Positions 1-36,088 of a stretch of DNA of 36,088 nt are shown one piece after another. The stretch spans positions 1-36,088 of the forward strand of contig CAMUYU010000013.1 in NCBI GenBank assembly GCA_947164995.1, written 5' to 3'. How positions within the stretch are numbered: the first letter of the stretch is position 1; each line of letters starts with the position of its first letter. The translations under genes and the position numbers were made by a program. The DNA comes from an uncultured Clostridia bacterium. GTDB lineage: Bacteria; Bacillota; Clostridia; TANB77; UBA1234. Below the pieces are notes generated by a model, which saw only the letters and a program-made list of their open reading frames with translations, was not told the origin of the DNA and did no database searches.

Positions 1-58
1 TAATGGATTGTTGCGGTGATGGTGGAATCTCTTATTTATTAAGTGATTATAAATGTAT

Positions 59-541
59 TTAGTCCTGGGAGGCTGCGTCAGGCATGGGCAACTCGAAGTG
101 GAGACCGCTGGGGCAGAAGATGTTCGGCCACTGGCGGTTAAGACGGATCCAGCGGCTCCACCCTACGGCTTTGTCGAAAGCCAATTGCTCGTAGGTGTTT
201 GCAAGGGTTCCACCCCAATAGCCCTGAAGCTTCATATTCTCCATCTTGTAGCTTTGAGCATTACCGGTTGGAACAAGAGCAAATTGGTATTGCTCACCGT
301 TATCGGTAAACAATAGTCCTGCCACAGGCGTCATGTCACCAGTTTCTTGATTCGTATTCCACATCTGGTAGTTGTAGGCACCACCAGCACCGAGCAAGAC
401 GCTATAGTCCACCATATACTGATGGGCGGTAAGGTATGTACTATAATATTGTGCGGCGATACAGCTATTGAAGGTTTCCCTCATCTGGTTGTAGAAGCTG
501 AAGTCATAGACTTCAGGCAGTGCAGTCATGATACTGTTAAT
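59..541 (-). CDS. unrecognised GC-richer coding fragment, C-terminal part of a fused frame
   Basis: An open frame runs on the minus strand from 691 down to a TAA at 59-61. Its C-terminal ~160 residues (roughly 541 to 59) are rich in Tyr, Gln, Asn and Trp, have no obvious membrane segment, and end in an aromatic and acidic stretch. Base composition here is clearly richer in G+C than the rest of the window, so the segment is probably foreign or joined by assembly. I do not recognise the family. The upstream part of the same frame belongs to a different protein type (AgrB-like), so no independent start can be assigned; an internal Met near 534 is only a possibility. The coding call rests on the long frame and natural amino-acid composition. 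Confidence 0.4.
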   Translation of the reverse strand: MNSIMTALPEVYDFSFYNQMRETFNSCIAAQYYSTYLTAHQYMVDYSVLLGAGGAYNYQMWNTNQETGDMTPVAGLLFTDNGEQYQFALVPTGNAQSYKMENMKLQGYWGGTLANTYEQLAFDKAVGWSRWIRLNRQWPNIFCPSGLHFELPMPDAASQD

Positions 542-691
542 GTATTTGGCCATATAAACACCGCTCATAACACATAAACAAGATGAAATATAACAAGTCA
601 GCGGATTATTGCAATGAAAACCGCCAGCATATTTTCTTAATGGTATAAAGAACAACAAAAGAATAGAAGCAATGGCAAGAAAGAAACACAT
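542..691 (-). pseudogene. AgrB-like accessory gene regulator fragment
   Basis: The first ~50 residues of the frame beginning at 691 contain a hydrophobic helix, then R-K-Y-A-G-G-F-H-C and a following Cys-x-x-x-Ser. This matches the signature region of AgrB, the membrane endopeptidase that processes AgrD autoinducing peptides; the motif includes the conserved catalytic His and Cys. Only this central piece is present. The N-terminal part is missing (a TGA lies at 701-703 just upstream), and after about residue 50 the frame continues into an unrelated hydrophilic sequence instead of further membrane helices. No AgrD-like peptide gene was seen. It is a non-functional remnant or a misjoined fragment. 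Confidence 0.5.
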
Positions 692-1246
692 ATATCTTAC
701 TCATCTATTTTAGTAAGTGTTGATGATACTTCAAATGTTAAAACTGTACAAGATCAAATTAAGGAATTGGGATTTTCTTCCTATAGTAGAGCAGATGAAT
801 TAGATAATGTTACAGAAATGTCTAACACAATTCAACTTGTTTTAGGTGGAATTGGTGCAGTATCACTTTTGGTTTCTGCAATTGGTATTGCTAATACAAT
901 GGTAATGTCAATCTACGAAAGAACAAGAGAAATAGGTGTAATGAAAGTTTTAGGATGTATAGTTACAGATATTAGAAAACTATTCTTGTTTGAAGCGGGA
1001 ATTATTGGTCTTTTAGGTGGAGCAATGGGATTAGGTTTAAGCTATGGTATTTCATTTATATTAAATGAGTATGCCCCGGAAATAGGTGAACAGCTAGGTA
1101 TTTCTTCTGGTAGTGATATTTCTGTAATTCCATTCTGGCTTGCACTTGCAGCACTTGGTTTTTCAATAGTAGTAGGTATGGTTTCAGGTTTATATCCTGC
1201 TATCAAAGCTACAAGAATTAAAGCAATAGAAGCAATTAGAGAATAA
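692..1246 (+). pseudogene. ABC transporter permease (MacB/FtsX type), 5'-truncated
   Basis: The frame is open from 641, and homology-like sequence begins around 698 with the end of a MacB-type extracytoplasmic domain (a short beta strand followed by a 'lys-glu-leu-gly-phe' helix end). Then come three hydrophobic segments typical of an FtsX-like permease domain, including the cytoplasmic turn E-R-T-R-E-I-G-V-M-K and the C-terminal P-A-I-K-A-T-R motif. A TTG at 767 could be read as a start, but it falls inside the domain, so the gene is missing its N-terminal half. Intact members are roughly 380-450 aa and work with an ATPase partner, which is also absent. The break coincides with the AgrB-like fragment on the other strand. 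A strong hairpin follows the TAA at 1244-1246. Confidence 0.75.
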
Positions 1247-1247
1247 A

Positions 1248-1275
1248 AAAGTGCCCTGTATTTACAGGGCACTTT
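1248..1275. terminator. bidirectional terminator hairpin
   Basis: A perfect 12-bp stem (AAAGTGCCCTGT / ACAGGGCACTTT) with an ATTT loop lies between two convergent genes. It begins one base after the permease stop codon. The TAA of the minus-strand gene (1262-1264) falls in the loop and stem, so the last codons of that gene are read from the hairpin itself. A/T runs flank both sides. Confidence 0.85.
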
Positions 1276-1828
1276 GGGAATGCATATTTCGGGCATGCTG
1301 GCCATGGTATCTATTAAAATTGATAACGCGGTCAGCATTATTCAGTTCATGCTCAACATGTTCATTTGGTATAGTTCTTGAACGAGACTGTGGAGTACCG
1401 ACAAGAGGACCAAATGATGTCCTAAGTGTATCTTCTGTAATATAAGGAACTCTTGTGAATCGTCTGATTCCTAAAGCTCTCCCTATACCAACAAAAGAAA
1501 TCCAAAGCACCATACCGACCATGAAGTAAAGCATTAAATTGCTAGGAATATACCGAAGCAAAAACAACTTAGAGTTTTCAACAGCTTCGATAATAAAAGC
1601 ATTTAATACTTTTGTTGAATTTGCAGTAATTGCAGGCCAGAATATGTTCTGCCAGCATTCCTTTACCTCAGAAACAATGCTTTCACCAATTTTGGTTGAT
1701 AGAAATGCAGGTGCCAAGACACCACAAAATACCACCATAATGGTAAATGCACGAATGATTGCTGCAATTCCGTTTAAAACAAGATTTACAGCGTTGGCTA
1801 CTGTCCGAAAAATGCTATTGGTGTTCAT
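1262..1828 (-). CDS. small membrane protein of unknown family
   Basis: The start is set at the ATG at 1828 because AAAGGAG lies just upstream; a longer frame to 1903 exists but has no such site. The 188-aa product has a hydrophobic segment near residues 20-45 and another near residues 90-115 (L-M-L-Y-F-M-V-G-M-V-L-W). A basic and polar C-terminal tail follows, rich in Arg, Asn and His. The pattern fits a small inner-membrane protein with a cytoplasmic tail. Codon use and G+C are somewhat higher than in the conserved genes downstream, consistent with an accessory gene. I do not recognise it. Inverted repeats upstream (about 1844-1867) may be a regulatory site. It converges on the truncated permease gene and shares its terminator. 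Confidence 0.6.
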   Translation of the reverse strand: MNTNSIFRTVANAVNLVLNGIAAIIRAFTIMVVFCGVLAPAFLSTKIGESIVSEVKECWQNIFWPAITANSTKVLNAFIIEAVENSKLFLLRYIPSNLMLYFMVGMVLWISFVGIGRALGIRRFTRVPYITEDTLRTSFGPLVGTPQSRSRTIPNEHVEHELNNADRVINFNRYHGQHARNMHSQSAL

Positions 1829-1843
1829 AAAGAACTCCTTTCT

Positions 1844-1867
1844 GACGGAATATGTCCGTCGACATAT
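1844..1867. promoter_or_regulatory. overlapping inverted repeats upstream of the 188-aa protein gene
   Basis: Two overlapping dyads lie just upstream of the ribosome-binding site: GACGGA..TCCGTC at about 1844-1860, and ATATGTC-cgtc-GACATAT at 1850-1867. Alternative pairing of the same bases is possible, so this could be an operator or a folded leader. The inference rests on symmetry only. Confidence 0.35.
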
Positions 1868-2015
1868 TTTTCCCATACTAAAAGTGGTATACAATTGTAT
1901 CAAACCACAAAAAATGTGGCCTGTTATTGAAATAAACCACTTACATAAGATATAGGATATATAGATTATACCACAAATTTACATAATTTTCAATTTTTGA
2001 TACAAAATAACTAAT

Positions 2016-2051
2016 AAAAACGCCCTAGAATAGAGACTCATGGGCGTTTTT
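2016..2051. terminator. terminator downstream of mscL
   Basis: A 10-bp stem (AAAAACGCCC / GGGCGTTTTT) with a 16-nt loop ends in T runs in both directions. It lies 21 bases past the mscL stop on the minus strand. Confidence 0.8.
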
Positions 2052-2071
2052 GCATTATTAAATTTTATATT

Positions 2072-2554
2072 TTATTTTATTTCAGATGTACAATGAGGAC
2101 ATCTTGTAGCTTTAATTGGAATTATAGATAAGCAGTATGGACATTCTTTAACAGTTGGTTCTTCAGGTTTTGGTTCTTCTTTCTTTTTGCCTAAATTTGT
2201 AAGTTTGTTTACAGCTTTAACCATTAAGAATATGCAAAGAGCCATAATTAAGAAGTTAATAATTGCAGTAACTAAGTCTCCCCAATTAATAACTAATGTT
2301 TGTGCTGTTTCTGCATCAAGTCCTGTATAATCAACCCAAGGAAGTTTGATTACACCTGCAATTTCAGTACCGCCGATTGAATTAATTAAAGGATTGATAA
2401 TATCTTTTGTAAAAGCTGTAACGATGTTACCGAAAGCAGCACCTATAATAACGCCGACTGCCATATCCATGACATTACCTTTTAATGCAAATTCTTTAAA
2501 TTCTTCCACAAATTTTTTTGATTTTTGCTTTACAACAATTTTTTTATCACCCAT
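2072..2554 (-). CDS. mscL: large-conductance mechanosensitive channel MscL with C-terminal zinc ribbon
   Basis: MscL is a homopentameric inner-membrane channel that opens under membrane tension to release solutes in hypo-osmotic shock. The 160-aa product has the family layout. An amphipathic N-terminal helix (F-K-E-F-A-L-K-G-N-V-M-D-M-A-V-G) leads into TM1 with the glycine-rich V-G-V-I-I-G-A-A-F-G pore-lining face (~residues 30-45). A periplasmic loop and TM2 (~95-115) follow. A Lys/Glu-rich linker then leads to an extra C-terminal zinc ribbon with two C-P-x-C knuckles (C-P-Y-C and C-P-H-C), which the classical E. coli form lacks. The start is supported by AAAGGAG spaced 7-8 nt from the ATG. 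It is transcribed alone from a consensus-like promoter and ends at a strong hairpin. Confidence 0.95.
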   Translation of the reverse strand: MGDKKIVVKQKSKKFVEEFKEFALKGNVMDMAVGVIIGAAFGNIVTAFTKDIINPLINSIGGTEIAGVIKLPWVDYTGLDAETAQTLVINWGDLVTAIINFLIMALCIFLMVKAVNKLTNLGKKKEEPKPEEPTVKECPYCLSIIPIKATRCPHCTSEIK

Positions 2555-2581
2555 ATTAAAATCTCCTTTTTTTTATATTTG

Positions 2582-2640
2582 TAGTGCTAGAAGCACTATT
2601 TATCATTCTTTATATTATAAAATTCGACTAAATTTGTCAA
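2582..2640 (-). promoter_or_regulatory. mscL promoter and 5' hairpin
   Basis: On the minus strand, TTGACA (complement of 2635-2640) is followed after 17 bp by TAATAT (2612-2617); TATAAT two bases earlier gives 15 bp. The predicted transcript starts close to a perfect 7-bp hairpin, TAGTGCT-AGA-AGCACTA (2582-2598), located between promoter and ribosome-binding site. The hairpin may stabilise or regulate the leader. Confidence 0.6.
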
Positions 2641-2696
2641 TTATTTCAAGGAGGTTACAATTTAGTTTATTTAGCTATTTTTGGTAACTTATATGA

Positions 2697-2702
2697 TAAA
2701 AT
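2697..2702 (+). promoter_or_regulatory. extended -10 element upstream of the helicase gene
   Basis: TG-A-TAAAAT (TG at 2694-2695, hexamer 2697-2702) lies 37 bp before the ATG of the 1052-aa helicase. No good -35 is visible. The same TGnTAAAAT form recurs at 6473, 11004 and 13024, so extended -10 promoters seem common here. Confidence 0.4.
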
Positions 2703-2738
2703 TACATAAAGTGTAAGTTTATGTAGAAAGGGTGCAAT

Positions 2739-5700
2739 ATGAGTATTAATTTAAGAAATTATCAAAAAGATGCTTCAGAGAACTCAAGTAGAATATTCAA
2801 TTCTGATAGTTCCTTTAATAGACTTTCTTGCCTTGTTTTGCCAACAGGTGGGGGAAAGTCTTTTGTTGCGATTGATCAAATTATTAAATTTAATAATGAT
2901 TCTCAAAGTATATCTAATAATGGCCCAATAAATACTGCAAATATTCTGTATCTTGCACCTACATTACAAATTTTAAACCAAATAAAAGTTCATATAGTTA
3001 AGCATGTATTAAATCTTGATATAAAAAAGCTTTCTTTAAATGATATAGATAAATTAGTAAATAATGCTTTTCCAAACCTTAAACTAAAATGTTATGCAGG
3101 AATTAAAGATGCTGAAAAAGAAGATTCAACGCAAGATTCAGATATATTAAATGCAGATTTAATAGTGGCCGACGAAGCGCATAGATTAGGTGCAGAATCA
3201 TGGGGAAAGAATTTTTATAGTCAATTAAAACACAATAAAAAAGCAAAAATATTAGCAATTACAGCCACTCCAGATAGAACTGATGATTCTGGAAAGAATA
3301 TGTTAGAAGATATTGCTAGAAATATTTATGATAGAAAAGTACCAGATAAATCTGACTATATTGCAAAAGAGATTTATTTAATGGATGCTATTAAAGATGG
3401 AATATGTGTCGCTCCTGAGAGTATTACTAGTTCTTCTGCTTATGTTTTATCTGATGAATACCAAAGTATTTTGAAAGCATATAATAGTGATGGCATTTCT
3501 AAAGAAAGAAAAGAAGAGCTTGGAAGTATTTTAACACAAATTGATGAACTTATTGGCTTTTCTGGAAGAGATGAGTTATTTGAAGAAAAAAGAGTAAGAG
3601 ATATTCAAAATACACTTGCTCAAAATATAGATAATAAAAATGGTAAATACGTATTTTTTATTCCTCATAATAAAGGAAAAAGTGGAGATGATATTTTAAA
3701 AGATTCTTCAGATTATTTTAAACAATATTATGATAAATTAAGAGAATTTTTTAAAGATGTTAAAGATGAAAATGGAAACCCAGTAAAATTAAATATAAGT
3801 TTTGTTACTAGTAATACTTCAATTAAAGTTGATAAAGATGGAAATCCAACAAATGACAAACATAATGGATTTAGAGTAAATAATTCTCAAGTTATTAAAG
3901 AGTTTGAAGAGGCTTCAAACGAATCGGGTGGAATTAAGATTTTAATAACCAATGATATGCTAAATGAAGGTGTACATGTTGATGGTATAAATGGCGTTAT
4001 TATGTATAGAAATATTATTTCTGGAACAACATACTCTCAACAAACTGGAAGATGTATATCCTCGAGTGATCCAAATTTACCTATTGAATTTCAAAACAAA
4101 GTTAAAGTAATTGATTTAGTTGGAAATTCTATTAAACAAATTAATGACAGAACTGGCCAAAAAACATCTTATTCATACGATTTAGAAAAGATGTTAGAAA
4201 TAGTAAAATGGAATGAAACTCATGCGGGAAAATTTCCAAGCATTAATGCATCATATAAAGAAAGTTCTTCAAATGAAGAGAAAGTTTTTGTAGAAAAAGA
4301 ATTACGTCTCGCTATTGCAACAGAGAGACTTAAATCTAAGTATATGTTATCTAAATCAGGTGCTATTTATAATGCACAAAACAAAGATACAATAGAATTA
4401 ATTGTTGAACTTGCTAATAAAATAAATTTATGGGATTATGAGTCGCAAGAAAGAAATCCATCACTTGAACCTTCACTTGAAAGCTTGCAAGGAAAAGGAT
4501 TTTTAGTTGCAGATGAAACTCATAAAAAGTTTATGGAACTATATTACAGAGCAAACTTAGAAAAAGAGGTTAATCTAACTACACAAGTTAGAATTAAAAA
4601 GTGTATAAATATTCTTAGGGTACTAACAAAATTAAATCCTAATATTGATTTGACGGAGCTATCTTCAAATATTTCATTAAGGGTTAATGATGATGTTACT
4701 TTAAGATCATCAGGATTTAAAGTAATTTCACTTGGTGAGTTTATTGATAAAAACTTTAAAGATGAGGATAAAAAATATGTTTACGATTGTTTGAAAGATA
4801 TTGATGCTCAAGGTGCCATTCATAAAAGAGAGATTTATCGTGATGGCGATGAGCGTACATATGATTTAGGTGAAGAAATTGGCTTTTTAAAAGGAAAGTT
4901 TTATACAAGCGAATTTGAGTATTCTAGAAGAGATGGTAAAGATTTATTTGATGGATATCAATTAAAAGATTTATTAGATATTGGTCTTGTATCAAAATTT
5001 GGTATTGCAGATGATATTGAATCATTAAAGAAGATGAGCCAAGAAAGAGCAAATATTAACGTTAAAGCAGATAAAAATAGTAAATTGATTTCTTATACAG
5101 GATATACATTTGATAGAGAAACAGGGTTCTTTGCACCAGGAAAGCATATTAACATTGATAATATAAATGTAAATCTTATGGATAAGTTTAGAGAGTATTC
5201 ATTTATAACTGGTGAAAAAAGACCAGAAGAGTCTAGAAAAAAAGAACTTATTCCAGGTGGTTATGATAAATCTAGAATTTCTAAGTTTGAAGAAAGAGAT
5301 GGTATCTACTATTGTAAAACTACTAATGAACCATATGATGAAGATGGTTATGATTTTTATGGTTACGACGATAAAGGTTATGATGTTTTAGGTTATGATA
5401 GAGATGGTTATGATATAAATGGTTTTGAAAAACCTTCTAGACCTAAAATTTCTAGAGATGGTGTAATATTTGAAATTAATCTTACGAAGCCTTGTTATCA
5501 TAGAAAAAATATAGATGGTTCATATGATACTCATGGTTATGAATATAAAGATGACATAGATTATTTTGGCTTTAATAAAAAAGATAAAAAACCTAACGAA
5601 AGAGGTTTTTATCCTAATGGAACGAGAGCTGCAAAACCTCAAAAGAAAACACAATTTGGTGCTAAATTAGTTTATTATGATGCTAATGATTTATATGATG

Positions 5701-5897
5701 AAAACGGAATAGATATTTATGGTTTTGATAGATCAGGCTTTAAAGAAGTTGTTTTAAAAAGCGGGAAGAAGGTTTTAATTAATAGGGAAACTGCGACAAA
5801 TTTAGATGAATTAGGACAACCTAGTGATAAGGCAAAAAAGATTAATTTAGCTAATATTAGAAATTTGGCAGATAAGTACAAAAGCATGCCGAGATAA
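2739..5897 (+). CDS. SF2 DEAD/DEAH-type helicase with GYD-repeat C-terminus
   Basis: The 1052-aa protein has the superfamily 2 helicase motifs in order: L-R-N-Y-Q (5-9); Walker A P-T-G-G-G-K-S (35-41); motif II D-E-A-H (145-148); motif III T-A-T-P (175-178); and a C-terminal RecA lobe ending in Q-Q-T-G-R (~435-439). The layout resembles restriction-type or defence-associated helicases. The middle (~480-860) is charged, mostly helical and not recognised, with no evident nuclease or methylase motif. From ~866 to 897 come tandem Gly-Tyr-Asp units at 4-6 residue spacing (Y-D-E-D-G-Y-D, Y-G-Y-D, G-Y-D), with looser copies to ~1005. The gene is a single unit between mscL and an unrelated small gene, preceded by AAAGGG. 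A role in nucleic-acid remodelling or phage defence is inference. Confidence 0.8.
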   Translation: MSINLRNYQKDASENSSRIFNSDSSFNRLSCLVLPTGGGKSFVAIDQIIKFNNDSQSISNNGPINTANILYLAPTLQILNQIKVHIVKHVLNLDIKKLSLNDIDKLVNNAFPNLKLKCYAGIKDAEKEDSTQDSDILNADLIVADEAHRLGAESWGKNFYSQLKHNKKAKILAITATPDRTDDSGKNMLEDIARNIYDRKVPDKSDYIAKEIYLMDAIKDGICVAPESITSSSAYVLSDEYQSILKAYNSDGISKERKEELGSILTQIDELIGFSGRDELFEEKRVRDIQNTLAQNIDNKNGKYVFFIPHNKGKSGDDILKDSSDYFKQYYDKLREFFKDVKDENGNPVKLNISFVTSNTSIKVDKDGNPTNDKHNGFRVNNSQVIKEFEEASNESGGIKILITNDMLNEGVHVDGINGVIMYRNIISGTTYSQQTGRCISSSDPNLPIEFQNKVKVIDLVGNSIKQINDRTGQKTSYSYDLEKMLEIVKWNETHAGKFPSINASYKESSSNEEKVFVEKELRLAIATERLKSKYMLSKSGAIYNAQNKDTIELIVELANKINLWDYESQERNPSLEPSLESLQGKGFLVADETHKKFMELYYRANLEKEVNLTTQVRIKKCINILRVLTKLNPNIDLTELSSNISLRVNDDVTLRSSGFKVISLGEFIDKNFKDEDKKYVYDCLKDIDAQGAIHKREIYRDGDERTYDLGEEIGFLKGKFYTSEFEYSRRDGKDLFDGYQLKDLLDIGLVSKFGIADDIESLKKMSQERANINVKADKNSKLISYTGYTFDRETGFFAPGKHINIDNINVNLMDKFREYSFITGEKRPEESRKKELIPGGYDKSRISKFEERDGIYYCKTTNEPYDEDGYDFYGYDDKGYDVLGYDRDGYDINGFEKPSRPKISRDGVIFEINLTKPCYHRKNIDGSYDTHGYEYKDDIDYFGFNKKDKKPNERGFYPNGTRAAKPQKKTQFGAKLVYYDANDLYDENGIDIYGFDRSGFKEVVLKSGKKVLINRETATNLDELGQPSDKAKKINLANIRNLADKYKSMPR

Positions 5898-5900
5898 TTA

Positions 5901-5929
5901 TTGACAGTTAACATAAACGATGATATAAT
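5901..5929 (+). promoter_or_regulatory. consensus sigma-A promoter
   Basis: TTGACA (5901-5906), a 17-bp spacer and TATAAT (5924-5929) form a perfect housekeeping promoter, with TG one base before the -10. It starts 4 bp after the helicase stop codon and drives the 138-aa gene at 5988, implying strong separate expression of that gene. Confidence 0.9.
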
Positions 5930-5987
5930 CACCAAGATTCAAGTTTTTTAGTTATCCTAAGATTTTATTAATTGAGGGGAGAGATAT

Positions 5988-6404
5988 ATGAGTAAAGTTG
6001 CTCTGTTTGCGATGAATAATGGTTGTGAAATAGACGAAAGTCGCCTTTATATAGAGATGGAAGATTATCTTAACTATAAAGGTATGGAAATTTATGATTT
6101 TAAGTATGATGATATTCCTGATATGGTTGAAGAAGCAAAAGAAAATGCTGATGAAATTGTAATTGCTTTTGATGCTTTACAGGGAATGAATCCTAACTTT
6201 TATCAAATTGCTTCTTACTTTGCAGAAAGTCCTGTTAAACCTACTCTTCTTATTACAAATTATGATTTAGCTGATGCAGATGTTGAGTATGCAAAAAATG
6301 CATTTAGAGAAGTATGGCTTATGGAAGAACCTTCTTTAAGTGATCATAGTTTGGTTCACAAAGTGTTTTATTATTCATATTTAGATGGATTTAAGGATGC
6401 TTAA
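5988..6404 (+). CDS. unrecognised 138-aa cytosolic protein
   Basis: A soluble acidic protein with no signal peptide or membrane segment. Hydrophobic strands alternate with helices: V-A-L-F-A-M near the start, E-I-V-I-A-F in the middle, T-L-L-I-T-N further on and E-V-W-L-M-E near the end. This suggests an alpha/beta Rossmann-like or receiver-like fold, but no catalytic motif is visible and I do not assign a family. GAGGGGAG lies at good distance before the ATG. It is monocistronic: a perfect consensus promoter precedes it and two terminator hairpins follow. The strong promoter suggests abundant expression. Confidence 0.75.
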   Translation: MSKVALFAMNNGCEIDESRLYIEMEDYLNYKGMEIYDFKYDDIPDMVEEAKENADEIVIAFDALQGMNPNFYQIASYFAESPVKPTLLITNYDLADADVEYAKNAFREVWLMEEPSLSDHSLVHKVFYYSYLDGFKDA

Positions 6405-6420
6405 TTTAGGCATCCTTTTT
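6393..6420 (+). terminator. intrinsic terminator after the 138-aa gene
   Basis: Stem AAGGATGC / GCATCCTT (6393-6400 with 6410-6417), then a T run. The stem begins inside the last codons of the gene. Confidence 0.85.
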
Positions 6421-6424
6421 TATT

Positions 6425-6463
6425 AAAAAGATATTACAAATAGTCTATTTGTAATATCTTTTT
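6425..6463. terminator. second hairpin, 18-bp perfect inverted repeat
   Basis: A perfect 18-bp inverted repeat (6425-6442 with 6446-6463) with a GTC loop, A-rich on the left and T-rich on the right. It can terminate in both directions and reinforces the terminator immediately before it. Confidence 0.8.
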
Positions 6464-6519
6464 TTATTGTTATGTTAAAATATTTTTGTGTTTTATAAAT
6501 TAAATAAGGAGAGATATAT

Positions 6520-7461
6520 ATGAAAAGGTTTAAATTTGTTTTAGGGCTTGCAGCAGGTTTGCTTTTAGGCTCTACCATAATTGTTGGTGCCAATCAAACA
6601 ATTCAAGCACTATTAAATGATGAAATTACAATTATTTTTGATGATGTTGCAGTTGATTTAAAAGATGAAGTTACAGGTAGTACTTTATATCCTATTACTT
6701 ACAATGATAGGACATATTTACCAGTTAGAAAAATTGCTGATATGTTAGACCTAAAAGTTGTATATGATGATGCAGAACGACTTGTAAAGCTTTCTGATAA
6801 TAGAGCAAAAAGAAGTTGTGACCATTTTTATATTAATGATTTTGACACATTAAGTCCAGATTTATATATGTTTGCTCATTCAAACTATAATTATTTAAAA
6901 CTTGAAATTGTATCAGGTAACAAGAGAAGAAAAGTTCCTTATAGCAACTATGTTGCATTGGAAACCTCAAATTTAGTAGATACTTATAATATTGATACAC
7001 AAGATCTTATAGATATTACAAAAGAATTACTTGGTAGTAACACTAAAAATAAGACTGTAAAATTTGTTTTCACAGATGTAGTTACTAAAAAAGTTGTATG
7101 GGAAAAAGATATTAAAGTAAAATTAGAAAAAGAAGAAAAAGTTGATTTAAATCTTATGTCTTTAGATACAACTAAACTTACAGCCAAGGTTGGAGAAGAA
7201 CTTGCTTTAATTCCTTTAAAGAAGGGCGCAGGATTTGGTTCTGGTTATACTACTGTTGTATTAACATATAATGCAGGTGATGGAAGAAAGCTTGATTTTA
7301 ACTGGGTAGCAGATAATAATGATATTTTAAAAATCGAAAAGGATAATGTTACTGGTTGGTCACATGCAACATGTTTAAAGGAAGGTACAGTTAATGTATC
7401 TGTTTCATCACCAGAATATCCAAATCAAGTTGAAACATTTACTATTGTAATAGAAAAATAA
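6520..7461 (+). CDS. exported stalk-domain (copper amine oxidase N-terminal-like) protein, 313 aa
   Basis: An N-terminal signal or anchor segment (K-R-F-K-F then a Leu/Ala/Gly-rich helix, ~residues 5-25) is followed by a domain with Y-P-I-T-Y-N-D-R-T-Y-L-P-V-R and a downstream D-x-L-x-L. This matches the 'copper amine oxidase N-terminal' or stalk domain common on surface proteins of Firmicutes; it is a structural module, not an enzyme. The C-terminal ~110 residues, ending in a 'lys-glu-gly-thr-val-asn-val' strand pattern, look like an Ig-type beta sandwich. AAGGAG precedes the ATG. It lies 20 bp upstream of a second protein with the same N-terminal design, so the two probably form an operon and arose by duplication. 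Function beyond cell-surface localisation is unknown. Confidence 0.8.
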   Translation: MKRFKFVLGLAAGLLLGSTIIVGANQTIQALLNDEITIIFDDVAVDLKDEVTGSTLYPITYNDRTYLPVRKIADMLDLKVVYDDAERLVKLSDNRAKRSCDHFYINDFDTLSPDLYMFAHSNYNYLKLEIVSGNKRRKVPYSNYVALETSNLVDTYNIDTQDLIDITKELLGSNTKNKTVKFVFTDVVTKKVVWEKDIKVKLEKEEKVDLNLMSLDTTKLTAKVGEELALIPLKKGAGFGSGYTTVVLTYNAGDGRKLDFNWVADNNDILKIEKDNVTGWSHATCLKEGTVNVSVSSPEYPNQVETFTIVIEK

Positions 7462-7481
7462 ATTTTAAGGAGAAAATTTAT

Positions 7482-9146
7482 ATGAAAAAATTTAGATTTA
7501 TTTCTGGTTTTGTTGCAGGATTAGTTATAGGAACGACAGTTATTGTTGGAGCTAATCAAGCAATTCAAGCTATTCAAAATACACAAGTTAAAATTAAACT
7601 TGATGGAAAAATTCAAAATTTTAAAGATGAGTCAACGGGTGAAGTTCAATATCCTATTACTTATAACGATAGAACTTATTTACCATTAAGAAATGTTGCA
7701 AATCTTGCAGGACTTAATGTTGATTATGATGCAGATAATAATACAGCTATTTTAAATTCAAAGGAATATGAAAAAGCAAATAACAAATATAAAGAATATG
7801 ATACTTTAGTAAAGAAAAACGAAAAGAATAGATTTAGAAATAGTTTTAGTGGAATGGATATTTCTAGAGAGGGAGATAAAATCAATATTTCAGCAAGCTA
7901 TTTTGGTGATACAAAAGTTGATACTAAAATAGTAGAAGATGCTTATAAAGCTGCAAAAGATGCTGGAAAATCATCTTTTTATTTATCAATTAATAATATT
8001 AGAGTATCATTTTATGTTACAGCACCTAAAAATAGTGTAAACGAAAATGTTTCAAAACTATACTCTTCTTATTATATTTCAAATAGCATGGGGTATTTTT
8101 TAGCTAAAGAATCTGATGGCTATTATTTTAAATATTTAGATGTAGATACAGCGTATGACGTTCAAACTGTGCAGGAAAAAAATGTTTTAAATTTTGAATT
8201 CAATGGATCTGACAAAGTTTATTATAATTTAATTGATGATACGGGTTCTTCTCCTGTAAATATTTTGGTTTGTGGTAATTTAAGTGCAATTCTTGATTTG
8301 ATATCAAGAGATAGTTATGTATATTTAACGTTGGAATTTAGGGATAATCAAATTTATTTTTGTTTTGAGTCTGTTAATCCATATATCTTTGTTAATGGCT
8401 CTAAGTTGTATGTATCACCACTTACAAATAGAGCACAACTTGCTATGTTTATGAATAATTTTTCGCAGTATTATGATAGATTTATTATGGATTCACTAAA
8501 TAAAAAACAAGTTCTTGGTATTCATTCTGAGGTGGCTAGCGATAGTCAGTTATATTATATGACAGCAAATGGCATAAAGAGTACTAATGATGATGTAGAA
8601 GTATACAATAGAATGCTTCCAGTTGGATATGTATTACCAGATACATTAAAAGATATTTATAGAGTTTCCAATAATGATGTGGTTGCATATATTATTGATG
8701 ATAAAAATATTACAGGTTACGGAACAGTACCAAATAATTTAGACGGTAGTGCGGGTTATGAATTTTATGGTGACGAAAATGGTGATGAATATCATTTTGT
8801 TACATCAGATGGTCATGCATTTACATTGCCTGGTTTTGCGCTTCCTTTAGAGGATGGTACAATTCAATATTATATTTCTAATGAAAAAGGTGCATATTAT
8901 GTTGCTACTGGAGATTCTAATTTAAAAGTTGGAGATAAAAATTTAAATGGCGATATTATAAAAGAAGAAGGACCAATTTTGCCAAATGAAATAATGAAAG
9001 GTCGTTTACATGGTTTGACTAATAATGAAGTGCCTATTTCAAAATATGGTGACACTACAACAGGAGCTTCAGCAGATCAACCATCATTAGAAAATGTTGT
9101 TGGAACAAAAGAAGGTAGATATACTACTTTAGAAAATAATAAGTAG
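7482..9146 (+). CDS. exported stalk-domain protein, 554 aa, paralogue of its neighbour
   Basis: The first ~95 residues closely parallel those of the upstream 313-aa protein: the same signal segment ending V-G-A-N-Q, then Y-P-I-T-Y-N-D-R-T-Y-L-P-L-R of the stalk domain. After that the two diverge. The remaining ~450 residues are a long extracytoplasmic region, rich in Tyr, Asn and Asp, with no recognised motif. The last 80 residues contain Gly/Asp loops and no LPxTG or SLH anchor. It is translated from TAAGGAG 20 bp after its neighbour, so it is very likely co-transcribed. A terminator hairpin follows. The likely role is surface-exposed and structural or binding; nothing more can be said from sequence. 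Confidence 0.8.
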   Translation: MKKFRFISGFVAGLVIGTTVIVGANQAIQAIQNTQVKIKLDGKIQNFKDESTGEVQYPITYNDRTYLPLRNVANLAGLNVDYDADNNTAILNSKEYEKANNKYKEYDTLVKKNEKNRFRNSFSGMDISREGDKINISASYFGDTKVDTKIVEDAYKAAKDAGKSSFYLSINNIRVSFYVTAPKNSVNENVSKLYSSYYISNSMGYFLAKESDGYYFKYLDVDTAYDVQTVQEKNVLNFEFNGSDKVYYNLIDDTGSSPVNILVCGNLSAILDLISRDSYVYLTLEFRDNQIYFCFESVNPYIFVNGSKLYVSPLTNRAQLAMFMNNFSQYYDRFIMDSLNKKQVLGIHSEVASDSQLYYMTANGIKSTNDDVEVYNRMLPVGYVLPDTLKDIYRVSNNDVVAYIIDDKNITGYGTVPNNLDGSAGYEFYGDENGDEYHFVTSDGHAFTLPGFALPLEDGTIQYYISNEKGAYYVATGDSNLKVGDKNLNGDIIKEEGPILPNEIMKGRLHGLTNNEVPISKYGDTTTGASADQPSLENVVGTKEGRYTTLENNK

Positions 9147-9153
9147 TTTTTAC

Positions 9154-9190
9154 AGGGCTTAAGGCTTTCCTTGAGCCCTAAAATTTTATT
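9154..9190 (+). terminator. terminator after the stalk-protein operon
   Basis: Stem AGGGCTTAAGG / CCTTGAGCCCT (one G-T wobble) with a CTTT loop, 9154-9179, then an A/T-rich tail. Confidence 0.7.
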
Positions 9191-9199
9191 AAAAATATA

Positions 9200-9260
9200 C
9201 GAACTTTTGTTTACAATTGTAAATTGCAATGCTAGAATATAAATATAAGAATTTTTGTTC
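9200..9260 (+). promoter_or_regulatory. SOS-type promoter with two LexA (DinR)-like boxes
   Basis: CGAACttttGTTT (9200-9212) matches the Gram-positive LexA box GAAC-N4-GTTC with one mismatch. A second, GAATttttGTTC (9249-9260), also has one mismatch. The promoter reads TTTACA (9210-9215), a 17-bp spacer, and TAGAAT (9233-9238), so the first box covers the -35 and the second lies just past the -10. TTTACAATTGTAAA (9210-9223) is also a perfect palindrome. This arrangement predicts DNA-damage induction of the polymerase downstream. Confidence 0.8.
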
Positions 9261-9273
9261 GGGGGTTTTAGCA

Positions 9274-10776
9274 TTGGATAAAAAATATGACCATATCTAT
9301 ATAGCTATTGATTTAAAAAGCTTTTACGCCTCTGTGGAGTGCCAGGAGAGGGGGTTAAATCCGCTTACTACTAACTTAGTAGTTGCAGATAGTAGCAGAA
9401 CTGAAAAGACAATCTGTCTTGCTGTTAGTCCTTCTTTAAAACAATTTGGTATTCCTGGAAGAGCTAGGCTTTTTGAAGTAATTCAAAAGGTAAAAGAGAT
9501 TAATTCTATTAGGCGACAAAAAGCTCCAAATCGTACTTTTACTTGTACTTCTTACGATGATATAGCTCTTAAGAAAAATTCTGACTTAGAACTTGGCTTT
9601 ATAATTGCTCCACCTCGTATGAAATATTATATAGAGTATAGTCAAAAGATTTATAAAATTTACTTAAAATGGTTTTCATCAGTAGATATTTTTGTATATT
9701 CGATTGATGAAGTATTTATAGATATTACCCATTATCTTGGCACTTACAAAATGACTCCTCGTGAACTTACTACAAAAGTAATTCAAGATATATTAAAAGA
9801 AACAGGTATTACTGCTACTGCAGGTATTGGCTCAAATTTATATCTTTGTAAAATTGCAATGGATATAGTAGCTAAGCATATGGAACCGGATGAAAATGGT
9901 GTTAGAATTGCAGGCTTAGATGAAATGACTTATAGAAAACTTTTATGGAATCATAGACCTCTTACAGACTTTTGGAGAGTTGGTCATGGAATTTCACAAA
10001 AGCTAGAAAAATATGGACTTTACACTATGGGAGATGTTGCAAGAAAATCCATTAACGATGAGGATTTTTTGTATAAATTATTTGGTGTAAATGCAGAGCT
10101 TCTTATAGACCATGCTTGGGGTTTTGAAAATAGCACAATTGAAAGTGTCAAATCATATGTCCCAGTAACTAATAGTTTAAGTTCAGGGCAAGTATTAAAA
10201 CGCCCATACAACTACGAAGAAACAAAACTTATTGTTAAAGAGATGGCAGAATCACTTTCATTTGACTTAGTACGAAGAGGTTTAATTACAAGCAAAATTG
10301 TTTTACATATTAGTTATGATGTTATTAATGTTTCAAATGATGAAGTACTTAAAAAGTACGATGGTGAAATTGCAAAAGATCACTATGGAAGAAATGTTCC
10401 AAGGCATGCACATGGCACAATCAATATCGACCACAAAACCGCTTCTACTCAAATAATAGTTAACAAGACTGTTCAACTATTAGAAAAAATTGCAAATAAA
10501 GATTTATTTGTTAGAAGAATAAATATCACTGCATGTGAAGTTGTTAATGAAGAAACTTATAAAGATTTTATCACTTATGAACAACTTAATATGTTTATAG
10601 ATTATGAAGAACTAAAAAAACAAAGGCAAAAAGAAAAAGAGGAAAAATCTTTGCAAAGAGCAGTTATCGATTTAAAAGATAAATTTGGCAAAAACGCAGT
10701 TTTAAAAGGCATGAACTATGAAGAAGGAGCCACTACTATTGAACGTAATGGTCAAATAGGTGGTCACAAAGGTTAA
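9274..10776 (+). CDS. Y-family translesion DNA polymerase (UvrX/UmuC-like)
   Basis: Error-prone DNA polymerase that copies past lesions during the SOS response. The TTG at 9274 is chosen as start: GGGGG lies 8 nt upstream, and the alternative ATG at 9229 lies between the -35 and -10 of the promoter. From there the protein is 500 aa. It begins with the palm motif D13-L-K-S-F-Y-A-S-V-E and carries the catalytic S-I-D-E at 143-146; D13, D145 and E146 are the expected metal ligands. Finger and thumb regions follow, then a little-finger domain and a charged C-terminal tail. Length and an insert-bearing N-terminus fit the Gram-positive UvrX/YqjW group rather than DinB. The YolD-like gene follows 16 bp downstream, the usual partner in Firmicutes. 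Confidence 0.92.
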   Translation: MDKKYDHIYIAIDLKSFYASVECQERGLNPLTTNLVVADSSRTEKTICLAVSPSLKQFGIPGRARLFEVIQKVKEINSIRRQKAPNRTFTCTSYDDIALKKNSDLELGFIIAPPRMKYYIEYSQKIYKIYLKWFSSVDIFVYSIDEVFIDITHYLGTYKMTPRELTTKVIQDILKETGITATAGIGSNLYLCKIAMDIVAKHMEPDENGVRIAGLDEMTYRKLLWNHRPLTDFWRVGHGISQKLEKYGLYTMGDVARKSINDEDFLYKLFGVNAELLIDHAWGFENSTIESVKSYVPVTNSLSSGQVLKRPYNYEETKLIVKEMAESLSFDLVRRGLITSKIVLHISYDVINVSNDEVLKKYDGEIAKDHYGRNVPRHAHGTINIDHKTASTQIIVNKTVQLLEKIANKDLFVRRINITACEVVNEETYKDFITYEQLNMFIDYEELKKQRQKEKEEKSLQRAVIDLKDKFGKNAVLKGMNYEEGATTIERNGQIGGHKG

Positions 10777-10792
10777 ATACTTAGGAGGGTAT

Positions 10793-10969
10793 ATGTTACA
10801 GTACAATCATGAATATGATGATATAATCAATCTTCCACATCATATCTCTACAAGACACATTCAAATGTCTTTATATTCTAGAAGTGCGCAGTTTGCGCCA
10901 TTTGCAGCACTTACTGGTTATGAAGAAGCCATATATGAAACAACTAAGGAAAATGATGAAAAAGAGTAG
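10793..10969 (+). CDS. YolD-like small protein
   Basis: A 58-aa protein containing Y-D-D-I-I-N-L-P-H-H, then M-S-L-Y-S-R-S-A-Q-F-A-P-F-A-A-L-T-G-Y-E, which is the YolD-like family signature (R-x-x-Q-F-x-P-F-x-A-L-x-G). The family is known mainly from its linkage to Y-family polymerases of Gram-positive bacteria and is thought to assist them. The start is the ATG at 10793, preceded by TAGGAGGG. A longer frame to 10760 overlaps the polymerase gene and has no ribosome-binding site. It is co-transcribed with the polymerase and so falls under the same LexA-type promoter. Confidence 0.85.
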   Translation: MLQYNHEYDDIINLPHHISTRHIQMSLYSRSAQFAPFAALTGYEEAIYETTKENDEKE

Positions 10970-10975
10970 AACGGC

Positions 10976-11012
10976 AAGTTTACTTGACATAATATCTATA
11001 CCATGATAAAAT
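10976..11012 (+). promoter_or_regulatory. promoter of the 597-aa membrane-protein gene
   Basis: TTGACA (10984-10989), a 17-bp spacer and TAAAAT (11007-11012) with an upstream TG. CAAGTTTACTTG (10976-10987), a near-palindrome, overlaps the -35 and could be an operator. The leader before the ATG is about 100 nt. Confidence 0.75.
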
Positions 11013-11119
11013 CTACGCCGTAAGGATATATTTTTCAAGAAATAGTATGTATATTATTTTATATGAAGTTGTTGAGAGTTATGCTGCTTTAAAAATATTA
11101 CTTTGGGAGGTTTACTCAC

Positions 11120-12913
11120 ATGTCTAAAAAGCTATGCGTAATTTTGATGGTATGTCTTTTTGCTCTCTTTGGATTTCTTTACTGGCTAATATGTCCGGCA
11201 TTAAGTTTAAGATTTTTAGATACTATAATTCTTCTTGCAGTATTTTTGATAATGTTTATTCCGCTTCTGGTAGTCCTGATAAAAGGATGGGAGTCTGATA
11301 CGATTTTTGGCGTATTAATAGGCACAGTTTTATCATTTGTGGCTATTTGTTTGTTTGTCTTAATCGCTTCGTGGAACTTGTTTCATCACAATACTAGAGC
11401 GTCACAACTTTTTAATGGTGATATGAGTGCAATTGAAGAAGTAGATTTTACAAATATGATTACAGAAATTGATACAAGTCAAATTCCTATTGTAGACTAC
11501 GATACAGCAAAGAAACTTGCAGACAAAAAACTTGGTGAAGATATGTCTTTAGGTTCAAGAGTCAAACTTGGAAATGGCACCATTCAAGCTGTAAACGGAG
11601 AAATCATTTGGGTATTTCCGCTGGAGCATGCAGGATTTTTTAAATGGTACAAAAATCACACTACGCCTGGTTATATAGTAGTCTCTGCAAGTAATACAAA
11701 TAAAGTTACTTATTATAAAGATTATGGTATTCAATATTCAAATAGTTCATTCTTTTCATATAATTTGAAACGGTATATTAGAAATCACGGATGTATTACA
11801 GAAGGACTTACAGAATACAGTTTTGAATTAGATGAAGAAAAAAATCCTCACTGGGTTGTTACTCTTTATAAAAATACAATTCTATTGGGTACTCCTGAAG
11901 CAATCGGTGTCGTGATTGTTGATGCTGACACTGGTGCAATAAAGAAGTATGGACTTGATGAAGTTCCAAGCTGGGTCGATGTTGTTCAGCCGGAAGCCTT
12001 TATTGGAGAACAGATTAATAACTGGGGTACTTTAAAAGATGGTTGGCCGAACTTTAGTGATACCGGTAAAATTAAGAAAACAAGTGGAGTATTAACAGTA
12101 TACAATAAAGGCGAATGTTATTACTTTACAGGTATGACAAGTATTGGTAGCGATGATTCTGTTGTAGGTTTTGTTATGGTTAATACCCGCAACAAAAAAG
12201 TATATTTAGCAAAAATATCTGGTGCAACAGAAGATGCTGCAATGTCTGCAGCTAATTCATTGTATTCAGACTTTGGATATTATGCAACGGAACCAATGCC
12301 AATCAATGAAAATGGAGTTCCCACATATGCAGTTGCTCTTAAATCAAAAGATAGTGGTTTAATTACTGCATATGCAATGGTAAATGTAAATGATTACTCC
12401 ATTTCAGCTAAAGGTGAATCTCTTAATGAAGCAAGTCGAGCCTACAAAAAGAAACTATCGACTGCCGGAATCAGTTATGCTGCAACCGATACAGCATATG
12501 GATATCAGTTAAGCGGAAACATTTTTAGAATTTCTTCTGAAATTCAAGATGGTGAAACTTATTACACATTCATAATTGCCGGTGAAGAAAATAAAATTTT
12601 TGTGGCAGGATATACACTTTCTGTTGAACTTGCAATAACAAGAGATGGAGATATCGTATCAATAAGTTATATTGATGACGGTAAAGATTATTATAATGTA
12701 ACAGATTTTGATAATCTTGCATTTGCAACGGCAGCTTTGTCTGACAATCAAACAAAACGAGAACAGTTAGATGAAGGTGTTGGCGTATATGAAGATGACA
12801 ATAAAAACTTGGTGATTGATGTTGATCCTATAGAAGCACAAGAGCTATGGGAATCACTAAGTGACGAAGAAAAAGCAGAACTTATAAATGGATATACCGG
12901 CAATAATAATTAA
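11120..12913 (+). CDS. membrane-anchored extracytoplasmic protein, 597 aa
   Basis: Three hydrophobic segments fill the first ~95 residues (about 5-30, 33-55 and 65-88). After them comes a ~500-residue soluble domain, probably outside the cell. It shows repeated units in which a strand pattern such as G-V-V-I-V-D-A-D-T-G-A-I-K-K-Y or G-F-V-M-V-N-T-R-N-K-K-V-Y follows a helix. This is reminiscent of PepSY-like or other small alpha/beta repeats that end in a 'value-D-x-x-T-G' hairpin. The C-terminus is acidic. I know of similar large uncharacterised membrane proteins in Firmicutes but cannot assign a function. GGGAGG precedes the ATG. It is a single gene with its own promoter and a strong terminator. 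Confidence 0.7.
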   Translation: MSKKLCVILMVCLFALFGFLYWLICPALSLRFLDTIILLAVFLIMFIPLLVVLIKGWESDTIFGVLIGTVLSFVAICLFVLIASWNLFHHNTRASQLFNGDMSAIEEVDFTNMITEIDTSQIPIVDYDTAKKLADKKLGEDMSLGSRVKLGNGTIQAVNGEIIWVFPLEHAGFFKWYKNHTTPGYIVVSASNTNKVTYYKDYGIQYSNSSFFSYNLKRYIRNHGCITEGLTEYSFELDEEKNPHWVVTLYKNTILLGTPEAIGVVIVDADTGAIKKYGLDEVPSWVDVVQPEAFIGEQINNWGTLKDGWPNFSDTGKIKKTSGVLTVYNKGECYYFTGMTSIGSDDSVVGFVMVNTRNKKVYLAKISGATEDAAMSAANSLYSDFGYYATEPMPINENGVPTYAVALKSKDSGLITAYAMVNVNDYSISAKGESLNEASRAYKKKLSTAGISYAATDTAYGYQLSGNIFRISSEIQDGETYYTFIIAGEENKIFVAGYTLSVELAITRDGDIVSISYIDDGKDYYNVTDFDNLAFATAALSDNQTKREQLDEGVGVYEDDNKNLVIDVDPIEAQELWESLSDEEKAELINGYTGNNN

Positions 12914-12930
12914 TTAACTATTATTTATAT

Positions 12931-12963
12931 AGAACTCTAGCAAATGCTAGAGTTCTTTTTTTA
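12931..12963 (+). terminator. strong intrinsic terminator
   Basis: Perfect inverted repeat AGAACTCTAGCA / TGCTAGAGTTCT (12931-12942 with 12945-12956) directly followed by a long T run. Confidence 0.92.
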
Positions 12964-13023
12964 TTTGGATTTGTTACGAAGGTATTAAATTTATTAGGAT
13001 TTACAAATATTTTTAATTATATA

Positions 13024-13032
13024 TGATAAAAT
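13024..13032 (+). promoter_or_regulatory. extended -10 element upstream of the hydrogenase-regulator gene
   Basis: TG-A-TAAAAT (hexamer 13027-13032) leaves a leader of about 75 nt before the TTG start at 13115. The leader contains small possible stems (for example CAGT near 13054 with ACTG near 13079) but nothing I can assign to a known riboswitch. Confidence 0.45.
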
Positions 13033-13114
13033 ACACTTAAGTATTCTAACAGAAAGCAGTTGCTATTTTGGCACTCCTGACTGAAAGATGAAGTATATTT
13101 TTGAGGTGATAATT

Positions 13115-13360
13115 TTGGAAACAAGAGTTGCAGTTATAGGCATAATAGTTAAAAACAAAGAAAGTGTGGAAAAACTAAATCAAACTTTATCAGAATTTAG
13201 AGAATATATCATCGGAAGAATGGGAGTACCATATCACAAAAAAGAGGTAAATATTATTTCTATTGCGATTGATGCTCCACAAGATGTTATCAATACCTTA
13301 AGCGGTACTATTGGAAGATTAGATGGAGTTTATGCAAAGACTGCATATAGTGATTTTTAA
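13115..13360 (+). CDS. TM1266-family iron-only hydrogenase system putative regulator
   Basis: A small ACT-like ferredoxin-fold protein that recurs beside [FeFe]-hydrogenase maturation genes (the hyd_TM1266 family). The start is taken as the TTG at 13115 because GAGGTG lies 8 nt upstream and the product then begins M-E-T-R-V-A-V-I-G-I-I-V as in the family; the ATG at 13088 lacks a site. The 81-aa protein shows Y-I-I-G-R-M-G-V-P-Y and I-D-A-P-Q-D-V-I-N-T-L-S-G at the expected places. It sits 44 bp before a membrane protein probably tied to the same system. No hydrogenase or HydEFG gene lies in the window, so its targets are elsewhere. Confidence 0.88.
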   Translation: METRVAVIGIIVKNKESVEKLNQTLSEFREYIIGRMGVPYHKKEVNIISIAIDAPQDVINTLSGTIGRLDGVYAKTAYSDF

Positions 13361-13404
13361 ATAGTAAATAATATTTTCCTTTTTAAAAGAAAGGAAGAGA
13401 TTAT

Positions 13405-13992
13405 ATGGAAGCAATACTAAAAAAAACAGTAAGAGATTTTTCAAAAACAAGTGAGACAATTCAAACAATTGTAATTGGTCTTTTAGCTTTTTTAGTTCCA
13501 ACATTTTTAGGAAAATTATTAAGTGAAGTATTTGGTGCACAAAGTGTCGTTGCAACTAATTCACAATTAATAATTGGATCTATTGTAAATACCGCATTGG
13601 TACTTACAGCACTTAACATTAAAGGTTGGCCAAGAGTATTAATGGTAGTATTTATGCCAAGCATATCAACAATGTTTAGTGGATTTATTTTTGGAAGTGC
13701 ATCAATATTTATGATGTATATGATACCTGCAATATGGCTTGGAAACTTTGCATTAGTAATGTCTTTTAAATACTTAATGCTTCACAAAAATATAAACTAT
13801 ATAATTTCTGCAATAGTTGGAATTTTAGTAAAAGTAGGAATCATATTTGGATTTTTTATGATTTTAAAGTCGTTTAGTGTATTTCCAGAGAAGGTAGTAA
13901 CAAATTTACAACAAGCCATGAGCATAACTCAATTAATTACTGCAACTATTGGATGCTTAGCAGGTTGGGCAATATATAGATTAGAAAAGTAG
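13405..13992 (+). CDS. hydrogenase-linked polytopic membrane protein, 195 aa
   Basis: About six hydrophobic segments span the protein (first at ~22-45, last at ~170-190), with short charged loops and a motif N-S-Q-L-I-I-G-S-I-V-N-T-A-L between the first two. The size and topology resemble ECF-type substrate-binding (S) components. Similar proteins next to the TM1266 regulator in clostridia are often labelled simply 'iron hydrogenase' by context, although they carry no iron-sulfur motifs and are not catalytic. AAAGGAAGAG precedes the ATG. Transport of a cofactor or metal for hydrogenase assembly would fit the context but is inference. Confidence 0.7.
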   Translation: MEAILKKTVRDFSKTSETIQTIVIGLLAFLVPTFLGKLLSEVFGAQSVVATNSQLIIGSIVNTALVLTALNIKGWPRVLMVVFMPSISTMFSGFIFGSASIFMMYMIPAIWLGNFALVMSFKYLMLHKNINYIISAIVGILVKVGIIFGFFMILKSFSVFPEKVVTNLQQAMSITQLITATIGCLAGWAIYRLEK

Positions 13993-14020
13993 TAAACAAT
14001 TGCTTTCTGTTAAATATTTA

Positions 14021-14876
14021 AAAATATTGCACAAAATATTTATTATAATAGAGAAGAGGAATCACTAGGTAAGAAGAAGGATTAAGTATAAATAAATAAT
14101 AGAGTGAAATACTTCACATGCTTAAGATGCTAATACAAAGATTCACGATATGATAAATACATTATATATTATAAGAAATCAATAAATTGTATTTATTGAA
14201 TTGTAACAATGGACAAATTTTAATTTAACTATTAGTGATTATTATAGTTAGTTTTTAAAGTTTTATAATAATGATTTTTATGCACAAGCTATCAGATTAT
14301 ATATCTAATAAATATGATAAATTGAAGATAATGTAATTTATGAAATGTTTATTAATGATGAAATATAAAAATCTTATAAAAATACTAGAAAATAAGCACC
14401 TTCGAAAAAGCCCGAAAAATAGCCCAAAAAACGACGCACGAGAATGCCCTAGAATCGATTTTTAGAGGTTAAGGCATATAGGTATATACCTCAAAAAACA
14501 AGTCAAAATCGTGAAATAGGCAATATATCAATATTTTGGCCATTTTTGAGGAGTGGAGCAAATAATTAGTTAACTAACTATAAATTTTAGTAAAAATAGA
14601 TGAATAATAAAATTAGTAATTAATAATTTGTATAAATAGAAAAGAAATTAAAAACTTTGTAACGTGAAATAACAAGAGGAAGAAATTAGTATAGTAACAA
14701 AGAAACGATTAAAAACAATTTAATGTATAATTAAAACATCAATTATAATGAAACGCTTGAAAATGACTTTAAAGACATTATTTTATTACAGGTATATTAC
14801 AATATATCCTTAGAGGCACAATCGATTGAATATATATTGCTAATTTGCACAAAACATACATTTTGTGCAATATTTT
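14021..14876. repeat. 16-bp inverted repeat bracketing the gene-free region
   Basis: AAAATATTGCACAAAA at 14021-14036 recurs as its exact reverse complement at 14861-14876. A third, partial copy (TTGCACAAAA, direct) lies at 14845-14854 and pairs with the right arm to make a 10-bp hairpin. The arms could be terminal repeats of a small non-autonomous element or the closing helix of a large RNA. Confidence 0.5.
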
Positions 14877-14878
14877 AT
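14845..14878 (+). terminator. hairpin with T-rich tail
   Basis: TTGCACAAAA-cataca-TTTTGTGCAA, a perfect 10-bp stem, followed by a T-rich stretch on the plus strand. It would suit the 3' end of a plus-strand transcript from the gene-free region. Confidence 0.45.
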
Positions 14879-14924
14879 ATAGGGCAACATTGTCTCTTTT
14901 GCATCAAAATTAATATAAAAAAAT

Positions 14925-14952
14925 AAAAGGATAGAAAAAAATCTATCCTTTT
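14925..14952. terminator. terminator-like hairpin
   Basis: AAAAGGATAGA / TCTATCCTTTT, a perfect 11-bp stem with an A6 loop, flanked by A and T runs; usable in either direction. On the minus strand it lies downstream of the 79-aa gene. Confidence 0.6.
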
Positions 14953-14977
14953 ACCAAAACATTTTTTATATATATGT

Positions 14978-14994
14978 GGCGATGATGTATCGCC
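14978..14994 (-). terminator. hairpin downstream of the 79-aa gene
   Basis: GGCGAT-gatgt-ATCGCC, a perfect 6-bp stem, 65 bp past the stop of the minus-strand 79-aa gene and followed by an A/T-rich stretch. A weaker terminator candidate than the next hairpin along. Confidence 0.4.
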
Positions 14995-15059
14995 CCCATT
15001 TTGAAAAATGCTTTGAGGGAAATACTCATCGGTTAAAAAAATGCTTGAAAAATAAAGTC

Positions 15060-15299
15060 TTACTTTTCCTCTGGTGCTCTGAAGACGATTTCCACCTGAA
15101 AATAACCGTGTGTTCTGTCAACGTAGCTATGCACGATCTCATCGGAAATCAGCCGGCCGGTATCAGTGTAAACTTCTCTCATAGCTTGTACTTTGTACTG
15201 AGCATGACGAAGCGCTGCCTCTTCGCTGGAAAACTCCTTGCCCGGTCCGTACTCGTATTTGCGAGATTTCTCACTGTACATTTTAATCTGAGATGCCAT
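15060..15299 (-). CDS. small GC-richer protein of unknown family, 79 aa
   Basis: AAGGAGGAG lies about 9 nt before the ATG and a promoter is visible upstream, so this is a real gene despite its size. The product is soluble and rich in Tyr, Glu and Arg, with a helix in the middle (E-E-A-A-L-R-H-A-Q-Y-K-V) and strands near both ends. This suggests a compact alpha/beta fold. Its G+C and codon choice (for example GAC, CGG and CTG use) differ sharply from the AT-rich genes around it, pointing to horizontal acquisition. No homologue is recognised. It ends opposite the gene-free region. Confidence 0.7.
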   Translation of the reverse strand: MASQIKMYSEKSRKYEYGPGKEFSSEEAALRHAQYKVQAMREVYTDTGRLISDEIVHSYVDRTHGYFQVEIVFRAPEEK

Positions 15300-15341
15300 A
15301 TTACTAGCTCCTCCTTCATATAAATATATGGATTCTAGTGT

Positions 15342-15370
15342 ATTTTACTACAATTTTAATTATTTGACAA
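15342..15370 (-). promoter_or_regulatory. promoter of the 79-aa gene
   Basis: On the minus strand TTGTCA (15365-15370), a 17-bp spacer and TAAAAT (15342-15347), between the rluA-type gene stop and the 79-aa gene. This gives the small gene its own expression. Confidence 0.7.
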
Positions 15371-15374
15371 TACT

Positions 15375-16262
15375 TTATTCCAAAATTATGTTAATTTCAT
15401 TTGGCAATTTTGCTGATATCTCAACATTTTTACTTGTAATTGGATGTTTAAAGATGAGTTTTTCAGCATGTAATGCCTGTCTTTCAATGATTTTATCAAA
15501 TTCTGTATGTTCATTATTATATAGTTTATCTCCAACTAATGGGTGTCCAATATGCTTAAAATGGACTCTTATTTGATGTGTTCTTCCTGTTTTTAGCTTT
15601 ATCTGAACTAATGATAGTTTTACATCATTTTTAATGAATTCTTTAATGACATTATATTTTGTTATTGCTTCTTGCCCTTTTTCATCTATACATCTTTCTA
15701 TTATACTACCTTCTTTTCGTGCTATTGGCGCATTAATTGTTCCTTCTTTTTTATCTAAGAATCCATATACAATTGCTAAATACTTTTTTATAACCTTATC
15801 TTCTTCTATATTTTTAAATCTTTCTTGTGCATATTCGTTTTTGGCAAATAAAACTACACCTGAAGTTCCATTATCTAATCTATTAACAGGTCGAATTTTT
15901 TTCTTACTATTTAAATAATACTTTAAATAGTTTGCAAGAGTATTATCTGGATGATAACTACAAGGATGCACAACAATATTTGCTGGTTTATTAACAGCAA
16001 TATACCAATCATCTTCATATAATATTTCTAAATCATGTTTTTGAGGTATTGTATTATCTTCTTCTTCATAATCAAAATCAATTGAGATAATATCATCAGT
16101 ATGAATAATATCATTTGCAAATGCTACTTTATTATTGATAAAGATATGATGATTTAGTTTTATTTTATTAAATAATCTTGTCGATAAATTAAGGCGCTTT
16201 TTTGCGACATCTTTTAATAGTCTATTATCATCTTTTTCAGTAACTACGTATTTTAGTTTCAT
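15375..16262 (-). CDS. RluA-family pseudouridine synthase
   Basis: Converts specific uridines in rRNA or tRNA to pseudouridine. The 295-aa protein has an S4-like RNA-binding region (~15-62), then the catalytic motif R-P-V-N-R-L-D-N-G-T-S-G with D130 as the expected catalytic aspartate. The late motif G-R-T-H-Q-I-R-V-H-F, followed by H-P-L-V-G-D, is also present. Length is standard for the RluD/YlyB group, but which site is modified cannot be told from sequence. AAGGTGAG precedes the ATG. It follows the dicarboxylate symporter gene on the same strand, separated by a terminator hairpin. Confidence 0.93.
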   Translation of the reverse strand: MKLKYVVTEKDDNRLLKDVAKKRLNLSTRLFNKIKLNHHIFINNKVAFANDIIHTDDIISIDFDYEEEDNTIPQKHDLEILYEDDWYIAVNKPANIVVHPCSYHPDNTLANYLKYYLNSKKKIRPVNRLDNGTSGVVLFAKNEYAQERFKNIEEDKVIKKYLAIVYGFLDKKEGTINAPIARKEGSIIERCIDEKGQEAITKYNVIKEFIKNDVKLSLVQIKLKTGRTHQIRVHFKHIGHPLVGDKLYNNEHTEFDKIIERQALHAEKLIFKHPITSKNVEISAKLPNEINIILE

Positions 16263-16289
16263 TTACTCACCTTTTGTCTTATAAAAAAT

Positions 16290-16310
16290 TGGCGAGCGTA
16301 TTGCCCGCCA
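16290..16310 (-). terminator. terminator after the symporter gene
   Basis: TGGCGGGC / GCTCGCCA with one mismatch and a 5-nt loop, followed on the minus strand by a T6 run. It separates the symporter gene from the pseudouridine synthase gene. Confidence 0.8.
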
Positions 16311-16319
16311 TATGTTATA

Positions 16320-17612
16320 TTATTTCTTTTTATTCTTATCTATTTTTACTGGTTCTTTTTCTCCATTAATCCAGTTTTTACCATCTACTATTCTAGCAAC
16401 CATCATAGATGAAACATCATCGCCTACTACGTTAAGTACTGTTGCAGGTGCATCAATTATAGTAGCAATAACTGTAAGTAGTGGAAGTGCTCCAGCTGGA
16501 AATCCCATCATTGTGATAATTAACATTTCTGAGATTGTTCCACCGCCTATTGGAATGGCTGTAACTAGAAGGTTAGCTAAAAGAGCAACACCTAGCACAC
16601 CTAAAATCTCACCAGTAGTTGCAAAGCCTATTCCAAATAAATATGCTAAGAACATTAATTTATATACAGAACCAATTATAGAACCATCTTTGTGGAAGCT
16701 TGTTCCAAGTGGTACTGTTGTTTCTGCAATGTCATCTGAAACCCCAATCTTTTTACATGTTTGAATATTAACAGGAATGCATGCTGCACTAGAACAAGTT
16801 CCAAATGCAGTAACAGCTGAAGGCCAAACATTCTTCCAGAAGTTTTTAACTCCCTTCTTTCCTCCACCTATAAATGCAAATATAGTATATACAATAAAGA
16901 AATATATTAAGAATACTACGCAATAAACTACAAATGTTGTTAGAAATCCATTAACTAAATCTTTTCCTACTTCACTATCAAATGATGCAATAAATGATGC
17001 AATATAACTTCCAAGACCTATTGGAGCATAATACATAATTAGCTTAATGACATTTCCCATAACATCATTTGCAGAGATTAAAACATTTTTAAAGGCTTCT
17101 CCTTTTTCACCTGACATATTAATAGCAATTCCTACTGCAAGTGAAAATACTAATAGTGCGATAATATTGCCTTTTGTAAGTAGCTTAGAAAAATCATCTA
17201 CTGTGATTAGATTAACTGTTCTTTCACCAAGATTCATTTCTTCTTCTACTAATTCATCTGAACTAGATATTGAAGCTAAAATTTTTTCGCTATCTTCAGT
17301 GCTAACAAGTTTCACTACTCTTGCACTAAAAAAACCTACTAAAACAGCTACAATAGATGTTAATAAAAATACGCCCACTATTGATCCCATTATCTTTCCT
17401 AATCTTTTAGGAGATTTCATTTTAGAAATAGCAGTCGTAACGTTTAGGAAAATAAGTGGTACTATTACAACAAATAGCATGTTTAAGAATAATGTTCCTA
17501 ATGGTTTAAGCACCAATGCCTTCTCTTTTGCAACAAATCCTATAACAACACCTGCTATAATTCCTAATAGCAATAAAATAGTCATTTTGTAGTTTTTCCA
17601 AATATTTTTCAT
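16320..17612 (-). CDS. dicarboxylate/amino acid:cation symporter (DAACS family)
   Basis: Sodium- or proton-coupled uptake of acidic or small neutral amino acids or C4-dicarboxylates. The start is put at the ATG at 17612, which has GGAGGGG 9 nt upstream; the frame runs 15 codons further without a site. The 430-aa protein has eight or so membrane segments and the family's re-entrant loop signature, here G-T-C-S-S-A-A-C-I-P-V-N. The P-L-G-T-S-F-H-K-D-G-S box and a final P-A-T-V-L-N-V-V-G-D segment follow. The usual 'asn-met-asp-gly' of the second box is changed to His-Lys-Asp-Gly, as in some uncharacterised subgroups. It is divergently transcribed from the small-gene cluster. Confidence 0.9.
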   Translation of the reverse strand: MKNIWKNYKMTILLLLGIIAGVVIGFVAKEKALVLKPLGTLFLNMLFVVIVPLIFLNVTTAISKMKSPKRLGKIMGSIVGVFLLTSIVAVLVGFFSARVVKLVSTEDSEKILASISSSDELVEEEMNLGERTVNLITVDDFSKLLTKGNIIALLVFSLAVGIAINMSGEKGEAFKNVLISANDVMGNVIKLIMYYAPIGLGSYIASFIASFDSEVGKDLVNGFLTTFVVYCVVFLIYFFIVYTIFAFIGGGKKGVKNFWKNVWPSAVTAFGTCSSAACIPVNIQTCKKIGVSDDIAETTVPLGTSFHKDGSIIGSVYKLMFLAYLFGIGFATTGEILGVLGVALLANLLVTAIPIGGGTISEMLIITMMGFPAGALPLLTVIATIIDAPATVLNVVGDDVSSMMVARIVDGKNWINGEKEPVKIDKNKKK

Positions 17613-17745
17613 TATAAAAACCCCTCCATCTGTGACTTTATGCCATAATTTTACCACAACAACTCTTTACAATGAACAGATTTTGTTATATAATTCACTA
17701 TATTTTATATTGTATTATGTCTACTACTATTAAGGAGGCGAGAAA

Positions 17746-18009
17746 ATGGATGATGTTATATACAGGTATGATGTAGTGTTTAATATTTCTATTAGGCACA
17801 ACGGGAAAGCCACCTATCTTGCAAAGATTAATGATGGGTACACGGCTCCTTACCAACGGCGAGTAGGTCCAGATAAATGTCAACAAGATTTTACTTTTGA
17901 AAGCCTTGATAAAGCTATAAAGTTTATTCGGATGGCTTTTGAAGAATTTTGTGAAGAATTTGAAGTTGTTGCTTTTACTTGCAGGCTGATTCTAAAAAAA
18001 GCCAATTAA
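17746..18009 (+). CDS. small unknown protein, 87 aa (first of a three-gene set)
   Basis: AAGGAGGCG precedes the ATG. The product has an N-terminal strand region, a polar middle, then a helix (S-L-D-K-A-I-K-F-I-R-M-A-F-E-E-F) and a final strand (F-E-V-V-A-F-T-C-R-L-I-L). The late helix-strand layout matches that of the next two genes, suggesting very divergent paralogues. The TTGTTA/TATATT pair upstream (17 bp apart) is a plausible promoter. The gene shares its upstream region with the divergently read symporter. Function unknown; no transmembrane segment or enzyme motif. Confidence 0.65.
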   Translation: MDDVIYRYDVVFNISIRHNGKATYLAKINDGYTAPYQRRVGPDKCQQDFTFESLDKAIKFIRMAFEEFCEEFEVVAFTCRLILKKAN

Positions 18010-18021
18010 CAGGAGGTATAC

Positions 18022-18276
18022 ATGTATTATAATCTTAGATTCTGTGTTAAGGAGACAGTTGAGCCTCAGTGTGTTGATGATGTTCTTACCTACTCTGGCA
18101 CACCTGTAGAAGAAAAAGTAGTTAGACGCGATACAAGAACAAACTACATTCGGCATGAAGCGCATCTGCCTAATTCAAATGCTGTCAACAAGTATGTCTC
18201 TCATTGCTACACTACGTATGGATTCGACTTCTATATAGAAAAGCTCAATTTATGTTCTTATGTCTCATCAGCATAA
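18022..18276 (+). CDS. small unknown protein, 84 aa, paralogue of the next gene
   Basis: It starts 12 bp after the previous gene with AGGAGG before the ATG. The sequence begins with a strand (Y-N-L-R-F-C-V) and has E-x-x-C-x-D-D-V then G-T-P. The segment H-E-A-H-L-P-N-S-N-A-V-N-K-Y-V-S-H-C-Y ends in a strand F-D-F-Y-I-E-K-L. The same positions are conserved in the gene at 18342 (F-Y-V, E-x-x-C, G-G-T, H-E-A-Y, N-x-N-x-V-N, C-F, F-F-Y-V-x-R-L). This pattern suggests a beta-alpha-beta fold of the ferredoxin-like kind. The family is not recognised, and the codon mix is GC-richer than in neighbouring housekeeping genes. Confidence 0.65.
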   Translation: MYYNLRFCVKETVEPQCVDDVLTYSGTPVEEKVVRRDTRTNYIRHEAHLPNSNAVNKYVSHCYTTYGFDFYIEKLNLCSYVSSA

Positions 18277-18341
18277 ACTAAAAGCACGAATTAAGGATTT
18301 AACGTGAATTGATGACGAAGTTATAAAAAGGAGACAATATT

Positions 18342-18587
18342 ATGAAACACAGACTTTTGTTTTATGTACACCCAAGAGATGAGGCCAAGTGCCTAGAGGA
18401 AGTAACCATAAAAGGCGGAACACTTTCTACAATTCAACCAGATGATGAAGATTCACATCATTTCATTGCTCATGAAGCGTATTTTGACAATCTAAATCAG
18501 GTAAATCACTTTATTTATACTTGTTTCTCTTCCATCGGTCTTTTCTTTTACGTTAAACGTCTTGATTATGTCAAAATTGCATTTTAA
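18342..18587 (+). CDS. small unknown protein, 81 aa, paralogue of the preceding gene
   Basis: AAAAGGAG lies before the ATG. The protein opens with R-L-L-F-Y-V and has E-A-K-C-L-E-E-V followed by G-G-T. It carries H-E-A-Y-F-D-N-L-N-Q-V-N-H-F-I-Y-T-C-F and closes with L-F-F-Y-V-K-R-L. Most of these positions repeat those in the 84-aa protein just upstream, so the two are duplicates that have diverged strongly. The intervening 65 bp hold only a ribosome-binding site and no promoter I would defend. A strong two-way terminator follows, shared with rnpB on the opposite strand. Confidence 0.65.
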   Translation: MKHRLLFYVHPRDEAKCLEEVTIKGGTLSTIQPDDEDSHHFIAHEAYFDNLNQVNHFIYTCFSSIGLFFYVKRLDYVKIAF

Positions 18588-18600
18588 GATATAACAAAAT

Positions 18601-18637
18601 AAAAAGCACGAAATCGATTGATTTCGTGCTTTTTTTA
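18601..18637. terminator. bidirectional terminator shared by the small-gene cluster and rnpB
   Basis: Perfect 15-bp stem AAAAAGCACGAAATC / GATTTCGTGCTTTTT with a GATT loop and a T run on each strand. It lies between the convergent 81-aa gene (plus) and the 3' end of RNase P RNA (minus). Confidence 0.92.
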
Positions 18638-18981
18638 GGCAAGTCTATAAGCCGAGTTCTGTATTTGATAATCATTTATCTAGGATGTATATTGCTATAC
18701 ACCTCAATCCGCTTTCCTTAGAACTTCATAGCGAGCAACTATATAGAAGTTCCCCATAGCGTTTCTCCAGGTGGGGTTTACAAAGCTAGTATGTCTCCAT
18801 ACTACTGGTAGGCTCTTACCCTGCCGTTTCAGCCTTACCAATTATTAATAATTGGCGGTTTATTTTCTGTTGCACTTTCCTTAGGGTTACCCCCACTAGC
18901 CGTTAGCTAGCACCATGCTCTGTGGAGCTCGGACTTTCCTCATTGAATATTTCTATTCACCGCGATTATCTGGCTTACCTA
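18636..18981 (-). ncRNA. rnpB: RNase P RNA, class A
   Basis: The catalytic RNA that trims the 5' leader of tRNA precursors. Read on the minus strand it carries GAGGAAAGTCCGAGCTCC near its 5' end. In order after it come a GGTAACCCTAAGGAAAGTGC segment, ACAGAAAATAAACCGCC, GGTAAGAGCCTACC, the TAAACCCCACCTGGAG block and a final ACAGAACTCGGCTTATAG. The ends pair (TAGGTAAG with CTTGCCTA), setting the limits at 18981 and 18636, about 346 nt. The ACAGAAA..AACCGCC region is diagnostic of class A and differs from Bacillus-type class B RNA, which argues for Clostridia over Bacilli. A perfect promoter lies directly upstream and a strong terminator downstream. Confidence 0.97.
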
Positions 18982-18989
18982 CACTTAGT

Positions 18990-19018
18990 ATTATACTTTA
19001 TATAAAACATTATGTCAA
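18990..19018 (-). promoter_or_regulatory. consensus promoter of rnpB
   Basis: On the minus strand TTGACA (19013-19018), a 17-bp spacer and TATAAT (18990-18995), all consensus. Its -35 directly abuts the gpsA stop codon, and the start point falls within a few bases of the RNA's 5' end. Confidence 0.93.
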
Positions 19019-20014
19019 TTAAAACTCTAGTTTTTTACTACGAGACATTAAGTCAGAAACTGCTTTTTTAGGGTCTTTATCTTCGTGAATAATCTTATAC
19101 ATTTCTTCAATAATAGGTGCGTAAACATCATATTTGTGAATGATTTCATAAGCTGCATCAGAAGCGGTTATACCTTCTGCAACCATTCCATCTAGCATTT
19201 CCTGAGCTTCTTTAACACTATGTCCTTGTCCAATAAGTATTCCACATCTTCTGTTTCTACTATTTTCAGAAGCACATGTAACGAATAAGTCTCCAAATCC
19301 AGTTAAGCCATAAAATGTATCATGATGTATTGCACCATATGCTTTACCTAGCCTAGAAATTTCCAATAATCCTCTAGTAATTAATGCTGCTTGTGTATTA
19401 TCTTTATATCCTAGTCCTATACATATACCACAAGCAAGAGCGATAATATTTTTAAGTGCTCCTCCTAGTTCTACTCCCACAATATCATTATTGATGTATA
19501 CTCTAAAAATATCATTCATAAATAAATCTTGTAAGAAGTAAGAAGTATCTTCATCTTTTGAAGAAACAACAACACATGTTGGAATAAACTGAGCAACTTC
19601 TTCTGCATGAGAAGGCCCAGAAAGTACTGCAATTTTATTGTTAGGGAAAATTTCCTCTAGTACTCTTGAGTACACCTTTTGTGTTCCTGCTTCAATACCT
19701 TTAGAAGCAATAACTATAGTTTGATCAGCAGTAACTAATTCTTTAATATCATTCATGGTGTTTCTAATTACTTGTGATGGAGTAACTACAATTATTACAT
19801 CCGTATCTTTTATTACTTCTTCATAAGAGTTGTAACATACAATACCATCTGGAATTGTTGCTTGAGGTAAGAACTTACATTTTTTCTCATTGTTAATAAT
19901 GTTTTTTTCTTCTTCAGTAAAAGACCATATTTTAACACTATGTCCATTTCTATTTAGAATAAGTGCAAGAGCTACTCCCCAGCTTCCACTTCCTATTATT
20001 GCAATTCTTTTCAT
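19019..20014 (-). CDS. gpsA: NAD(P)-dependent glycerol-3-phosphate dehydrogenase
   Basis: Reduces dihydroxyacetone phosphate to sn-glycerol-3-phosphate, the backbone for phospholipids. The start is the ATG at 20014, preceded by AAAGGAG; a TTG two codons earlier is less likely. The 331-aa protein has the Rossmann motif I-G-S-G-S-W-G (~7-13). The substrate-side sequences A-S-K-G-I-E, L-S-G-P-S-H-A-E-E-V and A-L-K-N-I-I-A-L-A-C-G, with the catalytic lysine, follow. The C-terminal G-D-L-x-V-T-C and S-R-N-R-R-C-G are also family hallmarks. It is the last gene of the ftsK-to-gpsA run, 12 bp after plsY, whose product uses its product. Confidence 0.96.
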   Translation of the reverse strand: MKRIAIIGSGSWGVALALILNRNGHSVKIWSFTEEEKNIINNEKKCKFLPQATIPDGIVCYNSYEEVIKDTDVIIVVTPSQVIRNTMNDIKELVTADQTIVIASKGIEAGTQKVYSRVLEEIFPNNKIAVLSGPSHAEEVAQFIPTCVVVSSKDEDTSYFLQDLFMNDIFRVYINNDIVGVELGGALKNIIALACGICIGLGYKDNTQAALITRGLLEISRLGKAYGAIHHDTFYGLTGFGDLFVTCASENSRNRRCGILIGQGHSVKEAQEMLDGMVAEGITASDAAYEIIHKYDVYAPIIEEMYKIIHEDKDPKKAVSDLMSRSKKLEF

Positions 20015-20026
20015 TAGCAATCTCCT

Positions 20027-20923
20027 TTATTCTTTATCTTCTTTTACATCTTTCTTATCTTTTTTCTTCTTTTTCTTGTCATCTTTAACTGGTTCAAATT
20101 TTATATCTACTATTTCTTCATCTTGGTTTTCTTCATTTTCTTCTTGTTCAGATTCTTCTTTGTGCTCTTTTCCTTCAATTTTGTCTTTTTCTTCTTGAAT
20201 CTTTTCTTCTGGAGTCTTTCTAAATCTTAATTTGTTTTCATTTCCTTCTTTGATTCTCTTTATATTTGCTCTATGTCTAAATAAAACCATAATAGCGAGA
20301 ACAAACGAGAATAAAATATAAATTGCACGAATCATTGTATTTGTATTAAATGCTGTATCGAATTGTCCACCAATGATACATACTAATATAGGATACTCTA
20401 TTGCGCCTATTAATGAACCAACAGAAACGAATTGGAATATACAAATACCAACAATACCTGCTACTAAACAAATTAAACCTATTCTAGGTTCTATTGCTAA
20501 GATAACACCAATAGAAGTTGCAACACCTTTTCCACCTCTAAATCCAAAAAATATTGGATAGTTGTGGCCTAGAATAACTGCAAATGAGGCAATCATAATT
20601 CCAAAACAATAAACATATATTGGAATCATGTGTGTTGTAGGATCTTGTGCTTCAACATTTAAAAAGTCTGTAGAAATCAAACTTGCACCAAATCTTGCAA
20701 TATTAACTGCTATAACACCTTTTAAGATATCCCAAATTATTACCAAAAGAGCGGGTCCTTTTCCTAAAACTCTTAAAGCATTAGTTGTACCAGCATTTTT
20801 ACTTCCATAGTCTCTTATATCGCCTTTGTTCATTAATTTACTTAAAATTATAGATAAATTAATACTTCCTAATAAATATGAAATTAGTGCAACTAATCCT
20901 ATTTCAAAACAAGCTCCTACCAT
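20027..20923 (-). CDS. plsY: acyl-phosphate:glycerol-3-phosphate acyltransferase PlsY with charged C-terminal tail
   Basis: Membrane enzyme that acylates glycerol-3-phosphate from acyl-phosphate, the first committed step of phosphatidate synthesis in most bacteria. The PlsY motifs are present: S-Y-L-L-G-S-I-N near residue 15, then G-S-K-N-A-G-T-T-N (~39-47) and G-H-N-Y-P-I-F-F-G-F-R-G-G-K-G-V-A-T (~116-133), with about six membrane segments ending at ~215. The family normally stops near 200 residues. Here a further ~80 residues rich in Glu and Lys, ending in Lys-Asp repeats, extend into the cytoplasm. AAGGAGG precedes the ATG. It lies between proS and gpsA, and gpsA supplies its acceptor. Confidence 0.95.
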   Translation of the reverse strand: MVGACFEIGLVALISYLLGSINLSIILSKLMNKGDIRDYGSKNAGTTNALRVLGKGPALLVIIWDILKGVIAVNIARFGASLISTDFLNVEAQDPTTHMIPIYVYCFGIMIASFAVILGHNYPIFFGFRGGKGVATSIGVILAIEPRIGLICLVAGIVGICIFQFVSVGSLIGAIEYPILVCIIGGQFDTAFNTNTMIRAIYILFSFVLAIMVLFRHRANIKRIKEGNENKLRFRKTPEEKIQEEKDKIEGKEHKEESEQEENEENQDEEIVDIKFEPVKDDKKKKKKDKKDVKEDKE

Positions 20924-20944
20924 TTTACTTCCTCCTTGTGTGTT

Positions 20945-22648
20945 TTATTTTGTTTCTTTTGAAATTATATCTTTAATCTTATCTTCTACTTCTTCTATTT
21001 TGTATAATTGGTTCTCACTTTCAGTACGAAGTTTTAGTTCAATCATACCTTCGCTAACTTTTTTACCTACGGTAATTCTTATTGGAATACCAATTAAATC
21101 CATGTCTGCAAACTTAACTCCAGCTCTTTCATCTCTGTCATCGTATATAACATCAATTTTAGAAGCGGTTAAACTACTATATAAGTTTTCTGCAACATTA
21201 ACTTGTTCTTCGTTCTTTTTATCTATTAGAACAATAGCAACTTTAAATGGAGCAATATTCATTGGCCATATAATACCTTTATCATCATGTGATTGATCAA
21301 CTACAGCAGCCATATTTCTTCCAATACCAATACCATAGCAACCCATTTGAACTGGATGAAGTTTATTCTCTTTATCTAAGTAGTTTAGTCCAAGTTTTTC
21401 TGAGTACTTTGTTCCAAGTTTAAATGTATTACCAACTTCGATACCTTTTTTGAAGTACACTTTACCACCACAATTTGGACATGTATCTCCTTCTTTTATA
21501 TTTTTAACATCTGCAACATAAGCAGGTTCAAAATCTTTTAGATTGACATCAATAAAGTGATAATCTGATTTGTTTGCACCAACTATAAAGTTCTTTTTGC
21601 CTTTTATAGCTTCATCCATAATAATAGGAATCTTTATTCCAACAGGTCCTGCAAAACCAATTCTTGCATTAGTTGCAGAAACTACTTCATCTTCAGAAGC
21701 AAGTTCAACTGATTGAGCGTTAAGTAGCTTTTGAAGTTTAACTTCATTTACTTCTCTATCAGCAGGAACCATAACTGCAAATAAATTACCATCTATATTA
21801 TAAATCATAGTTTTAACAAATTTATCTACTGGTAATTTAAGGTACTCTGTAACTTCTTCAATAGTACCTGAATTTGGAGTAAATACTTCTTGATAATTTC
21901 TTTCTTCTTCATCTTCTTGAATAGTATTTGTTATGCATTTACTTACTTCTATGTTAGAAGCAAAATCACAATTATCACATAAAACTAATATATCTTCTCC
22001 AGTATCAGTTACTGCTTGGAATTCTTCTGAAAGAAGACCGCCCATAACACCAGTATCTGCTTTAACTACTTTATAGTTTAATCCTAATCTAGTGAAAATA
22101 TTATGATAAGCATTGAACATTTTCATATATGACTCATGCATACCCTCTTCATCTGCATCAAAAGAATATGCATCTTTCATAATAAATTCTCTAACACGAA
22201 TTAAACCAAGTCTAGGACGAGGTTCATCTCTATATTTATCACCAATTTGATATAAATTAAAAGGTAAATCTTTATATGAACGTACTCTACTTTGAGCCGC
22301 ATAAACAAAAAATTCTTCGTGTGTTGGTCCTAATGCATATGGTTTCGCATATCTATCGTTTAACTTAAACATAGAAGGACCGAATCCAGATGCTCTTCCA
22401 GAACGTTCAAAAAATTCCATTGGAAGAAGATGTGGCATAGATACTTCGTTAGCTCCTGCATTGTCCATTTCTTCTCTTACTATACTTATAATGTTTTTAG
22501 AAACTTTTTCGCCTAAAGGCATATTTAAATATATTCCGTTACTAACTTTTTTAATAAAACCTGCTTTTACAAGTAGATTTCCACTAACTGAATCTTCATC
22601 TTTTGCGTCTTCTCTTAATGTATAAAAAAATTCTTTTGATAGTCTCAT
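20945..22648 (-). CDS. proS: prolyl-tRNA synthetase, bacterial type with editing domain
   Basis: Charges tRNA-Pro and removes mis-acylated alanine. The 567-aa length is that of the bacterial type with an inserted editing (YbaK-like) domain (~230-390). Class II motifs are clear: motif 2 Y-R-D-E-P-R-P-R-L-G-L-I-R-V-R-E-F (~138-154) and motif 3 G-C-Y-G-I-G-I-G-R-N (~435-444). Two cysteine pairs, C-D-N-C and C-P-N-C, occur around the editing domain, and an anticodon-binding domain closes the protein. Its start codon overlaps the stop of the preceding YARHG gene by one base (TAATG), implying coupled translation. No T-box leader is seen upstream, so expression follows the operon. Confidence 0.97.
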   Translation of the reverse strand: MRLSKEFFYTLREDAKDEDSVSGNLLVKAGFIKKVSNGIYLNMPLGEKVSKNIISIVREEMDNAGANEVSMPHLLPMEFFERSGRASGFGPSMFKLNDRYAKPYALGPTHEEFFVYAAQSRVRSYKDLPFNLYQIGDKYRDEPRPRLGLIRVREFIMKDAYSFDADEEGMHESYMKMFNAYHNIFTRLGLNYKVVKADTGVMGGLLSEEFQAVTDTGEDILVLCDNCDFASNIEVSKCITNTIQEDEEERNYQEVFTPNSGTIEEVTEYLKLPVDKFVKTMIYNIDGNLFAVMVPADREVNEVKLQKLLNAQSVELASEDEVVSATNARIGFAGPVGIKIPIIMDEAIKGKKNFIVGANKSDYHFIDVNLKDFEPAYVADVKNIKEGDTCPNCGGKVYFKKGIEVGNTFKLGTKYSEKLGLNYLDKENKLHPVQMGCYGIGIGRNMAAVVDQSHDDKGIIWPMNIAPFKVAIVLIDKKNEEQVNVAENLYSSLTASKIDVIYDDRDERAGVKFADMDLIGIPIRITVGKKVSEGMIELKLRTESENQLYKIEEVEDKIKDIISKETK

Positions 22649-23112
22649 TACTTTGCTTCCTCTTCTTTCAATTTATCTATTCTAGCTTTTATTGTGTTTA
22701 GATTTTTATTTTCTAATTCTGTAAGGTCACCTAAACCAACTTTTTTACCACTTACAGGTTTATACCAAGATTGCGCTGAGAAATACTCTTTAAGATCTTT
22801 TGAATCGAAATCGTGTCCATGTCTTGCAAAAATCTCGTTATATGCTTTATTTAACATATCTTTATCCATATTAAATAAATCAGCTTCTTCAATTTCATCA
22901 GTATCACTAGGTAATAAATACTCAGATTCTACAACTGCATCTTGTTTTTCTTCCTCTTTTGAATCTCGCGGAACATCTGTTAATACACTGGGCTTACCAT
23001 CGGGATATCTAGCTTGAGTGTATTTGTTAATGCTTATTATAAGACCTACTAATGCTGCTATTATTAAAATTGATAGTACTACTACTAGAAAAACAAATAA
23101 TTTGTTGTTCAT
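22648..23112 (-). CDS. membrane-anchored YARHG-domain protein, 154 aa
   Basis: A single N-terminal membrane segment (~5-29) leads to an acidic linker and then a YARHG domain. Here it reads N-E-I-F-A-R-H-G-H-D-F, with F-x-x-Q-S-W-Y-K-P downstream (~90-120), as in other YARHG proteins. A charged helix closes the protein. The domain is probably extracytoplasmic and its role is unknown. TAAGGAGG precedes the ATG, 11 bp after the previous gene, and the stop overlaps the proS start. Being placed inside a housekeeping operon suggests a steady, possibly cell-envelope role, which is inference. Confidence 0.85.
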   Translation of the reverse strand: MNNKLFVFLVVVLSILIIAALVGLIISINKYTQARYPDGKPSVLTDVPRDSKEEEKQDAVVESEYLLPSDTDEIEEADLFNMDKDMLNKAYNEIFARHGHDFDSKDLKEYFSAQSWYKPVSGKKVGLGDLTELENKNLNTIKARIDKLKEEEAK

Positions 23113-23123
23113 TTTAATCCTCC

Positions 23124-24224
23124 TTAATTATTACCTAAAATATATAATGTTCCATCTTCTGTTCTTATAATACTATTTCCAGAGTTATCAAGTATTTTTT
23201 CTACAATAAATTTAGTACCTTTTTCTAATTTTTCTTCACTATCACCTTTTGTAAAGTAATATGAAATAATATTGTCAGAGTCACCTGATTCATCATTATA
23301 CTTACCATCGATAGGATATTTTTTAATGTTGAAATCTTTTGATAATGTAAATACAATACCTGTAAATAGTTCTTTTGCATTTTTAATTTCAGTATTGTCT
23401 AATAATTTGTTTTCTTCAACAAATCCATCTTTTTTAGTAAATTTAATATATCCAAATGGAATCGTACAATTATCTATTATTTCTTCTAATGAATAATTGT
23501 TATTAGATTTATTTATATAATAGTAATCTTCTTTTCCATCGATTTTATTACCAATGTATATAGGAGCAACATATGAATGAGTTTGATTTCCTTCATCAAT
23601 TGCAAAGACTCTTTTTAGTTCATTGTTTACAAATGTAACGAAAGATACCTCTTCTGTAGTTTCATCATTATCTATATTTGTATTAAATGCTCTATAAATA
23701 TAGTCATCATCATTTAAAGCAAAGAAACCAAAGAATAAGCCTTGAATGTCTTCTTCAAATAAACCTTTTTCATTTGGCACAATATAACTTAAATTGTAAT
23801 CTTTATAATCTATAACTGGTCTACTTTTATAGATAACTAGTTCATCATTATTATAAGAGATTCTTTCTTCATCTTCTGAACTACATATTTCAACAGGAAT
23901 TATAATTCTTTCATTATTAAGACTAATATATATTGGTTCTTTTGAAAGGCTATTTTTTGTTTCTTGAGTTAGATATAATTTTGATGGAATTAGTTCTGTT
24001 CCTTCTTCATAAGGCATAAATCTATTCTCAGACAACGTAGCTTCATATTCTTTAGAAACAGAAGCTTCATAATCTTGATATTCTACACCATTATTATTGA
24101 AATAATTATAATTAGAAGGTTGAGAATTTGATTTCTTATTTCCACTTTTAATAGTTATTATAGTGCTAACTATAACTAAACAAGCAATTACTAATATCAA
24201 TACAATTGGTAATTTGTTTTTCAT
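23124..24224 (-). CDS. membrane-anchored extracytoplasmic protein, 366 aa, unknown
   Basis: One N-terminal hydrophobic helix (~5-26) and then a soluble, acidic, Asn/Asp/Tyr-rich region to the end. No cysteine-based lipobox is seen. The C-terminal ~60 residues (G-T-K-F-I-V-E-K-I-L-D-N-S-G-N) have the strand spacing of an SH3-like module, a weak suggestion only. AAGGAG precedes the ATG. It lies 12 bp downstream of the beta-CASP gene and 11 bp upstream of the YARHG gene, so it is part of the ftsK-to-gpsA transcription unit. I do not recognise the family. Confidence 0.75.
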   Translation of the reverse strand: MKNKLPIVLILVIACLVIVSTIITIKSGNKKSNSQPSNYNYFNNNGVEYQDYEASVSKEYEATLSENRFMPYEEGTELIPSKLYLTQETKNSLSKEPIYISLNNERIIIPVEICSSEDEERISYNNDELVIYKSRPVIDYKDYNLSYIVPNEKGLFEEDIQGLFFGFFALNDDDYIYRAFNTNIDNDETTEEVSFVTFVNNELKRVFAIDEGNQTHSYVAPIYIGNKIDGKEDYYYINKSNNNYSLEEIIDNCTIPFGYIKFTKKDGFVEENKLLDNTEIKNAKELFTGIVFTLSKDFNIKKYPIDGKYNDESGDSDNIISYYFTKGDSEEKLEKGTKFIVEKILDNSGNSIIRTEDGTLYILGNN

Positions 24225-24236
24225 AAGTATTTCTCC

Positions 24237-25895
24237 TTATTTATCATTTTCTTGCGTTCCCACAATCTCAACTATTTGTTTTTCAAGTTGTTTAATTTTT
24301 TCTGTTAGTTCTTCTACTTTTTTATCAGATGTTTCTCTCTTTAAGTCATCATTTATAATACTTGCCATTTCATTAATTTCTTCACGAAGAGTTTCAATTC
24401 TTTCAAGAAGTTCTAGGCGAGCATATTTATTTTCATTAGGAGACTTGATTTCTGCCACTTTAGCAAGTCTTCTAGATGTAATCTCATAAACATCTCCTCT
24501 ATAAGGAATTTCTACTGGTGTTCCAAAATCATCATGTATTGAATCTGACAATGATAGTTGCGCCTCCTCATCTCCATGGATTAAAAAGATTTGTTTAGGT
24601 TTTCTTCTAAAACTCTTAACAAAATCAAGTAATCCAGTTTTGTCGGCGTGACCAGAGAATGATTCTATATATTTAACTTGCGCGTTAACTGTAATTTCTT
24701 CACCAAATATTTTAACAGTTTTAGCACCATCTACTATTTTTCTACCTAGAGTTCCTACAGCTTGATAACCAACAAACAAAATTGTGCTATCATGACGCCA
24801 TAAGTTGTGTTTTAAGTGATGCTTTATACGACCAACTTCACACATTCCTGAAGCGGAAATAATAATAGAACGATTTGCGTTTTCATTTAATGCTCTAGAT
24901 TCTTCTACAGAAGTAGTAAACCTTAAGTCTGGAAAATCTAGAGGTTTCTTTCCATCTTTAATATCTTTTTGAACTTGCTCATCTAATACATTTAGATTAT
25001 TTAAAAATACTTCTGTTGCTGATGTAGCAAGTGGACTGTCAACATAAACAGGAGCATCCATTACTTCATCAAATTCCCTTCTAAATTCAGGGTCTTCACT
25101 TTGCTTACTCTTTTGTAATTCATAAAGAATTTCTTGTGTTCTACCAACTGCAAACGATGGAATAATAACATTACCACCTTGCTCTAGTGTTTTTGATACT
25201 ATATTAAGAAAATCTTCAACTCTATTTTCAATTTTTATATGATCTCTATCACCATATGTAGATTCCATTATAAGAATGTCTGCTTCATCAATGCGAGAAG
25301 GTTCTTTTAGAAGCGGAATATTACGACTACCTAAGTCACCGCTAAATACAAGTTTTTGTTCTTCTCCATCTTCAGTGATCCAAACCTCTATAATAGCACT
25401 ACCTAACATATGTCCTGCATCGTTATACCTTACTCTAATAGTAGGTGTTAATTGAATTTCTTCGTCATAGTTAATTGGCTCAAATAAAACTTGTGAGTCA
25501 ATTGCATCTTGTGCAGTGTATAGAGGATCAACAGGATGCTTTCCCTCTCTCATTCTTTTTCTATTAAGCCATTCAACTTCTGACTCTTGGATATAACCAC
25601 TATCTGGAAGCATTATAGAGCATAGGTCAACAGTGGCTTTTGTAGCATATATAGGGCCTCTATAACCTTCTTTGTAAAGTTTTGGTATTCTACCAGAGTG
25701 GTCAATGTGTGCATGTGTAAGAAGCATAAAGTCAATATCTGAAGGAACATACATAAAATCTTCAGTATTTAAAAGTATTTCCTTGTCTTGACCTTGATAC
25801 AAGCCACAATCGACTAGAAATTTTTTGTCCTTAGTTTCAATTAAAATGTTTGAGCCTGTGACAGTTCTTGTAGCACCTAAAAAGGTAATTTTCAA
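24237..25895 (-). CDS. beta-CASP metallo-beta-lactamase-fold ribonuclease-like protein
   Basis: Probable metal-dependent RNA-processing enzyme of the CPSF/YSH1-like group. The start is taken as the TTG at 25895: AAGGAG lies 8 nt upstream and the product then begins M-K-I-T-F-L-G-A-T. The 552-aa protein has the zinc site H-A-H-I-D-H (about 61-66), then D-A-G-H and F-S-G-D-L-G. The beta-CASP motifs follow: M-E-S-T-Y-G-D, S-A-S-G-M-C-E-V-G-R-I-K-H-H and E-S-F-S-G-H-A-D. A ~70-residue coiled coil ends the protein in place of the KH domains of archaeal relatives. It is 36 bp downstream of ftsK in the same run. Confidence 0.93.
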   Translation of the reverse strand: MKITFLGATRTVTGSNILIETKDKKFLVDCGLYQGQDKEILLNTEDFMYVPSDIDFMLLTHAHIDHSGRIPKLYKEGYRGPIYATKATVDLCSIMLPDSGYIQESEVEWLNRKRMREGKHPVDPLYTAQDAIDSQVLFEPINYDEEIQLTPTIRVRYNDAGHMLGSAIIEVWITEDGEEQKLVFSGDLGSRNIPLLKEPSRIDEADILIMESTYGDRDHIKIENRVEDFLNIVSKTLEQGGNVIIPSFAVGRTQEILYELQKSKQSEDPEFRREFDEVMDAPVYVDSPLATSATEVFLNNLNVLDEQVQKDIKDGKKPLDFPDLRFTTSVEESRALNENANRSIIISASGMCEVGRIKHHLKHNLWRHDSTILFVGYQAVGTLGRKIVDGAKTVKIFGEEITVNAQVKYIESFSGHADKTGLLDFVKSFRRKPKQIFLIHGDEEAQLSLSDSIHDDFGTPVEIPYRGDVYEITSRRLAKVAEIKSPNENKYARLELLERIETLREEINEMASIINDDLKRETSDKKVEELTEKIKQLEKQIVEIVGTQENDK

Positions 25896-25931
25896 AACTA
25901 CCAACTCCTTCTCTTTTGTATCTTTAAACTA

Positions 25932-28757
25932 TTAATAGTTGTTTTTTGTTTCGTCGTCTTCTTCCTCTTCTACTTCTTCTTCTGTTTCCTCCTCAGCCTC
26001 TTCAGTATCTTCTTCATATTCAGTATCATCATCTTCAGAAGATTCTTCTTCCTCTTCGTCTGTTTCTTCGTATTCTTCAGAGTCCTCTTCAACTTCTTCA
26101 TCTTCTTCAACGTACTCAACATCTTCTTCGTCTTCTTCTGCCTCGGCTTCTTGTTGAGCTAGAAGTTCGTTATATTCATCTTCATCGATTTCTTCATACT
26201 TAACTGAATCTACGCCAGCTTCTTTCATTTCTTCCCATTCTTCTTTTGAAATTAATGTTTGACGTGGTTTAGATCCATCGTATCCTGATACAATACCTCT
26301 TTCTTCCATTTGGTCAATAATTCTACCAGCCCTTGCATAACCAACTTTAAATTTACGTTGAATCATAGAAGCAGAAGCGTTACCCATTTGGACAGCAAGT
26401 TCAATTGCATCAACTAATAGTTCATCAGCATCAGGTGCTTTTGTACCGTTTCCGTTTGAATCATCTGTTACTGTTGGAGGTCTATTTTGTTTTTCAAATT
26501 CTTCAATAATATCTGGATCATATGATACTTTGTAATGGTCTTTAACAAAGTCAATGATTGTTTCTATTTCTTTATCTGTAACAAAAGTACCTTGTACACG
26601 TACAGGTTTTTCTTCTCCTATTGGATAATAAAGCATATCACCTTTACCAAGAAGTTTTTCAGCGCCACCCATATCAAGAATTGTTCTTGAGTCAATTTGC
26701 GATTGAACAGTAAATGCAATTCTTGAAGGTATGTTTGCTTTAATTATACCTGTAACAACATCTACAGAAGGACGTTGTGTAGCAATTATTAAATGCATAC
26801 CTGCGGCTCTTGCCATTTGTGCTAACCTACAAATAGCATCTTCAACTTCTGAAGGTGCAACCATCATAAGGTCTGCAAGCTCATCTACAATTATTACTAT
26901 TTGTGGAAGTGTGTCATCTAAACCTTCTTGTGTAAGTGCATCATTATATCCTCTAATATCTCTTACACCTTTAGCAGCAAATAAGTTATATCTCTTAACC
27001 ATTTCTTGTACTGCCCAGTTTAATGCACCGGCTGCTTTTTTAGCATCCGTAACAACTGGAATAAGTAGATGAGGGATTCCATTATAGCCACCAAGTTCTA
27101 CCATTTTAGGGTCTATTAATATTAATTTAACTTCGTTTGGTTTAGCTTTATATAATAAACTTACTAAAATTGAGTTAATACATACTGATTTACCAGAGCC
27201 TGTAGAACCAGCAATTAATAAGTGAGGCATCTTTGCTATATCAGATACATAAGGCTCACCATCTATGCTTTTACCAAGAGCAAATGATACTTTTGATTTG
27301 GCTTCTTGGAATGCGTCTGATTCTAGTACTTCTCTTAAATATACAGTTTCTTTTGTTTTGTTAGGCACTTCTATACCAACAGCAGATTTACCAGGTATAG
27401 GAGCTTCAATTCTAATTGATTTTGCTGCTAAGTTAAGAGCAATATCATCTGATAGACTAAGAATCTTAGAAACTTTTACACCAGCATTTGGTTGAACTTC
27501 ATATTGTGTAACTGTTGGACCACGAGTAACATTAATAACTCTTGCATCAACATTAAAGTTTGTAAGTGTCTTTTGAAGTTTACTTGCAATCTCTCTTAGT
27601 TCTTTTACTGAATATTCATCATTTAATTCCTCACCCTCATTTAATAATGATATTGGTGGAAATACATAGTCTTCATAGCTTTCTACTTGTCCATGTTCTA
27701 AATTAAGAACAGGTGCCTTTTCTTCTTTTGGTTTAGTTTCTGGAGCTGGAGTATATAAATTAGTTAGTACTCTAACTTTATTAGGTTCTTTCTTAACAGG
27801 TTCTTCCTCTTGAACTTCTTCCACGTCTTCTTCCAAAGTTTCGTCTTCATCAAGGTTTTCAAGAATTGGATTAGTTTCTTCTTCAGCTGTTTCTCCTTCT
27901 TCTTCTAAATCTAAATCATGAATTGTAATTTGTTTTCCTGAATCAACAATTTCAGTTTGTTCCATGATTTCAGCAAATTTTTTATTTCTTTCTTTTACTT
28001 TTGAACTTGATTTGGTCTTTATAGGAATTTCAACCTCTTCTTCAGGTTCTTCTTCTACATCCTCATCTTCTTCCTCTTCTTCTAGCATTCTTCTTTCTAG
28101 TTCTTCTTGTCTTGCTAGTCTAAGTTGTGCGATTTCTTCTTTTCCTTTTTCTTTTGAATCAGCAAAGAAGTCTCTAATGCCGAGAATTATTGACGAAAAT
28201 GCAATACCTGTAACTAAAAATCCCATAGCTATTATAATTCCTATTATAATTACCTTTGCAATTGTAGTTCCAAATCCAGCTATTAAGAATACCGCTGGAA
28301 TTGCACCTATTAATCCTGCTCCTGCATTTGGATCTATGTCAAAATCTAATCCTTTTTCAATCATTGTACCTATTGCCTGGAATATATTAACTATTCCGCC
28401 TTCTGGTACAGTAAAATCATTGATAGTGATTAAAGCAGAAATAGAAATAAATAGTATTATAAATGGTGCAATTTTAAGTTTGAACTTTGAATAGTCTTTA
28501 AAAATAACATATATTCCCATAATCATTAAGGCAAATGGAAAAACTAAAGCCATCTTGCCCATAAGACCACCAAGCATAAAATGTTTGATGATTCCACCTA
28601 AAAATCCTTCTTTTGAGGAATCTGAATATATGATAAATGCAAAAATAACGCCCAAAATAATGAGTGATAGTGATTGTATATCAACATTTTTCTCTGGCAC
28701 TCTTGACGATTTTTTGTTTTTTGTTACTTTCTTTTTCTTAGTAGTTGTTCTTGCCAT
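25932..28757 (-). CDS. ftsK: FtsK/SpoIIIE-type DNA translocase with acidic tail
   Basis: Septum-located motor that pumps chromosomal DNA into daughter or forespore compartments. The 941-aa protein has four to five membrane segments (to ~190), then a long Glu-rich linker (~200-350). The motor domain follows, with Walker A G-S-T-G-S-G-K-S (517-524), Walker [11 protein letters not shown] and the conserved [11 protein letters not shown] gamma winged-helix domain (~780-838), with [10 protein letters not shown], reads orienting DNA sites. Unusually, about 100 residues follow it, nearly all Glu, Asp, Ser and Tyr; orthologues normally end at the gamma domain. AAGGAG precedes the ATG. Promoter-like TTGAAA and TATAAT/TAATAT sequences lie upstream. 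It heads the seven-gene run to gpsA. Whether it is FtsK or SpoIIIE in function is not decidable here. Confidence 0.95.
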
Positions 28758-28904
28758 TAAATTAACTCTCCTTAAGTAAAATTATAGCTTAAAAAGCCAC
28801 AATAACCCAATCTCTATATTATATTAAAATGTGCTTTATTTCAAGAAAAAATAGCTTTTTTTACTTAATTGTAATATTTGATTTTCACTAATTTTTTTAT
28901 ATTT

Positions 28905-28917
28905 GTTACTAGGTAAC
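28905..28917. promoter_or_regulatory. small palindrome in the ftsK upstream region
   Basis: GTTAC-TAG-GTAAC, a perfect 5-bp dyad about 150 bp upstream of ftsK. The same GTTAC half-site occurs at 30065 and in the repeats near rsmD, so a common binding protein is possible but not shown. Confidence 0.3.
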
Positions 28918-28935
28918 ATAATGTGATATTTAGGC

Positions 28936-28960
28936 AAAAAAAAGGATGATTTCTCATCCT
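28936..28960 (-). terminator. terminator after the coiled-coil gene
   Basis: On the minus strand AGGATGA-gaaa-TCATCCT (28943-28960) followed by a run of T. It separates the rsmD unit from ftsK. Confidence 0.85.
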
Positions 28961-28970
28961 CGATTTATTG

Positions 28971-29408
28971 TTATTTTAATTCTTTACGATTACTACGAAC
29001 CATATCTAATTTTTCTTTTAAAAACTTCTCTAGATCTTCTAAAATGCCGTCAGCATGCTCTTTTGTGGCACTTATCATATCTTTTTTATACTTTTCAGCA
29101 GCATCAATTATTTCTGTTCTTTGCTCAATAGCTTGTCTTGTAATTTCGTGGTCATCAATCATTGAAATAATCTTATTTTCTGCTTCTTTAATAATCTCGT
29201 TAGCTTCTTTTTGAGCATCTTGTAAAATTCTTTGCCTTTCTTCTTTTACCCATCTTGCTTGTTTTAACTCGTCTGGAGTTTTATTTTTTATTTCCTCTAA
29301 TAGAGCTGCAACAGCTTCTTTATCTAACATTACTTTTTTAGAAAAAGGCACTGAACTGCCATTTTCTAGCATTTTTTCCAATTCTTCTATTAATGACAGT
29401 ACATCCAT
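28971..29408 (-). CDS. DivIVA-like coiled-coil protein linked to rsmD
   Basis: A 145-aa, almost wholly helical, highly charged protein. An N-terminal hydrophobic heptad part (L-S-L-I-E-E-L-E-K-M-L-E) is followed by P-F-S-K-K-V-M-L, D-E-L-K-Q-A-R-W-V-K-E-E-R-Q-R-I-L and long Ala/Glu/Lys heptads. Proteins with these motifs recur just after rsmD in clostridia and are often labelled 'ATPase', though no nucleotide-binding motif exists here. The start has a moderate GAAAGGAG site. It lies 7 bp after rsmD, so the two are co-transcribed and end at a terminator. A structural or scaffold role at the membrane or septum is inference. Confidence 0.8.
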   Translation of the reverse strand: MDVLSLIEELEKMLENGSSVPFSKKVMLDKEAVAALLEEIKNKTPDELKQARWVKEERQRILQDAQKEANEIIKEAENKIISMIDDHEITRQAIEQRTEIIDAAEKYKKDMISATKEHADGILEDLEKFLKEKLDMVRSNRKELK

Positions 29409-29415
29409 CTAATGA

Positions 29416-29964
29416 TTACTCCTTTCTCTTATAGAAATTTAAAATGTTTCTTCCGTATTTCTTTTCTTTAAATTTCGTATAAATTTCGATAACGTCTGGT
29501 ATATCTTCTACTTCATCTGTCTCATATACGATGATACCATTTGTCTTTAGTAAATCATAAGATGAAATAAGTTTGATTGCCTTTATTCCTAAGCCTTTGT
29601 TATAAGGCGGATCTATAAAGATAATATCAAATTTAACATCATTTATTTTTCCTAATACTTTTTCATAGTCTAAAGTATAGATAGTAGATTTATCCTCAAA
29701 TTTTGCCTTTTGCAGATTTTCTAAAATCACTTTAGTACATTCTTTATTAACATCTGCAAAATAGCAACACTTAGCTCCTCTACTTAAAGCTTCTATTCCA
29801 ACAGCTCCACTCCCTGCAAATAAATCTAAAAAAATAGAATCTGGAACCTCTTGAGCTATTATACTAAATAGTGCTTCTCTTACCATATCTTTTGTAGGTC
29901 TAGTAGAGTCTGACTCAATTGTTTTAATCTTTAGTCCTCTAGCTTTTCCGCTAACAATTCTCAA
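29416..29964 (-). CDS. rsmD: 16S rRNA (guanine-966 N2)-methyltransferase RsmD
   Basis: SAM-dependent enzyme that methylates G966 of 16S rRNA during 30S assembly. The start is taken as the TTG at 29964, about 8 nt after AGTAGGTG. This gives the family N-terminus M-R-I-V-S-G-K-A-R-G, although a GTG at 29973 is also in frame. The 182-aa protein has R-P-T-K-D-M-V-R-E-A-L-F early and the SAM motif L-D-L-F-A-G-S-G-A-V-G-I-E-A-L-S-R-G. The catalytic D-P-P-Y-N-K-G lies at about residue 120. A promoter with repeated GTTAC sites lies upstream, and the coiled-coil gene follows 7 bp on. Confidence 0.95.
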   Translation of the reverse strand: MRIVSGKARGLKIKTIESDSTRPTKDMVREALFSIIAQEVPDSIFLDLFAGSGAVGIEALSRGAKCCYFADVNKECTKVILENLQKAKFEDKSTIYTLDYEKVLGKINDVKFDIIFIDPPYNKGLGIKAIKLISSYDLLKTNGIIVYETDEVEDIPDVIEIYTKFKEKKYGRNILNFYKRKE

Positions 29965-30051
29965 CTTCAACACCTACTTTACATCTACAAACAATTACCG
30001 ATAATTCGATTATAAAATAAGTATATGGTAATTACTCTAATGTACGCATTA

Positions 30052-30101
30052 ATTTTACAAAAAAGTTACAAAATGTCAATATTTGTAACATATTTGTAAC
30101 A
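30052..30101 (-). promoter_or_regulatory. rsmD promoter with repeated TTTGTAAC sites
   Basis: On the minus strand TTGACA (30074-30079), a 16-bp spacer and TAAAAT (30052-30057). Two tandem 11-bp copies of TATTTGTAACA (30080-30101) abut the -35, and an inverted GTTACAAA (30065-30072) lies in the spacer. The layout resembles an operator, inferred from the repeats alone. Confidence 0.6.
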
Positions 30102-30107
30102 ATTGAA

Positions 30108-30138
30108 AAAGGTCACTCAATTGACTTGAGCGACCTTT
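30108..30138 (-). terminator. terminator after the SSB gene
   Basis: AAAGGTC-CTCAA / TTGAG-GACCTTT stem with one internal mismatch (30108-30138), followed on the minus strand by a T run. Confidence 0.85.
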
Positions 30139-30154
30139 GCAAAGAGGATGATAA

Positions 30155-30847
30155 TTATGAAATTAAACCGATCTGCTCCTCGTTATTATTTTCGCTATTT
30201 TCAGCAGTTTCAAGCATTTTTTCGTTCTTTTCAAGTTCCATCTTTGAAACAGATACTTCATAAGCTCTTCTAATTTCAGACGTTCCATCTGTAAGCTTCT
30301 TTTCATATTGTCTGCTTTGAATTCGTCCATAAACCTTAACATTTTGACCAACTTCAAAGCTTTGGCAGAACCTAGCATTTCTACCCCATGCAATGCAAGG
30401 AATATAATCTGATTTGTTGTATGCTCTATTTACTGCTAATAATACATCTGCAATTTCTCTTCCAAATGGAGTTGTTCTATAAACTGGTTTCTTACAAATG
30501 AAACCGTTTAGTATAATCTCATTTGTGTTTGCATTTTGATCTTCTTCTGTTTGTAATCTAATTTCTTTTACAAAACATGTTAGAACTAATTTGTTTCTTT
30601 CATTCTCCATATTATTGTATGAACGGTATTGTCCGTCTACAACAACTTTTTGACCTATTAAGTTTTCAAAGTCTGTAAGTAATCTCTCTGAACACATAAC
30701 AGGAATGATATCGCTTGTGTCGCTTAATCTTGGAACTTCGATATCAAATGAGTAAAAACCTTCGCCATAAACTTCGTGACTAAACGTTTTGTCTGAAACA
30801 ATAGTACCTATGAGTTTAATTTGATTGTTTTCTAAATAATTAATCAC
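30155..30847 (-). CDS. single-stranded DNA-binding protein with two OB folds
   Basis: The 230-aa product contains two OB-type segments. The first is ~8-110 (I-K-L-I-G-T-I-V, then G-Q-K-V-V-V-D-G-Q-Y-R). The second is ~118-205 (E-I-I-L-N-G-F-I, R-T-T-P-F-G-R-E-I-A-D-V-L-L-A-V-N-R, Y-I-P-C-I-A-W-G-R-N-A and G-Q-N-V-K-V-Y-G-R-I-Q-S-R), which is the classical SSB pattern. The C-terminus is acidic and ends E-Q-I-G-L-I-S, unlike the usual D-D-x-I-P-F tip. The GTG start at 30847 follows a GGGGGG site at good spacing. It is a lone gene with its own promoter and terminator rather than lying between rpsF and rpsR, so it may be an additional SSB-like protein. Confidence 0.88.
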   Translation of the reverse strand: MINYLENNQIKLIGTIVSDKTFSHEVYGEGFYSFDIEVPRLSDTSDIIPVMCSERLLTDFENLIGQKVVVDGQYRSYNNMENERNKLVLTCFVKEIRLQTEEDQNANTNEIILNGFICKKPVYRTTPFGREIADVLLAVNRAYNKSDYIPCIAWGRNARFCQSFEVGQNVKVYGRIQSRQYEKKLTDGTSEIRRAYEVSVSKMELEKNEKMLETAENSENNNEEQIGLIS

Positions 30848-30942
30848 TTTTTATCCCCCTATACGCAATCTACTCGGCATAACCGACTTTTTAAATTGTA
30901 CATTAAATATTTAGTCACAGAATTATCCTAACTACGTGAAAC

Positions 30943-30971
30943 ATTCTACCACAAATATACGTTTTTGTCTA
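30943..30971 (-). promoter_or_regulatory. promoter of the SSB gene
   Basis: On the minus strand TAGACA (30966-30971), a 17-bp spacer and TAGAAT (30943-30948). The ~95-nt leader contains a short TCGG-ttatg-CCGA hairpin just before the ribosome-binding site. Confidence 0.65.
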
Positions 30972-31035
30972 CATAATATTTGATTTTTTGTCAACTTTTT
31001 ACAAAATTTGTTAATTTATAAGCATTTCTTTATAA

Positions 31036-31080
31036 AAAAGATGCCCTTAAAACCGCATTTTACTACTTTTAAGAACATCT
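31036..31080 (-). terminator. terminator after the alpha-CTD-like gene
   Basis: AGATG-CTTAAAA / TTTTAAG-CATCT interrupted by a symmetric 2-nt mismatch (31039-31080), then a T6 run on the minus strand. Confidence 0.8.
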
Positions 31081-31089
31081 AACACATAC

Positions 31090-31326
31090 TTATTTTAAAA
31101 TCAAGCTATTTTTTCTGGCATGATTTGGCTTTAAATCAATACCATTTAATTGTAAAGCAATTCTAATATCATTTACTTGGCTATTTGGAATACCTTTTTG
31201 GTTTAGCTCCATTCTTGAGAAATTACATAACTCCCCTACATTAGAAATACCTATTTCATCCAGTGTACTTATTATACTTTTATCCCTAATTAGTTCGCTT
31301 ACGCCTTTACATAAAATCTCTTTCAT
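31090..31326 (-). CDS. small helix-hairpin-helix protein resembling RNA polymerase alpha C-terminal domain
   Basis: 78 aa. The core I-S-T-L-D-E-I-G-I-S-N-V-G-E-L-C-N-F-S-R, then G-I-P-N-S-Q-V-N-D-I-R-I-A-L, follows the spacing of the alpha-CTD 'x-x-L-x-x-x-G-I-x-T-V-G-E-L' fold. The second hairpin is G-I-P-N rather than G-x-G-x-K-S. Such free-standing alpha-CTD-like proteins could bind DNA or act with the transcription machinery; that is inference. TAGGAGGC precedes the ATG. It stands alone between ymdB and the SSB gene, with its own terminator. The real alpha gene is not in this window. Confidence 0.65.
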   Translation of the reverse strand: MKEILCKGVSELIRDKSIISTLDEIGISNVGELCNFSRMELNQKGIPNSQVNDIRIALQLNGIDLKPNHARKNSLILK

Positions 31327-31426
31327 TTCTGCCTCCTACCTTTTTGAATCTTGACTAGGTGCATTATATCATAAATTTATGTAAAATGTAAGACTTTTTT
31401 TACATTTTTGTAATATTTTTGTAATA

Positions 31427-32203
31427 TCAAGCTCTTATCTTAACAATCTTTGTAACTTGGTTAGTAGTATCATCTAAAGTAAATACTACAGCATCAAGCA
31501 TTCCAGGTCCTTCTGCTACTTGATATCTTTCAGGTATTTGTGTTAAAAACCTTTTTAATGCAGCATTAATATCCATACCTATAATAGATTCTCTTGGACC
31601 AGTCATTCCAATATCTGTTATATATCCCATTCCACTATCATATATTTTATCATCATTTGTTTGTACATGAGTATGAGTTCCAAACACGATTGTAGCTTTA
31701 TCTTTAAGATAATAACCAAGAGCTATTTTTTCTGCAGTAGCTTCTGCATGAAAATCAATTATAATGATATCAACACCTTTTACTTTTAAATCATCTATTA
31801 CTTTGTCTGCTTTTTTGAAAGGACAATCGAAGCTTCCTCCCATATCAACTCTTCCAATTAGATTTATAATACCAATTTTTTTGCCTTTGCACTCAAGAAT
31901 AGTATAACCTCTACCAACAAGTTCTTCTGCATAATTTGCAGGTCTTACAAGTCGTATTTCATCATCTATAAATGAAAAGATATCCTTTTTGCCCCAAGTA
32001 TGATTACCCATTGTAACTACGTCAGCACCTGAGGAAATCAATGTGTTAAAAATAGCTTTGTTGATACCACTTCCTCTTTCGCTATTTTCACCATTAACAA
32101 TTGTAAAATCAATATTATACTCTTTTTTTAATGTAGAAATATTCTTTTCAAAATAATCTACTCCAATTTGACCTACTATGTCTCCAACTGCAAGAATATT
32201 CAT
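31427..32203 (-). CDS. ymdB: YmdB-family metallophosphoesterase
   Basis: Calcineurin-like phosphodiesterase; B. subtilis YmdB hydrolyses 2',3'-cyclic nucleotides and influences biofilm and sporulation choices. The 258-aa protein has G-D-I-V-G at residue 7, N-G-E-N-S-E-R-G (~37-44), G-N-H-T-W-G (~66-71), D-F-H-A-E-A-T-A-E-K (~149-158) and G-T-H-T-H-V-Q-T (~174-181). These supply the two-metal ligands. Its ribosome-binding site AAGGAGCC lies within the last codons of plsC, only 2 bp separating the genes. The usual upstream gene rny is not adjacent; here it closes a cmk-plsC unit. Confidence 0.95.
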   Translation of the reverse strand: MNILAVGDIVGQIGVDYFEKNISTLKKEYNIDFTIVNGENSERGSGINKAIFNTLISSGADVVTMGNHTWGKKDIFSFIDDEIRLVRPANYAEELVGRGYTILECKGKKIGIINLIGRVDMGGSFDCPFKKADKVIDDLKVKGVDIIIIDFHAEATAEKIALGYYLKDKATIVFGTHTHVQTNDDKIYDSGMGYITDIGMTGPRESIIGMDINAALKRFLTQIPERYQVAEGPGMLDAVVFTLDDTTNQVTKIVKIRA

Positions 32204-32205
32204 AT

Positions 32206-32943
32206 TTAGGCTCCTTCTATATTATCATCTTTCTTTTCTTCAATCATTTTTAAGTTTTCTTTTTTAGCAAGTTTCTTTTGCTTTTTCTTAATTCTAGATT
32301 CTTCTGCTTCATTCATTTGATTTTCAATTTCTTCGGTATTAATACTATCTCTTAGTTCAACAATACGATCCATTACTTGATTTGTAAGTTTTACCATATT
32401 TCTAAGATTAATCTTCTCGCCCTCTTTAGGGTAGTACTCTGATATATCCATTGGTTTATCAATAATAAATTTTATTCTTGTAAATGGTTTAAATGAGCCA
32501 ACCATTGCCATAGGTATTATTGGAACTTTTGCTTCCATAGCAATTAGTGCAATTCCTTTTTTAGGTTTAACACCATTCTTTAATCCAAATCGTGTTCCTT
32601 CTGGATATATTAAAAGCATATTGCCTTCATTTAGTCTTTTAACTGCTTCATTTATCGATTCATTATTATTACTTGTTGCTTCTCTTTTTACTGGAATTAA
32701 TCCCAGTCTTCTCATAAGCCATGCTTTAAATTTCGTAGAAAAAAGCTCTTCCTTTGCAATGGCGTAAACCATTCTTCTATTTTCACATACATATACTATT
32801 GGATCCATCCAATGAATATGGTTTGAACAAAGTATGTATGGACCAGTTTTTGGTAAGTTTTCTTTTCCTATCTCGTCTATTTTATAAAACAAATTGAAAT
32901 ACGCCATGAAACCAAGACGCACACACTCTCTTATTAATCCCAT
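32206..32943 (-). CDS. plsC: 1-acylglycerol-3-phosphate acyltransferase
   Basis: Adds the second acyl chain to lysophosphatidate, giving phosphatidate. The 245-aa protein has the acyltransferase box N-H-I-H-W-M-D (H42-x4-D47), the R-R-L-G-L-I-P-V-K-R segment and the glycerophosphate-binding Y-P-E-G-T-R-F (~113-119). After about residue 205 a Lys/Glu-rich tail of ~40 residues extends past the usual end. The start overlaps the cmk stop by one base (TAATG), so translation is coupled. With plsY and gpsA elsewhere in the window, it completes the route from dihydroxyacetone phosphate to phosphatidate. Confidence 0.94.
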   Translation of the reverse strand: MGLIRECVRLGFMAYFNLFYKIDEIGKENLPKTGPYILCSNHIHWMDPIVYVCENRRMVYAIAKEELFSTKFKAWLMRRLGLIPVKREATSNNNESINEAVKRLNEGNMLLIYPEGTRFGLKNGVKPKKGIALIAMEAKVPIIPMAMVGSFKPFTRIKFIIDKPMDISEYYPKEGEKINLRNMVKLTNQVMDRIVELRDSINTEEIENQMNEAEESRIKKKQKKLAKKENLKMIEEKKDDNIEGA

Positions 32944-33620
32944 TATTGCTCCTTACTTTCTATTAATTTATGCAAAGTCTCATATACTTCTTCAATTGAA
33001 AGATTAGTTGTGTCAACTACTATAGCACCTTCTGCAATCTTTAAAGCACCAACTTCTTTATGCATATCTGTGTAATCTCTTTTATTAATTGCTTCTAAAG
33101 TTTCCTCATAAGTTGTTTCAATACCTTTAGAAATATACTCTTTATATCTTCTATTTGCTCTTTCTTCAGGTGTAGCATCTAAATATATTTTTAACTCAGC
33201 ATTTGGAAATACTACTGTAGTAATATCCCTGCCTTCCATAACAACATTGTTTCCGACAGCCATTTTTCTTTGCAAGTCAACTAACTTCTCTCTAATTAGT
33301 GGTAAAGCTGAGTATGGAGATGAATATTCAGTTACTCTTGGAGTACGAATTTCTTTAGATACATCTTCGCCATCCAAAAATACTTTTTGAACAAGCTTTC
33401 CATCATCATCTGTAGAATTTTCAAATTCAATTTTAGTATTTTCAAACATTTCAATAATTTTATCTGTGTCTTCTAATTTGATGTCATTATTAAGCATTTT
33501 TAAAGTAATGCATCTATACATAGCTCCAGTATCAATGTAAGTAAAACCTAATCTTTCAGCAATTAATTTACTTACAGTTCCTTTACCAGTTCCGGCTGGT
33601 CCATCAATAGCAACTATCAT
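32943..33620 (-). CDS. cmk: cytidylate kinase
   Basis: Phosphorylates CMP and dCMP to the diphosphates. The start is the ATG at 33620, preceded by TAGGAGG; a frame 14 codons longer overlaps the upstream gene and is rejected. The 225-aa protein starts with the P-loop I-D-G-P-A-G-T-G-K-G-T (5-15), then Y-I-D-T-G-A-M-Y-R. The CMP-binding Y-S-S-P-Y-S-A-L-P-L-I-R-E and G-R-D-I-T-T-V-V-F-P-N-A follow, with a lid region R-R-Y-K-E. It lies 22 bp after the 475-aa gene and overlaps plsC, in a cmk-plsC order common in Firmicutes. Confidence 0.96.
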   Translation of the reverse strand: MIVAIDGPAGTGKGTVSKLIAERLGFTYIDTGAMYRCITLKMLNNDIKLEDTDKIIEMFENTKIEFENSTDDDGKLVQKVFLDGEDVSKEIRTPRVTEYSSPYSALPLIREKLVDLQRKMAVGNNVVMEGRDITTVVFPNAELKIYLDATPEERANRRYKEYISKGIETTYEETLEAINKRDYTDMHKEVGALKIAEGAIVVDTTNLSIEEVYETLHKLIESKEQ

Positions 33621-33642
33621 ATAAAACCTCCTAAGAATTTCT

Positions 33643-35070
33643 TTATGTATATGATATGTCATATGTTTTATCTTTATGTTCTTTTATAAAAGTAAAAGTT
33701 ACTTCATCATTTTCAATTGTTAATAAGTATTCTTGTTGATAAATAGTAATATATCCACCATTCTCAAGAATTGCAACATCTTCTGGATTATCTTCAAAAT
33801 AATATCCATCTGTTAAATATTTATTAATATCATCTATGTAAGTAAATAGGTGGATTCCATCGTTTTTGACTTCTACATAGCATCCTCCATAAAGAAATTC
33901 TCCCCAAATATGTTTAAAATCTCTTAAGTCATAAACGTTTATATATGGGTCAATGGTATTTTCATCATTAGTTTCTATCAAATAATTTTTATATATAGAC
34001 AATTTAGTTTTTAAAAATCTTTCAGGTTCTGGTAAATATGTGTAGAAAACGTTATCTCCTTGAATGAATCTTAACATATTAGTAGAATCTCGATTATTTT
34101 GATAAGAAAGAATAACATCATAATTATTAGAACTAGTAATATCATTATTTTCATATAATTTACCAAGATATATATAATGCATGTGTTCAGTTAAATTGTT
34201 TTTCCAACTATTTTCATCGAAATCTTTATATATATCACCAATTGAAGTATTATTCAAAATAAGATTATCAAAATCATCTTTAGATTTATTTGAAATCTGT
34301 CTCCAAATTAAATCGGCACTTGCAGAATCACCAATCATATCACCATCATTAATATTTATATAATAAATACCTTCTTTGAAAGAATCTTTCCACTTTATAG
34401 CAATTATATCGCCTTCAAGGTCATTCATAAGAATTAAATCTTCATTTTTATAGGCACCATGCCAATGATAGACTCCAATACCTTCTACATCTTTAAAAAA
34501 CAAATCATGTAATTCCATTTTTCTCATTAGAAATGTAGCATCTGTTGCAAGTTCAGAAACAAAATCTAGCGTTTCAGAGATATAAATATCACCATTTGCT
34601 GTTAATATAATTAGATGCCCGCCATACTTTCTATTGTCACCATTTAAAACATATATAGATTGTTTAATTTGTTCTTTAAATGGATTCTTATCGATTTCAT
34701 ATAATAAATTTATATTCATATCACAATTTTCAGATGACCAATAATAGAATTTAGAATTAGTTGTATCAATAGAAGCATTTGTATAATTAAAATTAATATC
34801 TTCGCTAAAAATATTCTTCTTATCAAAATCATCTTCAATAATTATATGATTAAGATGTAAATAATTTTGATTATTAGGACTATTTATATTTCTAATATCT
34901 AGCTCTTCTTTATATACTTCTTCTTCATACATTTCAATCGATTCGTTTTTACTATTAATTATATTATTATTCTCATGTCGAATTATAAGATTCTTTTTAT
35001 TGTGCATGATTATTATAGAGAGTAATACTATTATTATAATAATATTTATTATGAATATTATCTTTTTCAT
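33643..35070 (-). CDS. membrane-anchored protein, 475 aa, unknown
   Basis: A very Ile-rich N-terminal hydrophobic segment (~4-23) anchors a long polar domain rich in Asn, Asp and Tyr that is probably outside the membrane. No cysteines suggest a lipoprotein and no known motif is seen. Short strand-loop units recur (G-G-H-L-I-I-L-T-A-N-G-D-I-Y-I, G-D-I-I-A-I-K-W, N-G-G-Y-I-T-I-Y) and might form a beta-propeller or similar all-beta fold. AAGGAG precedes the ATG. It is 11 bp after the AI-2E-type gene and 22 bp before cmk, so it belongs to the same transcript. Family not recognised. Confidence 0.75.
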   Translation of the reverse strand: MKKIIFIINIIIIIVLLSIIIMHNKKNLIIRHENNNIINSKNESIEMYEEEVYKEELDIRNINSPNNQNYLHLNHIIIEDDFDKKNIFSEDINFNYTNASIDTTNSKFYYWSSENCDMNINLLYEIDKNPFKEQIKQSIYVLNGDNRKYGGHLIILTANGDIYISETLDFVSELATDATFLMRKMELHDLFFKDVEGIGVYHWHGAYKNEDLILMNDLEGDIIAIKWKDSFKEGIYYININDGDMIGDSASADLIWRQISNKSKDDFDNLILNNTSIGDIYKDFDENSWKNNLTEHMHYIYLGKLYENNDITSSNNYDVILSYQNNRDSTNMLRFIQGDNVFYTYLPEPERFLKTKLSIYKNYLIETNDENTIDPYINVYDLRDFKHIWGEFLYGGCYVEVKNDGIHLFTYIDDINKYLTDGYYFEDNPEDVAILENGGYITIYQQEYLLTIENDEVTFTFIKEHKDKTYDISYT

Positions 35071-35081
35071 TTGTATTCTCC

Positions 35082-35885
35082 TTATTCTTCCACTAAACTC
35101 TTAAATAAACCTTTCTTAATTTGTTCAGCATATACACAGCGAAGTACCATTAATGCAAATGGTCCTAGAATAAGTCCACTAAAGCCAACTATTTTAAATC
35201 CAGCATACATAGCAAGTAATGTAAACAATGGATGAACACCAAGTTGTTTTGAAACAAGTCTTGGTTCTATTAGTTGCCTAATTATAGTAAGAACTATGTA
35301 AATAATTATAAGACCTATTCCAAAACCAGTATTTCCAATAATAAAATTCCATATAGACCAAGGAATTAAAACTGTTCCAATTCCAAGTATTGGAAGAATA
35401 TCTATTATAGCAATTAAAATAGACAATCTTAAAACATTATTAAGTGGAAATCCTAATGCTCTTAATAGAGATAAGGTTATGAATAATTCGATTGCAGTTA
35501 TTACAATAATTTTGCTGTATACTTTTAAATAACTTCCCAAAGTACCAAATACTTCATTTTTAATCATTACAGCTTTTTTTACCCAGCTTTCAGGAAAATG
35601 AAAATCTATAATGTTAATAATATTTAACCTATCTTTTGTAAATACTATGAATGCAAGAATTGTAATAATTACATTAACAATCATTACTGGTACAGACATT
35701 ACAAGCTTAAGGGCACTTCCAACAACATTTTGTACATATGTACCGATATTACTTAGAACATTATTTAGTGAAGCTGACATGCTATCAATTACATCTTGGG
35801 ATACATATAGACTTAAGTCGTCAGTGATATTTAAAAAGCCATTTTGAATTGTTGCTGAAGCTTCACCAATTTTACTAGGAAGCAT
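35082..35885 (-). CDS. AI-2E-type (YtvI/PerM) permease, truncated at its N-terminus
   Basis: The visible 267 residues match the C-terminal two-thirds of AI-2E/PerM-family permeases. A membrane segment leads to F-T-K-D-R, then the region L-S-I-L-I-A-I-I-D-I-L-P-I-L-G-I-G-T-V. A late I-E-P-R-L-V-S-K-Q-L-G-V-H-P-L and G-L-I-L-G-P complete the pattern. Full-length members (~350-380 aa) have about 100 more residues with two membrane helices in front. The frame does continue upstream to about 35969, but its sequence is not membrane-like and composition changes, and no ribosome-binding site precedes the ATG at 35885. The gene is therefore broken near 35890. Confidence 0.85.
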   Translation of the reverse strand: MLPSKIGEASATIQNGFLNITDDLSLYVSQDVIDSMSASLNNVLSNIGTYVQNVVGSALKLVMSVPVMIVNVIITILAFIVFTKDRLNIINIIDFHFPESWVKKAVMIKNEVFGTLGSYLKVYSKIIVITAIELFITLSLLRALGFPLNNVLRLSILIAIIDILPILGIGTVLIPWSIWNFIIGNTGFGIGLIIIYIVLTIIRQLIEPRLVSKQLGVHPLFTLLAMYAGFKIVGFSGLILGPFALMVLRCVYAEQIKKGLFKSLVEE

Positions 35886-35889
35886 TTTT

Positions 35890-36088
35890 GAAAAACTTAA
35901 AACTTTATCAACAGCGAAAAAACCGGAAACGTCAAGAAAATCACTGCACTTTACGAATAATCCACCGTTTCAACCGCTCCTACTTCTAATACTTCTATTC
36001 CAAAGTATCCTATTGTATGGCGCGCACGCGCGCAGAAGACCGTCCCGGCGCTTTTTGACGACCGCGCTGTGGAAAAAAGCAACGAAAG
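35890..36088. other. GC-richer terminal segment, no gene assigned
   Basis: Right of the permease break the sequence becomes GC-rich, with CGCGCACGCGCGC near 36019-36031 and further GCG/CCG runs to the end. No frame of convincing length is present. It is unlike the rest of the window and probably derives from other DNA. Confidence 0.5.

Follow-up and report, generated by a model that had tools for sequence, protein, structure and literature searches.

The gene-free interval at positions 14,021–14,876 of the window (the whole 36,088-nucleotide stretch of DNA analyzed here, from an uncultured Clostridia bacterium) very probably contains a dif site located at the replication terminus. The right arm of the inverted repeat that bounds the interval is one half of a 26-bp palindrome with a 6-base centre, TTGCACAAAA-CATACA-TTTTGTGCAA (14845–14870, + strand), which consists of a left arm (14845–14854), the centre (14855–14860), and a right arm (14861–14870). 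Sequence comparisons with relatives indicate that the interval is likely to have arisen by insertion into an older dif, and we consider the joint reading, a dif at the terminus that bears an old insertion, quite likely.

A Xer/dif site comprises two inverted arms of about 11 bp flanking a centre of 6–8 bp, and is present in one copy per genome, at the terminus, where the GC skew shifts. The palindrome shows the corresponding layout of 10-6-10 bp. A search of 191 genomes of the order using the pattern TTGCRCAAAA-N6-TTTTGYGCAA with at most one mismatch detected the site in 141 genomes, of which 135 carry exactly one copy and six carry two to four copies, and the reversed pattern, used as the control, yielded zero matches in the same 191 genomes. 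The genome of the window itself contains a single match even when up to three mismatches are allowed. Of 135 sites, 70 have two fully symmetric arms. No site was detected with at most one mismatch in the other 50 genomes; three of these that were inspected carry the site with two or three mismatches, and one stretch fetched from this group (L296) lacks it. The best matches to the canonical Firmicutes dif (a 28-mer) in five long stretches had 7–10 mismatches, versus 5–8 in shuffled controls. A related but asymmetric site, TTGCACAAAA-N6-TTTTATGCAA, is present in several copies in two genomes (G273, contigs C19, C23, C26, and C31; G090, contigs C5 and C6), and genomes with this asymmetric site fall both inside and outside the order; perhaps these sites serve DNA inversion or another Xer-like recombinase.

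The position of the site is consistent with a terminus. Among 41 loci (40 collected by a dif-first search, plus the window), 39 have a GC skew that is positive before the site and negative after it, and the two that do not flip end within 500 bp of the site. The maximum of the cumulative GC skew lies at most 500 bp from the site in 23 of the 41 loci, and that of the window, at about 14,693, falls inside the interval. The distance between the skew maximum and the site in the five long stretches is approximately 40 bp (G036 and G044), 90 bp (G002), or 1.3 kb (G047 and G081); in the 12-kb loci of the last two genomes (L246 and L236), a xer gene is situated between the site and the maximum. Gene orientation also converges at the site in the three contigs examined, and the genes of the window are on the + strand from 2739 up to the interval and mostly on the − strand to its right. 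The skew depends in part on gene orientation, so that exactly where it turns does not count as separate proof. Nevertheless, the frequency of the site, its single copy, the skew flip, and the frequent presence of a neighboring xer gene (24 of the 41 dif loci have one in the sequence span covered) together suggest that the palindrome is very probably a chromosome-dimer-resolution site at the terminus.

Three other features to the right of the interval were observed. A 79-aa ORF (15060–15299, − strand) has a G+C content of about 50% amid surroundings of about 28%, shows no Pfam or NCBIfam match, and was possibly acquired. Three consecutive small ORFs of 81–87 aa occupy 17746–18587 (+ strand), two of which share one similarity cluster with an ORF of G002. 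The RNase P RNA (class A, 298.9 bits) is encoded at 18632–18981 (− strand), about 4 kb from the terminus.

The sequence-only reading had described the interval as gene-free and bounded by a 16-bp perfect inverted repeat, and both descriptions were confirmed. The arms, 14021–14036 (AAAATATTGCACAAAA) and 14861–14876, are exact reverse complements, and the repeat in fact extends to 17 bp; when the interval was shuffled 300 times with its dinucleotides preserved, no perfect inverted repeat exceeded 16 bp, a length reached in only one shuffle. The longest ORF lying wholly within the interval encodes 41 aa, and a decayed protein gene was rejected on this ground. The reading had also assigned a terminator-like hairpin to the right arm; this arm is indeed the 3′ half of a hairpin (14845–14870), but no typical T-run follows, and a more terminator-like repeat sits outside the interval (14924–14935/14942–14953). 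With respect to its proposal of a non-autonomous mobile element, an event of the mobile type is supported, because the arms look like split dif halves around an insert, whereas a multi-copy transposon is not, because the search for other copies that the reading had called for found no second copy of the interval in the genome's own 1.09-Mb, 85%-complete assembly. A MITE, of which several copies are required, was rejected for the same reason. Neutral decay, which had been associated with a lack of conservation in relatives, is not indicated, since strong conservation was found. A first search of relatives listed 74 of 95 genomes, but many of the rows were AT-rich chance matches, and it served as a lead only; in the relatives, the blocks follow one another in the same order, first the left arm, next a core (GACGCACGAGAAT...), and then the right palindrome.

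The left flank of the interval (14021–14036) carries a dif half-site, TTGCACAAAA (14027–14036, + strand), identified by half-site matching, which we propose to be the host-derived left half of the older dif. The half-site of the window matches the right arm of dif over 16 bp versus the left arm over 10 bp. In the family of the window, half-sites located upstream of the core were listed when they shared at least 8 bases with one of the dif arms, and all 11 of them match the right arm further (11–17 bp, versus 5–10 bp for the left arm), although the half-site search favours consensus-like arms and is thus biased towards the better-conserved right arm. The window and G002 are the two loci that possess both a half-site and an intact dif left arm, and both still favour the right arm. 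No half-site with such matching was found in three of 11 loci compared (L026, L039, and L044). Xer-mediated insertion into dif predicts that the outer arms derive from the host and the inner arms from the insert. The half-site matches the outer and not the inner arm of dif, suggesting that it is the footprint of a Xer-mediated insertion into an older dif. As in an element integrated by the host's Xer (IMEX), one end has a full dif and the opposite end a hybrid half-dif, with the outer arms coming from one original site. We therefore propose, on the basis of this matching, that a segment was inserted into dif by Xer recombination, which would have displaced the left half of the older dif and restored a full dif at the right-hand end.

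The proposed insert between the halves of the older dif (14037–14854) is gene-free in the window, and the relatives in the genus have differing small ORFs in this place, one of which encodes a DUF4177 protein. In one locus of G003 (L024, about 4100–5100), two core units stand one behind the other. Behind each unit comes a stretch that resembles a promoter, much alike in both, and then a small ORF (one of 105 aa, the other for a 69-aa DUF4177 protein), which gives the terminus a cassette-like layout here. An integron-like attC was considered for these two core-plus-ORF units and dropped, because the scores of the recombinase fall far short of the cut-offs for integron integrases and because the site with two arms is a dif. 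A replication fork trap, with inverted Ter sites around dif, was also considered since the arms flank the terminus in inverted orientation; it was dropped because each arm fits a dif half-site. Across the order, the right-arm half-site pattern (at most three mismatches) was found upstream of the core in 46 of 135 regions, typically 300–450 bp out, versus one of 135 shuffled regions. The left-arm pattern, which is the orientation of the window, was not enriched upstream (5 of 135 versus 4 of 135 shuffled), indicating that half-sites oriented as in the window are not a general feature of the order.

The conserved core of about 65 bp (14426–14491) lies within the 0.8-kb insert and consists of a block, AAAAACGACGCACGAGAATCGATTTTAAG-CGTTTTT, followed by a dyad like AGGCATATAGTTTGTTGTCT. 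In the window, nhmmer and the alignment of relatives delimit block A (AAAAAACGACGCACGAGAATGCCCTAGAATCGATTTTTAG; 14426–14466, + strand), and the alignment delimits block B, the dyad AGGCATATAGGTATATACCT (14472–14491, + strand). The core was found beside dif in 37 of the 40 dif-first loci at E <1e-3 and in 38 at 1e-2; of the two loci without it, L248 ends 47 bp past dif on the expected core side, and L256 is a true miss. Conversely, 168 non-redundant core loci were collected, and dif is located downstream of the core in 135 of them, at a distance of 124–494 bp (median 354 bp). In 780 kb of three long stretches, the core occurs at dif alone, apart from weaker copies close by. The 24-base heart of the core (at most three mismatches) was present in 8 of 12 genomes of the same order and in none of 279 sampled genomes of other orders.

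A tyrosine recombinase of about 320–345 aa is encoded near the element in many relatives. It matches the XerC, XerD, archaeal XerA, and XerS models, below every cut-off (for XerS, 163.4 and 157.8 bits versus a cut-off of 267), and XerH is only a distant relative among PDB entries. The genome of the window encodes a 340-aa Xer recombinase of this kind, not at the dif locus but on another contig (G000:C6:31280–32287), with 77% identity to the protein of a relative, and a TTGCACAAAA half-site is located just upstream of this gene. Just upstream of the gene (L222) there is also a long MITE-like inverted repeat, in which AGCAAGCTGTTGTGATATATTACTA is separated from its complement by about 170 bp as judged by eye. 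The 340-aa recombinase is predicted to bind both 10-bp arms at 14845–14870, and strand exchange in the 6-bp centre would separate sister chromosomes joined as a dimer. This resolution would probably take place at division with FtsK; the window encodes, at 25932–28757 (− strand), a DNA translocase of the FtsK/SpoIIIE type that has the alpha, motor, and gamma domains (Pfam PF17854, PF01580, and PF09397) and may activate the site. The same genome also encodes a canonical 294-aa XerD (348.6 bits, cut-off 329.6), and thus does not have a single Xer; a two-recombinase system is therefore a further possibility.

Mobile elements appear, from their sequences, to use the dif site, which raises the alternative that the 26-bp palindrome is the attachment site of widespread Xer-like integrative elements and not a dimer-resolution site of the host. 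Of 27 core loci without a full dif and with enough sequence, 12 (counted by eye) keep the dif left arm (at most one mismatch) and the centre and then run into other right arms, e.g., TAATACAAACC, as element junctions do; away from dif, the core is seen mainly at such junctions of elements integrated at dif. One of the junctions leads into ParA and ParB genes, which alone is no proof of an element because these genes also occur on ordinary chromosomes. A viral contig (L180) encodes a 323-aa Xer-like integrase and bears the core along with two half-sites of this kind. In addition, a family of another order has the same 26-bp site directly upstream of a xer homolog in four of four genomes, without the core, and the 20-kb stretches covered there show no skew flip at the site. 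The alternative is nevertheless improbable, since the single site in 135 of the 141 positive genomes is spread across many genera, the skew flips there in nearly all loci, and the five long stretches contain no canonical dif better than that of shuffled sequence. Two genomes (G032 and G084) possess both junctions of this type and a full dif.

Still less credible is a large structured RNA closed by a long-range helix, which the sequence-only reading had offered as the other explanation of the interval. The gene-free interval, the conserved blocks in fixed order, and arms that vary together (in G003, TTGCGCAAAA with TTTTGCGCAA; in G001, AAAAGATTGCACAAAA with TTTTGTGCAATCTTTT) would agree with it. 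However, the covariance-model search against large bacterial RNAs that had been suggested gave nothing at the gathering score in the interval, where only chance-level matches appeared at E values up to 10, and no Rfam match in the loci of 17 relatives at E values up to 1. RNAalifold predicted no structure for the core from 164 sequences, and an all-pairs covariation scan of the core detected mainly neighboring columns of one subfamily and no stacked helix. Moreover, relatives have protein-coding ORFs between the arms, and the f3 and f5 families carry the site without this partner arm. The joint variation of the arms is that of one palindromic site, and the apparent long-range helix arises because both arms belong to one recombination site. 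In plasmid-type Xer systems, an accessory sequence is bound by PepA together with ArgR or ArcA and imposes resolution selectivity. We tentatively suggest that the core acts as an accessory element controlling Xer recombination, an assignment that falls somewhat short of probable; the best hint is that the junctions described above carry the core together with the attachment site. The locus may instead be a dif whose core plays no part in recombination and is simply a promoter or leader region of xer that was kept, or left behind, at dif when xer moved. One family has the core between dif and a divergent xer, immediately upstream of the xer start, and the core may thus be a xer control region; xer adjoins the core in 17 of the 168 core loci. 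In contrast, the core is retained in 83 of the 135 dif-plus-core loci in which the sequence available shows no xer, and in the window's genome the 16 kb around the relocated xer contain no core; the core thus belongs to dif rather than to xer. Elements at dif also carry the core, and we regard a mere promoter remnant as rather unlikely.

The nearest known kinds, according to excerpts of PMC5357621, are the single-recombinase dif modules XerS/difSL of streptococci and lactococci and XerH/difH of Helicobacter and Campylobacter, which likewise have a terminus-linked site with near-symmetric arms, a xer gene that often adjoins it, and a recombinase longer than XerC/XerD. The present site differs in its arm sequence and in its centre of 6 bp, versus 11 bp reported there for difSL; in addition, the recombinase is under the XerS cut-off, dif is accompanied by the conserved core and the half-site, and a canonical XerD is also encoded. 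The insertion resembles that of element LME-1 in the XerL/dif system of Legionellales, in which dif was recognized through an insertion flanked by an intact dif on one side and a modified dif on the opposite side (excerpts of PMC9765430). Unlike LME-1 as described there, the insert in the window is gene-free and carries a conserved core, and the displaced half retains one arm only. As with the plasmid Xer sites cer and psi, for which accessory sequences are known, a conserved DNA region lies on one side of the Xer site and possibly times recombination; here, however, the site is chromosomal, and the core is 124–494 bp from it instead of adjacent (excerpts of PMC11724359). A survey of dif in sequenced genomes predicts sites from profiles and GC skew (excerpts of PMC3025954). 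Searches of the open-licence literature listed nothing on this order for Xer, for dif with accessory sequences, or for Xer in Clostridia; with sequence strings, the titles of the listed matches were unrelated and none was listed with the core string, which is no proof of absence.

The analysis supplies a candidate dif site and a recombinase for an order represented, judging by record titles, almost only by metagenome assemblies, and the candidate dif marks the replication terminus in its genomes. The site also points to a landing place for mobile elements in these bacteria. The Xer sites of large replicons have been reported, in the excerpts of PMC11724359, to be devoid of accessory sequences, so that a conserved companion of a chromosomal dif is unexpected. 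It can now be tested whether accessory DNA, in addition to FtsK or in its place, can govern Xer recombination on a chromosome. It is conceivable, though doubtful, that an early insert into dif became permanent in the order, such that dimers are resolved via a dif with a distant accessory element under plasmid-like control, which mobile elements have copied to integrate at the terminus. If this is true, an order of gut Clostridia would resolve its chromosome dimers under plasmid-like control on the chromosome.
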